DNA of 64,000 nucleotides, taken from assembly GCA_902727855.1 (NCBI GenBank), contig CACVAS010000128.1, positions 1 through 64,000 of the forward strand. The letters run 5' to 3'. Position 1 is the stretch's first letter, and each line of letters opens with the position of its first letter. Below, piece by piece: positions 1 through 64,000 of this stretch. Made by a program: the position numbers and the translations under genes. Under the pieces are notes generated by a model. It ran no database searches. It was given only the letters and a program-made list of their open reading frames with translations, and was not told where the DNA came from. This DNA comes from an uncultured Sulfurovum sp. Lineage in GTDB: Bacteria; Campylobacterota; Campylobacteria; Campylobacterales; Sulfurovaceae.

Positions 1-448
1 GACCCTCAAGCTAGTTATTAAATACGATAACCGCTTTGGTGACATCCGATGTATTACACTCAACAAACTCTCTGTTGTATGGTAGCTAAATGCTACATTT
101 GTATTATACGAGGTGATGCTAATGCTATCTAAAAGTAAAACCCGAACCTATGTCACAAAACCCAAGACTTTCAGCACCTACTGTCACCAATAATATTTTT
201 GCATTTCACCGAGGGCGTCAGGTTATTCATGATGCATGTCTTCGAAACGCATCACAAATGACCTACGGAAATACCCTTGTGGTGCACCAGACCCCTCTAG
301 TTTTCTTAATAATCCTCTACACAGTAGCTTGATTAAGCTTTAGCAATCAAGGTCAAAATTTAGAAATTTAGGTGACAATGACAACTCATTTCCCACTCCT
401 CTTAATCACTCAAAATACAGCCTGTCAAAAAATAAAAGCTAGATTAAT
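1..448. other. Left-edge stretch without a recognisable gene
   Basis: I see no convincing gene here. The open frames are short, lack good ribosome sites and match no family I know. One reverse-strand frame (about 228-338) is protein-like for roughly 36 codons and then meets several stops, which could mean a decayed gene, but I cannot name it. I also checked for tRNA, tmRNA, RNase P and SRP RNA signatures and did not find them. Confidence 0.4.
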
Positions 449-688
449 TTATAATCTATCCCTCTCGTCAGGTTCAGCACTCGGTACTTTACTTAAAGCC
501 TCTAAGAATGACTCCTTTGAGGCTCTCTTGGCTCTTTTTTCTATGATGTCCAAGGTCTGTAAAGCAGAAACCTTTTCACTTAAGGCATTCACGATAAACT
601 GATTTAGTGAAATTTTTTCATTTGCACAAACATCATTGACAGCATTTTTTAAATAGTCGGGTATTCTTAGGCTCATGGTTTTCATCAT
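449..688 (-). CDS. Ribbon-helix-helix antitoxin of a PIN toxin-antitoxin pair
   Basis: This 79-residue protein starts with a MetJ/Arc-type ribbon-helix-helix segment (a SLRIPDYLKNAV strand-helix, then a helix around residues 25-43) followed by a charged tail, the usual build of a small antitoxin that binds DNA and blocks its toxin. It overlaps the PIN gene by four bases (ATGA-type junction) and has an AGGAGA ribosome site inside the end of that gene, so the two are translationally coupled. The antitoxin comes second, which is the usual order for COG1569-type PIN modules. Role is inferred from partner and fold; neutralisation has not been shown. Confidence 0.8.
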   Translation of the reverse strand: MMKTMSLRIPDYLKNAVNDVCANEKISLNQFIVNALSEKVSALQTLDIIEKRAKRASKESFLEALSKVPSAEPDERDRL

Positions 689-1092
689 ATTTCTCCTATA
701 TGTTTTAAAAATTCTTTAGGTGTCATGACTCTAAGACCAAACTCAGAAGCAGGCTTAAAGTCTTTACCGTTTAGTGTCACTATAATAGAGTTCGATTTGA
801 CAGCAAGCTCCAATAAAAAATCATCATCCACATCTTTTAATTTTGGTCTCCAAAGATAGAATATACTATTATTCTTCCCAATTAGACATATATAATCTAA
901 AATAGCATCCACATCGGATCTACCCAATTTAGATTTTAGCTTTAATATCTCTTCATATTCATACACAAGCGTGGTAGAAATATTGACAACAAACTTTTTA
1001 CTATCAATGATAGATAATAACCTATAACTAGCACCTTTATCTGAATAAATTGCTGAGAGTAATACATTTGTGTCTATTACGATATTTGTCAT
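685..1092 (-). CDS. PIN-domain toxin (COG1569 type)
   Basis: A 135-residue PIN-domain protein, a family of Mg-dependent ribonucleases that usually act as toxins on tRNA or mRNA. The N-terminal IDTNVLLSA carries the first acidic residue. Further acidic positions lie in the YEYEEIL helix and in the DVDDDFLLELA segment, and the strand-loop IIVTLNGKDF is typical of the putative TA toxin PIN family. Length fits the family. It is the first gene of a two-gene operon with the ribbon-helix-helix antitoxin. An AT-rich promoter with direct repeats lies just upstream, suggesting autoregulation by the complex. The RNA target is unknown. Confidence 0.85.
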   Translation of the reverse strand: MTNIVIDTNVLLSAIYSDKGASYRLLSIIDSKKFVVNISTTLVYEYEEILKLKSKLGRSDVDAILDYICLIGKNNSIFYLWRPKLKDVDDDFLLELAVKSNSIIVTLNGKDFKPASEFGLRVMTPKEFLKHIGEI

Positions 1093-1093
1093 A

Positions 1094-1112
1094 ATGGTAT
1101 TATATATGGTAT
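1094..1112 (-). promoter_or_regulatory. Direct-repeat operator candidate upstream of the PIN/RHH pair
   Basis: Two exact copies of ATGGTAT (1094-1100 and 1106-1112), 12 bp start to start, directly precede the toxin start codon and overlap a TATATA element. Ribbon-helix-helix antitoxins commonly bind short repeats of this spacing. Binding is inferred from position. Confidence 0.4.
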
Positions 1113-1275
1113 CATATTAAAATAACTTTAATTTGAATTCTACATAAGCAACTCGTAAACAAAGTTATCATTTCACATACCACTATGACAAGAATCAAGT
1201 AATGTCAATGCTATATACTTTTGAGTATCTAACCAACTATCTTATTTATAATCGGAAATTACCTCTCTTATACGA

Positions 1276-1698
1276 CTACTCTTTCTCCACTTTCCCTCTA
1301 AGCCGTTTCTTACTAGCGTGTTTCTTTTTCGAGTCTAATCGTCTGTTGACAGAACCTTTTGTAGGCTTGGTAGGTACACGCTTTTTTTGAGTGACGGTCA
1401 CACTTTTGATGAGTGCTACAAGACGTGTGAGTGCTTCGTCTCTGTTTTGTTCTTGGCTTCGGTGCTGTTGTGACTTTATGACGACTATGCCGTCTTTAGT
1501 GATGCGCTTGTCTTTGAGTGAGAGTAGCTTCTCTTTGTAGAAGTCAGGTAGAGAGGATGCAGAGATCTCAAAACGAAGATGAATGGCTGCAGAAACCTTG
1601 TTAACCTTCTGCCCACCAGAACCCTGCGCACGTATAGCAGAGATATCTACTTCATTTTCATCTAGGGTGACGGTGTTTGATATCTTTAAGTCTAACAT
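1276..1698 (-). CDS. arfB: Alternative ribosome-rescue factor ArfB (YaeJ)
   Basis: A 140-residue peptidyl-tRNA hydrolase that releases nascent chains from ribosomes stalled without a stop codon. The GGQ catalytic motif sits at residues 28-30 within GSGGQKVNK. The following class I release-factor fold (ITKDGIVVIKSQQHRSQEQN) is typical of ArfB, and the C-terminal tail is rich in Lys/Arg (roughly residues 105-140), which in ArfB inserts into the empty mRNA channel. No codon-recognition domain is present and length matches E. coli YaeJ (140). It lies 3 bp after fic on the same strand and is probably co-transcribed with it. Confidence 0.93.
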   Translation of the reverse strand: MLDLKISNTVTLDENEVDISAIRAQGSGGQKVNKVSAAIHLRFEISASSLPDFYKEKLLSLKDKRITKDGIVVIKSQQHRSQEQNRDEALTRLVALIKSVTVTQKKRVPTKPTKGSVNRRLDSKKKHASKKRLRGKVEKE

Positions 1699-1701
1699 AT
1701 T

Positions 1702-2574
1702 CTACTCATCTCCAATCATCCAAATACCTCTTTCCATAAAGGCAGCTATGGTTTGTCTTTTTGCCTTGTTGATGAGATTTGGGTGTGAAAGTTTATGTGA
1801 TTTAGCATATTCACTCAGCTTGACTATCTTTAAACCTTTTAAATATGCCAAACGTTTATAGTAGCTGTTGACCAATGCTCTATAGATAATCTTTTCCATA
1901 ATTTCTGTTTTATCCCATATATTAAACTCTCTAAATGCATGATAGTACTCTTCCCTATCCAAAAACCTAATATTGATAGGTACATACTCTTCTCGTATGA
2001 GCAAGTAGTTGTTGAGGCTACGACCTATGCGTCCATTACCATCTATGAAAGGATGTAGTGTTTCAAAGTCCAAATGAAACCGTGCTATCTTCTCCACTAT
2101 GTTTTTAGAAGCATCTGCTTTGTAGGTCATAAACATCTTCTCTAATCCCTCATCTATCTCTGAAGGTGCAGGAGCAATGTGATTACCCACCCTGACATAC
2201 TCATCTCCTATTCGAAATCTACCTGCGATGTCATTGTTGATGTTAGAGAGTAGTATTTTATGTAAAAACAAGATCATATCTGCACCTAGTGCTTTATCTT
2301 TAGCATTATTATCGATGTATTCTGTTACACATGCCAAGTTTTTTGCTTCATGTATCTCACGTTCAGATACATATCTGTCTAAGTCTATCTGTAGCAAGAT
2401 CTTCTCTGTCTCTTCTATGGTCAAAGTTGAGTTTTCTATGGCATTAGAATTGTATACTTGTTCAAAAACCTCTGTCTCAGAGATCAGTCTAAGTAACTGC
2501 TGCTTGCCTAATGCATACTTGAAGTACTCTTTTCTTAAGTTGTCTATTTTGGTTTCTTGTTTTTTCGTTAACAT
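1702..2574 (-). CDS. Fic family protein with N-terminal inhibitory helix
   Basis: A 290-residue Fic-domain protein that probably transfers AMP (or removes it) on Ser/Thr/Tyr of a target. The signature HPFIDGNGRIGR (residues 174-185) is complete, including the catalytic His174. An S-x-x-x-E-N motif (SNAIEN, 43-48) matches the auto-inhibitory helix of class II Fic proteins, so it should be intrinsically restrained. The C-terminal 60 residues (LSEYAKSHKLSHPNLINKAK) look like a winged helix, as in many stand-alone Fic regulators. No antitoxin gene is adjacent. The upstream region carries repeated AACGA motifs that could be an operator. Targets are unknown. Confidence 0.9.
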   Translation of the reverse strand: MLTKKQETKIDNLRKEYFKYALGKQQLLRLISETEVFEQVYNSNAIENSTLTIEETEKILLQIDLDRYVSEREIHEAKNLACVTEYIDNNAKDKALGADMILFLHKILLSNINNDIAGRFRIGDEYVRVGNHIAPAPSEIDEGLEKMFMTYKADASKNIVEKIARFHLDFETLHPFIDGNGRIGRSLNNYLLIREEYVPINIRFLDREEYYHAFREFNIWDKTEIMEKIIYRALVNSYYKRLAYLKGLKIVKLSEYAKSHKLSHPNLINKAKRQTIAAFMERGIWMIGDE

Positions 2575-2592
2575 AGTCCTATACTATCATAC

Positions 2593-2654
2593 TTTTAACG
2601 AAATATGTATAAAAATCGTTAAAAAATAAAATATTATAGTATTTTTAACGATTT
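2593..2654 (-). promoter_or_regulatory. Triple TTTTAACGA motif upstream of fic
   Basis: The nonamer TTTTAACGA occurs at 2593-2601 and 2643-2651 and inverted at 2616-2624. The latter two sit in a perfect 13-bp inverted repeat (2613-2625 against 2642-2654). All lie 18-80 bp upstream of the fic start, in an AT-rich stretch suited to a promoter. An operator, possibly bound by the winged helix of Fic itself, is the inference. Confidence 0.45.
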
Positions 2655-2796
2655 AATCTCTTATCAGATAGAAGAGTCTAGATTTTCAACTCAGAAATGC
2701 TTGCAGAATAGTTTGATAAAATATGTGTCATGGTAAATATCCTTTTGAGTACTTAATTTAGTACTATTTCATCAATATAATATGTATCTGTCAATA

Positions 2797-3549
2797 TTAA
2801 AACTTAAACTTTAAATTCAATATAGAACTGAAGTCATCTTTTTTTACACCACTATAAGGTGTTGCGTTGTATTGGTAGTCTAAATCGAGTGACAGGAGTA
2901 GAGACTTAGTCAAAGGTGTATTAAACTGCATCGTGTGTCGCATTGTATAATCTGAAACATCTTCTACATTTGGTTGCAAATAGCCCACATAGGTAACAAA
3001 AAACCTTTCGCTAAATGTCTTTTTCAATGATATATAACTATTTACTTTAACTCTTTTCAAAATAAGGTCTTCGTCTGTAATATCTTGCGGTTCCATATAT
3101 GAGTAAAACAGTCCCAAGCCCACATAAAACTTATCAAAATACGTATCAAACCCTCTTCTAAAGCCAGCACCTGCGAGTGCTCTTGTTTTTATATTTTGTA
3201 ACTCGTTATATTCATCTTGAAGAAAAAGTTCCCAGTCATACGCTGTATCTTCTATATGGTTTATGTATCTCCAGTGGAGTAATCCATGGTCTTTATTTCT
3301 CTCATCGTTTGCCTCTTCATAACTATATGAGGCAATGACAAAACTGAGCCAATCTTCTGCATCATACTGCGCTTTTGCCGAAAACCCAATAGACTGTGTA
3401 TTGGTATTTCCACTGTTATATTGTGCTTCTAATGACACCTCTCCCTCAAAACCTTTCTCTTTTTCTCCAATAATCTGTGCTTCTATGTTTATAAATGCTT
3501 GAGCATACATAGTCAACATACAGAAGAGTAAAATCGATTTTTTAAACAT
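2797..3549 (-). CDS. DUF481 outer-membrane beta-barrel protein
   Basis: A DUF481-family protein (YdiY type, sometimes called salt-induced outer membrane protein). It has a signal peptide (MFKKSILLFCMLTMYAQAF), alternating amphipathic strands throughout, the family-typical EAQYNSGNTNTQSIGFSAKAQY near residue 50, and a C-terminal Phe after LNLKFK, the usual beta-barrel assembly signal. I chose the ATG at 3549 because AGGGGAAG precedes it and the signal peptide starts there; the longer frame (to 3588) adds 13 residues that fit neither. It is probably monocistronic. Function in the family is not settled. Confidence 0.85.
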   Translation of the reverse strand: MFKKSILLFCMLTMYAQAFINIEAQIIGEKEKGFEGEVSLEAQYNSGNTNTQSIGFSAKAQYDAEDWLSFVIASYSYEEANDERNKDHGLLHWRYINHIEDTAYDWELFLQDEYNELQNIKTRALAGAGFRRGFDTYFDKFYVGLGLFYSYMEPQDITDEDLILKRVKVNSYISLKKTFSERFFVTYVGYLQPNVEDVSDYTMRHTMQFNTPLTKSLLLSLDLDYQYNATPYSGVKKDDFSSILNLKFKF

Positions 3550-3616
3550 GTGCTTCCCCTTAGATGTAAGTTTTACATAGTAACACATTATACGTAAAAA
3601 ACTTAGAACATATTGA

Positions 3617-3702
3617 CTATTTTTCCTCTACCACACCCAAGCCATCAGGCAACTCCAAAGCCTTTATATTCTCAATTGTCAGCGTTTCAAGTTTGCCTTG
3701 AT
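3617..3702 (-). pseudogene. Remnant of a DUF2130 gene C-terminus
   Basis: On the minus strand this 86-bp piece reads about 27 residues without a start codon, ending at TAG. Its core, IKALELPDG, closely matches the end of the DUF2130 protein encoded at 4527-5843 (IEALELPEDF), and the DNA around 3640-3665 resembles 4540-4567. An in-frame stop precedes it. It looks like the tail of a second DUF2130 copy left after deletion or rearrangement. Confidence 0.55.
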
Positions 3703-3726
3703 ATCACAGTTGTGGTGGTTATATTC

Positions 3727-4464
3727 CTATTTCGCCATCTCTAAAAACAACCATATATACTCTTCTACTTTTGGTAAAAGCACCGTACCATGACCATCTC
3801 CAGAGAGTATAAGCGTGGTACCTGCGATGGCTTTTTTACCGTACTCTAAAGCGTTAGTACTTGCACCTAGCGGGTCATTTTTCGTAGCAATGAAGTAGGT
3901 TTTACTCATGGAACTTGAAAGCGCCATGTCACTTTCGCTGCTTCTAGACTTTCCAGCAGAAAGCGCAATGAGCGCTTTTGCATCATAGTCATTCAGTACA
4001 GGGATCAACGCTGATCCACCTAACGATGCACCCATAAGGTAAAGCTTAGACATATCTAGACTTTTATCCTCGCTAAGTAAATCTAGCCAAACAATAAGGT
4101 CTTGAGGTATGTTGTCAAAGCCTACTTTTTGTGCACTGGCATCAAATGCCGTTCTCACTTCACTGGTGTTTTTAGGTATTTGTACTTTGTTTTCTACACC
4201 TTTTTGGTTGACAGACTTTCCATGACCACGCAGGTCTACACTGAGTGTCGCCATGCCTTTTTCATTTAGCTTTTTTGTAAGAGACTCCCATGAGGTATGG
4301 TCTGAACCAAACTGATGTGCTAAGAGTACGATGGGTGTAGCTTTAGTAGCATCTTTAGGTTTGTCCAGCCAACCATGAAGTTCATAGCCATCTTCAGTCA
4401 TAAGAGTAAGTTCTGCACCAAATAGAGGCGTGAGTAGTAGAAGAGTAAGTATCATTTTTTTCAT
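3727..4464 (-). CDS. Secreted alpha/beta hydrolase
   Basis: A 245-residue alpha/beta-hydrolase with a cleavable-looking signal peptide (MKKMILTLLLLTPLFGAE), so it probably works in the periplasm. The nucleophile elbow is GASLGG with Ser147. Asp197 (TKNDPLG) and His225 (GDGHGTVLL) complete a plausible triad, and the oxyanion region is LLAHQFGSDHTSW, typical of the dienelactone hydrolase/BAAT-like branch. Substrate cannot be read from the sequence; an esterase or peptidase-like role is equally possible. An ATG with upstream AAGGATA supports the start. It stands alone between a DUF2130 remnant and the DUF2130 gene. Confidence 0.85.
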   Translation of the reverse strand: MKKMILTLLLLTPLFGAELTLMTEDGYELHGWLDKPKDATKATPIVLLAHQFGSDHTSWESLTKKLNEKGMATLSVDLRGHGKSVNQKGVENKVQIPKNTSEVRTAFDASAQKVGFDNIPQDLIVWLDLLSEDKSLDMSKLYLMGASLGGSALIPVLNDYDAKALIALSAGKSRSSESDMALSSSMSKTYFIATKNDPLGASTNALEYGKKAIAGTTLILSGDGHGTVLLPKVEEYIWLFLEMAK

Positions 4465-4526
4465 ATATTATCCTTTTATTGTATTCTATAATTGTTGTAT
4501 AAATATAAAATAAAATTTAAAAACTT

Positions 4527-5843
4527 TTACGCACCCTCCTCAAAATCCTCAGGCAACTCCAAAGCCTCTATATGCCCAAGTGCCCCAGCCCCTGCTATGC
4601 CTTGTAGTGAGCCATACATTTCAGTCGTGTTCTGTAACACTCCATCTATAAGCTTCTGGCGGCGTTTCCAGCTTGCCATGAGGGAGCGGCGTTCTTTGTC
4701 TAGTTCTGTTTGCATAGTCATGAAACCTTCCACTATGGAGTTCATTTGCATGCTAAACTCATTGCCCGTGAGGTAGTTGTAGAGTAAGGTCATTTTGTCG
4801 CCTCTGTTCTCTTCACGTTGTACAGTTTTGTGTACACGTATAAGGCTTTCACGTAGGAGTGACACTGAGCCTCTAAACTCAGTGAGGTCACATACCCAAA
4901 TGCCGTCTACAAAACCCATACGTTCCATGCCGCTAGGGTACACAGAAGTCACAAGTACGCCTATGTCTGCATTGACTTTAAGCATGTCTTGTTTGAGCTT
5001 TGTTACCCAGCCGTCACTCCATGCCTTTGTATTCTTAGACTCATAACAGATGACCCCACAGTTTTGTAGCTCACGTGTGTGGATGGTCTGTACACAGTCT
5101 GCCCCAAATGCACCTTTTTTCACTTCATCTACCGTGTCAAAAGGAAACTGAGAACTGAGCCACTCTTCTATGGCGAGTTCCAATGCTTCACCTTGGAGTT
5201 GCATAGAGCCTTGTTCTGACTTTCTTTTGGCATCATCTAGGCTACGCTTCATCTGCTCTATCTGCTCATCTTTAGCTTTGATCTTGAGTTCATTTGCTTC
5301 TAAAACTTGCTTAGTCAGAAGTTCTTTCTCTTCTTGTGCCTGTCTGGAGAGCTTCTCCTTCTCTACTCTAAGCTCGTCACTCAGTGCTCTTTGTGCTTCT
5401 ACTTTCGCAGCTGAGGCTACCTCTTCTTTCTCACGTTTGAGCTTTTCTATAAGAGCTTTAGAGGCGTTAAGTTCTTGGACTTGCTGAGACTTCTCTTTCA
5501 GTTCTTTTTGGAGCAGTGCCATAGACTCACTTTGCTCTTCTACAAGCTTACGCTTTAGCTCATCTGCTAGCTTAGCACGCTCTAGCTTGAGCTGTTCTTT
5601 AGTCGCTTTGCGTAAGTCTTCATCAAACTTCTCTTTCTCATCTTTAAAGGCTTCTTCTTTGGCTTTTAGTGCATCTAGGTGAGTCTTGTACTCTTGACGT
5701 GCTTCATCTCTCTCGTGAAGTAGCTTCTTCTGTTCAGCCATATGCTGTTGCTTGAACTTCTCTTCTATCTGATGGTAAAAGAGCTCATCTATATCTATCT
5801 CAGTAGCACAGTTGGGACATTTAATTGTAGTGGGTGTTGACAT
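4527..5843 (-). CDS. DUF2130 protein: zinc ribbon, coiled coil and nuclease-like domain
   Basis: A 438-residue DUF2130 protein. It opens with a half zinc-ribbon (KCPNCATEID), continues with about 220 residues of charged coiled coil, and ends in the DUF2130 domain, where GADCVQTIH followed by VICYESKNTKAW resembles the D...ExK core of PD-(D/E)XK nucleases. The family is widespread and uncharacterised; a DNA-associated nuclease or structural role is inferred. The longer frame (to 5912) is possible, but AGGAAG before the ATG at 5843 and the zinc-ribbon start favour the shorter protein. A fragment of a second copy lies 0.9 kb downstream. Confidence 0.85.
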   Translation of the reverse strand: MSTPTTIKCPNCATEIDIDELFYHQIEEKFKQQHMAEQKKLLHERDEARQEYKTHLDALKAKEEAFKDEKEKFDEDLRKATKEQLKLERAKLADELKRKLVEEQSESMALLQKELKEKSQQVQELNASKALIEKLKREKEEVASAAKVEAQRALSDELRVEKEKLSRQAQEEKELLTKQVLEANELKIKAKDEQIEQMKRSLDDAKRKSEQGSMQLQGEALELAIEEWLSSQFPFDTVDEVKKGAFGADCVQTIHTRELQNCGVICYESKNTKAWSDGWVTKLKQDMLKVNADIGVLVTSVYPSGMERMGFVDGIWVCDLTEFRGSVSLLRESLIRVHKTVQREENRGDKMTLLYNYLTGNEFSMQMNSIVEGFMTMQTELDKERRSLMASWKRRQKLIDGVLQNTTEMYGSLQGIAGAGALGHIEALELPEDFEEGA

Positions 5844-5903
5844 GGTACTTCCTAAACTTTTTATTGTAGTATCATATCTAATAATACAATGAGAATGTAA
5901 GAT

Positions 5904-5922
5904 ATATGTCACATTGACATAT
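5904..5922. promoter_or_regulatory. Perfect inverted repeat between divergent genes
   Basis: ATATGTCA-CAT-TGACATAT is an 8-bp perfect inverted repeat with a 3-bp spacer. It lies 60 bp upstream of the DUF2130 start and 155 bp upstream of the divergent SHOCT gene, a good place for an operator. No regulator can be assigned. Confidence 0.35.
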
Positions 5923-5962
5923 TCTTATCCATACCCGAACACAATATCACTTTTAATTTTGT

Positions 5963-5968
5963 TATAAT
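5963..5968 (+). promoter_or_regulatory. Likely -10 box for the SHOCT gene
   Basis: A consensus TATAAT preceded by GT lies 108 bp before the SHOCT gene in an AT-rich region. There is no clear -35, which is usual for Campylobacterota sigma-70 promoters. Confidence 0.4.
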
Positions 5969-6076
5969 ATGAAAAGTATAGATTATATTATTTATCATAT
6001 TTTCAAATAATATGTAACTGTCTTATCATATCTACAAAGCTACTTTCATCGCTCATACAAAAAAAGGAACTCACAC

Positions 6077-6853
6077 ATGCAACAAACACTTACACAAGAA
6101 GGTCAAAACCTTGTCAATGATCTTGCCTCTCGCTACAATTTAAGTACAGATACCGTCATTTATATGATCGGTGCTGTCAACAGAGGTGGAGGGAGCATGG
6201 CACAATTTAATGCACCACAACTCGGTGGTTCAGGCCAGTGGATGAGAGGTGGTATGACCATGGTAGGAGACATGTTTAACTACGGTCTTCAAGGGACAGT
6301 CGACAATTTATGTTCTGAAATTTCCAATACCTTGAACACTATGCAAGTTTTCCCACCACTACCTACATCTGGCAAAAATACTGCTAACTGGTGGCAAAGT
6401 GATCTAGGTTCTCCTTCAAGCTCTGGTGGACAGAACAATACCCGTTATGCCGTTTTCCCTAATCGACTAGCCGTAGAATTAAACGGTGTTGTAACTATCT
6501 ATGATACATTAGATAACAATATTGGTGGGGTATCACAACAACAAGGAGGTGATAACTCCTTGACATTTAGCAGTCAGTATGGAACCATAGCCGTTTCTTC
6601 ACTTCCTGTTATCTCGACAAATGGTACACCACCTGCTCCACAAAATAATTTTGTAGCGCCAACACCCAATGTTGTACACGAACAACCTATACAAAATAAC
6701 CCAGAACCACTAAAAAATCAAACAAATGACAATATACAACCCTCACAGAACATCACACAGATGATAGAACAACTTGCCTCACTTCATACCGCAGGCATTC
6801 TTACTGATGAAGAATTCACTACAAAAAAAGCAGAATTATTGAACAGAATCTAA
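6077..6853 (+). CDS. SHOCT-domain protein of unknown function
   Basis: A 258-residue soluble protein with no signal peptide or membrane span. Residues about 1-120 form a conserved-looking domain I do not recognise (helical start, then a Gly/Met-rich stretch). Residues about 120-165 contain beta-strand-like NRLAVELNGVVTIYDT, 185-225 is a Pro/Asn/Gln-rich linker, and the last 30 residues are a SHOCT domain (IEQLASLHTAGILTDEEF...KKAELLNRI). SHOCT is a short C-terminal helical module thought to mediate oligomerisation. AAAGGAAC gives a good ribosome site. It appears monocistronic, ending in a hairpin. Function unknown. Confidence 0.85.
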   Translation: MQQTLTQEGQNLVNDLASRYNLSTDTVIYMIGAVNRGGGSMAQFNAPQLGGSGQWMRGGMTMVGDMFNYGLQGTVDNLCSEISNTLNTMQVFPPLPTSGKNTANWWQSDLGSPSSSGGQNNTRYAVFPNRLAVELNGVVTIYDTLDNNIGGVSQQQGGDNSLTFSSQYGTIAVSSLPVISTNGTPPAPQNNFVAPTPNVVHEQPIQNNPEPLKNQTNDNIQPSQNITQMIEQLASLHTAGILTDEEFTTKKAELLNRI

Positions 6854-6877
6854 ACAGCTTGCTGAAGTAAGCTGTTT
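6852..6877 (+). terminator. Hairpin at the end of the SHOCT gene
   Basis: AAACAGCTT and AAGCTGTTT form a perfect 9-bp stem with an 8-base loop, overlapping the stop codon. The T-tract after it is weak (ACCTGTTTTC), so efficiency is uncertain. Confidence 0.5.
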
Positions 6878-6964
6878 ACCTGTTTTCAAACCTCGTTTAA
6901 ACTCAAATCAACAATGCACAAAATTAAAAATATTGCATAGTGTCATAGTATCAACATACGTATG

Positions 6965-7888
6965 TTAATACTTCCTATTCGTATAAGTCAACAAATCTTT
7001 CTTAGAAATATCTTTTAACAAAGCTGACAACTCTTTTTGGGTTAACAAGGTAGGCTTCTCATCACAATCTTTCAGCTCTTGCGTAAAACCATTTTTAGAA
7101 AAAAGGACATACTCATTTACCTCAAGTTTTACTTTTTCACATTTCTGCTTTAACATCTCTATCATGTTTATTTTGGCTTCACTGTTAGCATATTTACATG
7201 CTCCTGCAACCAACTTTCCTGACTCTCTTTTGGCTAGAATGTGTAGTTGTACTGCTTTGTCGTAGTATGTACCTATGGAGACTACGGGGTCTTTTTCATC
7301 TTGTTTTGTTAAGTGCTCTTTGACAAATTCTAGTACCAGTTGGTTACTAAGTACTATAGAGAAGTTTTCTGAAACACTTTTCCATTTGTCTTTAAACTCT
7401 AAAAAATCCCCTGAGGCAATGTTCTTATAGTTTGGCGATATCATAGCAAACCAAAAACGCATAAAAGGCAAAGTAAACAGAAGTCTATCTGACTTTTTAT
7501 CATGCTCATGAAATGGCTGTTCAAAAGAAAGGTCGAATTTGAGTAAGCTTTTGTTCTCTAGGTAGTCTATGGCTTCTTCACCTCTGTCTTTACCTACTTT
7601 GGCTTGCTTAAAGACATCATGCTCATGCTCAGTACCAAGTGCGATAAGTGAGAGTATTTTATGATACACAGGATTGTTATGTGTATACCTTGTCATACTT
7701 TTATGAAGTGACTCATAGTTGCGAAGTACTTTTTCTTCTATGAGTGACGCTACATCTTTAGAACTGTCGACATCCCATCCTGTACCTCCAAAAACAGTAA
7801 AGTACGCTAAGCCTTTCTCAAAATCAGTGATCTTATTTTGGTAAACAAATGAGCGAAAATGTTGTAAGAGTGTTGGGTGTTTTGCCAC
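6965..7888 (-). CDS. Stand-alone DUF234-like protein with degenerate nuclease core
   Basis: A 307-residue protein whose second half resembles DUF234, the restriction-endonuclease-like C-terminal domain of archaeal-type ATPases: IGTYYDKAVQLHILAK, then VAGACKYANS, then YVLFSKNGFTQEL. The ATPase half is absent. In active-looking members the core reads roughly eIDi...GECK. Here the positions appear to be His216 and Ala230, so the acidic metal ligands are missing and catalysis is unlikely. The N-terminal half is helical and probably includes the winged helix that joins the two domains in fused proteins. It lies 26 bp downstream of the small coiled protein gene at 7915. Function unknown. Confidence 0.7.
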   Translation of the reverse strand: MAKHPTLLQHFRSFVYQNKITDFEKGLAYFTVFGGTGWDVDSSKDVASLIEEKVLRNYESLHKSMTRYTHNNPVYHKILSLIALGTEHEHDVFKQAKVGKDRGEEAIDYLENKSLLKFDLSFEQPFHEHDKKSDRLLFTLPFMRFWFAMISPNYKNIASGDFLEFKDKWKSVSENFSIVLSNQLVLEFVKEHLTKQDEKDPVVSIGTYYDKAVQLHILAKRESGKLVAGACKYANSEAKINMIEMLKQKCEKVKLEVNEYVLFSKNGFTQELKDCDEKPTLLTQKELSALLKDISKKDLLTYTNRKY

Positions 7889-7914
7889 AGTTTAGCCTTC
7901 TATCACTTTTAACC

Positions 7915-8247
7915 TTATTTTTTAGGTTCAAGGTCTTTAGAGATGTTTTGAACAGATTTATCTATCTCGCCTACAAAACCCTCTATCGTTTTACCTAACT
8001 GCTCTATAAAGCTTTTAGTTTTTTCAAGATCAATATTGATGTTTTCCTTATCTATCTTGATACCCACATTGTCACCCATGTCTACTTTACCTTCTGAAAG
8101 GTCCTTTTTAATATTTTCAGTCGCACCTTCAAAAAGAGACTGCAGTGAAGAGAAAAAATCTTTTGTTTGGTTCATGTCTATGTTTATTTTACCATCAGCT
8201 ATATCTACACCTAGTTTTTTAAATAAATCGTTCTTCTCGTTTTCCAT
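7915..8247 (-). CDS. Small amphipathic protein with an internal repeat
   Basis: A 110-residue acidic, probably cytoplasmic protein that I do not recognise. It contains two copies of one unit: GKINIDMNQTKDFFSSLQS (about 19-37) and ENINIDLEKTKSFIEQLG (about 68-85), each a short strand with an amphipathic helix and then a charged helix. This suggests an old internal duplication and a coiled or apolipoprotein-like assembly. It precedes the DUF234-like gene by 26 bp on the same strand and has AAGGAGATAC before its ATG, so it is very likely a real gene. Confidence 0.75.
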   Translation of the reverse strand: MENEKNDLFKKLGVDIADGKINIDMNQTKDFFSSLQSLFEGATENIKKDLSEGKVDMGDNVGIKIDKENINIDLEKTKSFIEQLGKTIEGFVGEIDKSVQNISKDLEPKK

Positions 8248-8286
8248 TTGTATCTCCTTATGATATATGAAATTGATTATAGCATA

Positions 8287-9048
8287 TTATAAAAATGCCA
8301 ATAAAGACGCAGTCACAGCAACATTTAGTGACTCAACACCCCGTTGCATAGGAATAGATATACTTTCATTACACACAGCTTCTACACCTTTACTTACACC
8401 TTCACTCTCATTGCCAAGTACAAAAATAGTTTTATCATTATAGTTTTGGGCTTTATAGCTACTACTTGCATGAGAAGAGAGACTGTAGACATCAGCACCC
8501 TCTTTTTTAAAAGCGTATAATGTCTCTTTTAAGTTTGATGTCTTAATAATAGGCATCTTAAAAAGTGTCCCCACTGAAGCTTTAATCACCAGTGGACTTA
8601 TTTGCGCAGCACCTTTAGTCGGTAGTAATATGGCATCGACATGACCTGCGGCACATGAACGTATAATCATGCCTAAGTTTTGTGGGTTGGTTACACCGTC
8701 TAGTGCTATGATGCGGTAACTATTGTGTGTCACTTTAAAAGCCTCTTCGTCTCCAAAGTGTTCAAGCACAATGTCTAGTGCTACACCTTGGTCTTGTTTG
8801 GCATTTTTAGAGATACGTGAGAGTGACTGTTTGTCGTGGTATTTTACTTCTATGGCTCTGTGTTTTGCAATGCTTTTCATACGTTCAAGTACTTCTGCAT
8901 CTTTGTTAGATTTAGACAAATGAAGCTTGTGAATAGTCACTGCCTCATCTTCTAAGGCTTCAAGTACAGCATTACGACCATATATGGTTAGTACTTTATC
9001 ATAAAATGCTTTTTTATTCAGATACTCTTTTGAGTCCTCTTTATGCAC
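8287..9048 (-). CDS. rlmB: 23S rRNA 2'-O-methyltransferase RlmB / TrmH family
   Basis: A 253-residue SpoU/TrmH-class RNA 2'-O-ribose methyltransferase, most likely RlmB for the conserved G in 23S rRNA. The N-terminal substrate-binding domain (YGRNAVLEAL) is followed by the knotted SPOUT domain with its three motifs: LDGVTNPQNLGMIIRS, FVLGNESEGVS and ISIPMQRGVESLNVAVTASLL. The start is a GTG immediately after the fabI stop codon, with no strong ribosome site, so translation may be coupled to fabI. Exact rRNA position is inferred from the family. Confidence 0.88.
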   Translation of the reverse strand: MHKEDSKEYLNKKAFYDKVLTIYGRNAVLEALEDEAVTIHKLHLSKSNKDAEVLERMKSIAKHRAIEVKYHDKQSLSRISKNAKQDQGVALDIVLEHFGDEEAFKVTHNSYRIIALDGVTNPQNLGMIIRSCAAGHVDAILLPTKGAAQISPLVIKASVGTLFKMPIIKTSNLKETLYAFKKEGADVYSLSSHASSSYKAQNYNDKTIFVLGNESEGVSKGVEAVCNESISIPMQRGVESLNVAVTASLLAFL

Positions 9049-9873
9049 TTACTGTTCGCCATTCCATGCAATCTTAGGCTTACCATTGTCATCAAACTCA
9101 ACTGCAGGCATACCCATAATGTTGTATCCTGCATCTACATAATGCACTTCGCCTGTGACACCTGAACTAAGGTCAGAAAGAAGATACATACCAGAGTTTC
9201 CAACTTGAGAGATAGTCACATTTTCTTTCATTGGTGAGTGTGCTTTGTTCCACTTAAGCATAAATGAAAAGTCACCAATACCTGCCGCTGCAAGTGTCTT
9301 AATAGGTCCAGCAGAGATAGCATTAACTCTAATACCATCTTTTCCAAGGTCTTCTGCAAGGTACTTTGTTGTCATCTCTAACGCTGCTTTTGCTACACCC
9401 ATAAGGTTATAGTTGGGAATGTATTTTACACCACCATAGTAAGAGAGTGTAAGCACAGAAGAAGTGTCAGAAAGAATTGGTTTAAGCTCTCTAACTACTT
9501 CTATAAGAGAGTACACAGAGATATCCATAGCCACATCAAACGCTTCTTTACTGATGTCATAAAAACGACCGCTAAGCCCCTCTTTGGGTGCAAATGCAAT
9601 AGAGTGTACAATGAAGTCTATGTGTCCCATGTCTTTTTCAAGTGACTCTTTTAGTGCTTTAATCTCTTCTGGTTTACTCACATCACATGGGTAAAGTTTT
9701 GCACCACATCCTAAATCTTCAGCAATAGGTGCTAGTTTATGTTCAAATCTTTCGTTTAAGAAAGTGATAGCCATCTGGGCACCCTGCTCTTGACACGCTT
9801 TGGCTATACCATACGCGATAGACTTTTTATTGGCGATACCTAATATAACACCTTTTTTACCCTTCATTACCAT
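9049..9873 (-). CDS. fabI: Enoyl-ACP reductase FabI
   Basis: NADH-dependent enoyl-[acyl-carrier-protein] reductase, the last step of each fatty-acid elongation cycle. This is a short-chain dehydrogenase fold: an N-terminal Rossmann segment (GVILGIANKKSIAYGIAKA), SIAFAPKEGL, the Y-x6-K catalytic pair in YNLMGVAKAALE, and RVNAISAGPIKTLAAAGI near the substrate loop. About 274 residues, normal for Campylobacterota FabI. I start it at the ATG at 9873, preceded by TTAGGATT; the upstream frame lacks a ribosome site. It is first of a two-gene unit with rlmB and is the classic triclosan target. Confidence 0.96.
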   Translation of the reverse strand: MVMKGKKGVILGIANKKSIAYGIAKACQEQGAQMAITFLNERFEHKLAPIAEDLGCGAKLYPCDVSKPEEIKALKESLEKDMGHIDFIVHSIAFAPKEGLSGRFYDISKEAFDVAMDISVYSLIEVVRELKPILSDTSSVLTLSYYGGVKYIPNYNLMGVAKAALEMTTKYLAEDLGKDGIRVNAISAGPIKTLAAAGIGDFSFMLKWNKAHSPMKENVTISQVGNSGMYLLSDLSSGVTGEVHYVDAGYNIMGMPAVEFDDNGKPKIAWNGEQ

Positions 9874-9891
9874 AATAAATCCTAAAATTAA

Positions 9892-9897
9892 ATTATA
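9892..9897 (-). promoter_or_regulatory. Likely -10 box for fabI-rlmB
   Basis: On the minus strand TATAAT lies 19 bp before the chosen fabI ATG, in the divergent gap to the asparaginase-like gene. The 5' leader would be very short. Confidence 0.4.
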
Positions 9898-9947
9898 GTA
9901 TTTTATCATCATTGAGGTAAAATAAAAGAAAATAGGTATAAAGTTTT

Positions 9948-10445
9948 ATGAAAGAGATATTAATCATTAGCACAGGTGGCACATTTAATAAAGTATATGA
10001 CCCTCTTACAGGTACACTCGAAATAGACAAAGAGTCTAAAGCTGTTGAACAGATAGCATCAAAATGGCTTTGTAAACTACATTTACTAAATATTATTGGG
10101 AAAGACAGTCTTGACATAAATACATCTGACAGACAAGCGTTAGTAGAAAACATTAGAAAAAGTACCTATCAATACATTATAGTTATCCATGGCACAGATA
10201 CCATGGATATCACCGCATCTTACCTAGACAAGGCCAAACTAGATAAATCAATCATACTAACAGGTGCTATGGTACCTTACAGCATAGACCCCACAGAAGC
10301 AACAGCTAACCTAGCTTCTGCTTACGGATATACACACCTATTGAAAAATTCTGGTATTTATATTGCGATGAATGGTGTTATAGATAACTATTTATCTATT
10401 AAAAAAAATCGTATTGAAGGTAAATTTGACCTTCAATACGTATAG
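9948..10445 (+). CDS. Single-domain asparaginase-like protein
   Basis: A 165-residue protein equal to only the N-terminal catalytic domain of L-asparaginase (about 330 residues in full enzymes). Both catalytic Thr motifs are present: ISTGGTFNK near the start and IHGTDTMDITA near residue 85, followed by the Lys-containing region LTGAMVPYS. It lacks the C-terminal domain that completes the active-site dimer, so activity on asparagine is uncertain; Campylobacterota commonly carry such short versions. The last dozen codons are embedded in a perfect hairpin that serves as terminator for the opposite gene. It is divergent from fabI. Confidence 0.8.
   Translation: MKEILIISTGGTFNKVYDPLTGTLEIDKESKAVEQIASKWLCKLHLLNIIGKDSLDINTSDRQALVENIRKSTYQYIIVIHGTDTMDITASYLDKAKLDKSIILTGAMVPYSIDPTEATANLASAYGYTHLLKNSGIYIAMNGVIDNYLSIKKNRIEGKFDLQYV
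10402..10440 (-). terminator. Rho-independent terminator of the giant repeat gene, inside an opposing ORF
   Basis: CGTATTGAAGGT (10410-10421) and ACCTTCAATACG (10429-10440) pair perfectly over 12 bp around a 7-base loop. Read on the minus strand the stem is followed by ATTTTTTTT, a strong U-tract. It therefore ends transcripts of the gene at 10467-14819, while on the plus strand it encodes the end of the asparaginase-like protein. Confidence 0.85.
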
Positions 10446-10466
10446 TAATAATCATTTAATTGTCAA

Positions 10467-13400
10467 TTATAGTTTTTTTTGCATAGTATCTCTATCACTG
10501 TTGTTATCAATATTACTATCACCACCTGTACCTGATTTAATGGTAGTCTCCAATATAAACTTACCTACTTCTCCCTCTTCAACACTAAAGGTTCCGGTAA
10601 TAGCAAACCTTGTTCTATTTGTTGACATTTCTGTTCCTAAATATGTCATCACATAATCGAAGTCATCACTATCATCGAAGCTCCACAAATTATTTTCTAC
10701 ATCATCACCTTTAAAGAGTGTCATTGTCGAATCATAACTTAAAGTAATCGCCTCATTTTTAGGTATTCTAATAATCAATGGTTTATTCTCATCATAAGTA
10801 CTTTCTGCATTAAGATTACGTACAAGTGTGTCAAATGAGAAGTCATGAGTACCCTCACCATAGACTATCCCTCCATATACTGTAAGTATTGGTTTAAAGT
10901 CCGGATCTGCTTGTACTGTTACAGTTACATTTGCATCATCACAGTTTGTTGGATTTATATTCTCACAAAGTGTATATAACTCAGTATACGTGCCTGCTGG
11001 AGTACTTTCAGGTACTATGACTGAACCTGTTGTTACATCTATGATCATCGGTGTATTATTAGTTACATTTGTAATATTAACATCGGTTCCTAGTCTTACT
11101 GAATTACTATAAAGTGTATCATTTGTTATAATATTTGGTATGACTACGCCTCCTGTACTTTCTATGCTTCCAATATCATCTATGGCATCAATGACACCTG
11201 GAATGATAATAAATGTTGCATTAGCTTCATCACAATTAGTTGGGTTCAATATTTCACATATTTGATATTCTACATAATAACTACCTGCAGGTGTAGTTCT
11301 TTGAATGGTAAGCATTCCATTTGTATTATCTAATGCAGGTTCTGTGGTTAAATTTGTATCTCCTGTCAAGGTAAGATTAATATCGTCTAAATCAGACAGT
11401 AAAAATTCATTCTTAAATATATCATTAGCAGTGACTAATCCTACATAAGTATAATCACCAAATAAATGTGGGATTGTATTCACCTCCGGATAATGATCAT
11501 CTACAGCGTCAATTTGTGGAGCCTCTAATGTAACGGTTACCATCGCATCATCACAGTTACCTGGGTCAGTCATTTCACATAATGTATATGTTTCAGTGTA
11601 AACACCTATTGATAACCCTGTAGGTATAAATGCTTGTCCTGTTTCTGGGTCAATTATCATTGGGGTATTTTGTGTCACATTTGTAATATTAACATCAGTA
11701 CCTAACGTCACTGGGTTTCCGTCTAGCGTATCATTACTTGTTACATCTACAACAACCGTACCCCCTGTACCTGATATAGAAATATTAACATCATCGACTG
11801 CATCAATGATATTTGCATTTATAATAAATGTTGCATTGGCTTCATCACAATTAGTTGGGTTCAATATTTCACATATTCTGTATTCTACATAATACTCACC
11901 AGCTGGTGTGGATGTCAGTATTGAAAGCATTACATCATTACTATGGTCACCTAAAGCTGGGGTACTAGATAAATTTGTATTTCCTGTAAGCGTGATATTT
12001 AAATCGTCAGGATTTACTGCATCCCCATTTAGCGTATCATTATGAACAACATTTACTATGTAACTATATGGACTAAACAAATTTGGTGTTAACGTTAATG
12101 GACTTAGCTTAATATCATCTACTGCATCAATTGTATTTGGCTGAACTGTTACGGTTACATTTGCATCATCACAATTACTAGGGTTAATATTCTCACAAAT
12201 AGTGTAGGTTTCAGTATAAGTTCCTGAAGGCAAAGGTCCTGGCATCAATGCCATACCTGTTGTTGGATCAATAGTTAAATAAAGTGTGTTGTTTGTTACA
12301 TTAGTAATATTCACATCTGTTCCTAGAGTCACTGCTACTCCACCTAGTGTATCATTATCTATTACATTTTCAATCACGGCACCACCAGTTGATAGTACGC
12401 TTGTGTTTTCATCATTCACTGCATCTATTGTACGTGCTTGAATAGTAAATGTTGCATTGGCTTCATCACAATTAGTTGGGTTCAATATTTCACATATTCT
12501 GTACTCTACATAATACTCACCAGCTGGTGTGGATGTCAGTATTGAAAGCATTACATCATTACTATGGTCACCTAAAGCTGGGGTACTAGATAAATTTGTA
12601 TTTCCTGTAAGCGTGATATTTAAATCGTCAGGATTTACTGCATCCCCATTTAGCGTATCATTATGAACAACATTTACTATGTAACTATATGGACTAAACA
12701 AATTTGGTGTTAACGTTAATGGACTTAGCTTAATATCATCTACTGCATCAATTGTATTTGGCTGAACTGTTACGGTTACATTTGCATCATCACAATTACT
12801 AGGGTTAATATTCTCACAAATAGTGTAGGTTTCAGTATAAGTTCCTGAAGGCAAAGGTCCTGGCATCAATGCCATACCTGTTGTTGGATCAATAGTTAAA
12901 TAAAGTGTGTTGTTTGTTACATTAGTAATATTCACATCTGTTCCTAGAGTCACTGCTACTCCACCTAGTGTATCATTATCTATTACATTTTCAATCACGG
13001 CACCACCAGTTGATAATACGCTTGTGTTTTCATCATTCACTGCATCTATTGTACGTGCTTGAATAGTAAATGTTGCATTGGCTTCATCACAATTAGTTGG
13101 GTTCAATATTTCACATATTTGATATTCTACATAATAACTACCAGCAGGTGTAGATGTTTGAATTAAAAGCATCCCATTACTATCATCTAATGCAGCCAAT
13201 GTGGTTAAATTTGTATCTCCTGTCAAGGTAAGATTAATATCATCTAAATTAGTGATTAAATCAACATTCTTAAATGTGTCATTTGTGCTAATATTACCTA
13301 TATAACTATAAGTACTAAACATATTTGGAGTGAGGGTTTGAGCTGGATATTCATCATCTACAGCGTCAATTTGTGGAGCCTCTAATGTAACGGTTACCAT

Positions 13401-14819
13401 CGCATCATCACAATTATTTGGGTCAGTCACTTCACATAATGTATATGTTTCAGTGTAGACACCTATTGGCAATCCTCCAGGTATAAATGCTTGTCCTGTT
13501 TCTGGGTCAATTATCATTGGGGTATTTTGTGTCACATTTGTAATATTAACATCAGTACCTAACGTCACTGGGTTTCCGTCTAGCGTATCATTACTTGTTA
13601 CATCTACAACAACCGTACCCCCTGTACCTGATATAGAAATATTAACATCATCTACTGCATCAATAATATCAACTACAGATGTCATATTGATAGTCACCGT
13701 CGCGGTATCTTCATCTCCATCTGTATCTGTTATTTTATACCTAAAACTATCTGTACCATAATAATTACTATGCGGTACATACGTAACAATTGCTGTGAGT
13801 CCTGGAGCTGAGAGTGAGATATTCGTAATGTTACCATGTGTAGGTTGTGTCAAAAGAACAAAATTATTCTCCCCATCTCCTCCAAAATCATCATTATTAA
13901 GTACACTGATATTGATACTTGTATCTTCATCAATCGTTACTGTATCATCTACTGCTGTAGGAAAATCATCAACTGGTATGATAGTAATATTGACTTTTGC
14001 TGTTGCCGTTTCTCCATTTGTATCATTGACCACATAGGTCAGTTGTGGTACAACGCCATTATAATCTGCAGTAGGTACAAATGTTACATTCCCATCACTC
14101 TCAACAGTAATTACCCCTGCTACAGAAACATGAGGAGAAGGCAATACAGATACATTTGTTGCTACTCCCACTGGTATAGATGCTGTAGAACCTGATGGAT
14201 CGACATACGTTATACTCTCTACTACTAACGTATCACCATCTATATCATTATCATTAGTTAAAATATTAAAGTTGACTGTTGTATCTTCTGGTGTACTCTC
14301 TGTGTCATCTACTGCAACTGGTGCATGATTAGACTCTATTATCTGATAACAAAAACCATGTAATGTTACCGAATTATAGCCATCATCTGAACTGCCCGTT
14401 GTATCATTATCTGCGGCATAGTGTCTAAATGTTAAAGTAGCATTTACCCCACTTGTATTTTTTAATGTTCCTAAATCTGTATACACATCTCCTGGGTTAT
14501 TGTTGTCAATATCTGTTGTGTACCCTGACTCGTCTACATTTCCAACAACAGCTTTAAACTGTTCAAAGGGTTGAGAGGTTGAAGAATCATCCGATGTCCA
14601 TACATCTTCTATGGTTACTTCATAATTAGGCTGTATGGTGATACCTGTATCTATTACCAAGTTACTTGCACTCTGTTCACCTGAAGTCCATACTTCTAAA
14701 CTTTCATAGCTAAACCCAGCGGAACATGTAGGTTGTGTTGCATACATTGCATTTGTTGTAAACAACAAAGCAAAAATATTAGAAATAACACCTATCTTAA
14801 ATAATTGTATTGTTTTCAT
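10467..14819 (-). CDS. Giant secreted Ig-like repeat protein with shared C-terminal domain
   Basis: A 1450-residue exported protein. A signal peptide (to about residue 28, ending NAMYAT) precedes a beta-rich domain (about 28-153). Bacterial Ig/cadherin-like units follow (VDDTESTPEDTTVNFN, YGTDSFRYKITDTDGDEDTA), then about ten units starting IDAVDD or IDAVND. Each of these carries a conserved Cys pair (CE...P.NCD), probably a disulphide. Two units of 207 residues are nearly identical in DNA. The last 145 residues form a distinct domain (YGEGTHDFSFDTLVR ... [12 protein letters not shown] ... DRDTMQKKL) shared with the DUF285 protein at 56016-58550. An adhesin or surface-layer role is inferred. 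AAGGAG supports the ATG. Confidence 0.85.
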   Translation of the reverse strand: MKTIQLFKIGVISNIFALLFTTNAMYATQPTCSAGFSYESLEVWTSGEQSASNLVIDTGITIQPNYEVTIEDVWTSDDSSTSQPFEQFKAVVGNVDESGYTTDIDNNNPGDVYTDLGTLKNTSGVNATLTFRHYAADNDTTGSSDDGYNSVTLHGFCYQIIESNHAPVAVDDTESTPEDTTVNFNILTNDNDIDGDTLVVESITYVDPSGSTASIPVGVATNVSVLPSPHVSVAGVITVESDGNVTFVPTADYNGVVPQLTYVVNDTNGETATAKVNITIIPVDDFPTAVDDTVTIDEDTSINISVLNNDDFGGDGENNFVLLTQPTHGNITNISLSAPGLTAIVTYVPHSNYYGTDSFRYKITDTDGDEDTATVTINMTSVVDIIDAVDDVNISISGTGGTVVVDVTSNDTLDGNPVTLGTDVNITNVTQNTPMIIDPETGQAFIPGGLPIGVYTETYTLCEVTDPNNCDDAMVTVTLEAPQIDAVDDEYPAQTLTPNMFSTYSYIGNISTNDTFKNVDLITNLDDINLTLTGDTNLTTLAALDDSNGMLLIQTSTPAGSYYVEYQICEILNPTNCDEANATFTIQARTIDAVNDENTSVLSTGGAVIENVIDNDTLGGVAVTLGTDVNITNVTNNTLYLTIDPTTGMALMPGPLPSGTYTETYTICENINPSNCDDANVTVTVQPNTIDAVDDIKLSPLTLTPNLFSPYSYIVNVVHNDTLNGDAVNPDDLNITLTGNTNLSSTPALGDHSNDVMLSILTSTPAGEYYVEYRICEILNPTNCDEANATFTIQARTIDAVNDENTSVLSTGGAVIENVIDNDTLGGVAVTLGTDVNITNVTNNTLYLTIDPTTGMALMPGPLPSGTYTETYTICENINPSNCDDANVTVTVQPNTIDAVDDIKLSPLTLTPNLFSPYSYIVNVVHNDTLNGDAVNPDDLNITLTGNTNLSSTPALGDHSNDVMLSILTSTPAGEYYVEYRICEILNPTNCDEANATFIINANIIDAVDDVNISISGTGGTVVVDVTSNDTLDGNPVTLGTDVNITNVTQNTPMIIDPETGQAFIPTGLSIGVYTETYTLCEMTDPGNCDDAMVTVTLEAPQIDAVDDHYPEVNTIPHLFGDYTYVGLVTANDIFKNEFLLSDLDDINLTLTGDTNLTTEPALDNTNGMLTIQRTTPAGSYYVEYQICEILNPTNCDEANATFIIIPGVIDAIDDIGSIESTGGVVIPNIITNDTLYSNSVRLGTDVNITNVTNNTPMIIDVTTGSVIVPESTPAGTYTELYTLCENINPTNCDDANVTVTVQADPDFKPILTVYGGIVYGEGTHDFSFDTLVRNLNAESTYDENKPLIIRIPKNEAITLSYDSTMTLFKGDDVENNLWSFDDSDDFDYVMTYLGTEMSTNRTRFAITGTFSVEEGEVGKFILETTIKSGTGGDSNIDNNSDRDTMQKKL
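11821..13062 (-). repeat. Two tandem 621-bp near-identical units in the giant gene
   Basis: 11821-12441 and 12442-13062 differ at only a few bases by eye (for example near 11824, 11882 and 12395). The match continues for tens of bases into a partial third copy. The unit equals 207 codons, two Ig-like domains, so copy number can change in frame. A second related pair (around 11521-11815 and 13378-13670) is 1857 bp apart. Confidence 0.85.
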
Positions 14820-14896
14820 ATATATAACTCCTTTTATAAATTACTTGTATTTAATTATTATACAATATTATATTTTATTCATTCACTGGATAATAC

Positions 14897-16039
14897 TTAA
14901 ACCGTCCTAAGCCACATACCTAGTTCAACATTTTCAAAATAATACACTCTATTTTCCTCATATATCGCACCAATATCTAACAGTTTTTTAATGGCTCCTT
15001 GCAAAGAACCTTTTTTCACACCATACGCTTCTAGGTTCTTTGCTGCGTAAATATCTACGCCTTTATGCCTTGCAATAATTTTTAATGCATTTTGCTGAAC
15101 AATAGTAAAGGTATTAAAATACGTAGGTAAACTAAATGCATTGGCTACTATTTTGTCTATGTATGTTTGTACGGTTTTTTTATCTATCATACTTAAAGGC
15201 TTTTCATCTTCAAATATCATATACGATATAAGCTGTATGAACCTTGTTTCTCCATGTGACTCACTATAAAGGTAAGAAAAGGCATCTTCATTAATGAAAA
15301 TATCTTTTTTCTTTAAATTGCCCAGTACCCATGCATAAAATACTTTTTCATCTATAGGCCCTAAATGATGCTCAATGCCCAGTTTATAGAAAGGTCTATC
15401 TGGAGAGTTAAACATGGAAAGAAGCCAATTCCGTCTGGACCCTGTAAAAATAAACGCACAATTTTTTCTTTTACTAATGACTGTACGTAGTACTTCTTCT
15501 ATCTTATCATTGTCGGGTAATGATACGATTTTTTGAAATTCATCTATGGCTATCACCGCGTGTAAGTTTTTACTCTCTAAGTACTTGAAGTAACCCTCTA
15601 GTAAATCTCCTATCGCTTCATCATATACTTTTGCCATAGGTTCTATTTCAAGAGAGGGTGAAGGGTTAAGTACCAAACTTATTTTAGCACCTCCGAAATA
15701 CGACTGAAGTGTTGCAGCCATGGCTTGCAATTTGTCTAAGCTACTTTCATTTGCTTTAATACTTTCTGCAATCCCCTCTTTTAACTTTTCATAAAGTTCT
15801 TTAATATTAGACACAGAATAGATATCTATATGGGCTTTAAGTATTTTCCTATCAAGATGATTTTGAAAAATCTCTTTAACTAACGATGATTTTCCCAATC
15901 TTCTTTTAGCAAACATAATGACATTGGTACCATTATAGATATAACCTACTAAACGTTTAATATCTTTTTTTCTACCACAAAAATGTGTGCCAGATACCTC
16001 TGTATCAAATCTAAATGGATTTTTAATATATTTAGCCAT
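14897..16039 (-). CDS. Archaeal-type P-loop ATPase
   Basis: A 380-residue ATP-binding protein of the archaeal ATPase/STAND-like group. The N-terminal FCGRKKDIKRL box is followed by the Walker A AKRRLGKSSLVKE, a Walker B with DE (HAVIAIDEFQ) and a sensor strand CAFIFTGSRR. The C-terminal 90 residues (FTIVQQNALKIIA...LDIGAIYEENRVYYF) form a winged helix. In many members the winged helix is followed by a DUF234 nuclease-like domain; that part is absent here, while a DUF234-like gene stands alone 7 kb away. Its role is unclear: such ATPases are found both as orphan genes and in mobile or stress contexts. Confidence 0.85.
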   Translation of the reverse strand: MAKYIKNPFRFDTEVSGTHFCGRKKDIKRLVGYIYNGTNVIMFAKRRLGKSSLVKEIFQNHLDRKILKAHIDIYSVSNIKELYEKLKEGIAESIKANESSLDKLQAMAATLQSYFGGAKISLVLNPSPSLEIEPMAKVYDEAIGDLLEGYFKYLESKNLHAVIAIDEFQKIVSLPDNDKIEEVLRTVISKRKNCAFIFTGSRRNWLLSMFNSPDRPFYKLGIEHHLGPIDEKVFYAWVLGNLKKKDIFINEDAFSYLYSESHGETRFIQLISYMIFEDEKPLSMIDKKTVQTYIDKIVANAFSLPTYFNTFTIVQQNALKIIARHKGVDIYAAKNLEAYGVKKGSLQGAIKKLLDIGAIYEENRVYYFENVELGMWLRTV

Positions 16040-16127
16040 GATATTCCTTAGTATTTTTATTTAATACCAAATTATATCATAGAAATATTATATTTATAAA
16101 GTACTTTTAAGTATTTTTTTTAGATAC

Positions 16128-17162
16128 TCATTGATGGTTATCCACTGTAGGAGGCACAACATTACCACTAGCTTGCATACTTAATGCGTCTGGGTATCTT
16201 TTGTAGTGTGACCGTACTGCACTGGCTAACTTTTTCTTAGTTTCAACTTCTACAGGTGTAGGCATTTGATTTGGTAGCGCATCAAGTAAAGCTAAAACCA
16301 ATACATCTTGTGGCTTTATCATCTTTTCTACCCATGAGGCTAAAAGCTCTCGGTTCACATGAGAAGGAATGGACCCCATGATACCTATATCATTTTGATC
16401 ATGTACCAATAGCCCTGAGGTTGTACCACGATCAAGTGTAAGTACTTGAAAAAGATACAGTGTATGGTAGTCCAGTTGTAATGCCTTATGCTCATCTAAA
16501 TAACTACTATAGTGCTCAAGTGCTTGACGCGTAATGCTAATATAGACATCTATAATAGCCTTTCCCATTTTATAGGCAAAGTCTCTATCTACTTCAAAAT
16601 CACCTGTATGAAAATCTTCTAAATAAAAATGGCTTACCCCACGTGTGCGACCCAGTACCGGTATGTTAAAATATCTATTACCTTGTGCTCTACCTTCATC
16701 TCCATATGCTCCAGCTGCATCATGTAATGCCAAGTCAAATTCTTTCTTAAATAGATCATTTTTTATACTAGGATTTAAATCACCCATGATACGCCAATAA
16801 CCTTTACCTTCACGCATTTGTGTCCATGAAATATGCATATGCATAGAAGGTACATGAGGATTGTTAGGATGGATAATGGTTGAAATAGCAGTCGCAGAGG
16901 AGAGTTTTTTTGTCTCATCATCGTCATAGTGTACTTGTGAAACATTCACTGAAGCTCTATTGAAAATAGTCTCATCTCTGGCTTCATAGCGTACACCTCC
17001 ACCATGTACACCTCCATCACGTCCCCATTCAACAGCTTCAAACACTTGGCTATTACCTAGTGTAGCACTTATGTCATTTAACTTTTCTACAAAATACGTT
17101 TGTAACTCGTCAACCAGTGTTTGTGCTATTTTTGCTTCTGGAGATTTTGCTTCTACTCTCAT
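16128..17162 (-). CDS. hemF: Coproporphyrinogen III oxidase, oxygen-dependent (HemF type)
   Basis: A 344-residue CPO-family enzyme that converts coproporphyrinogen III to protoporphyrinogen IX using O2 in haem synthesis. Family blocks are visible: EWGRDGGVHGGGVRYE, RASVNVSQVHYD, the His-rich IIHPNNPHVPSMHMHISW, YLEDFHTGDF, and LDRGTTSGLLVHDQNDIGIMGSIP. It is rather divergent from E. coli HemF and about 45 residues longer, partly from a C-terminal extension. An oxygen-dependent step fits a microaerophile; an oxygen-independent HemN may exist elsewhere in the genome. It is divergent from the lipoprotein gene at 17262. Confidence 0.82.
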   Translation of the reverse strand: MRVEAKSPEAKIAQTLVDELQTYFVEKLNDISATLGNSQVFEAVEWGRDGGVHGGGVRYEARDETIFNRASVNVSQVHYDDDETKKLSSATAISTIIHPNNPHVPSMHMHISWTQMREGKGYWRIMGDLNPSIKNDLFKKEFDLALHDAAGAYGDEGRAQGNRYFNIPVLGRTRGVSHFYLEDFHTGDFEVDRDFAYKMGKAIIDVYISITRQALEHYSSYLDEHKALQLDYHTLYLFQVLTLDRGTTSGLLVHDQNDIGIMGSIPSHVNRELLASWVEKMIKPQDVLVLALLDALPNQMPTPVEVETKKKLASAVRSHYKRYPDALSMQASGNVVPPTVDNHQ

Positions 17163-17261
17163 ACTTCCACCTATACTAATTATTTAAAAAATTATAGCAT
17201 ACTCATACTAATATTATTTTCTTTTTGTTACAATCTCTGAGCACTATACTCAAGGATTGAA

Positions 17262-17603
17262 ATGAAAAATATATTACTAGCAACAACAATTGTGGCGCTT
17301 ACATTTACTGGCTGTAGCAGCACAAAAGTGAAACCTCCAAAAGTGCATTACACGAAGCCAACACCATCAAAAGAAAAAGTTTTTAAAAAAGCTATGAGAG
17401 AAGTTGCACTAAGTACAAGAAATGACAGTAGATACACAAAAATGGAATTAAATACACCTGAGAAAAAAATGTGGTTTAAAAACCTTATGTATCTCTTATG
17501 GGATCGTCAAATCACAAGAAATGAATTTATTTCCAGAGGTCTAAAAAAGTATCCTAAGCATGCTTATGAATTTACATTTGTTGCACATGGATTCCAAAAA
17601 TAA
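17262..17603 (+). CDS. Small predicted lipoprotein
   Basis: A 113-residue protein with a lipoprotein signal peptide (MKNILLATTIVALTFTGC, lipobox Cys18) and then a Lys/Pro-rich linker that would reach from the membrane into the periplasm. The folded part (about 40-113) is basic and helical, with WFKNLMYLLWDRQITRNEF. I do not recognise the family. A CAAGGATTG ribosome site precedes the ATG. It is convergent with queC, with the two stop codons directly adjacent. Confidence 0.8.
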   Translation: MKNILLATTIVALTFTGCSSTKVKPPKVHYTKPTPSKEKVFKKAMREVALSTRNDSRYTKMELNTPEKKMWFKNLMYLLWDRQITRNEFISRGLKKYPKHAYEFTFVAHGFQK

Positions 17604-18266
17604 TTAACCATAGGCTATCGGGTCTTTGACCCCTGCCTTGTCAAAACCATTTAACCTCAATCTACATGAATCACACACACCACATGCTTTTAGCTCAGAT
17701 GTATAACAAGACCATGTATGCTCTAGTGGCACACCCATTTCTAAAGACTTTTGAACAATTTCAGATTTACTCATTTCTACCAATGGCATCTCTATGGTTA
17801 AATGTGTTTCCTCTTTCGTCCCAAGATTAATGGCCTTTTGCATTTGTTCTATATAGCTTTGTCTACAATCTGGATACCCAGAACTGTCTTCTTCAACCAC
17901 ACCAATATATAAAGCACTAGCCCCATGTTTTTCAGCAATGGCAGAGGCGATAGAGAGAAAAATGCCATTTCTAAAAGGTACATAGGTGACGGGCACACCC
18001 TCATCAACGCCAGTCGTTGGCACTTCTATACTTGTATCAGTCAGTGCAGAAGCACCTATATGCTCAAAAAAAGGTAAATCAATCTCATAACTTTCACAAG
18101 CATGTACATCTTTGGCAATTTTTCTAAAAGATTCTAACTCTTTTTTCTGGGTACGTTGTCCGTAGTTAAAATGTACGGCAATAATCTCATGATTATTTTG
18201 TTGAGCTATCTTTGCGACAAGTGCACTGTCCATACCACCAGAAATAATACATACAACTTTACTCAT
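17604..18266 (-). CDS. queC: 7-cyano-7-deazaguanine synthase QueC
   Basis: Converts 7-carboxy-7-deazaguanine to preQ0 with ATP and ammonia in queuosine biosynthesis. The PP-loop SGGMDSALVA starts at residue 9, FNYGQRTQKKELE follows, and the zinc site is complete in the C-terminal CYTSELKACGVCDSCRLR (four Cys). At 220 residues it has the normal family length. No other queuosine gene lies in the window. It is divergent from ybeY with a 50-bp gap and convergent with the lipoprotein gene. Confidence 0.96.
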   Translation of the reverse strand: MSKVVCIISGGMDSALVAKIAQQNNHEIIAVHFNYGQRTQKKELESFRKIAKDVHACESYEIDLPFFEHIGASALTDTSIEVPTTGVDEGVPVTYVPFRNGIFLSIASAIAEKHGASALYIGVVEEDSSGYPDCRQSYIEQMQKAINLGTKEETHLTIEMPLVEMSKSEIVQKSLEMGVPLEHTWSCYTSELKACGVCDSCRLRLNGFDKAGVKDPIAYG

Positions 18267-18316
18267 AGTATCCCTTTTTTACTGCCATTTTACCAAGATT
18301 TGGGTAAACTTCGCCC

Positions 18317-18760
18317 ATGATAGATTTGGATAATCAAAGTACCCTACACATCAATATAGAGCAATTAGAAGAGATAGCATCAACGCTTAGCCAACATCAT
18401 GTTGAACTTATTGTCACCAATGACAAAACAATACAAGCCTTAAATGTAGCTCACAGAGGAAAAGACAGTGCAACAGATGTACTCTCTTTTCCCATGGACA
18501 TCACTTCTATACCAAAAGCATTACAAAGTGAAATGCCCTTAGGCTCCATAGTAATATCTGAAAATTATGTAGAAAAGAAAGCTTTAGAGTATGGACATAA
18601 AAATGATGACGAATTGGCATTGCTTTTTATCCATGGTATGTTACATCTACTGGGTTTTGACCATGAAGTAGATAATGGAGAGATGAGAGCAAAAGAAAAA
18701 GAACTCATCGAACAATTTCATTTGCCAAAAAGCCTAATTATTAGAAACGAGGAGAATTAG
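18317..18760 (+). CDS. ybeY: Endoribonuclease YbeY (16S rRNA maturation)
   Basis: A 147-residue metal-dependent endoribonuclease for 16S rRNA 3' processing and ribosome quality control. The zinc motif HGMLHLLGFDHE gives the three His ligands, and DVLSFPMD with LGSIVIS are typical family strands. The stop codon shares a base with the GTG start of the downstream exchanger gene, so the two are translationally coupled. The ribosome site before its ATG is weak. Confidence 0.93.
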   Translation: MIDLDNQSTLHINIEQLEEIASTLSQHHVELIVTNDKTIQALNVAHRGKDSATDVLSFPMDITSIPKALQSEMPLGSIVISENYVEKKALEYGHKNDDELALLFIHGMLHLLGFDHEVDNGEMRAKEKELIEQFHLPKSLIIRNEEN

Positions 18761-19692
18761 TGGATTTTATAATATTTATAGTCGCAATGGGCGTCTTAAT
18801 TTGGGGAGCAGACCTGCTTATAGAAGAGAGTGAAAAAATTGCACTAAAATTTAATATTTCAGAGTTTGTCATTGGTGCAACGCTAGTAGCCCTAGGAACA
18901 TCACTACCAGAAATGGCTGCGAGTATAGCTGCGAGTCTAAATGGTAAGTCAGCCATTGCCATTTCCAATGTCATAGGGAGCAATATACTCAATATTACGC
19001 TTGTACTCTCTGCTGTTTTTCTCATAGCTAAACATATTACGCCTAAAAGAGACTTTTTTGCAAAAGACAGTACGTGGGCGCTTATACCTGTACTCATCTT
19101 TGTGTTGATGATTTTAGATGGTGTTATCTCTCGTTTTGATGCACTACTATTATTACTACTAATGGGAGCATATTTACTCTTTTTACTCAATGATTCTAAA
19201 AATATGCCATTAGTAGAAGAGACTAGTGACACGCAGAGTGAATTTAAATGGTCAAAAGTACTTCCTATACTTAGTCTTGGTATTGCATTGGTTATACTTG
19301 GTGCACACTATACTGTAGAGAGTGCTTCAAGCATTGCTAAAAGTTTTGGTATTTCTGAATGGGTAATTGGTATTATTATGATATCTCTAGGTACATCATT
19401 ACCTGAACTTACTGTAAGTATTACAGCAGCCATTAAAGGTAAAGTTGACATGGCAATAGGAAATATCATAGGCTCAAATATGGCAAATACTACCGTTGTT
19501 TTAGGTGCTGCTGCACTAGTAAACCCTATGCCTATCAATGCTTCTGCCTATGTCTTCGACATTGCTACCATGATTGTTGCTACACTTATTTTAGTATTTA
19601 TTACGGCTAATAAACTCTACAATAAATCTGCAGGTCTAGGATTAGTGATTATATTGGGATTGTTTTTAAATAATACTTTAGCACAAATCTAG
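18760..19692 (+). CDS. Calcium/sodium antiporter (CaCA family, YrbG type)
   Basis: A 310-residue inner-membrane cation exchanger. Two inverted alpha repeats are obvious: GATLVALGTSLPEMAAS with ISNVIGSNILN (about 42-80), and GIIMISLGTSLPELTVS with IGNIIGSNMANT (about 205-247). These hold the acidic and polar residues that bind Ca2+/Na+. There are around ten membrane segments and the family-normal length. The GTG start overlaps the ybeY stop and has GAGGAG upstream. Ion specificity is inferred from family; K+ dependence cannot be judged. Confidence 0.9.
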   Translation: MDFIIFIVAMGVLIWGADLLIEESEKIALKFNISEFVIGATLVALGTSLPEMAASIAASLNGKSAIAISNVIGSNILNITLVLSAVFLIAKHITPKRDFFAKDSTWALIPVLIFVLMILDGVISRFDALLLLLLMGAYLLFLLNDSKNMPLVEETSDTQSEFKWSKVLPILSLGIALVILGAHYTVESASSIAKSFGISEWVIGIIMISLGTSLPELTVSITAAIKGKVDMAIGNIIGSNMANTTVVLGAAALVNPMPINASAYVFDIATMIVATLILVFITANKLYNKSAGLGLVIILGLFLNNTLAQI

Positions 19693-19717
19693 AAAGCATA
19701 AGTGTTGCATTTTTATA

Positions 19718-21514
19718 CTACTCTTTAAAATAACCCTGTGCATACAGCCACTTATAAATATCTGCTGCAATAGGACCAGAGGTACTACCTCCATGTCCTC
19801 CATGCTCTACAAGTACGGCTACAATATACTTTGGATTATCATAAGGTGCATAGGTTGTAATCCATGCATGAGAACGTTTAAAATATGCAAGTTCTTCCTC
19901 CTTAAGACGCTTCACGGTCGATTGGGGAATAGATGTCACTTGAGAAGTACCCGTTTTACCAGCGACTACAATAGGAAGGTTTTTCATTGTTTTGTATGCT
20001 GTACCACCACGTACATTACAAACATCATACATCCCCTTGCGTATCTCACTTAAATAGTGTGCATCAAAAGGAATTGTCTTCGTTTTACCTTTAGTTTCAT
20101 TACCATCTACCTCTTTTGCAATACGTGGTGTCACAAGCTTAGAAGTAGCCATGAGTGCCGTATATCTAGCAACTTGAAGAGGTGTTACAAGGCTATACCC
20201 TTGACCAATTGAAGAGATAACAGTCTCACCCATATACCAAGATTGATTATATCGCTTTTTTTTCCATGCCTTATCTGGCATCACACCATTATATTCTCTT
20301 GGTAAATCAACTCCTGTCTTTACCCCTAGACCAAAAGAACGCAATTGTTTAGACATCGCATTGATACCTACTTTTAGACTCTTGTTATAGAAATAGACAT
20401 CACAACTTTCACGTATAGATTTACGTAAGTCTACCGGGCCATGTCCCCATCTTGACCAACATCTAAACTTACGCTTTCCTTTTCCTTTACCAAGCGTAAT
20501 ACCTCCAGAACAATGTTCATTATGATTTAAAATACCTTGTAATGATTGAGAATAGGCCAGTGCCATTCCCATCTTAATCGTTGAACCAGGAGGGTAGGTT
20601 CCATGTATAAACTTGTTGGTAAAAGGGTGAGCTAAATCTTCTTGCAGTGCCTTCCAATCTTTGGTACTAATACCTCCCACAAAAAGATTAGGATCATAGG
20701 AAGGGTATGAGACAGCAGATAATACTTCACCATTTGTTCTCATTACAATAGCAACACCTACTTCTTTAGACTCTTTAAAACGTTCATAAATCATCTGTTG
20801 CAACAATATATCTACATTGAGTTTAATATTTTTATTGTCTCTTGGATGTATTTTCTCTAATGTTTCTACCTCTTTATTGGTCGCTGTTACTTTTGAGATA
20901 ACATGTCCCAATTCACCCTGTAATACCTTGTTATAATGACGTTCTAAACCAGTTTTACCTACCTTACCAACAACATCAACGACTTCATCTTTTTCATTTT
21001 CTTTTTTGTTGGATCTACCAGTATAGCCAACAATATGCGCTGAATATTTACCATACGGATAATACCGTTTAGTCTCTGCTTCAATCCTCATCTCTTTGAG
21101 AAGACTCAATTTAGGGTATGCACCCATCATTTTAGGGTAATGAATAAAATCAACCACTTTAATAAACTTATGATTATAAGGAGAGTTATGCTTTTTATAT
21201 ACCTTCATCATCACTGTTTTGTTCAAATCAGGAAATGTCTCCACCAATTTATCTACAACTGCATTTAAACGTTTATCTGTCTGCTTCAAATGTGGCATCA
21301 CAGAAATAGAGAAACCTATCTGATTCATAGCAAGTAAATTGCCATTAATATCAAATATCTCACCTCTAACAGGTTTGACAAAACGTTTACTTTCTATATT
21401 ATCTTTAGCCAATTCAGCATAATAAAAATTGGATTTAATGCTCACATGATACAAGCGTGCAATCATACCACCCCAAAAAAGAATAAAAATAAAAATAATA
21501 AATTTATATTTCAT
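19718..21514 (-). CDS. mrdA: Penicillin-binding protein 2 (elongation transpeptidase)
   Basis: A 598-residue class B PBP, the transpeptidase of the rod/elongation complex. One N-terminal membrane anchor, a PBP dimerisation domain (RGEIFDINGNLLA), then the transpeptidase with S-T-I-K (about residue 310, in YPPGSTIKM) and K-T-G-T (about 521). IGQGYSLVTPLQ and SCDVYFYN are typical of PBP2. It is the last gene of the long envelope operon and overlaps the upstream MreD-like gene by 4 bp, consistent with co-translation of elongasome parts. Confidence 0.95.
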   Translation of the reverse strand: MKYKFIIFIFILFWGGMIARLYHVSIKSNFYYAELAKDNIESKRFVKPVRGEIFDINGNLLAMNQIGFSISVMPHLKQTDKRLNAVVDKLVETFPDLNKTVMMKVYKKHNSPYNHKFIKVVDFIHYPKMMGAYPKLSLLKEMRIEAETKRYYPYGKYSAHIVGYTGRSNKKENEKDEVVDVVGKVGKTGLERHYNKVLQGELGHVISKVTATNKEVETLEKIHPRDNKNIKLNVDILLQQMIYERFKESKEVGVAIVMRTNGEVLSAVSYPSYDPNLFVGGISTKDWKALQEDLAHPFTNKFIHGTYPPGSTIKMGMALAYSQSLQGILNHNEHCSGGITLGKGKGKRKFRCWSRWGHGPVDLRKSIRESCDVYFYNKSLKVGINAMSKQLRSFGLGVKTGVDLPREYNGVMPDKAWKKKRYNQSWYMGETVISSIGQGYSLVTPLQVARYTALMATSKLVTPRIAKEVDGNETKGKTKTIPFDAHYLSEIRKGMYDVCNVRGGTAYKTMKNLPIVVAGKTGTSQVTSIPQSTVKRLKEEELAYFKRSHAWITTYAPYDNPKYIVAVLVEHGGHGGSTSGPIAADIYKWLYAQGYFKE

Positions 21515-21966
21515 AACATTACCACTACCAACATATCAACAATGAGAGAATAGAGTAAAATAGTATCTAACACTACGGAAGAAGCTTGAAATATAAAGTC
21601 ATACGCTAACAATGAACCTAAGTAGAAAATATCTATCATCACAACATAAATGACTGGTCTACAAAGGTTACAGTTTCGAATAAAGGTTAAATTATTGTCA
21701 AAAAGAACATAGATGAGAAGTGTCGCAATAATGGTTAGAAAAAAAGGTAAGGATAAATTAGCCTCTAAGTTTAAAAAGTATACAAGCGCCATCATCACAT
21801 AAAGCATTCTCTCTTTTTCTATACCTAAAATAAGTATGTAACCCATAGTACCTACTAAGAGAGGTAAAAAAACATATATCGAGATAAACATTGGGTAAAA
21901 TGCAATAGCTAAAAATATGACTACCACGACAAGAGGGCGAGAGAGAAACTGATTGACATGATTCAT
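21511..21966 (-). CDS. MreD-like membrane protein upstream of mrdA
   Basis: A 151-residue, very hydrophobic protein with about five membrane helices and no clear motif. Its size, topology and position directly before mrdA (4-bp overlap) match MreD, the elongasome membrane protein, whose sequence is poorly conserved. I use the ATG at 21966, 10 bp after the previous stop with TAGGGT upstream, rather than the longer frame that overlaps the acetyltransferase gene. The MreD assignment is inferred from context. Confidence 0.7.
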   Translation of the reverse strand: MNHVNQFLSRPLVVVVIFLAIAFYPMFISIYVFLPLLVGTMGYILILGIEKERMLYVMMALVYFLNLEANLSLPFFLTIIATLLIYVLFDNNLTFIRNCNLCRPVIYVVMIDIFYLGSLLAYDFIFQASSVVLDTILLYSLIVDMLVVVML

Positions 21967-21976
21967 AATACATACC

Positions 21977-22444
21977 CTACTGTACTTTATGTACAAGTGC
22001 AACTTCATTACATACAGGAAAGTGAATACATTTAATACAGTCTGCCCAAATTTTATGTTCTGGTATATGCTCTTTATTAATTTCTATAAACCCTAATTTT
22101 TCAAAAAATTGTGGAAGATAGGTTAACACTAATACATCTTCTTCTACACCCAAATCTTTGGCTTCTTGAAGGGTAAACTCTACCAAGCGCTTACCAATAT
22201 TATGACCACGATAGTTTTCATCTACAATCAAGCTTCGTATTTCAGCCAATCTACTAGAGTGTACATGTAAAGCAGTGTAACCGACCAATACATTATTGTC
22301 ATCTTTTGCTAATACATAGGATCTAATATTCGTAGCCACTTCATCTTTACTACGATTGAGTATCACACCATCTTTGACCTCACTGACAACAAGTGATTGC
22401 ATCGCATCAATATCTGTCAATTTTGCCTTAACAAGCTTTATCAC
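21977..22444 (-). CDS. GNAT N-acetyltransferase (short N-acetylglutamate-synthase type)
   Basis: A 155-residue GNAT acetyltransferase. The acetyl-CoA loop is VDENYRGHNIGKRLVEF. FEKLGFIEINKEHIPEHKIWADCIKC is typical of the short ArgA-like proteins that make N-acetylglutamate in bacteria without the kinase-like ArgA domain. The C-terminal C-x2-C-x5-C cluster (DCIKCIHFPVC) may bind metal. It overlaps engB by 4 bp. An arginine-pathway role is plausible but not proved; other small-molecule acetylation remains possible. Confidence 0.85.
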   Translation of the reverse strand: MIKLVKAKLTDIDAMQSLVVSEVKDGVILNRSKDEVATNIRSYVLAKDDNNVLVGYTALHVHSSRLAEIRSLIVDENYRGHNIGKRLVEFTLQEAKDLGVEEDVLVLTYLPQFFEKLGFIEINKEHIPEHKIWADCIKCIHFPVCNEVALVHKVQ

Positions 22445-23076
22445 TTACTTTCTCCAGACACTTTACTCGCATGACTAATATTAAAAATGGTCTCCAATAT
22501 CTCTACATGTACACGATCAAGTCCACTTTTTTTAAGATTTGACAATGTAATAGAACCAGGGAAATCACGTTTCAATTTTGATCGTTCTTTTTGGTTAAGT
22601 TTATCAATCTTAGTAAATACCGTAAGATACCTTTGATCAGGACGTATAAAGTCATGAATATAACGCTCTACATCATCATCAATTTTAGCATGTGGATGGC
22701 GAGCATCGCGAAGATGTATATAAAGACGAATAGAGACTCTCTGTTCTATAAACTCTACAAGGTTCTTTTGCCATACTTCTTTTAAAGACTTTGAAACTTT
22801 TGCATAACCAAACCCTGGTAAATCAACAAAACGTACGGGATAACTCTGTTCATCATATAAATAACGCGTTTCAAAAAAATTGATAAGCTGTGTTTTACCC
22901 GGTGTTGCTGAAAACTTTGCCAAGTTTTTACGTTGTGTTAAAGAGTTAAGGGTTGAACTTTTCCCCACGTTAGATCGACCTAAAAATACCACTTCACTCA
23001 TATCATCAGGTACAGAATCAGAAATACTCTGTGCAGACTTAATGAAGTCTGCTTCAACAATACGCGGTGCTATCAC
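22441..23076 (-). CDS. engB: Ribosome-biogenesis GTPase EngB (YihA/YsxC)
   Basis: A 211-residue TRAFAC GTPase needed for large-subunit assembly. G1 GRSNVGKSS, G3 DLPGFGYA and G4 FTKIDKL are all visible, and length fits the family. It lies between lptA and the acetyltransferase gene with 4-bp overlaps on both sides, so it is translated as part of the envelope operon. Confidence 0.95.
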   Translation of the reverse strand: MIAPRIVEADFIKSAQSISDSVPDDMSEVVFLGRSNVGKSSTLNSLTQRKNLAKFSATPGKTQLINFFETRYLYDEQSYPVRFVDLPGFGYAKVSKSLKEVWQKNLVEFIEQRVSIRLYIHLRDARHPHAKIDDDVERYIHDFIRPDQRYLTVFTKIDKLNQKERSKLKRDFPGSITLSNLKKSGLDRVHVEILETIFNISHASKVSGESK

Positions 23077-23555
23077 TTCTTTTTACTCTCCATATCAAAT
23101 ATAAATGTTACTGGTTTCTTTTTACTACCTTTAACATCGGCATTTCCAGTTAACATATCAAAATATATCTTCTCACCTTCTACATGACGTTTATTCATTT
23201 TATCATCTATCACAGCTTTACCACTCAAGATATACTCTGACTTACCAGGGAAATAGGTCACTTTATTCGCACTACCTTTGTAAAATGCTTCTTCCTTTTG
23301 AAATTCGAAGGTTACATTCCCTATAGCATCATACTTTTTAGTCTCATTATTCTCATCAAAATAGACAATAACTTTATCACCATGTAACCAATTTTTAAGC
23401 TGTGTAATTTTAACATCACCTAAAAAGTGAACCTCTTTTTTCATGTTTTCAGCATTCATAGAGTTAGATGTGATTTTAACTTTTTCAGCCATTAAGGAAA
23501 GGGAAAAGAATGAAGTAATGAAAAGTAATACCAGTGTACGTACAAACAAGTGCAT
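23073..23555 (-). CDS. lptA: Lipopolysaccharide transport periplasmic protein LptA
   Basis: A 160-residue periplasmic protein with a signal peptide (ending SLSLMAEK). Its OstA-like beta-jellyroll shows the usual spaced strands: ITSNSMNAENMKKEVHFLGDV, HGDKVIVYFDENN, FYKGSANKVTYFP, RHVEGEKIYFD. It bridges the inner and outer membrane in LPS export together with LptC, encoded 40 bp upstream. It overlaps engB by 4 bp. Confidence 0.93.
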   Translation of the reverse strand: MHLFVRTLVLLFITSFFSLSLMAEKVKITSNSMNAENMKKEVHFLGDVKITQLKNWLHGDKVIVYFDENNETKKYDAIGNVTFEFQKEEAFYKGSANKVTYFPGKSEYILSGKAVIDDKMNKRHVEGEKIYFDMLTGNADVKGSKKKPVTFIFDMESKKK

Positions 23556-23595
23556 AAATAACCTTTATTTAAATATCAATGATTATATCATGATA

Positions 23596-24102
23596 TTACT
23601 TGTCTGTTGTATAAAAAACAGCCTCTACCCTACTAGCATTTGCTTCTTTTTTAGAGGTGTGGTATTCTAGGCTATTTCCCTTAAATATATTTTGATCCAT
23701 ATGTGCAATAAAACTGGATGTAATATTGAGTATTTCACTAGTCTGATCATAATTAGCATGCTCAGTTCTATAAACATACCCATCAAAATCTTTTAAACTC
23801 ACATTTCCATCTAAATAGAGTATATCACCTTTATAGGTGCCTTTATCTGCGAGTAAAAGTTGTATATTTTCAGTGGTATAGGCAACATTATCTAAAGTAA
23901 GAACGCCAGCTTTTTGTACACCATAGTTACTATAAAGTTTTGCTAAGAGCTTTGTTTCATTGACCTCTACAAACGTTGTATCATAAAATTCAACTTCTTT
24001 ATGTAGAGGGCTATTTGAAATGGTGGTATCTTCTAGTTTTATCATTGTCGTAGCACCTATAGTAATCGCTATAAAAACAATGAGTATCACTTCAAGTCTC
24101 AT
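23596..24102 (-). CDS. lptC: LPS export protein LptC
   Basis: A 168-residue bitopic protein with one N-terminal membrane helix (LEVILIVFIAITIGATTM) and a periplasmic jellyroll (LLADKGTYKGDILYLDGNVSL). It hands LPS from LptBFG to LptA. The frame could begin at a TTG at 24108, but the ATG at 24102 overlaps the kdsC stop as ATGA, which is the better start. Sequence is divergent, as usual for LptC, and the assignment leans on its position between kdsC and lptA. Confidence 0.88.
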   Translation of the reverse strand: MRLEVILIVFIAITIGATTMIKLEDTTISNSPLHKEVEFYDTTFVEVNETKLLAKLYSNYGVQKAGVLTLDNVAYTTENIQLLLADKGTYKGDILYLDGNVSLKDFDGYVYRTEHANYDQTSEILNITSSFIAHMDQNIFKGNSLEYHTSKKEANASRVEAVFYTTDK

Positions 24103-24596
24103 GCCCAAAGTTCCAAATAATCGTCTTCTAATCCCTCTTTTAAAATGAGTTGTTCTATCATTTCTCTCACCGCACCATCTCCACCTTTGCTACTTAAAAT
24201 CACTGTAGCAATTTTGTCAACATAGGCACTGGCATCTCTAGGTACAAAAGATATTTTTGCAGCTTTAAGCATTTGTAAGTCATTTAAGTCATCACCAATA
24301 GCTGCAACATTATCCATGGTTAAATCAAGTTTTTCTAGTAGAGATTCAAGGACTTCTTTCTTGTTATGAATGCCTTGATAAAAATGTTCTATATGTAACT
24401 CTTTAGCACGGCGTGCCACAATAGCAGAACTACGCCCAGTTATAATAGCTACCTGTTTACCTAATTTTCTCCATGATGCAATCGCTAAACCATCTTTGAC
24501 ATTAAAAGATTTTATCTCATCTCCATCTTCACTATAGGTAATACGAGAATCAGTCATCGTACCATCAACATCTAGTACTATTAATTGTATGCTCAC
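24099..24596 (-). CDS. kdsC: 3-deoxy-D-manno-octulosonate 8-phosphate phosphatase KdsC
   Basis: A 165-residue HAD phosphatase of the C0 (capless) type that makes free Kdo for lipid A. The nucleophile motif is LDVDGTMTDSR, with the Thr motif IITGRSS, Lys in the ELHIEHFYQGIHNKKEVL region, and the acidic motif IGDDLNDLQML. Length is normal. Overlaps with hisB (4 bp) and lptC (4 bp) place it in the LPS-export block. Confidence 0.94.
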   Translation of the reverse strand: MSIQLIVLDVDGTMTDSRITYSEDGDEIKSFNVKDGLAIASWRKLGKQVAIITGRSSAIVARRAKELHIEHFYQGIHNKKEVLESLLEKLDLTMDNVAAIGDDLNDLQMLKAAKISFVPRDASAYVDKIATVILSSKGGDGAVREMIEQLILKEGLEDDYLELWA

Positions 24597-25165
24597 AGTA
24601 CACCTTTGGTACTTGGTATTCCTGCATTTTCATTCACACTCACTGCACGTCTAAGTGCAACAGCCAATGCCTTAAATGCCCCTTCAATGATGTGATGTTT
24701 ATTTTTACCACGGTTATATATGAGGTGCAATGTCAAAGGTAAATTAAATGCAAATGCCTTGAAGAACTCTTCTACAAGTTCCACATCAAAGTTGCCCACC
24801 TTACCACCTATTGGTAGTTCAAACACCAAATAACCACGGTTAGATAAATCAATATCACACGTAATAGAGGCTTCATCCATCACAACAGTTGCATTTCCAA
24901 AACGCTCTATACTTTGTACCGGATATATAGCTTTATTGAGTGCTTGACCAATCACAATAGCCACATCTTCAACCGTATGATGATCATCAATATGTGTATC
25001 TCCTACACAGTGAACATCCATATCAATATGTGCATGTTTCGTAAATGCCTCAAGCATATGATCATAAAAACCTACACCTGTATTGATATTTGCTTTACCT
25101 GTACCATATAAATTTAACTTTACTGATATATTTGTCTCTTTAGTCTGTCTTGTTAATTCAATCAT
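24593..25165 (-). CDS. hisB: Imidazoleglycerol-phosphate dehydratase HisB
   Basis: A 190-residue monofunctional HisB, the dehydratase step of histidine biosynthesis. Mn-binding signatures are present twice: FYDHMLEAFTKHAHID and DDHHTVEDVAI, then FKAFAFNLPLTLH and GKNKHHIIEGAFKALA. The fused phosphatase domain of enteric HisB is absent. It sits oddly within an envelope operon, a placement I recall from other Campylobacterota. Confidence 0.96.
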   Translation of the reverse strand: MIELTRQTKETNISVKLNLYGTGKANINTGVGFYDHMLEAFTKHAHIDMDVHCVGDTHIDDHHTVEDVAIVIGQALNKAIYPVQSIERFGNATVVMDEASITCDIDLSNRGYLVFELPIGGKVGNFDVELVEEFFKAFAFNLPLTLHLIYNRGKNKHHIIEGAFKALAVALRRAVSVNENAGIPSTKGVL

Positions 25166-25197
25166 TTAATTATCCTAGCCCTATAAATATTTTGGGA

Positions 25198-25950
25198 TTA
25201 TAAAATCTGCGTATTAGCATTATACACATAGACTCTGTAAAGTCCATTGTTATATTGTATCGTAACCTTATGTTCAGGGTATTTGTTAGCATATTTTCTA
25301 GCCACGCCATACGCACTACCTTTGTTACTAAATGCACCTACTTGTCTTTTTGAGTCACTACGCTCTTGCATCACAGGGGTACGTTGTAGTACTCTTTTAG
25401 CTTGAGACTGTACCCTCTTTTTAGCGCTATGTCTAGCTTCACGCGTTTTATATTGACCAGCAATACCCAATACTCTCACTTTTACATTTGCAATCCCAGA
25501 CTTATCTAACCCAAGTTCCTTCCCTGCATAGTAAGAACAATCAATAATTCTACCCCTTACAAAAGGACCTCTATCATTAATGCGTACAATAGTATTTTTA
25601 CCATTATCTAAATTATGTACACTAGCTATGGTATCCATAGGAAAGGTTTTATGTGCTGCTGTTCTTGCATGCATATTATATATTTCGCCATTACTTGTCT
25701 GTTTACCATGAAAATTCGGTCCATACCAACTAGCTATACCACGTGACACATGACCTTTTTCAACCTCTTTAGGATAATAACGTTTGCCACGTACAACATA
25801 CGAACGCATGGTTGATTTATGTCGCGCAGAAGAGGTGTATTTGGTAGGAGCATAATAACTTTTTGTTGTATGTTTAGGTGAACAACCTGTAGTCAAAAAC
25901 ATACCAATAAAAAATAGGCATACTACAAATATACGATTAAAACGATTCAT
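25198..25950 (-). CDS. rlpA: RlpA-family lipoprotein with SPOR domain
   Basis: A 250-residue septal lytic-transglycosylase-like lipoprotein. Signal peptide with lipobox TTGC (Cys23), a basic linker, then the double-psi beta-barrel (GIASWYGPNFHGKQTSNGE, HNLDNG, RINDRGPF, DCSYYAGKELGL), another basic linker and a C-terminal SPOR domain (QVGAFSNKGSAYGVARKYA ... GLYRVYVYN). SPOR binds denuded glycan at the division septum. It follows mltD by 40 bp. Enzyme activity is inferred from the family. Confidence 0.92.
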   Translation of the reverse strand: MNRFNRIFVVCLFFIGMFLTTGCSPKHTTKSYYAPTKYTSSARHKSTMRSYVVRGKRYYPKEVEKGHVSRGIASWYGPNFHGKQTSNGEIYNMHARTAAHKTFPMDTIASVHNLDNGKNTIVRINDRGPFVRGRIIDCSYYAGKELGLDKSGIANVKVRVLGIAGQYKTREARHSAKKRVQSQAKRVLQRTPVMQERSDSKRQVGAFSNKGSAYGVARKYANKYPEHKVTIQYNNGLYRVYVYNANTQIL

Positions 25951-25990
25951 TATGCCTCTAGGTATTTAAAATTTAACTATGATTATCCCG

Positions 25991-27088
25991 TTATTTGACT
26001 TTACCTTTGCTTTGAACTTTTTGAAACATTTTTTCACTCACCGGTACAAGTAAAAGCTGATCTAAAACCAAATACTCATCAAGTAAATTATTCATCATCA
26101 TAATCTCCTCTTTAGTACTGTTGTAAAGCTCTGCAATACTTGTTAAGGTCTCTCCCATTTTCACTCTATGAGACAAACTATGTACTTTCACATCACTTTC
26201 ACACCTATATAACTCATAGCGTAAATAAAAAGCATATATTTTTGCACTAGGTATCATAATGTTATACTTGGGCTTTTCATGAGGTAAAATGCCATTTTTT
26301 ACTTTTTTATTGAGCTTTAATAACTCACTTTTTTCCATAGTAAGCAGGGAAGCCACATCTGCTAAATCTGTACCGCCAGAGACCTCTACTTCTGTCACGT
26401 CAAGGTTTGCAATACTACCTCCTTGTATGTCAAACCCTAAAATCTCATTTTCACCTATCATCGCAACAAGTAATATTTTCTTAATATAATCACGCGTCTC
26501 TTTTGGCAAATACTTTAATCTGTCATCAGTTAAAACTGCAATATCATCTGTTCCTGCCTTTTTAATGGCACGCTCCACACATCCCTCACCACAATTATAT
26601 GCCATAGCTGCCACATACCATTTGCCAAATTGTCTATAGAGCTTATTGAGGTATGCCATAGCTGCAGAGGTAGATGACCTTGTATCGCACCTTTCATCGT
26701 AGTGATCACTGACGGTTAAGTTGTATTGTTTAGCAGTGGCTGGCATAAACTGCCAAAGACCTACAGCTTTTTTGGGTGAGACAGCATGAGAGACAAAACC
26801 CGACTCCACCATAGAGAGGTAAATAAACAAGTCACTTACGTTTTCATCTCCCAATATATTACGTAGTGTCGGTAAAATAACCTTCCCTCTTTTAATAGAA
26901 CGCTTATAAAACCGTCTCAATCCCTTTTCATTTTTAAATACAAATTTTTGAAACGCATCATTATAAACATAACTTCTCTCTACATCAAACTCAGAAAAAA
27001 CATAAGAGTATGAAGGGTATTTTTCTTCCACTAAGTCACCATATACTGTCACAGTGCTAAAGATTAGTATAAAAAGTATTTTGTACAT
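25991..27088 (-). CDS. mltD: MltD-like membrane-bound lytic transglycosylase
   Basis: A 365-residue exported lytic transglycosylase: signal peptide (about 1-17), helical region, SLT domain with catalytic Glu in SMVESGFVSHAVSPKKAVGLWQ and the AMAYNCGEG motif, and one LysM repeat near the C-terminus (VKMGETLTSIAELYNSTKEEIM). E. coli MltD has two LysM repeats and is longer. It cleaves peptidoglycan to 1,6-anhydro products. The flanking rlpA and tatD genes are co-directional. Confidence 0.92.
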   Translation of the reverse strand: MYKILFILIFSTVTVYGDLVEEKYPSYSYVFSEFDVERSYVYNDAFQKFVFKNEKGLRRFYKRSIKRGKVILPTLRNILGDENVSDLFIYLSMVESGFVSHAVSPKKAVGLWQFMPATAKQYNLTVSDHYDERCDTRSSTSAAMAYLNKLYRQFGKWYVAAMAYNCGEGCVERAIKKAGTDDIAVLTDDRLKYLPKETRDYIKKILLVAMIGENEILGFDIQGGSIANLDVTEVEVSGGTDLADVASLLTMEKSELLKLNKKVKNGILPHEKPKYNIMIPSAKIYAFYLRYELYRCESDVKVHSLSHRVKMGETLTSIAELYNSTKEEIMMMNNLLDEYLVLDQLLLVPVSEKMFQKVQSKGKVK

Positions 27089-27094
27089 TTTCTA

Positions 27095-27865
27095 CTAAAA
27101 AGTGAACAATCTATGTGCATTTTTTGTAGAAACACTACAAATTTCATCTATACTCGCATCAGATAAATCAGCCATTTTATCAGCTACGAGTGTCGTATAG
27201 GAAGGTTCATTTCTTTGTCCTCTATGTGGGTGAGGTGTGAGGTATGGGGCGTCTGTTTCTAACAAGAGTTTATCTTTAGGTATTTTAGGGTACACATTCA
27301 CTAGCTTTCTAGCATTTTTAAATGTAATCACCCCACCAATGCCATAGTAAAAGTTTTTCTTTGCTAACTTTAGTAGTGACTCATCTGCATTGTAACAGTG
27401 TAAAACACCGCCCTCTTCTCCAGCATGTTTGTCAAGTAGTTCTAGACAGTCTGCACTCGATTCACGTACATGCACAATGAGTGGTTTCTTCATCTCTTTT
27501 GCCCAGAGTATTTGGTCTACAAAGACCTTTTTTTGTGCTTCTTTCTCTTTTTCTATGGCTTCTTCACCTTCTGGCAAACGAAAATAGTCTAACCCACATT
27601 CACCAATGGCCACACACTTAGGATGATGTACAAATTTTTCCAAATAGCTTCTATCATAGGCTTCTATGTCATACGGGTGTACACCTACAGAAAAATAAAC
27701 TTCACTATGTGCTTCAGCTATTTTCACTGCGCGTTCTAGTGTAGAGATATCTGCACCGGGTATTATGAATTTTTCTACGCCAGCCTCTTTGGCATTTTGG
27801 AGTACCTCTTCTAAGTCGTCTTCATAACGTGGGTCATCTAAATGACAATGTGTGTCTATAATCAT
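27095..27865 (-). CDS. tatD: TatD family hydrolase
   Basis: A 256-residue TIM-barrel metal-dependent hydrolase, probably a 3'-5' exonuclease/deoxyribonuclease. Metal ligands are in DTHCHLDD at the start, IGECGLDY, PLIVHVRES, VLHCYNAD and ETDAPYLTPHPHRG. Length is normal. It overlaps recN by 4 bp, so a DNA-repair role is plausible alongside RecN. Confidence 0.94.
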   Translation of the reverse strand: MIIDTHCHLDDPRYEDDLEEVLQNAKEAGVEKFIIPGADISTLERAVKIAEAHSEVYFSVGVHPYDIEAYDRSYLEKFVHHPKCVAIGECGLDYFRLPEGEEAIEKEKEAQKKVFVDQILWAKEMKKPLIVHVRESSADCLELLDKHAGEEGGVLHCYNADESLLKLAKKNFYYGIGGVITFKNARKLVNVYPKIPKDKLLLETDAPYLTPHPHRGQRNEPSYTTLVADKMADLSDASIDEICSVSTKNAHRLFTF

Positions 27866-29394
27866 ACGGTACCTCTTAACTTTTTTGCAAATTCTCTAGC
27901 TTCTTTGGTTGGGTTTTCACCTGCTATAATACGTGAAATTTCATCTATCCTACCCTCTTGACTTAACACAACCACTTCACTCTTAGTAGCATCTTTTGTC
28001 ACTACAATGTGTTGATTTGCCAAAGCAGACAGATGAGGCTGATGAGAGATGGCAAATATTTGATAAACGGATGAAAGTTTACTTATCATAGTAGCAATGG
28101 CTATAGACTCATCTCCAGAGACATTGGCGTCTATCTCATCAAGTATGAGGACTCCTTGTGAGTCTTCTTTGTTAATGGTAGAAGCCATGAGTGCCAAACG
28201 TACACGGTTAAACTCCCCTCCACTCAACGTCGATGCAGAAGAGCCTCCAAGTACAACTTCAAGCTTGTCTGAACCACTTGCATCTAGCGTTTTAGCATCA
28301 AAAACAAACGTTAGTGCTGGTAACTTAAGTGTTTTTAAATACCCTTCTAAAACAGTCTCAAGCTTTTTAGCCTGTGCTTGGCGTTGTGTAGAGATTTGCC
28401 GTGAGAGTGTAGAGATTTCAGTATATTCCATGGCGAGAAAACTCTCTAACATGCTTTTGTCTTGGGCTATGTTTTCATACCCTAAAAGCTCTTTTCGTTT
28501 TGCCTCTTTGTACACTAAAGCCTCTTCTATAGAACCGTAACGTTGTTGCAGTGCCGTGATGTCAGAGAGCCTGTCGAGTATCTCTTCAACATCTAACTCT
28601 TCTAACTCATTGGCTAAATGCTCCGTCTCTTCAAAGTCTGCACGCACTTGATTCATGGCATCTATAAAAGTAGAAGCATCTTTATCTAAAAGCCTATAGA
28701 CCTCTTCTACCGCGCTCTCAGCTGCAAAAATATCCATAGCAGTAGCCAATGATGCCTTTATCTTGTCTATGCGAGAGAGCTGTTGTTTGACTTGAAGAAG
28801 CTCAAGCTCTTCACCTATTTTAGGATTTATTTTTTCTATCTTCTCCACTTCATACGTGGCAAACTCTATGAGTTCTGCTAACTTTGATTCATCTGACTTT
28901 ATTTTAGCTAACTCTTGAAATTTAAGCTTATAGTTTGCATAACGTTTTGTGTACTCTTTTTTGAGTTTTTTAAACTTTTTATCGCTAACTAAAAGTACGT
29001 TATCTAACATCTCAACCAAGGCTTCAGACTCAAAACCACTTTTATCTCGTACAGACAAATACTGCACGTAAGGTGCAAACATTTCAGACAACGCTTTTTT
29101 AGAAATATTTTGCCCTTCTATAAAGTAGCGTAACTTCTCTTTTTTCAGTGTCTTAATGGTCACTTCATCTTCTAAGACATAGGCTTCACTTTGTAGGCTA
29201 GTAGGTTTTAAAAGTGTCACCTCACATAACGCTGCACTGCCTTGTGTACTGTAGCCAAAACTAGTGAGTATGGTAGACATAAGCACAGATTTTCCAGCCC
29301 CTGAAGGTCCTGTAAATACGACTAAACCCTTGTCAAACTCTAGCTCAACAGTGTCAAAGGTCACTAAGTCATTAAAATATAGACGTTCTACCAA
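27862..29394 (-). CDS. recN: DNA repair protein RecN
   Basis: A 510-residue SMC-like ATPase for double-strand-break repair. Walker A is GPSGAGKSVLM near residue 30. Two coiled-coil arms flank the middle, the signature is TLSGGEFNRVRLAL, and Walker B is GVLILDEIDANVSGDES. It is shorter than E. coli RecN (553), as in other Campylobacterota. The start is a TTG that overlaps the nadK stop; the N-terminal VERLYFNDLVTFD strand of the family begins there, and no ATG fits better. Confidence 0.94.
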   Translation of the reverse strand: MVERLYFNDLVTFDTVELEFDKGLVVFTGPSGAGKSVLMSTILTSFGYSTQGSAALCEVTLLKPTSLQSEAYVLEDEVTIKTLKKEKLRYFIEGQNISKKALSEMFAPYVQYLSVRDKSGFESEALVEMLDNVLLVSDKKFKKLKKEYTKRYANYKLKFQELAKIKSDESKLAELIEFATYEVEKIEKINPKIGEELELLQVKQQLSRIDKIKASLATAMDIFAAESAVEEVYRLLDKDASTFIDAMNQVRADFEETEHLANELEELDVEEILDRLSDITALQQRYGSIEEALVYKEAKRKELLGYENIAQDKSMLESFLAMEYTEISTLSRQISTQRQAQAKKLETVLEGYLKTLKLPALTFVFDAKTLDASGSDKLEVVLGGSSASTLSGGEFNRVRLALMASTINKEDSQGVLILDEIDANVSGDESIAIATMISKLSSVYQIFAISHQPHLSALANQHIVVTKDATKSEVVVLSQEGRIDEISRIIAGENPTKEAREFAKKLRGTV

Positions 29395-30266
29395 AGCTTG
29401 TCACCCCAATGAAGTTTTTCTCTTAACACAGAAAAGTAATTTCGCTCTTTTCTATGTAGTAGTTTTGCACCTATTTTTGCACCCACTATATGCACAACAT
29501 CACCCTCATTCATCTCATATACCTCTTGTCCATCTATGGTCGCTATGGCTTCATATTTTTGCGCATCTAGTTCTATGCTAAAGTCTGCAGGTACTACAAG
29601 CGGTCTTTGGTTTGCCAAAGAGTGTGCCAATACCGGTGTCACAATAAACGCTTTTGTCAAAGGGTAGACCACAGGACCACCCGCAGCCAAATTGTACGCA
29701 GTTGAACCAGTTGGTGTAGAGATGATGAGCCCATCACCTCTATAAGAGTTAAAACGTACCCCGTCAATAGAGGCATTGACTTGTACCATTTTAGATGGTT
29801 TTGGGCTCGTAATGACCACATCATTAAAGGCAAAAAACTCTTTTGTCTCACCAGAACTCTTTTGAATGTACCCAGCAATCATCATACGATCATCTATGCG
29901 GTACTCTCCAGTAAAAAGTAACTCTAAAAAAGTCTCAACGTCATCTATGGTTATATCTGCTAAAAAGCCTAAATTGCCTGCATTAATGCCCATAACAGGC
30001 TTTTTAAAATAGTACGAGCGTCGCACCAAAGAAAGTAATGTACCATCTCCACCTAAGGAAACCAAAAAGTCTGACGCTTCACACATTTTATCAAAAGCCA
30101 TACCCTCTAGACCAATCATCTTTGCAGAACTCTCTGCTAACAATACACGTATACCTTTAGCTTCAAACTGACTTTTAATACGCTCAAATAACGTACTAAT
30201 CTCAGGATCAGTAGGTTTAAGTATAAATCCAGCTGTTTTTATCTGTTCTAGTTTTTGATTAGCCAT
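29388..30266 (-). CDS. nadK: NAD kinase
   Basis: A 292-residue ATP-NAD kinase that makes NADP. GGDGTLLS (catalytic Asp), MGINAGNLGFLAD, the RGDGLIISTPTGSTAYNLAAGGPVV block split over about residues 170-200, and PLVVPADFSIEL are all classic. It heads the long minus-strand run that ends at mrdA; no hairpin interrupts the series. Upstream 30267-30434 holds no gene I can recognise. Confidence 0.95.
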   Translation of the reverse strand: MANQKLEQIKTAGFILKPTDPEISTLFERIKSQFEAKGIRVLLAESSAKMIGLEGMAFDKMCEASDFLVSLGGDGTLLSLVRRSYYFKKPVMGINAGNLGFLADITIDDVETFLELLFTGEYRIDDRMMIAGYIQKSSGETKEFFAFNDVVITSPKPSKMVQVNASIDGVRFNSYRGDGLIISTPTGSTAYNLAAGGPVVYPLTKAFIVTPVLAHSLANQRPLVVPADFSIELDAQKYEAIATIDGQEVYEMNEGDVVHIVGAKIGAKLLHRKERNYFSVLREKLHWGDKLW

Positions 30267-30434
30267 GTGTTTCCTATGTTGTAGAAAATTATCCCAAATT
30301 ATGCAATACTAATATATATTTTGGGTTTACTATTGATAGAGTAGCATAAAATTGCTTTGTGAGGGAAAAGCGTGTCAAATTGCCATGTTTTTATAAAAAC
30401 CTATGCACAAACTCTACGCTTGTCAACTTTTCTA

Positions 30435-31004
30435 TTATGGATTTTTACTCAAAGTCACAATATCTTCTACTACTACACCAGAAAGCATATCAATATGTTT
30501 ACGTTCATCTTTTAAGTTTGGTTTATCATTACCTACATTTGTTAATACAGACAATTCGTTTAACCCTCTATCTACTATTGAGCTACTAAGTAGTTTTCCA
30601 TTTTTACTACCTGTATAAATAACCTTCTCTTCTTTCTTTATAGAATACGTCATATCTACGATTGGCTTACTCACTGTAACAGACTGGAAATTAAAATTAC
30701 GTGTATAGTCAACATTCATATCTATTGTAAGACACGTTTGTTTACTGGTACATGCCTTACCAGTTTGTTTCAGATATTTATTCATATCTTCTTTAAAGTA
30801 TTTAGCTAATGTTTGTTCATTAGGGTATAACTTTTGTTCTTTACTAAAATCTAAAAAACTTATTTTCTTAAAAGCAACAGTGACTGCTCCTACTGTATAG
30901 CCTTTATTGTTAGCTAAGGTTTGTTTAGCCTCTGGTGACATAGATGTGCCTGCACATCCTACTAAGAGTACTGCCAATACTGTGGTAATTATATATTTTT
31001 TCAC
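30435..31004 (-). CDS. Predicted lipoprotein of unknown function
   Basis: A 189-residue lipoprotein (MKKYIITTVLAVLLVGC, Cys17). The mature part has strand-rich segments (CLTIDMNVDYTRNFNFQSVTVSKPIVDMTYSI) and a Cys pair (ACTSKQTC). The pattern, a positively charged helical part followed by amphipathic strands, recalls small outer-membrane assembly or secretin-associated lipoproteins, but I cannot assign a family. Last of four closely spaced small genes. Confidence 0.78.
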   Translation of the reverse strand: MKKYIITTVLAVLLVGCAGTSMSPEAKQTLANNKGYTVGAVTVAFKKISFLDFSKEQKLYPNEQTLAKYFKEDMNKYLKQTGKACTSKQTCLTIDMNVDYTRNFNFQSVTVSKPIVDMTYSIKKEEKVIYTGSKNGKLLSSSIVDRGLNELSVLTNVGNDKPNLKDERKHIDMLSGVVVEDIVTLSKNP

Positions 31005-31023
31005 TATTTGTTCCTTTTTATTT

Positions 31024-31248
31024 TTACTGAACTACTATATTTTGTCCGGTGATACGGTTGAATTCTGAGAGTTTCATGACTCTGTTATTATAATAAACAT
31101 AACCCTTTGGTGGAGTGATTCTTTTATCTCCACATCCTATACTACAAGGATAAATGGTTCTTTTTCCTGTATTCATAAAATCTGATGAGACACATCCTGA
31201 AAGCAGTACTGTAACTACTGACAAGCCTAATATTCTATATATTTTCAT
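31024..31248 (-). CDS. Small predicted lipoprotein
   Basis: A 74-residue lipoprotein if begun at the ATG at 31248, where AGGAAAAGA precedes it and the signal peptide MKIYRILGLSVVTVLLSGC starts; the longer frame (to 31275) overlaps the previous gene and spoils the signal. The short mature part has CSIGC and an aromatic segment (PPKGYVYYNNRVMKL). Family unknown. Twenty bases separate it from the previous gene. Confidence 0.72.
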   Translation of the reverse strand: MKIYRILGLSVVTVLLSGCVSSDFMNTGKRTIYPCSIGCGDKRITPPKGYVYYNNRVMKLSEFNRITGQNIVVQ

Positions 31249-31268
31249 TCTTTTCCTTTCATTTAAAT

Positions 31269-31919
31269 TTACCACTCATCTTTAATATACAAACTATCCA
31301 ACATCCTTTTGGCTCTTCTTTTTAGATCTGAGTAGGTGTATTGTTTGGCTAGGGTTGGGTTGGTGGGTTTGGAGTAGGTTAAACGAATATGTACTTTTTT
31401 GTATTTTGTTTTATCTTGATTAAATTTATGACAATCGTATCCTACATATTTAGAATTTTTATTTTTTATTTTTGTATATTCCATTACTGTACATAAATAA
31501 TTTTCTTTTCCATACCTATTTATATAATATTTGTCATTCTTGTCAATACGTATATTTGAACGTAAATAAGAAATATAGTGATTTTCAATAGCCCTTTCTC
31601 TCTCTGTATACTCCAATATGTTTCTTGATGTACTAACAGTTATATGATAAGCAGATCCATTTTTAAAACTAAGTGATATGGAGTGACCATCACGGCTACT
31701 TGCTCCTCTCCATCCTTGTCTTATCCCTGTAAAATCAGACTGTTTTGAAGTAGGAAATATAAAAGAAAACTTTTTTGTATTAAAAACAAAGGAATCCATA
31801 GTTCTTTTATCTGTAATGGAAAAAAACGTTGGTGGTTTTTTACCTGTAGAGAGTAATAGGTTATGTGAATTACCACACCCTAGTAGCACTAAACTTACAA
31901 GCATCAATATATACTTCAT
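31269..31919 (-). CDS. Predicted lipoprotein of unknown function
   Basis: A 216-residue lipoprotein (MKYILMLVSLVLLGC, Cys15). The mature part is basic with strand-like stretches (SFIFPTSKQSDFTGIRQGWRG, HSISLSFKNGSAYHITV) and two Cys (LCTVMEY, GYDCHKF). No family recognised. The neighbouring small genes on the same strand suggest a shared envelope role. AAAGGTAAG precedes the ATG. Confidence 0.75.
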   Translation of the reverse strand: MKYILMLVSLVLLGCGNSHNLLLSTGKKPPTFFSITDKRTMDSFVFNTKKFSFIFPTSKQSDFTGIRQGWRGASSRDGHSISLSFKNGSAYHITVSTSRNILEYTERERAIENHYISYLRSNIRIDKNDKYYINRYGKENYLCTVMEYTKIKNKNSKYVGYDCHKFNQDKTKYKKVHIRLTYSKPTNPTLAKQYTYSDLKRRAKRMLDSLYIKDEW

Positions 31920-31930
31920 GACTTACCTTT

Positions 31931-32065
31931 CTATAAACCATTTAAATTAGTTGGTTGGGTAATAGATGAAGATGTTCCATAACTTGCTTTACTAGCATCC
32001 ACGTTAATTTGATTATAAAATAACATATCCATCTGATAATCCTCTGGAAAGTTTCTTGATTTCAT
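31931..32065 (-). CDS. Possible 44-residue protein heading the lipoprotein cluster
   Basis: An open frame of 44 codons beginning MKSRNFPEDYQMD and ending NLNGL, 11 bp upstream of the lipoprotein gene at 31269, with GAGATGAA before the ATG. Composition is protein-like (acidic and aromatic start, Ser/Thr-rich tail) and no signal peptide is seen. It could be a small gene or the end of a truncated one. I include it because spacing and strand fit an operon and the reading frame is otherwise unexplained. Confidence 0.4.
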   Translation of the reverse strand: MKSRNFPEDYQMDMLFYNQINVDASKASYGTSSSITQPTNLNGL

Positions 32066-32101
32066 TTCATCTCATCAAGTTATTTTGACTAGATTCTTTT
32101 C

Positions 32102-33664
32102 CTACACCCCAGGGGCTTTCCACATACTTTGTGTTAGTCCTCTGTCTACCAATGCCAACTGATGGGCATAGACTTCTTCCCATTGTGCTTTTATCTTTGC
32201 GTACTTTACAGTGTTTTCAACATTAGGGGTGTAGATTTTAGCCCACTCTACTAGAGTTTCAGATGCTTCTACCATGTTCTCGTAGATGCCTGCACCGACC
32301 CCTGCACTCATAGCCGCCCCTAGTGCAGTGGCTTCTGTGACTTTGGGTACTTTTATGGTGCATCCTGTGACATCTGAGAGTATCTGGCACCATAATGCCC
32401 CTTTGCTAGCTCCTCCTGCAAAGACAATCTCTTCTATGTTAAGTGCTGAAAATGCTTCTATTTTTTCTAGGTTTATTTTAGAGACGATACACGCATTTTC
32501 TTCTAAGCTTCTAAACATCGATGCTCTGTTACACACCTCTGGGTCAATGCTTAGGTTAATGAAAGAGGGTGATGCATGGTACCATTTTCCGTACTTCATA
32601 CTGTCTGAAAAAATGGGGAGTATGCCATGCGAGCCAAGAGGTACTAAGGCGGCTTTTTCTTCTAGTACAGCGTAAGTGTCTACACCTCTTTCTTTTGCTT
32701 CGAGCTTTTCCATGTCACAAAAGGCATCCCTAAACCAACGCATCACAAGCCCCGAGAAAAAGGTAATGCCCTCTGCTTGAGATAACCCTTCAACCACATG
32801 AGGGTTTACCCTTATGCCCATGTCTTTAGGTGGTATGACACTGGACTTCATGTTGACCACTTGTTGCCAAAAAGAGCCACCAAGTACTGCAACTTGTCCT
32901 TCCCGTACCACACCTAAACCAGCGGCTCCTAGTTGTACATCGCCACCACCCATGACAACTTTGGTATGTGTAGACAATCCTGTCTCATTTGAGGCTTTTT
33001 TTGTCACTTTACCCATGAGAGCACCTGTCTCAAACACAGATGGAAATATATCTGACTTTAGCCCTACTTTCTTGGCCATAGAGACATCCCAGTCTCTTCT
33101 CTTTAAAGAGAATATACCAGTAGTCCCACCATTGCTAGGGTCTGTAGCAATGACGCCAGAGAGCTTTGCTAGTATCCAGTCTCCTATCATAGAGATAGAC
33201 GCTACTTTCACATAGACCTCTGGCATATTATTTTTAAGCCAAAGTAGTCTTGGTAGAGCCCCTAGTGCAAAAGTTTGTCCAGAGGTTTCGTAAAACGCTT
33301 CTTCTATGCCCTCAAATGCTTCTTTTAAGTAACGTACCTCTTTATCGGCTCTGGCATCGACATTGGCAACACCCCAAAGTGCTTCGCCTTTTTCATCATA
33401 AAGCACAATCCCCTCACGCATACTTGTAGCTGACACTGCCACAATGTCTGAGCCTTGAAGTTGTGCTTTTTTAAGTGCCTCTTGTATGCACCAGAGCGTT
33501 AACTCCCAGTTGGTTTTGGTGTCAAAAGTCATAGAGTTGGCTACACCTTCAACTTCTAGGTGTACCCACTCTTTTTGAGCCACTGCTATTTGATTGCCTA
33601 GCGTGTCAAAAATGACTGCACGTACAGAACCAGTGCCTGCGTCTATTGCCATGAGGTATTGCAT
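32102..33664 (-). CDS. lsrK: Autoinducer-2 kinase-like FGGY sugar kinase
   Basis: A 520-residue FGGY kinase that matches E. coli LsrK over nearly its full length. Examples are MAIDAGTGSVRAVIFD (ATP site), ATSMREGIVLY, ANVDARA, ETSGQTFALGALPRLLWL, MGGGDVQLGAAGLGVV, GGSFWQQVVN, FFSGLVMRWFRDAFC, YHASPSFINLSID, VFAGGASKGALW and the C-terminal LTQSMWKAPG. LsrK phosphorylates the quorum signal AI-2 (DPD) in the cytoplasm. The similarity is much closer than to xylulo- or glycerol kinases. Upstream on the same strand are an aldolase and an LsrG-like gene; Lsr transporter, LsrR and LsrF genes are not in this window. The name rests on remembered sequence. Confidence 0.8.
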   Translation of the reverse strand: MQYLMAIDAGTGSVRAVIFDTLGNQIAVAQKEWVHLEVEGVANSMTFDTKTNWELTLWCIQEALKKAQLQGSDIVAVSATSMREGIVLYDEKGEALWGVANVDARADKEVRYLKEAFEGIEEAFYETSGQTFALGALPRLLWLKNNMPEVYVKVASISMIGDWILAKLSGVIATDPSNGGTTGIFSLKRRDWDVSMAKKVGLKSDIFPSVFETGALMGKVTKKASNETGLSTHTKVVMGGGDVQLGAAGLGVVREGQVAVLGGSFWQQVVNMKSSVIPPKDMGIRVNPHVVEGLSQAEGITFFSGLVMRWFRDAFCDMEKLEAKERGVDTYAVLEEKAALVPLGSHGILPIFSDSMKYGKWYHASPSFINLSIDPEVCNRASMFRSLEENACIVSKINLEKIEAFSALNIEEIVFAGGASKGALWCQILSDVTGCTIKVPKVTEATALGAAMSAGVGAGIYENMVEASETLVEWAKIYTPNVENTVKYAKIKAQWEEVYAHQLALVDRGLTQSMWKAPGV

Positions 33665-33728
33665 AGTGTATCTCCTACGTTTTGAGCCTTACGGCATATG
33701 TTTTGTTTGTATTCAATTTACCCTATGT

Positions 33729-33752
33729 GGTGCGTTAGCAAACGCACCCTAC
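33729..33752. repeat. REP-like palindrome between the aldolase and lsrK genes
   Basis: GGTGCGTT-AGCA-AACGCACC is a perfect 8-bp stem with a 4-base loop, followed by CTAC. Read on the minus strand this is GTAGGGTGCGTTTGC..., which I recall as a dispersed repeat core in many bacterial genomes. It directly abuts, and includes, the aldolase stop codon. It may also weaken transcription into lsrK. Confidence 0.55.
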
Positions 33753-34897
33753 TTTAACTTCGCCTGTTCTAGTTCCCAGTATTCCATTGCAAAACTATCT
33801 GCTATAGAAATACTCTGGTACCCACCAAGCTTGTCTGCACGAAGTACAGCCATCATCGTATGAGATACAACATCGTTGATGACATCTGCTTCTTTTTGTG
33901 TCTTGCCAAAAGTCACCACACCAAAGTCTTTTATCACTGCATATTTAGGGTTGCTATCTAACATGATTTCATCTGTTCTATACGCATTAAAATACGCTTC
34001 ATAGTCCACTTTGTAGTGCTTCAAAGCATCATCAATATCACTCTCTTCCAACACCAAAGGCACTCTCTTGGTTCTAATGATATGCTCAGGTGTTAAAACC
34101 CCTCGCGTTACTTTAGCACGTAAGTCATCTTGTGAAGCATAATGTAAAGCAAGTGGTGTTTGGTTGATATGCATAAACGTATCTATATTTAAGTCATCTA
34201 CATGAAACGTCGTAGGTTCGATGTCATCGAACATCAGCGCGGCATTTTTGTCTAAAAACGCTTCTGCCATAGTCACAGCATCTATCATTTTTGTGTACGA
34301 TTTTTGTGCATCATCATCAAAAGTAAATATGCCATGGTTATGCAAGATAATCCCCTCACAAGCATCCCAGTCAAAATCATCTTGAGTCATCTCATAAATC
34401 TTTTGAGCCAGTATAAACCCAGGCATCACATAAGGAATAATGAGAAAATCAGGGTAAAGGTTTGTTATGTGTTCCTGACCCTCTTTCGAATTAGAGATAG
34501 TCACCACTGCATCTGCATGGGTATGGTCTACCACTTTAAAAGGTATGAGTGCATGGAGTATGGCTTCGACAGAAGGGTTGGGTGCCGTTTTGTCTATCAT
34601 CGCTGCTTTTTGACCTTGTACCATGTCTGTGTCACTAAGTTTATTCATCTTAGCCATTTCAAGAAGTGTTGCCATCTTCACAGGTGCAAAGCCCTCAGCC
34701 TTTATGGACACCAAGTCCCATCCAGAGCCTTTAACATACAGTATCTCTTCACCCTCTACCATGCTTTTGACAGAAGTATTGCCCCCACCATGAAGGACAA
34801 GTTCATCACTTTGACCCAGTAGATTTGAGGTATAGACTCTCATATCTAGGTCTGTTTTACATTTTGACGCTACATTATCATCCCATAAATTTTTCAA
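33749..34897 (-). CDS. Class II aldolase/adducin family protein
   Basis: A 382-residue class II aldolase like the N-terminal half of the RhaD-type bifunctional rhamnulose-1-phosphate aldolase/dehydrogenases, without the C-terminal SDR domain. ELVLHGGGNTSVK is the phosphate-binding start. Zinc ligands are seen in VVDHTHADAVV and ILHNHGIFTF, and PNPSVEAILHALIPF is typical. Such enzymes split phosphorylated sugars to DHAP and an aldehyde. Standing between lsrK and an LsrG-like gene, it could cleave a phospho-AI-2 breakdown product in place of LsrF. That function is an inference; a deoxy-sugar phosphate is the alternative. Confidence 0.85.
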   Translation of the reverse strand: MKNLWDDNVASKCKTDLDMRVYTSNLLGQSDELVLHGGGNTSVKSMVEGEEILYVKGSGWDLVSIKAEGFAPVKMATLLEMAKMNKLSDTDMVQGQKAAMIDKTAPNPSVEAILHALIPFKVVDHTHADAVVTISNSKEGQEHITNLYPDFLIIPYVMPGFILAQKIYEMTQDDFDWDACEGIILHNHGIFTFDDDAQKSYTKMIDAVTMAEAFLDKNAALMFDDIEPTTFHVDDLNIDTFMHINQTPLALHYASQDDLRAKVTRGVLTPEHIIRTKRVPLVLEESDIDDALKHYKVDYEAYFNAYRTDEIMLDSNPKYAVIKDFGVVTFGKTQKEADVINDVVSHTMMAVLRADKLGGYQSISIADSFAMEYWELEQAKLK

Positions 34898-34900
34898 GAC

Positions 34901-35188
34901 TTAGCCTAGTACTTCTAGTTCATCACTATACTTGTGTTCACAGTAAGGCTCATAGCTTGACTTGTACGTCGCATAGTGTGAAGAAGCCTTATGTCCATCA
35001 AGTGCAGCCTCATCTCTCCAGCTCTCTACCGCCATAAACTTTCTAGGGTTATTTTCGTACTGAAAAATGTCATAAAAGATACACCCATCAGAAGCCTTAC
35101 TTGGTACTACCATGGCTGAAAGAAGCTCTTTCATCTTCACTTCACTACCCTCTTTTGCTATAAATGTTACGCGTTTTGTGATTGTCAT
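34901..35188 (-). CDS. ABM-fold protein, LsrG-like
   Basis: A 95-residue antibiotic-biosynthesis-monooxygenase (dimeric alpha/beta barrel) protein. KRVTFIAKEGSEVKMKELL, DGCIFYDIFQYENNPRKFMAVESWRDEAALDGHKASSHY follows the LsrG/ABM pattern (split over residues 5-70), including the His near HKASSHY. LsrG isomerises phospho-AI-2 during its degradation. Here the neighbouring LsrK-like kinase makes an LsrG-type role attractive, but ABM proteins are diverse. It heads the three-gene unit and is 3 bp from the aldolase. Confidence 0.78.
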   Translation of the reverse strand: MTITKRVTFIAKEGSEVKMKELLSAMVVPSKASDGCIFYDIFQYENNPRKFMAVESWRDEAALDGHKASSHYATYKSSYEPYCEHKYSDELEVLG

Positions 35189-35226
35189 TGTTTTATCCTA
35201 GAAATTTTAGATAAATTGTATCCTAA

Positions 35227-35376
35227 ATACTTTTCTTCCACAAGAAAAATCATGAAGATCTTAGATAGTATCCTCAAAAGTATGAATTTGGAAATTACGA
35301 ACTTTTAAGGACACTATCAAATGAATCCATAGAGAGAGAAAAAGAGCAACTTGCGATTGAGAGATATTTTGGTTAA
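35227..35376 (+). pseudogene. Decayed gene tail (unknown family)
   Basis: A plus-strand frame reads HKKNHEDLR, an in-frame TAG (35266-35268), then YPQKYEFGNYELLRTLS and EREKEQLAIERYFG to a stop. It has protein-like composition but no start codon and an internal stop. I cannot name the family. It marks the left margin of the accessory island. Confidence 0.4.
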
Positions 35377-35498
35377 CAATTCAAGATTAAATAAGAATTA
35401 ATTTAACTTCATCCTTTTATTCTAACTTGTTTTGGCTTTAGTGACCAAATGTTGTGAGAAATGACACCTACACTTAATTCTAGGAGAAGTTAGGTAGT

Positions 35499-35521
35499 GA
35501 CACAGAATTTCTTACAGTCCC
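35499..35521. mobile_element. Possible IS256-type terminal inverted repeat, solitary
   Basis: GACACAGAATTTCTTACAGT plus CCC resembles the ends of IS256/mutator-type elements (GGGACTGT...TTCTGTGTC when reversed). No transposase or partner end is visible in the window. If real, it is a leftover of an insertion that lay to its left. Comparison is from memory. Confidence 0.3.
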
Positions 35522-35528
35522 TTTTAAA

Positions 35529-36350
35529 TTAGCCGTTATCACTCATCTTATGGTCTATTTCAAACCTTAAAATAAAAAATATATCCTCTTCTCTATAACC
35601 AAAACATCTATATTTTTGAGTTACTCTAAACTTATAAATGGGTTGATTTCCAAACTCTTTTCCTTTGTATCTTTTATACTGTAATCCATCAGAATTAATA
35701 ATATTTTGCCAACTCATTTGTGAAACTTTTTTAAAAGAGTCTATAAACTCATCTCTCTGTTGAGATGTTTCTAATAGATTGAACCCATAATCATCTTCTA
35801 TCTTAGAAAAATTCAGATTGGTATTTTCAAATTTGAATTGACAATATTTGAGAGGTTCTATTTGTGAAGTAGACAAAAGATGACCTAAAAAGTGATGTTT
35901 ATCAATAAGGTTATAGATATTCATAGGTGTATTATTTTTTTGAATTTCTAAAATTATATTTAAAAAATCATTATGCTTAAAAGATAAGACTATCCTGTCT
36001 CTTTCAGAACTTTCTGCTAGAGATGTATTGCAGATATCATTTGAGTTATAATTGTAAGTATTCTGAGAACAGTTATGTTTTTGTATTTCATTCCAAAATG
36101 GTGGGTTTTGAGCTAATTTTGCTAAAAATTGTTTCATTTTTTTTGCTCTATCTGTTCTTAGTCTTAAAAAATCACTTAATTTATGGTTAGCTGTAACAGC
36201 TACATCAAAAAACATAAACTCTTTAGCAATAGAGAAGTTTAATTTATCTATCAATTTAATCATTTTCAAAATAGAATCAAAATTATCTAAAAACTCATTT
36301 TCATCTTTAAATTGCCCTGTTAAAGACAACTCATTAATTAAAATTTCCAA
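35529..36350 (-). CDS. Third gene of DUF262/ATPase cassette, unknown function
   Basis: A 273-residue protein starting at a TTG (MEILINELSLTGQF), one base after the ATPase stop. I recall similar orphan proteins with the same opening, a middle block like NPPFWNEIQKHNC ... NTSLAESSERDRIVLSF, and an end like RVTQKYRCFGYREEDIFFILRFEIDHK. The Cys/His positions (KHNC, ICN) could bind metal, and the last 50 residues look like a RelE/ParE-type strand-helix toxin fold. Function is unknown; as the third member of the cassette it may be the effector. The DNA is AT-richer than the flanks, suggesting transfer. Confidence 0.75.
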   Translation of the reverse strand: MEILINELSLTGQFKDENEFLDNFDSILKMIKLIDKLNFSIAKEFMFFDVAVTANHKLSDFLRLRTDRAKKMKQFLAKLAQNPPFWNEIQKHNCSQNTYNYNSNDICNTSLAESSERDRIVLSFKHNDFLNIILEIQKNNTPMNIYNLIDKHHFLGHLLSTSQIEPLKYCQFKFENTNLNFSKIEDDYGFNLLETSQQRDEFIDSFKKVSQMSWQNIINSDGLQYKRYKGKEFGNQPIYKFRVTQKYRCFGYREEDIFFILRFEIDHKMSDNG

Positions 36351-36351
36351 A

Positions 36352-37494
36352 TTATAGTCCTAAAAGTTCATCTAAATCATCATCAAATTGGTCAAAAAAC
36401 CCTTTTGGATAACTATCTATGCCACCATCTTTATCAATGTTTATTTTGTCTATTTTAGTCTCCAACTCATCTTTCTCTTTTCTAAAATAGTAAATACTAG
36501 ATTGTTCAGGAGTTAAAAGCCCTTTTTTAGTAGCAACTCTAATACCATTTAAAAAGTGATCACTATGCGTCTCTAATATAATTTGAACACCGTTAGCTGA
36601 AGCAATAGCACAAAGCTCTGCTATTTTTGATTGACCTGCTGGGTGTAGGTGGGATTCTGGGTTTTCTATAATAAGCAAATCCCCTTCTTTGGCTTTAAGT
36701 ATTGCCACAATAACAGGCAGTACATAAGTTAAACCAAACCCTACATTGAGTGGTGTGTAACTGTTGGTAGTGTTATCTCCATAAGTATACTTGTATGTCA
36801 AATTTACTTTTTGTAACTCATCATAAACTTTTGCAGATACTTCCACTCCTTCACTAATGTCACTTAACCACAAAGATACATTTTCTAATAATTGAGTTGT
36901 TAAACTATTTTTATGTATTAAAGCTTCAATATCTAAAGGCTTGTGTCTATTATTTGCTAAATAATGAGCAGTAAATTCTCCACTTAATCCAATATTGTTA
37001 TTTAATAAAAATTCATCACTCAACGAATAAAATATTTCAGGTTCAATTCTATTTGTTTGTATATATTGCAACTTTTCATCCATATTATAAAAAGCAAGAT
37101 TACTTACAATATCTACACTTGACTCAAACTGCAAAGTATTAGCATCAAACGAAATTTTAATAGGTGAATTGTCTTCATCTTCTAATTCTAAGTTTTTTTC
37201 AAACATTAAAGATATTTCTATTTTTTCATCATAGGTATCTTGATATAATATATCTTTTTTATTACCAAGCTTTACATATTTATCATTTATATTTAAAGGC
37301 TTTTTAGTTTCTTCATGAGAATACAGTTCTGAAAATCTTATTGTTTCAAAATTTTGCTTGAGTAGAAGTATCGCTTGAATAAATGATGATTTACCACTAC
37401 TATTAACACCTGTTATTAATGTTAAGTTACTTAATGAAATATCAATATCTTTTAAACTTTTAAAGTTTTTAATTACTACTCTATTTATTTTCAT
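36352..37494 (-). CDS. ABC/SMC-type AAA ATPase, DUF3696 family
   Basis: A 380-residue ATPase of the OLD/SMC-like 'AAA_15/DUF3696' group. The N-terminus IKNFKSLKDIDISLSNLTLI leads into Walker A GVNSSGKSS (29-37). The remaining head parts lie late: VGFGLTYVLPVIVAIL (signature region, 251-266), Walker B LLIIENPESHLHP (273-285) and the H-loop ETHSDHFLNGI (308-318). The end DGGIDSYPKGFFDQFDDDL is the DUF3696 tail. No TOPRIM domain, so it is not a GajA-like OLD nuclease. It overlaps the DUF262 gene by 14 bp. ATP-driven sensing of DNA or phage products is inferred. Confidence 0.88.
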   Translation of the reverse strand: MKINRVVIKNFKSLKDIDISLSNLTLITGVNSSGKSSFIQAILLLKQNFETIRFSELYSHEETKKPLNINDKYVKLGNKKDILYQDTYDEKIEISLMFEKNLELEDEDNSPIKISFDANTLQFESSVDIVSNLAFYNMDEKLQYIQTNRIEPEIFYSLSDEFLLNNNIGLSGEFTAHYLANNRHKPLDIEALIHKNSLTTQLLENVSLWLSDISEGVEVSAKVYDELQKVNLTYKYTYGDNTTNSYTPLNVGFGLTYVLPVIVAILKAKEGDLLIIENPESHLHPAGQSKIAELCAIASANGVQIILETHSDHFLNGIRVATKKGLLTPEQSSIYYFRKEKDELETKIDKINIDKDGGIDSYPKGFFDQFDDDLDELLGL

Positions 37495-38635
37495 ATATAA
37501 CCTCTTTTATTAATTTATTCATGATCTCAAATCTAGTCTCTATAGCACTTTTATCACTTGTACCTTCTGTAATTGCTTTTAAAAACTCCCCTTGTTCATC
37601 TTTCAATAATTTTTTAAACTTTATTAAAAATAATTCTTTTTTATTGAAAAACTTATCTCTATCCTTTATCTCACTAAAGCAAATAGTAATAACATCAAAT
37701 AGTGACCTATTAAGTGTTCTTGTCTTTTCATCATCTGCAATAGCTCTACTAAACCTATGATTTTCCCCAAGTATCTTCTCAGAAAATGTTAATGTCTCTA
37801 AAAGATTATTTTTTAATTTATCTATCTCTTCTTTATCTTCTATTAAATCTAATTTATCCATTGCTTTATCTAAAAAATCTTTCATTTTATTAGAATCAAA
37901 ATTTTCATACCCTGCTAATTTAAAGGCTACAAATCTTAATGCTAATTCCCTGTCTAGCATTCTTTTTGAACTTACTCCGACAATTTTTTTAAAAATATTA
38001 TTTTCTGTTACCTCCCTAAGAAAGCTTATACCTCCACCTTTTTGATTAAGTGCTTGTCTAATTTCTTGCGGATTTAATGATAGTCCACCTGTATTAATTC
38101 TATTGAATATAGAATACCTAACTTCCTTAGGTGTTTGCGCTTCAATTTGATAAGTAATAATCTGAGTTTCATCTATTATTCTTTTTAAGTTTCTATCTAA
38201 TTTATCATAATTATATCCATCTAAATGAGTTAAAAATTCTAAGTCTTTTAAAATTAATTTTTTATCAACAATAAACTTTTTAAATGTCGATAATCTTTGC
38301 AAGCCATCCACAACAAGCCATTTATCAGGTTCACTAACATCAAAATAAAGTACAGGTAATGGGAGCTTTAATAAAATTGATTCTATTAGTCGACTCATTT
38401 GTTTTCTGCCCCATAAATCTGAATTTCTTTGGAAGTCAGGGTTTAAATCAATTTCATCATGTTTCAGCCTATTAATAATACTAGAAAGTGCAATAGTAGC
38501 ATGAGTTATTCTAATATCTTTTGTTGAAAATGGATTCGTTATATTACCATCACTTTGAACCACATCATGATTTTTGTCGACTACTTTATCTTCTTCTATT
38601 GGTATGTTATGGATATAATCAGATACATTTTCCAT
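37481..38635 (-). CDS. DUF262 (GmrSD N-terminal/ParB-like) protein
   Basis: A 384-residue DUF262 protein. The domain, with LNPDFQRNSDLWGRKQMSRLIES (about 65-87) and the NTP-binding VVDGLQRLSTF (about 109-119), is the ParB/Srx-like fold found in the GmrS part of type IV restriction enzymes. The second half is helical (DUF1524 HNH is absent). Start ATG at 38635 has AGAGGGACA upstream; the ATG 3 bp earlier is also possible. It is the first gene of the cassette. An NTP-dependent switch in phage defence is inferred from the family. Confidence 0.85.
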   Translation of the reverse strand: MENVSDYIHNIPIEEDKVVDKNHDVVQSDGNITNPFSTKDIRITHATIALSSIINRLKHDEIDLNPDFQRNSDLWGRKQMSRLIESILLKLPLPVLYFDVSEPDKWLVVDGLQRLSTFKKFIVDKKLILKDLEFLTHLDGYNYDKLDRNLKRIIDETQIITYQIEAQTPKEVRYSIFNRINTGGLSLNPQEIRQALNQKGGGISFLREVTENNIFKKIVGVSSKRMLDRELALRFVAFKLAGYENFDSNKMKDFLDKAMDKLDLIEDKEEIDKLKNNLLETLTFSEKILGENHRFSRAIADDEKTRTLNRSLFDVITICFSEIKDRDKFFNKKELFLIKFKKLLKDEQGEFLKAITEGTSDKSAIETRFEIMNKLIKEVIYENK

Positions 38636-38686
38636 CATTGTCCCTCTTTATTACTTTACTTATTTTAATTAGAAATAATATCATTA

Positions 38687-38875
38687 TTATTTAATAATAC
38701 CCATACCTTTATCTATAAAATCTTCCCGATGCAAACTAAAATTCCCCTTACAAGTATTCGATCCGTCCAAATTGTCAAACGCTCTTTTTAAGTTTAAACT
38801 CTCATGTTCATGCAATAAATATCTATCCATCCAATCAAAGGTTATACCTAATCCAAGAACGTGAGAGGATAAAGA
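38687..38875 (-). pseudogene. Decayed gene tail upstream of the cassette
   Basis: A minus-strand frame of about 62 codons lies between two stops, without a start codon: it includes VLGLGITFDWMDRYLLHEH, FDNLDGSN and FSLHREDFIDKGMGIIK and ends in TAATAA. It looks like the C-terminus of a lost gene of a family I do not recognise. Together with the tail at 35227-35376, it shows that the island has been rearranged on both sides. Confidence 0.45.
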
Positions 38876-38916
38876 CGTTTACTTGCTCCATAGCTCTAGC
38901 TAAGGAGCTTACTATC

Positions 38917-38938
38917 AAAATATAAAGCTTTATATTTT
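38917..38938. repeat. 22-bp perfect palindrome
   Basis: AAAATATAAAG-CTTTATATTTT is a perfect 11+11 palindrome without a loop, in the 420-bp gap between the cassette and the MazF gene. It could be an operator or a cruciform-type terminator. The rest of that gap holds only the gene remnant and one hairpin. Confidence 0.4.
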
Positions 38939-39016
38939 TAATGTTTGTAGAGATATTATTTCAATGTATTATTTTTAGTGCATGAGTTTTGTTTTGTTGT
39001 TTGTATTCTGATAGAG

Positions 39017-39040
39017 GTTTAACAGCTGGAACTGTTAAAC
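39017..39040. terminator. Hairpin downstream of the MazF gene
   Basis: GTTTAACAG-CTGGAA-CTGTTAAAC forms a 9-bp stem and 6-base loop 16 bp past the mazF stop. No U-tract follows on the minus strand, so it may be a weak or factor-assisted terminator. Confidence 0.4.
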
Positions 39041-39055
39041 GAGTAAAAGGTGCTT

Positions 39056-39397
39056 TTACTGTATATTCAAAACAACCCTCATCGCTTCAACCAATTTAAG
39101 GTAAATCTCATCGTCTATGACACCTATCTTTTTAATCATCCTAGTATTGGAGACTGAACGTATATTGAGTGCATCTGCTGTTGATGTTTTGGCTAAGCCA
39201 TTTTGTGTTGTAGGTTCTATGGGGACTAGCCAGCTTTTGTTGTTGTGTAGTTCTTTATGACCTATGAGTGGGACTATGACCTTTAAAGGTAAAATGCCCA
39301 CGTCGTCATTACTAACAATGATGCAAGGTCTTGCCTTTTTAGTCTCTGCACCTTTCGTAGGGTTTAGATCTACGAGGTAGATATCTTTAGTATTCAT
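39056..39397 (-). CDS. MazF/PemK-type endoribonuclease toxin
   Basis: A 113-residue PemK/MazF-family mRNA interferase. KDIYLVDLNPTKGAETKKARPCIIVSND gives the family start (split at about residues 4-30), with VIVPLIGH and the loop KTSTADALNIRSVSNTRM typical. I use the ATG at 39397 (GAAGAGATAC upstream) rather than the TTG at 39412. It overlaps the antitoxin gene by 11 bp. It cuts mRNA at short sites; specificity is unknown. Its position next to the DUF262 cassette fits a defence island. Confidence 0.88.
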   Translation of the reverse strand: MNTKDIYLVDLNPTKGAETKKARPCIIVSNDDVGILPLKVIVPLIGHKELHNNKSWLVPIEPTTQNGLAKTSTADALNIRSVSNTRMIKKIGVIDDEIYLKLVEAMRVVLNIQ

Positions 39398-39665
39398 GTA
39401 TCTCTTCTTCAAACTCTATGAGTTCTTGTATCTCAGGATTTTCATTATATTCATCTAACATCATCTTTGCTTCTTCACGAAGTTGTTCTCTTTTTTGTTT
39501 TGCTACATACTCAGCTATAGCAGTCTGGTAAATGGTGTTCATAGAGACATGTAGTGTTTCTTTAAGTTGCATCACTTCTTGTTTGAGTATTTGTGGTAAA
39601 ACCACAGTAACCTTTTCTACAGACGACTTTTCTACAAGTGACTTTTTCTGGGTATTTAATACCAT
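39387..39665 (-). CDS. Antitoxin partner of the MazF-type toxin
   Basis: A 92-residue protein with a ribbon-helix-helix-like part (VEKVTVVLPQILKQEVMQLKETLHVSMNTIYQTAIAEYV, about 16-54) and an acidic C-terminal tail (EYNENPEIQELIEFEEEIHEY, about 72-92) that would wrap the toxin. Gene order (antitoxin first, short overlap) is typical of MazEF modules. AGGAGTATT supports the ATG. Confidence 0.82.
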   Translation of the reverse strand: MVLNTQKKSLVEKSSVEKVTVVLPQILKQEVMQLKETLHVSMNTIYQTAIAEYVAKQKREQLREEAKMMLDEYNENPEIQELIEFEEEIHEY

Positions 39666-39753
39666 AATAATACTCCTGTATTTTTTACCCTATTATATCA
39701 AGGGTAAATCTATATGTCAAGAGATATAGATATGCCCTTAAACAACATTTAGC

Positions 39754-39759
39754 TATAAT
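39754..39759 (+). promoter_or_regulatory. Likely -10 box for aspS
   Basis: A consensus TATAAT lies 30 bp before the aspS ATG, preceded by TTAGC and without a good -35, as is common in this phylum. GAGG is the ribosome site. Confidence 0.5.
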
Positions 39760-39788
39760 CGCGACCATATTAATTAGAGGATGCGTGA

Positions 39789-41558
39789 ATGAGAACACAT
39801 TATTGTGCAGAAGTAAACGAGACACATATTGGTGAGACTATCACTGTGGCAGGTTGGGTGTCAAGCCGTAGAGATCATGGTGGACTCATATTTATTGACC
39901 TTAGAGACAAAGATGAAGTGATACAACTTGTTTGTGACCCAGCGGACAACGTAGAGGCACACAAGCTGGCTGAAGATGTACGTGACCAATTTGTACTGGT
40001 TGCAACAGGTAAAATGAGAGCGAGAGGTGAAGGGCTAGAAAATCCTAAACTTAAAACGGGTAAGGTTGAAATGGTTGTAGATAGCCTTACGATTGAAAAC
40101 CGCTCTAAACCAATGCCATTTGAACTTAACGATGACAAAGTAAATGAAGAGATAAAACTTCAATACCGTTACCTCGAGCTTCGTACACAAAAATCTTATG
40201 ATGTTTTTAAACTCCGTTCAAAAGCGACCATAGCTGCACGTAATACACTCGATGAACTAAACTTCCTTGAGGTGGAAACACCTATTATTACAAAATCTAC
40301 ACCTGAAGGTGCAAGAGACTACCTTGTACCAAGCCGTGTACATAGTGGTGAGTTTTATGCACTCCCACAATCTCCACAACTTTTTAAACAACTGCTTATG
40401 GTAGGTGGTTTTGACCGTTACTTCCAAATAGCAAAATGTTTTAGAGATGAAGACCTAAGAGCAGACAGACAACCAGAGTTTACGCAAATAGATGTTGAAA
40501 TGTCTTTTTGTGACCAAGAAGACGTCATAGGTGTAGCTGAAAAACTTATCCATAACATCTTTACTAAATGTGATTTTAACATCCCTACCAAGTTTAAGCG
40601 TATGACTTACGCAGATGCTATGGAAAACTATGGTTCCGACAAACCAGACATGCGTTATGACCTTAAAATGGTAGATGTCATAGATATCTTTGCACGTTGT
40701 GACAATGAAATATTCTCTAACATTGCCAAAGACACTAAGGTTAACCGCATTAAAGCCCTTAAGGTACCTAAAGGTGACGAAATATTCTCTAAGCGTCAGA
40801 TGAAAGGTTTTGAGGAGTATGTACGTAAATTTGGTGCTTCTGGTCTTGGTTATTTCCAAATGAAAGAAGATGGTCTCAAAGGTCCTCTAGCTAAATTCTT
40901 TACAGAAGACGACATTGCAGCCATTGTTGAAAGATGTGAACTTGAAGTGGGTGACGCAGTATTCTTTGGTGCAGGTGCAAAAAAACTTGTACTTGATTAT
41001 ATGGGACGTTTCCGTATCTACCTTGCAGAAATCATGGATATCATCCCTGAGGATGTATTTGAGTTCTTATGGGTGATGGATTTCCCTATGTTTGAAGTAG
41101 AAGATGGAAAAACAAAAGCAATGCACCACGCCTTTACCATGCCTGAACTAGATGCTGATGGTAAGATAGCCTATGATGACATAGAAGATTTAAAATCAGT
41201 TGCCTACGACATCGTACTTAATGGTACAGAACTTGGTGGTGGATCTATACGTATACATAAAGAAGATTTACAAAAAGAGATCTTTACACTGATGGGTATC
41301 AGTGATGAAGAAGCACAAGAAAAGTTTGGTTTCTTACTTGATGCCTTTAAGTTTGGTGCTCCACCACATGGTGGATTTGCACTAGGTCTTGACAGACTCA
41401 TTATGCTTATGACAAATTCTAGTAGTATTAGAGAAGTCATAGCCTTCCCTAAAACACAAAAAGCACAGTGTATCCTCACACAGGCACCAAGCCCAGTAGA
41501 AGACGAACAGCTCAAAGAGCTTAGCTTACGAATTAGACAACAAACACCTTCAACATAA
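39789..41558 (+). CDS. aspS: Aspartyl-tRNA synthetase (probably non-discriminating)
   Basis: A 589-residue bacterial class IIb synthetase: N-terminal OB fold ([23 protein letters not shown]), catalytic core with [18 protein letters not shown] (motif 2), a GAD insertion domain, and motif 3 ([14 protein letters not shown]). His in RRDHGG, where discriminating enzymes usually have Leu, is associated with AspRS that also charges tRNA-Asn for GatCAB, as expected in Campylobacterota. The discrimination call is from family knowledge. It is followed by adk on the same strand after 75 bp. Confidence 0.95.
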
Positions 41559-41633
41559 GCGAAGGATAGGTACAATTTCGAAGTAGGACTTTATGTCACT
41601 GCTTCACAGGAAAATCAAATAAGGAAAACCATC

Positions 41634-42224
41634 ATGAAAAAACTATTTTTAATCATCGGAGCACCAGGCTCAGGAAAAACAACAGACGCTAGTATCATTG
41701 CCCAGAAGAATGACAACATCGTTCACTACTCTACTGGAGACATGCTACGTGAAGAGGTAGCTTCAGGGTCTGATTTAGGTGTAGAGATAGAATCTTATAT
41801 CTCTAAAGGTGCATTGGTACCACTTCAAATTATTGTAAATACGATTGTATCTGCTATTAATAATGCACCTGTTGATAATGTACTTATTGATGGTTATCCA
41901 AGATCTGTAGAGCAGATGACTGCATTTGATGAGCTTGTAAGTAAAGAAGATAATATTGATTTAGCTTCAGTCATTGAAGTAAGAGTATCTGAACAAGTTG
42001 CAAAAGACCGTATATTAGGACGTGCAGCTGATGCTAAACCAGGTGAAGAACGTTCAGACGACTCAATAGAAGTCTTTTTTGATAGAATGAAAATCTATAC
42101 AGATCCACTAGCTGAAATTCAAGAATTCTATACATCAAAAAACTTACTAGAAGTGATTGATGGTGCAAGAACACTTGAAGAAGTTGTTGAAGACATGGAA
42201 ACATTTGTAAAAAGTAAAATATAA
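41634..42224 (+). CDS. adk: Adenylate kinase
   Basis: A 196-residue nucleotide kinase interconverting ATP+AMP and 2 ADP. P-loop GAPGSGKTT near residue 8, AMP-site YSTGDMLREEV, GYPRSVEQM, and RILGRA with the shortened LID of Campylobacterota adenylate kinases (no zinc Cys). Ribosome site AAGGAAAA. It ends in a good hairpin before the omptin-like gene. Confidence 0.95.
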   Translation: MKKLFLIIGAPGSGKTTDASIIAQKNDNIVHYSTGDMLREEVASGSDLGVEIESYISKGALVPLQIIVNTIVSAINNAPVDNVLIDGYPRSVEQMTAFDELVSKEDNIDLASVIEVRVSEQVAKDRILGRAADAKPGEERSDDSIEVFFDRMKIYTDPLAEIQEFYTSKNLLEVIDGARTLEEVVEDMETFVKSKI

Positions 42225-42234
42225 TACACTCTAA

Positions 42235-42261
42235 AAGCAATAGATATTCTCTCTATTGCTT
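42235..42261 (+). terminator. Terminator after adk
   Basis: AAGCAATAGA and TCTATTGCTT form a perfect 10-bp stem around a 7-base loop, followed by CTCTCTTCTT. It lies 11 bp after the adk stop and would separate adk from the omptin-like gene. Confidence 0.7.
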
Positions 42262-42287
42262 CTCTCTTCTTAAAGGTAACCTTCATT

Positions 42288-43256
42288 ATGTACACATACA
42301 CTAAAACACCTATCAATCTATTTCACATTATCATCACTTTACTTCTTGCAACTCAAGTGACTCAAGCAAATATGCCTTATGATAAAAAAGTCTACACAAC
42401 ACCTCAAAAAGATTTAAATCTAGATTTACGCATCTCTTTAGGACTTCTCACTGGTGAAGCCAACGAATATGTCTATCATCCTGAAGCTCAACATACAGCA
42501 AGTCAACTCATTTGGAATATAGACTCACAAACGATGTTAGGTCTAGGTGCTTCTTTGCATCTCACCCCAAATTTTATTATTAATACAGATTTTTTCTTTT
42601 CTGTAGAAGATGGTAAATCTAAACTTACCAATTATGACTGGCAACTTCTTGGTGAAGATTGGACTGACCGTTCTATACATAATAGTACAGACATAACAAA
42701 TGCCTATATGATTGATGTAAATGCCGAATATATAACATACAAAGACCCCTCTATTTCGCTATCTCTCTTAGCGGGATATAAGGAAGATAGCTTTCAATGG
42801 AAAGCATATGGAGGAGAATATATATACAGCAATGAATTTTTTAGAGATACAACAGGAAACTTTATAGATAGCCAACTAGGCATTAGCTATGAACAGATAT
42901 GGAGTGCCGCATATTTTGGTCTAAAAATGAAAAGTAATTTTGGTAAGCTAAACTTTAATACCAAAGTAATCTATAGTCCTTTAGCAAAAGCAACAGCTAC
43001 AGACAACCACTATCTACGTTATTTAAGGGTTGTAGATAGCTTTAAAAAGGATACGCTTTTTGGAATAGATTTAGGTATAGGTTACGCTTACAATGAGCAT
43101 CTACATATAAGTGCCGACTATCGTTATCAGAAGTATGACACGGTTACTGGTGACAGTCAATGGAATGATAATGGTACCATTTACTATCTCGACGGATATG
43201 CAGGGGCAGACTTAAAAACATCATCATTCTTTTTAAAGTTTCAATATACATTTTAA
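42288..43256 (+). CDS. Omptin-family outer-membrane protein with altered active site
   Basis: A 322-residue outer-membrane barrel of the omptin protease family (OmpT, Pla). Signal peptide to about residue 27 (TQVTQA), then DLRISLGLLTGEANEYVY, ASQLIWNI, LLAGYKEDSFQWKAYGGEYIYS and the C-terminal SSFFLKFQYTF, which line up with OmpT blocks. The OmpT D83/D85 pair reads here as Asn115/Asp117 (LTNYDW), while D210/H212 are kept as Asp239/His241 (TATDNHY). Activity may therefore be reduced or changed. Omptins are rare outside enterics; alignment was by eye. Confidence 0.85.
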   Translation: MYTYTKTPINLFHIIITLLLATQVTQANMPYDKKVYTTPQKDLNLDLRISLGLLTGEANEYVYHPEAQHTASQLIWNIDSQTMLGLGASLHLTPNFIINTDFFFSVEDGKSKLTNYDWQLLGEDWTDRSIHNSTDITNAYMIDVNAEYITYKDPSISLSLLAGYKEDSFQWKAYGGEYIYSNEFFRDTTGNFIDSQLGISYEQIWSAAYFGLKMKSNFGKLNFNTKVIYSPLAKATATDNHYLRYLRVVDSFKKDTLFGIDLGIGYAYNEHLHISADYRYQKYDTVTGDSQWNDNGTIYYLDGYAGADLKTSSFFLKFQYTF

Positions 43257-43277
43257 CTTTATACCTTAAATAATTTT

Positions 43278-43568
43278 TTATGATAGAAGTAGAATATGAC
43301 GTTTAATCTCTTCTATCTCTAATTTCAATAGTTCTACTTCTTTTTTTAAAAATGCTATTTCAGATGCATCACTTGTTTCATCCTCATGATAGACAATACT
43401 CTTTTCAACCTCTTCTTCCGTTTCATTATCTAAAATAATATAAATATTTTTTTTGCCCTCTTCTGTAATCTCTACACTTTTGAGTTTCTTTGATTTTACC
43501 ATTTTCATCACATTAAATATACTTAATTTATGTTTGACGGCATAGGCTTTTATACTCATTTTTTCCAT
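43278..43568 (-). CDS. Small HTH plus coiled-coil protein
   Basis: A 96-residue protein that begins with a MerR/excisionase-like helix-turn-helix (IKAYAVKHKLSIFNVMKMVKSKKLKSVEI, about 5-33). A beta hairpin (GKKNIYIILD) and a C-terminal leucine-zipper-like coil (FLKKEVELLKLEIEEIKRHILLL) follow. It looks like a small DNA-binding dimer. AAGGATAAAG precedes the ATG. It is divergent from the SYLF genes and might regulate them. No family name. Confidence 0.7.
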   Translation of the reverse strand: MEKMSIKAYAVKHKLSIFNVMKMVKSKKLKSVEITEEGKKNIYIILDNETEEEVEKSIVYHEDETSDASEIAFLKKEVELLKLEIEEIKRHILLLS

Positions 43569-43642
43569 CTTTATCCTTCATTGTTTAGCACTATAGACAG
43601 AAGTACCTTATAAGTTATAGCTATACTAAAACTACACTATGA

Positions 43643-43648
43643 TATAAT
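43643..43648 (+). promoter_or_regulatory. Likely -10 box for the SYLF gene pair
   Basis: TATAAT, 30 bp before the first SYLF start, is followed by a T-rich leader and AAAGGAC. No good -35. Confidence 0.5.
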
Positions 43649-43677
43649 ATTTTTTATTAAATTAAAGGACAATGAGA

Positions 43678-44220
43678 ATGAGTAAATTCAAAACGATAGC
43701 GGTGATTTTTGCGATACTTGGCTTAATAACAACATCTGCTATGGCTAAATCTGCAAAAACACTAGACAATGAAGCCAATCTGGCAATCAATAAGTTTATT
43801 GAAGAGAATAAGAGTGCTGATGCATTTTTGGTGAAATCAAAAGCATTTTTGGTCTTTCCCTCTGTGAAACAAGCAGGTTTCTTTATTGGTGGTAAATATG
43901 GCGAGGGAGTACTTCGTATAGGACGAAAAACAAAAGGATACTATAGTATGACATCTGCATCAATTGGTATGCAAATGGGTGCACAAGAGTACTCTCTCGT
44001 TATTGCCTTTACAACCGATGCTTCACTTAACAAATTTTTACTAAGTGATGATGAATGGGAGACAGAAGTAGATGGAAAGATTGCTCTAGCTGAGTGGAAT
44101 TCTAAAGAAGAATTAGATACAGAATATGATGACCCAATGGTTGCCTTTGTGTTTGATTCAAAAGGACTTATGGGTTCTTTCTCGATGGAAGGCACAAAAT
44201 TTAAAAAGCTTAAACCGTAA
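43678..44220 (+). CDS. SYLF-domain (Ysc84-like) lipid-binding protein 1
   Basis: A 180-residue exported SYLF protein: signal peptide (to AMAKSAKT), then KAFLVFPSVKQAGFFIGGKYGEGVLRI, SMTSASIGMQMGAQEYSLVIAFT, and the end FDSKGLMGSFSMEGTKFKKL, each typical of the fold. SYLF proteins bind phospholipid and are often periplasmic stress proteins. The ATG at 43678 has AAAGGAC at good distance; the ATG 6 bp earlier is too close. It is the first of a tandem pair. Confidence 0.85.
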   Translation: MSKFKTIAVIFAILGLITTSAMAKSAKTLDNEANLAINKFIEENKSADAFLVKSKAFLVFPSVKQAGFFIGGKYGEGVLRIGRKTKGYYSMTSASIGMQMGAQEYSLVIAFTTDASLNKFLLSDDEWETEVDGKIALAEWNSKEELDTEYDDPMVAFVFDSKGLMGSFSMEGTKFKKLKP

Positions 44221-44237
44221 AAATAAAAGGATAAAAA

Positions 44238-44780
44238 ATGAATATATCTAAATATATCGCACAGGTACTCATAGCAGTATTTACAATGAGTACATTAACA
44301 TTTGCACAATCTGCAAAAAGTATTGAGAAAGATGCTAACAAAGCACTTGAAGAGTTTTACAATGACGTTGCCGGTTCAAAAAAGTTTTTAGCCAAAGCAA
44401 ACGGTTATGTTGTATTTCCTGAAGTGACAGAAGCAGGATTTATTTTTGGTGGAAGATACGGTGAAGGTGTCTTACGTGTCAATGGTGTTTCAAAATCATA
44501 CCATAGCATTGCATCAGCTTCAGTGGGACCTCAAATAGGTGCACAGACCTATTCTCTCATTATTGTATTTACATCTGAAACTGCTTTACGCAAGTTTATC
44601 CATGATGATGACTGGGAAGCTGATATGGATTTCAATATTGCAATGGCTGAATGGAATTCTGAAGAAGAACTCGATGAAATTGATTTTGGAGATAATATGA
44701 TTGGTTTTGTGTTTGACTCTGCGGGTCTTATGGGTAACTTTACTATGGAAGGTACAAGGTTTGAAAAAATAAATCCATAG
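44238..44780 (+). CDS. SYLF-domain (Ysc84-like) lipid-binding protein 2
   Basis: A 180-residue paralogue of the previous gene, 17 bp downstream (GYVVFPEVTEAGFIFGGRYGEGVLRV, SASVGPQIGAQTYSLIIVFT, FDSAGLMGNFTMEGTRFEKI), with its own signal peptide (MNISKYIAQVLIAVFTMSTLTFAQ, split at the Ala). The duplication is old, as much of the sequence outside the core has drifted. AAAAGGAT ribosome site. The pair ends at a bidirectional hairpin. Confidence 0.88.
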   Translation: MNISKYIAQVLIAVFTMSTLTFAQSAKSIEKDANKALEEFYNDVAGSKKFLAKANGYVVFPEVTEAGFIFGGRYGEGVLRVNGVSKSYHSIASASVGPQIGAQTYSLIIVFTSETALRKFIHDDDWEADMDFNIAMAEWNSEEELDEIDFGDNMIGFVFDSAGLMGNFTMEGTRFEKINP

Positions 44781-44797
44781 TTTTACGTACTATTTAA

Positions 44798-44832
44798 ATG
44801 AAAGAAATATATGTTTCTTGTATTTCTTTCAT
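44798..44832. terminator. Bidirectional hairpin between convergent genes
   Basis: ATGAAAGAAATA and TATTTCTTTCAT pair perfectly over 12 bp with an 11-base loop. It sits between the SYLF pair and the radical SAM gene, overlapping the latter's stop codon. T-rich DNA follows on both strands (CTTTTAAATT and TTTAAATAG). Confidence 0.65.
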
Positions 44833-45707
44833 ACCTCTTTTAAATTAAATCTCTCTTTATACGAACATTTTTGACATAACTCTTCTACTGCTTTTGACTC
44901 TTTAAATCCATTGATCATCGCTGTTGCTCTATGAGAATATAAAATATCATCAAGACTATCTGCATGTAAATCACCAAGTTCTATGACACCATCACAATCC
45001 AAACAACAAGGCACAACCTTTCCCGAAGCCAAGATGGCAATATGTGATTGTAACCCTTGACAAACACCATCTCCATACACCGTATTGGTAAGTGATGGCC
45101 ACTCAAAATAGTCATCAAAATGTACCAATACCTTAGAAGCTAAACGTATAGATTTGGGACGTGAACTATACACATTATCTAAATTTAGTGGCACATCAAA
45201 CGCTTTTGAAAGTTTCTTAAACAATACTTCATTAAAAGTTCGTTCACTCATTAATGTATCTAGGTTCCATACCCGTAAATTAATAAAAAGTTCAACTTTC
45301 CGCTTCAATTTTTCTTGACATAAGTCTAAGACAGGTTGAATATATTGTTCAAATGTAAATGAACTATCATTTTTATTATAACTATTTAACGATATATTTA
45401 TCTGCTTTACACAAGGATGAAACAGCGTGTCATAGCTATGTTTTTTCAGAAAATAACCACTGGTTGTTAGCATAGCCTTCAATCCATGTTTTTGGATTAT
45501 ATTTAAGTACTCATCTAAGTTTGATAGTGTCAAAGGGTCTCCCACTACATGACATGCTATCTCCTTAGTATAGGCTTTAGCTTGTTTGATTGTAGATTCA
45601 AAAAATGCTAAGCTCATTGCTTTGTCAGGTAATTCCTTGGTAGGGCAAAAGGTACAAGAGAGTCCACAAACATTCGTAATTTCTATATATATACGGTAAA
45701 ATTTCAT
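44829..45707 (-). CDS. Radical SAM/SPASM-domain protein
   Basis: A 292-residue radical SAM enzyme with the cluster motif C-x3-C-x2-C (Cys14, Cys18, Cys21 in NVCGLSCTFCPTK) at the N-terminus. A SPASM-type auxiliary cluster (CQGLQSHIAILASGKVVPCCLDCDG, then CQKC) lies at the C-terminus, about residues 215-285. SPASM enzymes mostly modify peptides or proteins. The ATG at 45707 has TAAGGT upstream. It lies 8 bp after a periplasmic-protein gene of unknown family; that protein may be its substrate or simply a neighbour. A simple Fe-S maturase role is also possible. Confidence 0.82.
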   Translation of the reverse strand: MKFYRIYIEITNVCGLSCTFCPTKELPDKAMSLAFFESTIKQAKAYTKEIACHVVGDPLTLSNLDEYLNIIQKHGLKAMLTTSGYFLKKHSYDTLFHPCVKQINISLNSYNKNDSSFTFEQYIQPVLDLCQEKLKRKVELFINLRVWNLDTLMSERTFNEVLFKKLSKAFDVPLNLDNVYSSRPKSIRLASKVLVHFDDYFEWPSLTNTVYGDGVCQGLQSHIAILASGKVVPCCLDCDGVIELGDLHADSLDDILYSHRATAMINGFKESKAVEELCQKCSYKERFNLKEV

Positions 45708-45715
45708 TTGTAACC

Positions 45716-46771
45716 TTAACGCATACAAGTAGATAAATCTGTAATGTTTTTTGCACGTTTAATACAAGGCATACGTGCTTGAAGATATATCAGTTCATTT
45801 TCAATTTTATCTAACAACTCATTTTTACGCTGTTCATCCCAAAGAATAATGAAATTATTCTCTTTGGTACCTAACTTATCCTTCATCGTAGTAAAATGTT
45901 CTATGCATTGATTTGCCTCAAATGGATTTTCTCCAATATGTAAACAAGCCCTAGTCTTTTGCAATGCCGTCATCAATTCTGGAAGCAGTGTTATCTGTTT
46001 TTCAAAAATTGTATTCGAAATTTTATTAATAAAAGAAATTCTATTTTTATCTTTTAAATGTATTGAGTCAACCACAGCAGATATCTCTATATTACTTTCT
46101 GACTTTAATGTTTTACAAAAATCTTCAGGTTTGTTAAGAGTATTGGCTTTAAAACCACTGTTATGCAAACCAAAATCATGTAAAGGATAATCAGGCAGTA
46201 GACATTCATCTTCTGATATATTCATATCTAAATATACTTTTGTTGCTACTTTAGTATACGAAATACCATATGCCTTGAAAGTATGCTTTAATACGATTCC
46301 TTTATACATACATTTTTGTATGCCATTTTTTGTCCAATTGATACACTCTAACCCTGCTACCTCTTCTTTATTTTGTTTTACATATCCATCTGTTATATGC
46401 TCTTCATATATATTAGTATAAGATTTAGGGTGTTCGATGAGTTGTTCATTTTCATAATCTGCTACAATATATGTATCTTGGGTTGTTTTTTCAAATCTTT
46501 TTACTTCTTGATTGTATTTTATGCTTCCTTGGGTAGAAATTACACCACTCTCTTCTATCACATTTTGTATGCCTCTTGATTTAAATGTAAGTTTGGCGTG
46601 TCCATCCACACTAAGATTTGTCTCAGCAGTAAGTATGCCCCCGCCTTTAATAGTATAGTGAACACTACCTTTTTCAATCTCAAAAGGATAGACTGTTTTT
46701 GCAAATATAAATATGTTATGTAATAGAAAAAAAGAAAATATGTAGAATATAATTTTATAATGATAAAACAT
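45716..46771 (-). CDS. Exported protein, unknown family A (paralogue of the 48358 gene)
   Basis: A 351-residue protein with a signal-like hydrophobic start (to IFIFAK) and no known domain. It shares with the product of 48358-49527 the blocks KGSVHYTIKGGG / KIEYELKGSG, CINWTKNGIQKCMYKGIVLK / CVIWDLMGTKQCMYKGIPLK, LPDYPLH / LPDYPVY, and a Cys-containing end (MPCIKRA...CMR / MPCIQEA...CMPEDKY). The conserved Cys suggest disulphides in the periplasm. The start at 46771 is an ATG with GAAGG upstream; a TTG 3 bp earlier is less likely. Function unknown. Confidence 0.8.
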   Translation of the reverse strand: MFYHYKIIFYIFSFFLLHNIFIFAKTVYPFEIEKGSVHYTIKGGGILTAETNLSVDGHAKLTFKSRGIQNVIEESGVISTQGSIKYNQEVKRFEKTTQDTYIVADYENEQLIEHPKSYTNIYEEHITDGYVKQNKEEVAGLECINWTKNGIQKCMYKGIVLKHTFKAYGISYTKVATKVYLDMNISEDECLLPDYPLHDFGLHNSGFKANTLNKPEDFCKTLKSESNIEISAVVDSIHLKDKNRISFINKISNTIFEKQITLLPELMTALQKTRACLHIGENPFEANQCIEHFTTMKDKLGTKENNFIILWDEQRKNELLDKIENELIYLQARMPCIKRAKNITDLSTCMR

Positions 46772-46830
46772 CAAATACCTTCGTAAGTATTCGAGTATTG
46801 TATCATAAAATCATGTTAATATATAAAAAT

Positions 46831-46862
46831 AATGACAAACGCACTAACTTGCATGTGTCATT
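46831..46862 (-). terminator. Terminator of the OmpA-family gene
   Basis: On the minus strand AATGACA and TGTCATT pair over 7 bp around 18 bases, followed by ATTTTTATA. It lies 17 bp downstream of the OmpA-family stop, so the genes below it may have their own promoter. Confidence 0.55.
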
Positions 46863-46878
46863 ACAATCTTAGAGATAC

Positions 46879-48249
46879 CTATTGTGCGATGATATTAATC
46901 TCAACACGACGATTTTTTTGTTTATTCTCTTTTGTATCATTAGGAACAAGTGGTTTAGTTTCACCATACCCTTTTGCAGTTAAACGATCTGCAGCGACAG
47001 CAGCAGAAGCCAATGCATTTTTAACAGCATTTACTCTTGATTGAGAGAGGTTTTGATTAAAGGCTTCATCTCCATCTGAGTCTGTATGACCTGCAATTTC
47101 AACCTTAATACTTGGATATTTCTTTAGAATAGCTGCCAACTTATTGACTGTATCTAAACCTTTTGTTGTTAAGTTAGCTTTAGCAGTTTGAAACTCAATA
47201 TTTTCTACTTTGAGTAGTTTAATAATATTCTCTTTAGCTTCAGCCTCCACTTTTGCCTGAGCAGCTTGTCTTACTTTCTCTGCCGCTTCAGCTTCTGCTT
47301 TCGCTTTTGCATCTGCTGCAAGTCTTGCTTTCTCTGCTGCTTCTGCTTCTGCTTTCGCTTTTGCATCTGCTGCAAGTCTTGCTTTCTCTGCCGCTTCAGC
47401 TTCTGCTTTCGCTTTTGCATCTGATGCGAGTCTTGCTTTCTCTGCCGCTTCAGCTTCTGCTTTCGCTTTTGCATCTGCTGCGTTTTTTGCTAACACATCA
47501 CCATTGCTTTGTATCTCATCTTTTATATTTGGCATCTTACCATCTAATGCAATAGTTTTAATACTGTCATTCGCATTACCAAATACATATTCAACACTTA
47601 AGTTTCCATCATCAGCTAACGTTTTTGTCGCTGCATTTACATCATCAGTTGTTGTTTTTAGTGCAGCTCTAGCATCATTAGAAAGTGTATTTGAACTTGT
47701 TTTCATATTTGTAAACACAGTTCTTACAGAAGTATCTGCATCTTTAGAAAGTGTGTTACTACTATCATTTACGTTATCACTTAAGATATGTACTGTTTTA
47801 TTTGCATCACTTGAAACTGATTTGAAAACTTGGAAAGTATCACCAGAGAGAGTAGTGACTGACTCTTTTGCATCAGCTGATGCTACAGACATTGAATCTT
47901 TGATATCTTTTGTTGTATTTGTAACAGACTCTTTAGTATCTGTAGATATAGTAATCAAGGCTTCTTTAGCATTTTTTGATGTTTCTACTTCAACTATTTT
48001 TAAGTCATCTGATACTTTTACAATAGAATCTCTCGAGTCTTTACTCACAGTACTTGTGGTTCTTTCAGCACTTTGAGTCGTTTCAACAAAACCATCTTTT
48101 AAGCCCGTCAGAGTATCTTTAGCATCTTTACTCATACTTACAACTACATCTTTAACATCTGTAATGAGATCACCTATTTTTGTTGAATCTCCATACACAC
48201 TAGTTAATAATGATGCAGTTATAATAGAAATTGTTATTGTCTTTTTCAT
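46879..48249 (-). CDS. OmpA-family protein with long helical region
   Basis: A 456-residue envelope protein: signal peptide (MKKTITISIITASLLTSVYG), about 220 residues of repeating KDAK/SxDxxxS helical heptads, four 18-residue AKAKAEAEAAEKARLA(A/S)D repeats like TolA, then an OmpA C-terminal domain. The peptidoglycan-binding residues are visible in AGHTDSDGDEAFNQNLSQSRVNAV (Asp and Arg). It would stand on the outer face of the peptidoglycan. No beta-barrel is present. It is transcribed with the surrounding envelope genes, although 108 bp separate it from the gene upstream. Confidence 0.88.
   Translation of the reverse strand: MKKTITISIITASLLTSVYGDSTKIGDLITDVKDVVVSMSKDAKDTLTGLKDGFVETTQSAERTTSTVSKDSRDSIVKVSDDLKIVEVETSKNAKEALITISTDTKESVTNTTKDIKDSMSVASADAKESVTTLSGDTFQVFKSVSSDANKTVHILSDNVNDSSNTLSKDADTSVRTVFTNMKTSSNTLSNDARAALKTTTDDVNAATKTLADDGNLSVEYVFGNANDSIKTIALDGKMPNIKDEIQSNGDVLAKNAADAKAKAEAEAAEKARLASDAKAKAEAEAAEKARLAADAKAKAEAEAAEKARLAADAKAKAEAEAAEKVRQAAQAKVEAEAKENIIKLLKVENIEFQTAKANLTTKGLDTVNKLAAILKKYPSIKVEIAGHTDSDGDEAFNQNLSQSRVNAVKNALASAAVAADRLTAKGYGETKPLVPNDTKENKQKNRRVEINIIAQ
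47257..47472 (-). repeat. Four 54-bp tandem repeats in the OmpA-family gene
   Basis: Four copies of an 18-codon unit (AKAKAEAEAAEKARLAxD), the last diverged at its end. Most differences are single bases. The unit is in frame, so recombination can change the length of the Ala/Glu/Lys helix. Confidence 0.85.
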
Positions 48250-48357
48250 CGTTAGCCTTTAATTAAATTATAAATATAGGTAATATAATAATTAAATATA
48301 TATTATATTTAACTTAAGAATAACTAATAATTGATTGGAAACATACAATATTTATTA

Positions 48358-49527
48358 CTAATACTTATCTTCTGGCATACAACGTTGAAAGGCATCCATT
48401 GTTTGCGCTTCTTGTATACAAGGCATCATCTTTTCAAACTCTTTCATGTCATTCAGCATTTCTTTTTTATCCTGTTTCGACCAACTAGTGAGAAGTTCTT
48501 CATCTCCTCCAAACATTTCATTCCCTTTATTTACACATTTATTTGCCTCTTTGAGTGTATTTGCAGTACCAAAACACTCTTTTGCAAAGACCATCTCCTC
48601 CATGCTACTTTCTTCAAAAATCTCTTTTTTCATCATAGCTAACATTTTACCTTCGCCACCCATAGCATTCATCATAGCTTTTTGCATCATCTTCTCTTGA
48701 TCAGGTGAGATATCTTGACTCATATCTATACCTGCTTTACTCAATGCAGCCATTCCTGCTCCTAATGCTGCCATACCTTGTGCAACTTCATTAGACTCTA
48801 TATCTTTTGAGCCATTATCCTTCATATCCATTTGACCTATTTTACTTTTGTCCAACTCTTTTGGTTCTCCTCCTTGCATCATGACATCCATATCTAAATT
48901 GTACACAGGATAGTCTGGAAGCTTAAAGTCATCATTATTTAACCCAATATCAAACACTGCACTAATAGCTACTTCTGTACTCTTCATGCCCATAATGTCA
49001 GACTCTACTTTAAGTGGTATACCTTTATACATACATTGTTTTGTACCCATAAGATCCCATATGACACATTCAAAACCAAGTACCTTATCAGTACCAAGCT
49101 TCTTTCCACCCATTTTTATCATTATCTCTTCACCAGTTTGTTTTATATTTTTCCCACCTCTAAGCATAGCGGCAATTGCAGCACCTTGGTTCTTCATACG
49201 GTGAATAATCTTTTTGTCAAAATCCACTTTATACATAACAGTATCATTCATATACATCATGGTATGCGTTTTATTGACTTTTGTCGTTCCCATTGTTGTC
49301 TCTTTTTTAACTTCATTTCTCTCTTCAAGATTTTTTACACCATAGTCATCAAAAATGAGTCTTTTTTTACCAATAGACTTAACCTTCACCATCCCCATGA
49401 TGTCTCCAGAACCTTTTAGTTCATACTCTATCTTGGCACTCTTCACATCGTACTTTTTCATTTGATTTGCTTCAATACCTGTCAATCCTAAACCCACTAT
49501 TATCAATAACTTCACAACTTTAATCAT
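48358..49527 (-). CDS. Exported protein, unknown family A (Met-rich member)
   Basis: A 389-residue protein with a signal peptide (to GIEANQ). It shares its order of motifs with the 45716 gene product: an EYELKGSG opening, CVIWDLMGTKQCMYKGIPLK near residue 160, LPDYPVYNL, and the W-x-K-Q...MPCIQEA...CMPEDKY end. It has an inserted region (about 225-300) very rich in Met (QGMAALGAGMAAL, MMQKAMMNAMGG). No family recognised. It lies 12 bp after the VWA gene, so the two are co-translated or nearly so; a complex with the VWA protein is a fair guess. Confidence 0.8.
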   Translation of the reverse strand: MIKVVKLLIIVGLGLTGIEANQMKKYDVKSAKIEYELKGSGDIMGMVKVKSIGKKRLIFDDYGVKNLEERNEVKKETTMGTTKVNKTHTMMYMNDTVMYKVDFDKKIIHRMKNQGAAIAAMLRGGKNIKQTGEEIMIKMGGKKLGTDKVLGFECVIWDLMGTKQCMYKGIPLKVESDIMGMKSTEVAISAVFDIGLNNDDFKLPDYPVYNLDMDVMMQGGEPKELDKSKIGQMDMKDNGSKDIESNEVAQGMAALGAGMAALSKAGIDMSQDISPDQEKMMQKAMMNAMGGEGKMLAMMKKEIFEESSMEEMVFAKECFGTANTLKEANKCVNKGNEMFGGDEELLTSWSKQDKKEMLNDMKEFEKMMPCIQEAQTMDAFQRCMPEDKY

Positions 49528-49539
49528 TTCTATCCTCTC

Positions 49540-51303
49540 TTATTTTGTAAACATCTGAAGCTCTTGACTCATATCATCAAAGGCTTTATCTGCTTTTATA
49601 TTTTGTTCTTTTTTCTTTTCTTCTATCTCTTTTGTTTTCTCAGGGTCCATCATGCCACCCAGTGCATTAAGAAAAGCCCCTGCCTCATTCATATCTTTTG
49701 CATTCTCACTACCTACTGCTTTACTCATTTGTCCCAACAATGCTCCCAGCTGTTCCAAACCTTTTACAGCTTCTTTCATATCTTCAGTGTTACTAGCCTT
49801 GTCTTCTTTATCTTTAACCATAGGCTTATTTTCTTTTTGAACAGCTTGACTATCAAGCTGAATTAATGCTTCTTTATCTAAGTCTTCTGTAGTAGTTGTC
49901 ATATCTAACAATAGTTTTGATTCACTACCACCTACAGTAAACTTCATCTCTTTTGTGCCACTACCTACCTTAGCTTCTACAGTATATTCTCCATTATCCA
50001 GTGTTATCTTTAAGGTTTCACTACATTTTAATTTTTTTTCATAAACTAACTGTCCACTACTTGCATAAATTTCATATTGAACTTGTTTAGCACTATCATC
50101 ACATTTTGCTTTTATCATAAATTGTCCAAAAAGTACATGTATTTTCGTAACTTCACCAGCTTTAATTTCAAAAGCTGTCTCTTTTTTGAATTCATTGTAG
50201 CTTGATTTGAGCATATACTTCCCTACAGGCAGTTGCTCTTCTCCTAAACGTTTTTTAGTCGAACTTTCGCTTGCTATACGTTCCTCTACCTGACCATCTA
50301 TCATCTTATAGATACTATGGTACGCACCAATCCACTTGCCTCCCTCTTTTTCTGAAGCTGAAATCTCTAATTTCCCTGTCTCTCCCATGACAACATGTAT
50401 TTTCGTGACTTCACCTGCTTTAATTTCAAAAGCTGTCTCTTTTTTAAATTCATTGTAACTTGATTTGAGCATATACTTCCCTACAGGCAGTTGCTCTTCT
50501 CCTAAACGTTTTTTAGTCGAACTTTCGCTTGCTATACGTTCCTCTACCTGACCATCTATCATCTTATAGATACTATGGTACGCACCTATCCACTTGCCTC
50601 CCTCTTTTTCTGAAGCTGAAATTTCCAAATTATTTTTGAGTGCCTTTACTATAGGCTTGGGTTTTAGCTTAACCACCTCAACTTTTTTAGCTATCACTTT
50701 CATAGCACTGTTAAGTGCTGTAGCATTTTTAGCAGAGAAGTACTCTCCACCTGTAGAAGAAGCTATACATTCTAACTGTTTATCTGTCTTTTTGTCTACA
50801 TTAAATCCAATCACATGGGTAATAAAATCTATACCCTTTGCTTCTAGTTCCTTGGCTGTAGCACATGGGTCTGGATCACAAGTCTCTTTTCCATCACTTA
50901 TGAGGATAATAGTTGCTTTCTCTTCTGTATACTTAAGCTCTTTAGCCACTTTTTTAATAGCTCTACTAATAGGTGTTTTACCTTTAGGGTTCAAAGCAAA
51001 AACCGTAGATATCATTTTATTTTTGTCTATTTTACTAGCAGGAATAAGTGTTTCAATATCATCACAATCTCCCTTTGTACGATGTCCATATGCAGTCAAT
51101 CCTAATTCAACATTAGGATTCCACTCTTTTACTACATTTTTTAAAGCATCTCTGGCTATTTCTAGTTTGGTCACTCCATCTATCTGTCCCCACATACTTC
51201 CACTAGCATCAAAAATGATAACGGCTCTAGGTTTTTCCTCAGCCCATACAGATGTAGCAAACAAAGTCAAAACCAATACTATTCCCATTAAATATTTAAT
51301 CAT
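49540..51303 (-). CDS. Exported VWA-domain protein with duplicated beta domain
   Basis: A 587-residue periplasmic or surface protein. After a signal peptide (to SVWAEE) comes a von Willebrand A domain with an intact MIDAS (DASGSMWG, then Thr in GKTPISRA and Asp in LISDGKET). Two nearly identical 86-residue beta domains follow (about 225-310 and 311-396, LEISASEKEGGKWIGAYHS...), then another beta domain and a helical tail rich in Glu/Lys/Met. It probably binds a protein partner through a metal ion. Operon: Yip1 gene 27 bp upstream, family-A gene 12 bp downstream. Confidence 0.87.
   Translation of the reverse strand: MIKYLMGIVLVLTLFATSVWAEEKPRAVIIFDASGSMWGQIDGVTKLEIARDALKNVVKEWNPNVELGLTAYGHRTKGDCDDIETLIPASKIDKNKMISTVFALNPKGKTPISRAIKKVAKELKYTEEKATIILISDGKETCDPDPCATAKELEAKGIDFITHVIGFNVDKKTDKQLECIASSTGGEYFSAKNATALNSAMKVIAKKVEVVKLKPKPIVKALKNNLEISASEKEGGKWIGAYHSIYKMIDGQVEERIASESSTKKRLGEEQLPVGKYMLKSSYNEFKKETAFEIKAGEVTKIHVVMGETGKLEISASEKEGGKWIGAYHSIYKMIDGQVEERIASESSTKKRLGEEQLPVGKYMLKSSYNEFKKETAFEIKAGEVTKIHVLFGQFMIKAKCDDSAKQVQYEIYASSGQLVYEKKLKCSETLKITLDNGEYTVEAKVGSGTKEMKFTVGGSESKLLLDMTTTTEDLDKEALIQLDSQAVQKENKPMVKDKEDKASNTEDMKEAVKGLEQLGALLGQMSKAVGSENAKDMNEAGAFLNALGGMMDPEKTKEIEEKKKEQNIKADKAFDDMSQELQMFTK
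50115..50630 (-). repeat. Two tandem 258-bp units in the VWA gene
   Basis: Two copies of an 86-codon unit, almost identical for more than 200 bases (only single-base changes seen, e.g. near 50189 and 50203). The duplication is recent and in frame. Confidence 0.85.
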
Positions 51304-51330
51304 TCTTCTTCCCTTTCTTTTAGTTTAAAT

Positions 51331-51951
51331 TTAGTGTTGCATCTCTAGGTGACCCATATCAGGTACAGATGGCTGTAAAAATTGACCCAAGGTAAAATGT
51401 AAAACCAACGAGACAACAATAGATGCCAATATCATCAAAATAAAGTAACTTAAGCGTTTTTCTAAAGGTACTTCCATGAAAATAGGAATGGCTTTATAAA
51501 ACAGAACCATAGAATAGATACCTAATCCTAATGATAGTAAAAGACCAATCATAGGCACTGTAGCAAATGCCTGTCCTAGTAATGAAGGAATAGAAACCAA
51601 AAATAGCATCCAAATCGCTCTATTTTGATTTTCTATACCTCCTACCCTTTTGGATAAATAGACTGCAACCCAACTCATAATTGAAATAGGTATCACATAC
51701 AATATAACAGACCCTACTGCCTGTAACACGATCTCACCCATTGTAGGTCTCACAACACCTATAAATGGAATTTGATACCCAAATAAAACTATCATCACAG
51801 CACTAAGCACTGCAACGACCCCAACAAATGTTAAAATAGGAGATTTTAAACTATCACTCCACGCTCTGTTGTCATCTAACTTATCATTCCATAATGACTT
51901 AGGTGAAATGACACCTCTACTGGCTAAATCTAAAAGTTCTTGTATATTCAT
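51331..51951 (-). CDS. Yip1-domain membrane protein
   Basis: A 206-residue inner-membrane protein of the Yip1 family with about five helices (SPILTFVGVVAVLSAVMIVL, MGEIVLQAVGSVILYVIPISIMS, and others) after a soluble start (MNIQELLDLASRG). Bacterial Yip1 proteins are uncharacterised; some act in envelope traffic or assembly. The ATG at 51951 has AAGGAG; the earlier ATG lacks it. It is the first gene of the Yip1-VWA operon, downstream of the decamer repeats. Role unknown. Confidence 0.82.
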   Translation of the reverse strand: MNIQELLDLASRGVISPKSLWNDKLDDNRAWSDSLKSPILTFVGVVAVLSAVMIVLFGYQIPFIGVVRPTMGEIVLQAVGSVILYVIPISIMSWVAVYLSKRVGGIENQNRAIWMLFLVSIPSLLGQAFATVPMIGLLLSLGLGIYSMVLFYKAIPIFMEVPLEKRLSYFILMILASIVVSLVLHFTLGQFLQPSVPDMGHLEMQH

Positions 51952-51982
51952 TTTATACTCCTTATACAATAAGTTTAAGTGT

Positions 51983-52022
51983 ATCTAAAAAATATGTCAA
52001 AATGTGACAAAATATGACAAAA
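51983..52022 (-). promoter_or_regulatory. Decamer direct-repeat array before the Yip1-VWA operon
   Basis: Read on the minus strand: TTTTGTCATA, TTTTGTCACA, TTTTGACATA, then TTTTTTAGATAC, i.e. three 10-bp direct repeats and a partial fourth, 32-71 bp before the Yip1 start. An identical 25-bp array (51998-52022 against 58580-58604) precedes the DUF285 gene. Ten-base direct repeats are the binding style of OmpR/PhoB-family regulators, and such a gene starts 117 bp away. Confidence 0.65.
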
Positions 52023-52138
52023 TTCTCAGATGTATAGACAAATTGACGCGACATCTTTTTCTATTTATTAGAAAATGTAGGGTAATATATTACTTACTTA
52101 TTCATCGTCATCAAGTAAATAGTTAAGTAAGGTAAAAT

Positions 52139-52849
52139 ATGAAACCAACCAATATACTCATAGTTGAAGATGAAAAGTTCATTGCCTTAGAACTAAAAAA
52201 ATTTGTCACAGAATTAGGCTACTATGTCACACATATTGTTGATAATGGAGATGATGCTCTTTTATTTAATGCCCATACACCCAACGATATTGTACTCATG
52301 GATATCCATATCAAGGGCCAAGAAGATGGTATACAAACTGCGAAAAAACTTAAAGAGCAAAGCCCTCATATATATATTATTTTTCTTACATCACATATGA
52401 AAGATTATGATATAGACAGAGCTATACCACTAGACCCCATTGCCTATTTATCTAAAGCATGTAATAGACAAGAACTTCATATCTTTTTAAAAATAGCAGA
52501 TAATAAAATTAGAAATAACTACCAGCAACATATCAATAACCCAGATATCATTACGTTAGATGAAGAATTTTATTACCACAAAGAGTCATCTATGCTCTAC
52601 TGCTGTGATGTTCCTCTCCATTTAACAGGTAAAGAACTAGCCTTACTCAAATTGTTTATGCAACATATCAATCAAATAGTAGATATGTATACCATAGAAG
52701 CTTCAATTTGGCCCCAGAAAGAGACAATCAATGCTAACACCATACGCACACTTGTTAAAAGACTTAGACAAAAGCTCAAACATAAATTTATAGAAACTCT
52801 CTCTTTGCAAGGCTATAAATTTAGTGTTTCTCCTGTGGGGACTATATAA
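52139..52849 (+). CDS. OmpR-family response regulator, no kinase beside it
   Basis: A 236-residue two-domain regulator: receiver (DE at 11-12, phospho-acceptor Asp55 in VLMDIHI, Thr84, Lys106 in YLSKAC) and C-terminal winged helix (LTGKELALLKLFM...ASIWP...NTIRTLVKRLRQKL). All phosphorylation residues are there. The usual Pro after the receiver Lys is replaced by Ala. No histidine kinase gene is adjacent. It faces away from the Yip1-VWA operon, and decamer direct repeats of the kind OmpR proteins bind lie between them, so self-contained local control is likely. Confidence 0.88.
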   Translation: MKPTNILIVEDEKFIALELKKFVTELGYYVTHIVDNGDDALLFNAHTPNDIVLMDIHIKGQEDGIQTAKKLKEQSPHIYIIFLTSHMKDYDIDRAIPLDPIAYLSKACNRQELHIFLKIADNKIRNNYQQHINNPDIITLDEEFYYHKESSMLYCCDVPLHLTGKELALLKLFMQHINQIVDMYTIEASIWPQKETINANTIRTLVKRLRQKLKHKFIETLSLQGYKFSVSPVGTI

Positions 52850-52935
52850 AGCTTTGTATCTTATCAAAAAACAAGTTCCACCTCCTCAGTTTACCTCATA
52901 TAGTTTTTTAATTGCCATTTACTAATTTTAGCACA

Positions 52936-55900
52936 TTAGTTTCCAATAGGCGTAGGTATGGTTTTATTAATAAGAGTACCATCTCCAAGCTGACCATAAT
53001 CATTATTTCCCCAAACATATAGCACTCCTATACTACTAATAGCTGCTGTATAAGCCTGTTGATAGTTACCTCCTGCACTCACACTCTTCCAGTTTATTGT
53101 AGGGCTAATACGTGTCGGTGTGAATATATTAGTAGTGTTACCATCCCCTAACTGACCGTTTTCATTTCCTCCCCATGCATAAAGCTCTTCATTACTATTG
53201 ATAGCAAGTGTATGATCCATTCCCGCACTCACACTATTCCAGTTTGTTTCAGTACCAATATGTGTTGGAGTGAGTAGAATCTCAGTGGTACCATCTCCAA
53301 GCTGACCATAGTCATTTGACCCCCATGTATATAACTCTCCATCACTGTTTATAGCGACATTATGAGCATACCCTGCACTAATGATACTCCAGTTTGTTGC
53401 AGTACCAATTCGCCATGGCGTATGCCTATCATAACTACCACCAGTTCCAAGCTGACCATTACCTCCATACCCCCAGGCATATAACTCTCCATCACTATTA
53501 ATAGCAATAGAATGATAATATCCTCCACTCACACTAACCCAGTTTGTTGCCGTACCTATACGTGTTGGACTATATTTATGGGTGGTAGTACCATCTCCAA
53601 CCTGACCAAACCAATTCCCTCCCCAAGCATATAACTCTCCATCACTGTTAATAGCAAGAGCATGTTTACTTCCTGCACCGACACTAGTCCAGTTTGTTGC
53701 ACTCCCAATACGGATTGGCATGTCTCTGTTAGTAGTTGTGCCATCACCCAACTGTCCGTAAGAGTTATATCCCCAAGCATATAACTCACCTGCATTATTT
53801 ATAGCAAGAGTATAACCATGTCCTTTACTAACACTACGCCAGTTTGTCGCAGTACCAATACGTGTTGGCGTGTGTCTATCTATAGTAGTACCATCTCCAA
53901 CAAAACCAGCCGCATTCCATCCCCAAACATATAACGCTCCATTACTTTTAGTGGCAACTGTATTCCATTGTCCTAACTCTATCTGTTGCCAAGAAAGAGA
54001 AGTAACACTTACATTAATTTCTATAGTACCTATACCATCTGTAATCTCCAACACACCCATATCTGTTTCATTTGTACCAATAGTTTTTACATATGATAAA
54101 GAGTTGCCTGTTACACTAAATATTCCGTAAGTTCCTTGTGTTTTTACTGAAGCTGTAAGCGTATTTCCATCTGCATCCATTGCTGATGATCTTGTGTACC
54201 AGTCGACAATTGTTGATTCATTGACATCAAGTGTTATATTAAAATCTGAAGCAGTCGGTATACTATTGGGTTCAATAGTTATTGTCTGATTAACAGGAGT
54301 ACTGTCGCCCACACTATTACTTGCAATTATTTCTAACGTATAGCTTGATGTAGAATGAGATAAAGTATGTACTGTACGTATGATACCATCACTACTTATG
54401 TTAAAATCTCCATTCGTATTTCCACTTACAATACTGAAACTTGATGCTGTATTTTCGTCAATATTACTTCCATCCAAGTAAATAGTAGTTACATAGAGCC
54501 CTATAACTGATGAGACACCTATAGTTCTGTTGTAAGTTTCTGCAAGTACAGGTACAGACTCTGCTATATTATTAATAGCAATATCAACTGCCATAGCCGC
54601 ACCTTCTCCTGCACTGTTTGTTGCAGTCACGGTAAGGTTATATTCTGTTGTTGTCTCATAATCAAAGGTGGTTTTTGTTTTAATCGTACCACTGGCATTA
54701 ATCTCAAAGTGTGTACTATCACTGAGTGTAAATGCGGTGATGGCTGAATCTCCTACACTTGTCACTGTCACAGTGCCTACTTCTGTGCCTACGGCTACAT
54801 TCTCTGCAATACTTGCTGAGAAGTCTGACAGTATCGGTGTGACATCTGCTATATCTGTCACTGCTATATCTACTTTTACTGCTGTAGATTCTCCTGCACT
54901 GTTTGTTGCAGTCACGGTAAGGTTATATTCTGTTGTTGTTTCATAATCAAAGGTGGTTTTTGTTTTAATCATACCACTGGCATTAATCTCAAAGTGTGTG
55001 CTATCACTGAGTGTAAATGCGGTGATGGCTGAATCTCCTACACTTGTCACTGTCACAGTGCCTACTTCTGTGCCTACAGCTACATTCTCTGCAATACTTG
55101 CTGAGAAGTCTGACAGTATCGGTGTGACATCTGCTATATCTGTTACTGCTATATCTACTTTTACTGCTGTAGATTCTCCATCTGTGTTTGTTGCAACTAC
55201 TGTTAAATTGTACTCTATCGTCATTTCATAATCTAACGTTGCACCAACTTTAACGGTAATATTTCCATCTGTTGAGACTTCAAAGTTAGTATTTCCTATG
55301 CCACTAAGAGTTATAGCCGTTATATCAGAAGTACCACTATCCACAATATTTATTTGACCTACAAAACTTCCTGCTGTTGCATTTTCTTCTATGCTTCCTA
55401 CAAAATTTTCTAAAATAGGTACATCAATCACATCATTAATTGTTATGTTTACAGTGGCCACAGCCGAATCTAAATCTCCATCATTTACCTTAAATGTAAA
55501 ACTATCTGTTCCTGCATAGTCAGCATTTGGAGTATAAGTGATATTTGGTGCTATCCCTCCGAGTGTTCCATTAAATGGTTGAGTTAAAATACTAAAGGTA
55601 ATGGATGAACTATCATCACTACCACTTAGTATGATTGTGTTATCGTTCGTGTCCTCATCAACAGTGACACTTTGAGAATGTGCGCTAGGTTTATCTGTAT
55701 TATCTCCAACACCATCACCATCACTGTCTGCCCACTCTGAAGGGTTTAGAGGGAAACTATCAGAACCATTAGCAACGCCATCACCATCTATATCTGTATC
55801 TACACTATCTATAACCTCATCACAATCAAGATCAGGTTCTGTAATAGCCTCATCATAAATGGGTATAACTACTACCAACCCATCCATCGCAGGCATGGGA

Positions 55901-55989
55901 AACCACTTAGGGCAAGTATTTGCATAAAGACCCATACTGACACTTACTAACAATAGATATCTTAATACTGTTTTTTTTATTGTTTTCAT
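52936..55989 (-). CDS. Secreted cadherin-repeat and RCC1-propeller protein
   Basis: A 1017-residue exported protein: signal peptide (to GLYAN), a Ca-binding DxDxDG stretch (IDGDGV, DSDGDGVGDN), one bacterial Ig/cadherin unit (YAGTDSFTFKVNDGD), three or four cadherin-like units (two nearly identical, 95 residues), another Ig-like domain, then seven RCC1-type repeats (GELYAWGYNSYGQLGDGTT) that should close a seven-bladed propeller (about 665-1017). It lacks the C-terminal domain seen in its neighbour. A surface binding role is inferred. It follows the DUF285 gene by 26 bp. Confidence 0.87.
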   Translation of the reverse strand: MKTIKKTVLRYLLLVSVSMGLYANTCPKWFPMPAMDGLVVVIPIYDEAITEPDLDCDEVIDSVDTDIDGDGVANGSDSFPLNPSEWADSDGDGVGDNTDKPSAHSQSVTVDEDTNDNTIILSGSDDSSSITFSILTQPFNGTLGGIAPNITYTPNADYAGTDSFTFKVNDGDLDSAVATVNITINDVIDVPILENFVGSIEENATAGSFVGQINIVDSGTSDITAITLSGIGNTNFEVSTDGNITVKVGATLDYEMTIEYNLTVVATNTDGESTAVKVDIAVTDIADVTPILSDFSASIAENVAVGTEVGTVTVTSVGDSAITAFTLSDSTHFEINASGMIKTKTTFDYETTTEYNLTVTATNSAGESTAVKVDIAVTDIADVTPILSDFSASIAENVAVGTEVGTVTVTSVGDSAITAFTLSDSTHFEINASGTIKTKTTFDYETTTEYNLTVTATNSAGEGAAMAVDIAINNIAESVPVLAETYNRTIGVSSVIGLYVTTIYLDGSNIDENTASSFSIVSGNTNGDFNISSDGIIRTVHTLSHSTSSYTLEIIASNSVGDSTPVNQTITIEPNSIPTASDFNITLDVNESTIVDWYTRSSAMDADGNTLTASVKTQGTYGIFSVTGNSLSYVKTIGTNETDMGVLEITDGIGTIEINVSVTSLSWQQIELGQWNTVATKSNGALYVWGWNAAGFVGDGTTIDRHTPTRIGTATNWRSVSKGHGYTLAINNAGELYAWGYNSYGQLGDGTTTNRDMPIRIGSATNWTSVGAGSKHALAINSDGELYAWGGNWFGQVGDGTTTHKYSPTRIGTATNWVSVSGGYYHSIAINSDGELYAWGYGGNGQLGTGGSYDRHTPWRIGTATNWSIISAGYAHNVAINSDGELYTWGSNDYGQLGDGTTEILLTPTHIGTETNWNSVSAGMDHTLAINSNEELYAWGGNENGQLGDGNTTNIFTPTRISPTINWKSVSAGGNYQQAYTAAISSIGVLYVWGNNDYGQLGDGTLINKTIPTPIGN
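54604..55175 (-). repeat. Tandem 285-bp cadherin units
   Basis: Two copies of a 95-codon unit (offset 285 bp) are nearly identical from 54604 to 55175. A recent in-frame duplication of one cadherin-like domain. Confidence 0.85.
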
Positions 55990-56015
55990 AACTATTCCTT
56001 ATAATTTAATGATGA

Positions 56016-58550
56016 CTATAAACGCTTTTCAAATGTATCTCTATCATTACTTCTACTACCACTTTCAGATATCACTGTAGTTTCTAGTATAAACTTGCCA
56101 ACTTCTCCTTCTGAAACATCAAGTGTACCTGTAACAGCGAACCTTGAACGATGTGTTCCTTCATAGGTAGAACCATTATAGGTAAAGATATAATCAAATG
56201 GATCACTGGTATCATCAAAATCCCAACGGCTATTTTCTACTACTTCACCTTTAAAGAGTGTTTGGGTAGGGTTATACGCTAACGACAAGCTACTATTTTT
56301 AGGTACCTTTACTCTTAACGCACTATTACTGCTGGTACCATTGAGTTCTCTTACCAAAGTGTCAAATGAGATATCATGTGTGCCTTCCCCATAGACAACA
56401 GCACCATAGGCTGTTAAAACAGATCGATACTCTGGCATGCTACAATCTTTTCCAGCATCCGTGATATTCCAATCATCAGCAGAAATAAGATGAGCACGTG
56501 CGGCTTCTGCTTGACAATAGTGACTTAAACCTCCATCTAATTCTGCACCATTTTGCACCACTTGGGCATCCCAACCAATCAATATAGCATCCCAGTTATG
56601 GGTCTCAAGTTCTACTAGATCAAACATACCATTAAATGTATTCACATTTTCTATACTCCATTGGCCTAAGTTTTGTTCAAAGTCATAAGCACCCTTAAAC
56701 ATAAATGACATATTTTCCACCAATGATGTATCCCAACTGCCTATATCTTGGTTAAAATATTTCGCACTTTGAAACATAAATGACATATCTTCTACCAATG
56801 ATGTATTCCAACTGCCTATATCTTGGTTAAATGATCTAGCAATGTTGAACATATGAGCCATATCTGCTACTCTAGAGGTATTCCAATCACCTATATCTTG
56901 ATTAAACGACTCGGCTAACTGGAACATAGTTCTCATCGTTGTAACGTTTGAAGTATCCCAACTTCCAATATCTCCATTAAACAAAGTAGCAAAGCTAAAC
57001 ATAGAATACATATTTGTTATCTTTGATGTATCCCATGTCCAATTTGCTGTAGTACCAAGCAGAGAGGAAGCACCTGAAAACATACTATTCATACTTGTGA
57101 CCATATTGAGATTGGGTACATCATTGGCTACTAAATCTAGATTTAGACACCCCTTAAATGCCACATCCATATTTGTCCATGCGCCTGTTCCCCATTGCTC
57201 TATGCTAAGTAGTTTCTCTTTATCTCCAACATTATTAAAGTAAATCCTAGGAAAACCTGTATCATCTCCTTGGTTATCTTGTATTCTTATCGTGTAGGTT
57301 CCACTATTTACGTAGTTACAAGTATAACTTCCCGTTACAATTGTCGCTTCATTGATTCCGTCATTGTTACAGTCTACATTGTAGTTATAACCCCCTCCAT
57401 TAGTAGGGATAGTAAATTGTGTATCTGCTGATGTCCCATCATTGTCTGTTTTAACAGTAATGATAAAGTCTTCTAAACCCGCACAATTTTTACCTCCATC
57501 AGTGATATTCCAATTATCAGTAGTGACTAAATGTGTTCGTGCAGACTCAGCATGACAATAGTTACTCTCTCCTCCATGAAGCAAAGCACCACTCTTTACA
57601 TTCTGAGTATCCCAAGCTATAAGGATCTCATCCCAATGTCTCGTATCAAGCCTAATACCCTCAAACATATTACCAAATGAACTAACATTCTCTATATTCC
57701 ATGAGGCCAAACTTTGATTAAAGTTTGTAGCATTAGAAAACATATATGACATATTGTTAATATTACTTGTATCCCATTTACCTATATCTTGATTAAATTT
57801 ACTTGCATGGCGGAACATTTCATTGATAGAAACGACAGAGGATGTGTTCCAGTCGCCTATATCTTGATTAAATTGATTAGCACCAAAAAACATATCCTCC
57901 ATACTTCTAACCAAAGAAGTATCCCAATCCCCTATATCTTGGTCAAAAGAGCTAGCACTAGCAAACATACCAAACATTGTTTCAATAGAAGAAGTATTCC
58001 AATCCCCTATATTTTGGTCAAAAGAACTAGCATTACGAAACATCGATGACATGTCCGTCACATCAGATAAGTCTGGTGGTATAGTCCCTACATATTGTAA
58101 ATTTGAAGCGCCATGAAATGTACCTTTCATACTTTTCCATGGTTGTGTTCCCCACTGCTCTACAAAAAGTACTTTCTCCTTATCTCCACTGTTATTCAGA
58201 TAAAAATGAGGAAATGTAGCAGTAATACCTATATACTTTGCAGTAGCACTACTATCTGGAGAAAAACTACAAGTATAACTACCCATCACACCTAGTGCTT
58301 CATACACACCATCGTACCCACAATCCACATCATAAAAGTAAGCGTACTCTGGATTGACAGGTATAGTAAATTGATTATCTTCTGAAACACCTGGATTGTC
58401 TGTCTGTACCGCTAGTACAAACGCATTAAGATCATATGCCATACCGTTACTACTTAAAAGTACACTACTAAACACTAATCCCAAAAAGAAACCTATTATA
58501 TTTTTAACATGACCTATAACGCTAAATCTAAAAAAAACCTTTTTCATCAT
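56016..58550 (-). CDS. Secreted DUF285 (BspA-type) repeat protein with shared C-terminal domain
   Basis: An 844-residue exported protein with a signal-like start (to about residue 39, NGMAY). It has two parallel blocks (about 43-350 and 358-700), each opening with a TDNxGxSxDxQFTIP domain with a Cys pair, followed by DUF285 26-residue repeats ([18 protein letters not shown]). DUF285 proteins are surface adhesin-like. The last 140 residues ([15 protein letters not shown] ... FDYIFTYNG ... [12 protein letters not shown] ... DRDTFEKRL) match the end of the giant protein at 10467. It is first of a two-gene operon with the RCC1 protein. The decamer array and AGGAGGG lie upstream; the second ATG (58547) is equally likely. 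Confidence 0.87.
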
Positions 58551-58570
58551 TCCCTCCTGTAGATATTAAA

Positions 58571-58604
58571 GTATATCTACAAAATGTGACAAAATATGAC
58601 AAAA
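58571..58604 (-). promoter_or_regulatory. Decamer direct-repeat array before the DUF285 gene
   Basis: Minus strand: TTTTGTCATA, TTTTGTCACA, TTTTG, then TAGATATACTTTAAT. The repeat part (58580-58604) is identical over 25 bp to that at 51998-52022. The TAGATAYACTT piece after it also recurs, 10 bp closer here. It ends 20 bp before the ATG. TATACT is a plausible -10. Confidence 0.65.
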
Positions 58605-58612
58605 ATATACGT

Positions 58613-59953
58613 TCACTCCTTATATTTTTTAGCGTGATAGACTAAAATTTTGGGTTTCATAGAAAGACATGCATGATCCATACCTGCTTTTTTACAAAGA
58701 TGTGAGAAAAAAAGTTCAAAGCTTGGTAACTGTTCCCATACCTGTGGTAAGAAAGTTGCCTGATATGTATCTGTTTTTAAGATGACACCATCTTCACCCA
58801 CTTGTATTTTAGATTTTAAATCATCTACAGAGCTATAGCGTACTTCTTTTGGCTCACTCAATATAGAAACTTCAACTTTTATCTCATCGTACTCTTTTTG
58901 GCTCAATGCTAAAAATCTTGGGTCATTCATTGCAGCACTTTTAGCATTCAGTATGACATCTTCATAAAGTTTTTTATGTGCTACTGTAGAGCCAATGCAA
59001 CCTCGCAAACTATCTTCACCTTTGGTAAGTGTAATAAAAGCAGCACCTTTCTCTTCCAACCAAGGATTTTCTTGAAGAACATTCTGTAAGTTATAGCTGT
59101 AAGGTACATCAACTGCGTTGGCTATACTGGCACGTGCTAGTGTTAGTAGTGTCTCTTTTTTTAGCGTCTCCATTTCAACAAATGTTGCACTCATATACCC
59201 CACAACTTCTGATTTATCTAAACCAGCGTCTGCAGAAGTACGATAGTCAAGTACTACAGGGGAAAGTCCTTGTTGTTTAGCAACCATGAGCATCGCTTCT
59301 ATACCTATTTTACCGCAAGCCTCACATCCTTGTTTTAGTTTTGCTACATCCATCGTTTTCACTGCATCTATACATATATTGTCTAAACGGTTTGCCTTGT
59401 CGTTATCATAATAGTGACTTAAGTCTGTAGAGATAACCACCGCCGTACTTTTATCTTCTAGTATATAGTCAATTATGTTTGCCAAAGTACTAGGGTTTTC
59501 TTTCCCATAGACAAGTTCTACAACCGATATATCTGGTCTATAGTACTTTATAAATGGCATTTGAACCTCAGTACTATGTTCATGATGTGCTTGATGTAAA
59601 AACTTCATATCAAAATTTTTACTAAGCTCAGCAATGAATGTTGTGTCAATAGTGAGCGCACCCAAAGGTGTTTCATAAACATCATACATTGCTACAGAAG
59701 TACCTCTAAAAGCCACTTTATGGCTAGGTCCTATAACTACAACGCGTGTAATTTCTGAATTGCGTAAAAGTTTAAGTGCTTTGTTTGCTGTAAATCCACT
59801 ATAGATATACCCAGCATGAGGTACTATGAGTGCTCTTGAATGTAGATGTACTTCTTGACTATCTTTTGCATTATAGGCTTCAATCATAGAAGTGATTTCA
59901 GAAGCCTTAGCTGGATAAAACTGTCCTTTTACTGCTAATTCTCGTCTACGCAT
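58613..59953 (-). CDS. Fused Memo-like (AmrB) and AMMECR1 (AmrA) protein
   Basis: A 446-residue fusion. The first 260 residues are a Memo/AmrB domain (IVPHAGYIYSG, VIGPSHKV, AHHEHSTEVQMPF, ISTDLSHYY, CGKIGIEAML) and the rest is AMMECR1 (ENPWLEEKGAAFITL, the hallmark LRGCIGS, KSAAMNDPRFLAL, VEVSILSEP). Both belong to the AmmeMemoRadiSam set, whose radical SAM member AmrS is not in the window. Memo proteins are related to extradiol dioxygenases. The ATG at 59953 fits AGGGAG better than the one 6 bp earlier. Function is unsettled. It is divergent from the NDH-2-like gene. Confidence 0.9.
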   Translation of the reverse strand: MRRRELAVKGQFYPAKASEITSMIEAYNAKDSQEVHLHSRALIVPHAGYIYSGFTANKALKLLRNSEITRVVVIGPSHKVAFRGTSVAMYDVYETPLGALTIDTTFIAELSKNFDMKFLHQAHHEHSTEVQMPFIKYYRPDISVVELVYGKENPSTLANIIDYILEDKSTAVVISTDLSHYYDNDKANRLDNICIDAVKTMDVAKLKQGCEACGKIGIEAMLMVAKQQGLSPVVLDYRTSADAGLDKSEVVGYMSATFVEMETLKKETLLTLARASIANAVDVPYSYNLQNVLQENPWLEEKGAAFITLTKGEDSLRGCIGSTVAHKKLYEDVILNAKSAAMNDPRFLALSQKEYDEIKVEVSILSEPKEVRYSSVDDLKSKIQVGEDGVILKTDTYQATFLPQVWEQLPSFELFFSHLCKKAGMDHACLSMKPKILVYHAKKYKE

Positions 59954-60156
59954 GACCATACTCCCTTTATAATGAATGAAGATAATTCATCTTCATTCTT
60001 TTTATCTCAATATCTATCTGCCTTTTTATATATGATAACATAAAAATATGAGGCAAAAACATCATTAAAATATCATCAAAATCAATTAACAGAATATTTT
60101 TAAAAATTATATGAAAGAAAGAGATATAAAACAAAAAGTCTGAAGACAACATAGCC

Positions 60157-60162
60157 TATAAT
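60157..60162 (+). promoter_or_regulatory. Likely -10 box for the flavoprotein gene
   Basis: TATAAT 28 bp before the ATG, preceded by AGCC. The 5' leader would be short, with AAGAGATG as ribosome site. The 230-bp gap to the Memo-AMMECR1 gene holds nothing else that I recognise. Confidence 0.5.
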
Positions 60163-60190
60163 TACGATATTTTATTCTAAAAGAGATGAC

Positions 60191-61408
60191 ATGAAACGTG
60201 TAGTTATCATAGGCGGTGGATATGGTGGGCTTAGAGCGCTTGAGCATTTATGTAAGTATGAACAATTCCATGTAGCCCTCATTGACAAAAATCCTTACCA
60301 TTATATGCAGACTGAAACCTATGGATATATTGCAGGTAGATTTGACATTGCAGATATTGCTGTAGATATACAAAGTTTTATTGAGGGATTACGTAAAAAT
60401 ATTGAGTTTATTCAAGATGAAGTACTAGATATTAGTAAAGAGACAAATGAAGTCATTTGTAAGGCTAACAATGTTGCGTATGATTATCTTATTTTGGCAG
60501 TGGGTGCGAAGACACATTTCTTTTCATTTATAGAAGGTGCACAAGAACATACACATGGCGTAAAAAATATTCAGCGTGCTTTTGAGTTTAGACGTGACTT
60601 TGAAAGTCAACTCTACAATAAACTACAACATAGTGCAGACAGTGAAGCTGAAGATTTTCATATCGCTATTGCAGGAGCTGGACTTAGTGGTGTAGAAATA
60701 GCTGCAGAGATGGGCTATGTACTACAGCACTATAAAAAATCTTTTGCGCTCAATAGTGCAAATATTACTATCTCTTTAATAGACGCGGCAGAAACAATCC
60801 TACCAGGTATGGACAGTTATATTGTTGACAAAACGAGAAAACGTCTCAAAGAACTAGGTGTAAATATCTATGAACGTACTTACATCTCTAAAATCAAAAA
60901 AGAAAGTATAGTCTTTAATGATGAGACTGAACTACCTTTTAACTTTGCCATTTTCACCGCAGGGATAGTCGGCGTAGATCTTATAAAAAAGCTAGACACA
61001 CCAAAAAACTCTATACATCAAATCATTCCTGATGAAATGTTACGTATGCAAGGTACAGATAATATTTTTATTATTGGTGACTGTGCCCAGATAGAAGATG
61101 CAAATGAAATTATTTTACCACCTACAGCACAGATAGCTGAGAAAAGTGCAGAGTATGTGGTTAAAAACATCGCAAAACTAGACAATCAACAATTGATTAC
61201 ACCATTTAATGCGAAAGTAGATGGTATGTTCATTGCATTAGGTGGAAACTACGCTGTTGGTATCTTGTTTGACAAAATAAAAGTGAGTGGATATGTTGCT
61301 CATTTACTAAAGAAGTTAATCACGCGTGCCTATCGTTTTGGTCTAGAACTAAAAGTAAATACAGGCTATAAAAAAAGACAAATAGATGTACTGGAACAAC
61401 ACTGCTAG
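60191..61408 (+). CDS. NDH-2-like NAD(P)/FAD-dependent oxidoreductase
   Basis: A 405-residue two-dinucleotide-binding flavoprotein. N-terminal FAD site IIGGGYGGLRALEHL, NAD site IAIAGAGLSGVEIAAEMG near residue 160, and the FAD-closing IFIIGDCAQIED ... PPTAQIAEKSAEYV. The C-terminal part is amphipathic (HLLKKLITRAYRF), as in membrane-associated type II NADH dehydrogenases; redox-active Cys pairs of sulfide:quinone reductases are absent. It most likely passes electrons from NADH to the quinone pool. Monocistronic. Confidence 0.85.
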   Translation: MKRVVIIGGGYGGLRALEHLCKYEQFHVALIDKNPYHYMQTETYGYIAGRFDIADIAVDIQSFIEGLRKNIEFIQDEVLDISKETNEVICKANNVAYDYLILAVGAKTHFFSFIEGAQEHTHGVKNIQRAFEFRRDFESQLYNKLQHSADSEAEDFHIAIAGAGLSGVEIAAEMGYVLQHYKKSFALNSANITISLIDAAETILPGMDSYIVDKTRKRLKELGVNIYERTYISKIKKESIVFNDETELPFNFAIFTAGIVGVDLIKKLDTPKNSIHQIIPDEMLRMQGTDNIFIIGDCAQIEDANEIILPPTAQIAEKSAEYVVKNIAKLDNQQLITPFNAKVDGMFIALGGNYAVGILFDKIKVSGYVAHLLKKLITRAYRFGLELKVNTGYKKRQIDVLEQHC

Positions 61409-61446
61409 GTGAAGGTTATTTCAATACATAAATTTAAAGATATAGT

Positions 61447-62892
61447 TTAAAAACTATAAGAGATATCTGCAAAAACCATATCATTGTCTTTGACACTATC
61501 AAAGAGTGTAGATCCACCTATATAGTCAATAAGACCAACATTAAGGTTGATACCCTCACCTAACTCATACTTAGCCCACAAACGTTGGAAACCACCTTCA
61601 TCTAACTTTTTACCGTAGAGGGAAAGAAGATAATTTGCACTAAGTGTTGCGTTCATAAAATCAGACGTTACACGAAAAGCATGCTGATAGGTATTTGCCT
61701 TTAAAGAATTTCTTTCTTGAAGTAAGGAATCATCATAATTTTGAATATGCCGTATTGAAGCATCATAAGAGATTGTAGTATCTACAATACCCTTATATTC
61801 AAACCCAACCAAGCCATCTAGCCTGCTAAACTCTTTTTCTTGTGTCGAAGTATATTTAAGCCCATCAAAATATGCTAACTCTGTTTTAAAAAGCCATGCA
61901 CCACTCAGGACATTAAATGCACTTCCTAACATCGTTATTTTTTCATGTTCGAGTTGTGGTTCTGAGGCATTTAAAGGTGAAAACTTCACATAGCCTTCAT
62001 CATCGTAAAGATGTGCTGCATAAAAGTTGACATCCCATCCAGTAAACTCTCCACCTATAGAGAGTGCGTAAGTCACATCATTGTTATCTACTTCTTTTAA
62101 GTGTGGATCTTCTAAGGCATTAAATGCCGAGCCAAAAGCTGGGTTTTTTGTATGTCGTTGTTCTACTATCACTGTAGGTGTAAGACGCCAATCACCCACA
62201 AAGTAGTCAAACTTTACCATACCCACAGGTAGACGTAAATCTTCAATGTCAACCATGCCTGGTCGACGGTTATCTAAAGGGTTAAGTACATCAGTAATTC
62301 GTATGGTATCTGAACGTCCCCAGACTAATACTTGACGCCCTATTTTGACATCTAAACTGTCGGTGATACTTCCTTCAACATAGGCATCAAAAAGTTCTAC
62401 TTCCGCGCGTTGCTCTTTGAGTTCATTTTTACTATATTTTTCATCACGTATATCGTAGATGGCATCATAGTAAGCTTTAGCATTACTCTTTACTCTCCAA
62501 CCATTTTCAAACTTATGTTCATAGTCTAAAAACAAAGAAGACTTCAATGAAGTAAATTTATCATGTGGTGTTTTACCATTGTATGAGTAAGCTAACTGCT
62601 CTGTAATCTTTCCAGTCAGACCAGATATGACTTCGACAGGCTCAGTCACCGTTGTTGTATCGTTCACTAAACCTGTCGAAATATCGGTTGCTGAGCTTGT
62701 CGAAGTATCGTCAAAGCCCTCCATAATATCAGCATTTTTTTCTACTTTTTCAGAGATAGTTGGAGTATCATCAAAACCTTCTAAAGCTTCTTGGGTACTT
62801 TCAGCATATAATCCAGTAGCAACGACTAGTGATAAAAGTGGTACCATGTAGCGTCTATTATTATACTTACTTCCTAATGCCTCATTCTTCAT
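61447..62892 (-). CDS. DUF1302-type outer-membrane protein
   Basis: A 481-residue exported barrel protein that follows LolA-like and RND genes in the DUF1302 style. After a leader with hydrophobic core (MVPLLSLVVATGLYAES) comes an acidic, low-complexity linker (EGFDDTPT and EGFDDTST repeats) and then a large barrel: VEGSITDSLDVKIGRQVLVWGRSDTIRITDVLNPLDNRR is the family hallmark (split over about 185-225), ending in VFADISYSF. The ATG at 62892, 5 bp after the LolA-like stop with AAAGGAC upstream, is chosen. The linker contains an inserted repeat element. Transport partner unknown. Confidence 0.85.
   Translation of the reverse strand: MKNEALGSKYNNRRYMVPLLSLVVATGLYAESTQEALEGFDDTPTISEKVEKNADIMEGFDDTSTSSATDISTGLVNDTTTVTEPVEVISGLTGKITEQLAYSYNGKTPHDKFTSLKSSLFLDYEHKFENGWRVKSNAKAYYDAIYDIRDEKYSKNELKEQRAEVELFDAYVEGSITDSLDVKIGRQVLVWGRSDTIRITDVLNPLDNRRPGMVDIEDLRLPVGMVKFDYFVGDWRLTPTVIVEQRHTKNPAFGSAFNALEDPHLKEVDNNDVTYALSIGGEFTGWDVNFYAAHLYDDEGYVKFSPLNASEPQLEHEKITMLGSAFNVLSGAWLFKTELAYFDGLKYTSTQEKEFSRLDGLVGFEYKGIVDTTISYDASIRHIQNYDDSLLQERNSLKANTYQHAFRVTSDFMNATLSANYLLSLYGKKLDEGGFQRLWAKYELGEGINLNVGLIDYIGGSTLFDSVKDNDMVFADISYSF
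62630..62706. repeat. Small palindromic repeat element inside the DUF1302 gene
   Basis: ACTTCGACAGGCTCAG (62630-62645) and CTGAGCTTGTCGAAGT (62691-62706) are 16-bp inverted repeats with one mismatch. A third copy of the core, CCTGTCGAA, is at 62672-62680. TTCGACAAGCTCAG is a core I recall as a dispersed repeat in many genomes. It encodes the linker TEPVEV / STSSATDISTGL and stays in frame. Confidence 0.6.
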
Positions 62893-62896
62893 GCTA

Positions 62897-63697
62897 TTAG
62901 AGTCCTTTTTCCAGTCTTCTTGTGGTAAATACATTATCTGAAATGTTTTTATTTAACTTTTTATTGTTAAACTTTAGTACTGTTTTATGTAAAGTACGTT
63001 TACCTTTTTTAGTGGTCATACTCATTTCATCTGCTAACCATACACCACTTTCTTTATGTAACTTTGAAATGTCCATATACTTCTTCTTACCATTACGCAT
63101 AAAGTTAATGGCACGTACTGCCACATAGTTATCTTTTCTAATAATTGCTATAGATTTCGTATAGCCAGATTCTTTAATCACCTTTTTAGTACGTGGTACA
63201 GCCTCAATCATCCAAGCATCATTCCCTCGTACTTTTATCTCTTTAAGAAGTGTGTAGTCAAAATCTTGTAGGTTTCTGTCTGTCATGTCAAAATATGAAA
63301 AATCTGAGCCCATAAAACTACCACTTTTGTCACTACTTGGTATACGCTTTACTTTTTTAAGTGCTGGTAAGTAGAGCCATTGGTCATCATCTTTCTTTGC
63401 ATTGTCATAGTCATAAGTTAAAAAAGCTGTATTCTTTACATCTGCTGGAGATTTAAAAAACATAATTTGGTATTCATCTACACCGAAGTCTTTACTATAG
63501 GTATGCAAATCTCTTGTACGTGTTTTACCATTTTTATCTATGAGTACCATAGACATATCTTGCTCCAATGTTTTACCATCATCTCTAGCATCAACCTTTT
63601 CCATAATAGCTCTTGCTTTTGCATCATCAGCAAGTATGCTTGTGGTAATGAGTGATAATCCTAGGGTAAGACCCATTAATAATTTTTTTGTATTCAT
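62897..63697 (-). CDS. LolA-like outer-membrane lipoprotein-sorting protein
   Basis: A 266-residue periplasmic protein of the LolA-like family that accompanies RND (MMPL) exporters and DUF1302 barrels. Signal peptide (to TSILAD), then MEKVDARDDGKTLEQDMSMVL (split), FKSPADVKNTAFLTYDYDN, DDQWLYLPALKKVKRIPSSDKSGSFMGSDFSYFD (split over about 105-140) and a GKRTLHKTVLKFNNKKLN end. The chosen ATG (63697) has GGAG at 6 bp; an earlier ATG at 63709 abuts the heptamer repeats. It probably carries a lipid or hydrophobic ligand across the periplasm. Confidence 0.88.
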   Translation of the reverse strand: MNTKKLLMGLTLGLSLITTSILADDAKARAIMEKVDARDDGKTLEQDMSMVLIDKNGKTRTRDLHTYSKDFGVDEYQIMFFKSPADVKNTAFLTYDYDNAKKDDDQWLYLPALKKVKRIPSSDKSGSFMGSDFSYFDMTDRNLQDFDYTLLKEIKVRGNDAWMIEAVPRTKKVIKESGYTKSIAIIRKDNYVAVRAINFMRNGKKKYMDISKLHKESGVWLADEMSMTTKKGKRTLHKTVLKFNNKKLNKNISDNVFTTRRLEKGL

Positions 63698-63708
63698 AAT
63701 TTTCTCCA

Positions 63709-63736
63709 TTCCTAATTCCTAATTCCTAATTCCTAA
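63709..63736 (-). repeat. Four perfect 7-bp repeats in the ribosome-binding region
   Basis: TTCCTAA occurs four times in a row (minus strand TTAGGAA). The array fills most of the gap between the RND stop and the LolA-like start. Each unit holds an AGGA Shine-Dalgarno-like core, so changes in copy number could alter translation. Confidence 0.8.
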
Positions 63737-63738
63737 TT

Positions 63739-64000
63739 TTATCGTATCCAACCACGTTTTGCCACAACAATCATTAGTGCAGGTGCTAACAATAAATCTG
63801 CCAATAATGCCATAACAATGACAGACCCTGTAAGCAACCCAAAGTTTTGTACAGAAATCATATTTGCCATGAGGTAAGCATAAAAACCTAATGAGAGTAC
63901 AACAGTTGTAATAAGCATCGCTTTTCCTGTGGTATAAAATGTCTGTTCAATCGCTTTAGCCCAATCTTTACTCTCTAAATAGTATCTTCTAAAATTGTGC
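63739..64000 (-). CDS. RND/MMPL-type transporter, C-terminal part (continues beyond the window)
   Basis: The last 86 residues of a membrane transporter, cut by the window edge. HNFRRYYLESKDWAKAIEQT leads to TTGKAMLITTVVLSLGFYAYL and SVIVMALLADLLLAPALMIVV, the last helices of the RND superfamily (MMPL/SSD type), ending AKRGWIR. With the LolA-like and DUF1302 genes downstream it forms the usual three-gene export set for a lipid-like substrate. Substrate unknown. Confidence 0.85.
   Translation of the reverse strand, partial: HNFRRYYLESKDWAKAIEQTFYTTGKAMLITTVVLSLGFYAYLMANMISVQNFGLLTGSVIVMALLADLLLAPALMIVVAKRGWIR

Follow-up and report, generated by a model that had tools for sequence, protein, structure and literature searches.

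An NsnABC (Menshen-type) operon in an uncultured Sulfurovum, with an exchangeable, toxin-like C-terminal half of NsnC

INTRODUCTION

The Menshen system was reportedly discovered in a search for anti-phage systems, and Li et al. 2025 (NAR gkaf357) is said to be a survey of Menshen domain types. In the sections of PMC10952713 drawn on here, one Menshen component is described as carrying an OLD-type TOPRIM domain, protection is abolished when the DUF262 gene is disabled, and control by an NTPase over an associated nuclease is suggested. The same architecture was named 'ptuXYZ' in a 2025 mBio paper (PMC11980606), in which the name Menshen has 0 occurrences; according to the sections of that paper used here, PtuX is a putative nuclease and PtuZ combines a catalytically dead PIN-like domain with a BECR-fold domain. 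The DUF262 motifs known as QR, DGxQR, and FxxxN are named after the part of PMC12137116 that we consulted.

As Menshen has been described, and its architecture again as ptuXYZ, the Sulfurovum operon adds little as a find. What it offers is a proposed toxin-antitoxin link for the Menshen effector, by way of a C-terminal type shared with Panacea-paired proteins of phages and plasmids.

RESULTS

The window, that is, the whole stretch of 64 kb that was analysed, contains three adjacent genes on one strand in the order A-B-C, homologous to NsnA, NsnB, and NsnC:

37481..38638, minus strand: nsnA, DUF262 / ParB-Srx-type NTPase protein (385 aa, ATG start, intact)
36352..37494, minus strand: nsnB, AAA15/AAA21 ATPase with a DUF3696 tail (380 aa, ATG start, intact)
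35529..36350, minus strand: nsnC, two-part protein (273 aa, TTG start, intact)

The coordinates of the open reading frames confirmed the layout given in a preliminary description of this DNA, namely three minus-strand genes with a 14 bp overlap between nsnA and nsnB (37481–37494) and a 1 bp gap between nsnB and nsnC (36351). The second ATG of nsnA gives the start used there (38635), whereas the first ATG gives 38638. An AGGA motif lies upstream of the TTG start claimed for nsnC, and the NsnC homologue of the same genus also starts with TTG. In the PADLOC profile search that had been proposed as a check, the three proteins matched NsnA, NsnB, and NsnC with 378.7, 365.9, and 277.8 bits, respectively; the NsnB model of 345 positions was matched end to end, and the NsnC model PDLC03891 covered residues 2–273. 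Components, order, spacing, and full-length profile matches are thus those of Menshen. By comparison, profile membership, gene order, and intact nucleotide-binding motifs identify the trio as a Menshen-type (NsnABC) defence operon of an already described kind and no new system; the same comparisons bring out the two-part NsnC and the Panacea-linked relationship of its C-terminus. The preliminary description had rightly seen a defence-type three-gene operon and had missed Menshen, a system already described (PADLOC NsnABC, ptuXYZ). Within Menshen, the operon belongs with those whose NsnC is of the MAG6450-like type.

Both families recognized earlier scored above their Pfam cut-offs: NsnA matched DUF262 (GmrSD_N) with 83.6 bits and NsnB matched DUF3696 with 55.2 bits, in addition to AAA_15 (96.8 bits) and AAA_21 (79.7 bits). 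The DUF262 and ATPase motifs were intact, with Q70-R71, D111-G112-x-Q114-R115, and F178-x3-N182 of NsnA (62 alignment rows), and G29..G34-K35-S36 (Walker A), E277-N278-P279-E280, and H310-S311-D312-H313 of NsnB (56 rows), conserved in at least 90%. In the Pfam scan, no DUF1524 was found in NsnA, no TOPRIM family at E 1 or better in NsnB, and no DUF1524, HNH, or TOPRIM in either protein. The OLD-type TOPRIM that the sections used of PMC10952713 give for one Menshen component, a domain that PADLOC's NsnB model does not include, was therefore not seen here. The QR, DGxQR, and FxxxN motifs of GmrSD, BrxU, and SspE are also present in NsnA, but unlike these systems the trio has no DUF1524 nuclease and has an ATPase and a third protein. 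The PADLOC PD-T4-2_A model matched NsnA with 105.2 bits, and PD-T4-2 and DUF262+HEPN pairs have a related DUF262 protein, accompanied here by NsnB and NsnC instead of a HEPN partner. As the PADLOC 'REase_II' model matched the DUF262 part of NsnA (30.1 bits), there is room for a nuclease role of this protein.

Several known systems were considered and rejected. The earlier statement that the trio is not Gabija, Septu, or GmrSD held, as their defining domains were not found (Pfam): the DUF1524 nuclease domain of GmrSD type IV restriction is missing from the trio; there is no TOPRIM or helicase family as in Gabija, and NsnB scored 366 bits with its own model versus at most 56 with GajA among the matches listed; and none of the three proteins has the HNH family of Septu (PtuB). 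For PARIS, NsnB scored 100.8 bits with an AriA model versus 365.9 with the NsnB model, and no AriB match was listed for NsnA or NsnC. For PD-T4-2, PD-T4-2_B (HEPN-like) gave no match for NsnC, nor for NsnB among the best 25 of 116.

For comparison, 67 loci were collected via NELSL- and RCFGY-type patterns, so that the conservation of those residues is partly due to selection. NsnB lay directly upstream of NsnC in 66/66 testable loci, and NsnA upstream of NsnB in 63/63. The automated counts were 65 (B-C) and 62 (A-B-C) of 67, to which L093 was added (NsnB end at 4906, NsnC match from 4908); L098, whose contig begins 149 bases before NsnC, was left out, as were L047, L076, and L100 for NsnA, their contigs beginning inside NsnB. 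The preliminary description had made its reading depend on the third gene co-occurring with the other two, and as it does so in every testable locus, the reading stands on this point. NsnA was short in L042 (157 aa) and L107 (125 aa), and in the same-genus copy (G019, L026) nsnA was cut to 156 aa. The trio was patchy, being found in 3/60 genomes with its own genome counted, and NsnB relatives were present on 28 plasmid records. Elsewhere in the order, DUF262 proteins have HEPN partners instead.

NsnC divides into two parts:

35832..36350, minus strand: N-terminal half of NsnC (approximately residues 1–173), the only part that matches in homologues whose C-terminus differs
35532..35804, minus strand: toxin-like C-terminal domain of NsnC, MAG6450-like (approximately residues 183–273), related to NF046006, PHROG 8366, and separate homologues

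The N-terminal half was common to all NsnC types compared, and PMC11980606 describes this half as PIN-like in PtuZ; five further PADLOC NsnC models cover the protein only up to residues 141–209. For NsnC, the Pfam scan gave no family up to E 1, and sequence searches of the PDB turned up no credible relative. Its C-terminus scored 38.0 bits against NF046006 (cut-off 40), a family found in 83/83 homologues scanned (E 0.01), and PHROG 8366 matched residues 178–270. Classed with 'DNLH' and 'HGKIK' profiles that, like those for NsnA and NsnB, derive from sequences within the collection itself, the C-terminal types of the 67 loci were 37 MAG6450-like, 16 'DNLH', 10 'HGKIK', and 2 Gp49, with 2 truncated and unclassed; in the two Gp49 homologues, this domain takes the place of the MAG6450-like C-terminus. 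On sequence comparison, NsnC is therefore a shared N-terminal half joined to an exchangeable C-terminal half of four types. A resemblance to colicin E3, suggested by eye for the 'DNLH' C-termini, was dropped, with no Pfam, credible PDB, or plasmid match.

On the best NsnB tree, a quick tree of 54 rows with three long branches, the C-terminal type changed 6 times versus a shuffled mean of 16.9, and the starred branches force fewer changes. As the types are thus mostly inherited along the tree, exchange appears to be occasional; L103 and L084 are sisters (SH-aLRT 100) yet have different NsnC C-termini. The tree dropped L042, L068, L076, L098, and L106 as duplicates or fragments, and left out L093 and L107 (without a class), L028–L035 (not classed), and 9 more without a single NsnB stretch of >200 aa at the cut-off.

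The RelE-like (BECR) end proposed earlier for the third protein is plausible, but sequence comparison did not bear it out: in hhalign, the C-terminus aligned with Gp49 at P 0.015 (0.012 with the separate homologues added), and 1 of 16 decoys did equally well (0.012). The ptuXYZ operon shares with the trio a DUF262 protein, a P-loop ATPase, and a two-domain third protein, a likeness that rests on its description in the sections used and not on its sequences; the BECR fold given for PtuZ did not emerge from sequence here. No Gp49 was found in the same genome, and across 200 genomes of the phylum NF046006 gave only the window's own match, below the cut-off.

The C-terminal type of NsnC also exists as a stand-alone protein of ~140 residues in phages and plasmids. 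Such separate homologues were hit in 16 records, and in 6/6 of the loci inspected among these the gene directly upstream was a Panacea (SocA-like) antitoxin gene, present in one case as a fragment. The C-terminal profile scored 15.5–40.4 bits in 6/6 of these homologues, two of them near-identical, and they were the only matches at E 10 or better among the 272 reading frames of their loci; for one of them, the best of 5000 shuffles reached 6.9. Profile-profile comparison of the NsnC C-terminus with the separate homologues gave P 4e-16, the best of 15 decoys being 0.095. As the separate homologue directly follows a Panacea antitoxin gene, it is read as a toxin, and the NsnC C-terminal domain is so read by homology. 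The link between the window's NsnC and Panacea (PanA/PanT) pairs is at the domain level only; unlike the separate homologues, its C-terminal domain is fused to an N-terminal half and has no adjoining Panacea gene.

Whole NsnC found no match in phage and plasmid records at 1e-5, and of 48 pattern stretches in viral contigs none was confirmed as a relative. In a set of 5.8 billion proteins, the stand-alone domain gave 4 matches of 71–135 aa, perhaps fragments, among 5 candidates. The toxin-antitoxin link of the Menshen effector was not found in the main texts of the published literature searched, where MAG6450 appeared in a table row only.

The surroundings of the trio hold two further features:

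35498..35521, minus strand: lone insertion-sequence end (terminal inverted repeat), located 7 bp beyond the stop codon of nsnC
39056..39665, minus strand: toxin-antitoxin pair (MazF/PemK toxin, CcdA-like antitoxin) that has a consensus promoter and lies outside the trio

The insertion-sequence end, which we take to be of the IS256 type, agrees in 23/24 bases with the end of a transposase-like element at another site in this genome, and a pattern built from both repeat ends occurred once in the window but never in 100 shuffles. Of the borders described previously, this end was substantiated. The 'MazEF' label is approximate, since the toxin matched PemK/MazF with 68.6 bits and the antitoxin is weakly CcdA-like (18.9 bits, cut-off 22.4); for the supposed gene remnants, no open reading frame in 38639–39055 or 35189–35528 could be named, the similarity search covering the DNA of 35190–35535 against its own genome. 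The flanks comprise aspS, adk, and an operon whose products include an FGGY kinase, an aldolase, and a protein with an ABM domain, and no defence island was found in the genes flanking the trio. Relatives have aspS and the flanking operon; in their stretches, which reach ~1.5 kb beyond each gene, none matched both flanks as an empty site and none matched the MazF/antitoxin pair. That the trio is AT-richer than its flanks was borne out: the GC contents of nsnA, nsnB, and nsnC were 27.0%, 28.0%, and 25.8% versus 35.4% for the window, and third-position GC was 17–20%, compared with 37–39% for the flanking operon and, on the opposite side, 28–40% for aspS and the MazF/antitoxin pair, although adk, beyond aspS, is also low (19%).

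DISCUSSION

We consider it probable, at roughly 0.66, that in this Menshen operon NsnA and NsnB sense infection and free or activate the NsnC toxin, whereby the infected cell is halted. We infer that NsnC is the effector, in line with the preliminary description and with its apparently exchangeable, toxin-related C-terminus, and that docking, an antitoxin-like role of NsnA/NsnB, and the downstream steps would proceed as follows. The N-terminal half would dock NsnC onto NsnA/NsnB, which would replace the antitoxin and hold the C-terminal toxin idle. NsnA, as a DUF262 NTPase without DUF1524, would detect a sign of infection, which might be phage DNA or a modification on it, as with GmrSD, BrxU, and SspE, and the NsnB ATPase would relay the signal. 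The freed toxin would stop the cell before phage release, most likely by blocking protein synthesis via RNA cleavage.

A wider proposal, which we offer tentatively and with some doubt, is that Menshen is a toxin-antitoxin machine, in which NsnA and NsnB would form a conserved sensor doubling as the antitoxin, and NsnC a dock with an exchangeable toxin drawn from a pool neutralized by Panacea and HigA-type antitoxins, the MAG6450-like toxin being used by phages (in Panacea pairs) and hosts (as Menshen effectors) alike. The value of the present analysis lies in a testable account of the effector, an exchangeable NsnC tail of a type shared with Panacea-paired proteins, pointing experimenters to the domain and residues worth testing first. 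This account also predicts that Panacea antitoxins of phages might block Menshen as a counter-defence.

Alternatively, NsnA (DUF262, ParB/Srx-like) could be a DNA-targeting nuclease, with NsnB as regulator and NsnC as sensor or adaptor, in a GmrSD-like modification-dependent restriction. The intact DUF262 motifs and the weak REase_II match (30.1 bits) are consistent with this, as are the putative nuclease PtuX and the NTPase-controlled nuclease suggested for Menshen (sections used of PMC11980606 and PMC10952713, respectively). However, no DUF1524, HNH, or TOPRIM was found in NsnA or NsnB, the part exchanged among homologues is the toxin-related C-terminus of NsnC, and DUF262 proteins elsewhere in the order pair with HEPN proteins, and we regard this reading as unlikely.

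The toxin-type domain with its Panacea-paired relatives, the low GC with the adjoining lone insertion-sequence end, the patchy distribution (3/60 genomes including its own), and the 28 plasmid records with NsnB relatives would also suit a toxin-antitoxin or addiction module of three genes, serving to maintain itself or a mobile element in the genome, any anti-phage action being secondary. Two large NTPases would be a high cost for such a module, and Menshen is said to have come from a search for anti-phage systems; we judge this improbable. Still harder to credit is that the operon is in decay and has lost its protective function in this host, as the insertion-sequence end at the nsnC boundary and the 156 aa nsnA of the same-genus copy might suggest, for the three genes in the window are full-length and retain their conserved motifs.

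Gene composition and distribution of the NsnABC cassette

The three-gene cassette that the preliminary description had proposed as a candidate defence system was found on the minus strand at 35529-38638. The 14-bp overlap and the 1-bp gap between its genes were confirmed, and a GC comparison with the neighbours bore out that it is AT-richer than its flanks.

37481-38638, minus strand: nsnA, DUF262 protein
36352-37494, minus strand: nsnB, AAA ATPase with DUF3696
35529-36350, minus strand: nsnC, 273-aa protein with a MAG6450-like C-terminal domain (family NF046006)

When searched with the PADLOC defence models, NsnA, NsnB, and NsnC gave profile matches of 378.7, 365.9, and 277.8 bits, respectively, each over approximately the full length. 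We take NsnABC to be the Menshen system; the trio is an already known kind of system, and the original observation is sound. In the search of its own genome, each trio protein had a single strong match, which was the window copy. PMC10952713 attributes a TOPRIM domain to one Menshen component, and a family profile search detected no TOPRIM domain in the three proteins of the window. According to PMC11980606, 'ptuXYZ' was reported in 17 operons and encodes a DUF262 protein together with a P-loop ATPase; its third protein combines a PIN-like domain, devoid of catalytic residues, with a BECR-fold domain. Judged from this description and not from the ptuXYZ sequences, its architecture matches that of the window trio.

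Scanning genome contigs with an NsnC alignment yielded 67 loci, which by record titles span Campylobacterota, other Proteobacteria, Bacillota, Bacteroidota, and others. Among loci with enough contig, NsnB was directly upstream of NsnC in 66/66 and NsnA upstream of NsnB in 63/63, so that co-occurrence did not refute the preliminary proposal. The flanks varied, with fabH, plsX, and a dnaX-like gene (by eye) in a genome of the same genus, and aspS and a kinase operon in the window. NsnB relatives covering at least 80% of the query were present in 28 plasmid records, of which 7 were predicted to be conjugative and 6 mobilizable, and the names of adjoining features suggest that DUF262 genes lie beside them in part of these records. 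NsnA relatives occurred in 20 phage records, and two of them spanned 80% or more of the query. In the same-genus genome, the Menshen nsnA (L026:8922-9392) is shortened to 156 aa and adjoins fabH (by eye); this copy is probably disabled. In a Blautia copy (L086:4917-6660), nsnB is divided over two frames and nsnC lacks its mid-protein, matching profile positions 3-116 and then 178-280.

A conserved N-terminal half and exchangeable ends in NsnC

NsnC is a two-part protein, and its approximately 175 N-terminal residues were found again in homologues bearing different ends. A homologue from a genome of the same order had 46% identity in the N-terminal half versus 23% over the remainder, and its end matched Gp49, presumably HigB-type, with 53.9 bits (cut-off 23.9). 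Among the 67 loci, the ends were MAG6450-like in 37, 'DNLH' in 16, 'HGKIK' in 10, Gp49 in two, and truncated in two; additional PADLOC NsnC types were present in the same order (L028 and L031). When mapped on an NsnB tree with 54 rows, the end types, four in all, required 6 changes, compared to a minimum possible of 3 and a shuffled-label mean of 16.9. The end types are thus mostly inherited and occasionally exchanged. The tree was built by a quick method and has several long branches; its starred branches alone forced fewer changes. The clearest exchange separates Treponema L103 (MAG6450-like) from its sister Prevotellaceae L084 (DNLH), a pairing with an SH-aLRT of 100.

The window NsnC end scored 38.0 bits against NF046006, slightly under the cut-off of 40, and 83/83 homologues scanned matched this family at E 0.01 or better. 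PHROG 8366, a phage family of 140 positions, matched NsnC residues 178-270. The Pseudomonas phage protein P0169 (137 aa) matched NF046006 with 20.3 bits, under the cut-off, and the profile of NsnC ends with 29.1 bits, the best of 5000 shuffles reaching 6.9. A profile of six stand-alone proteins matched the NsnC ends with P 4e-16, and the lowest value among 15 decoys was 0.095. W214, R242, G251, and F258 (window numbering) were identical in all 18 rows, comprising 12 NsnC ends and 6 separate proteins. Profile comparison gave a RelE/BECR fold for the window end, as suggested in the preliminary description, no better support than decoys; a BECR fold was modelled for PtuZ in PMC11980606.

Stand-alone relatives paired with Panacea antitoxins

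An additional result is that the NsnC end is tied to proteins of phages and plasmids that are paired with Panacea. An 87-aa protein encoded 9 bp ahead of P0169 matched the Panacea domain with 35.7 bits (cut-off 25.7), the match covering the domain's end only. More stand-alone homologues came from 4 plasmid records and 12 phage records, and several of these were identical. Five were inspected, from Salmonella phage Emek, Escherichia phage E212, and plasmids of Legionella, E. coli, and Pontibacter, with the Emek and E. coli plasmid copies being near-identical. In 5/5, the antitoxin gene directly upstream of the homologue, or overlapping it, was a full Panacea gene (72-88 bits); the arrangement was thus seen in 6/6 inspected loci (of 16 hit records).

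Phage and plasmid loci with a Panacea gene ahead of a stand-alone MAG6450-like protein
L187:2590-3276
L189:1014-1887
L190:1016-1893
L191:960-1821
L192:1020-1887
L193:874-1830

Panacea proteins neutralise many unrelated toxins, and the validated ones are mostly translation inhibitors or membrane disruptors, as stated in PMC8832971. The MAG6450-like toxin type was not found in the accessible text of PMC8832971 or PMC10440598, nor the word Menshen in that of PMC10440598.

Proposed working of the trio

DUF262 domains are thought to control an effector through NTP binding and hydrolysis (PMC10952713 and PMC12137116). NsnA retained the DUF262 motifs and had no DUF1524 nuclease, NsnB retained the ATPase motifs, and the variable, toxin-related portion of the trio was the NsnC end. 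In the simplest reading, NsnA and NsnB would be a fixed pair of sensor proteins that holds an exchangeable NsnC toxin; the sensor, signal, release, and target are what we infer for the trio.

Two-gene cassettes in which a HEPN protein is encoded after a DUF262 protein were also observed, both in genomes of the same taxonomic order and in one Klebsiella phage.

DUF262 gene followed by HEPN gene
L036:4330-6223
L037:4411-6088
L038:4050-6283
L039:1940-3784
L040:4315-6022
L188:3941-5844

The scan covered five of the partners, which matched RiboL-PSP-HEPN with 31-65 bits; the L038 partner was recognised by eye as a HEPN protein. The partner in L040 is similar to PD-T4-2_B (25.9 bits).

Surroundings of the cassette

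The suspected IS-like end proved to be a lone insertion-sequence terminal repeat at 35498-35521, 7 bp past the nsnC stop. It agrees at 23/24 bases with the end of an element that looks complete and lies at another site in the genome (L109:1501-2840; transposase recognised by eye), which we assume to be of the IS256 family. This lone end fits acquisition or rearrangement beside the operon; no empty site was found in the relatives' stretches compared with the flanks of the operon. The neighbour at 39056-39665, described as MazEF, does encode a MazF/PemK toxin, whereas its antitoxin is weakly CcdA-like, and the promoter of the pair is a perfect TTGACA-17-TATAAT, preceded by TG. Upstream of nsnA, the open stretch 38639-39055, possibly a gene remnant, contains LGLGITFDWMDRYLLHEHES. 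On the other side, an operon at 32102-35188, which we take to be AI-2/Lsr-like, carries an FGGY kinase, a class II aldolase, and an ABM-domain protein; a second, partial copy (L155) with about 73% DNA identity was located elsewhere in the assembly, which has 9% contamination.
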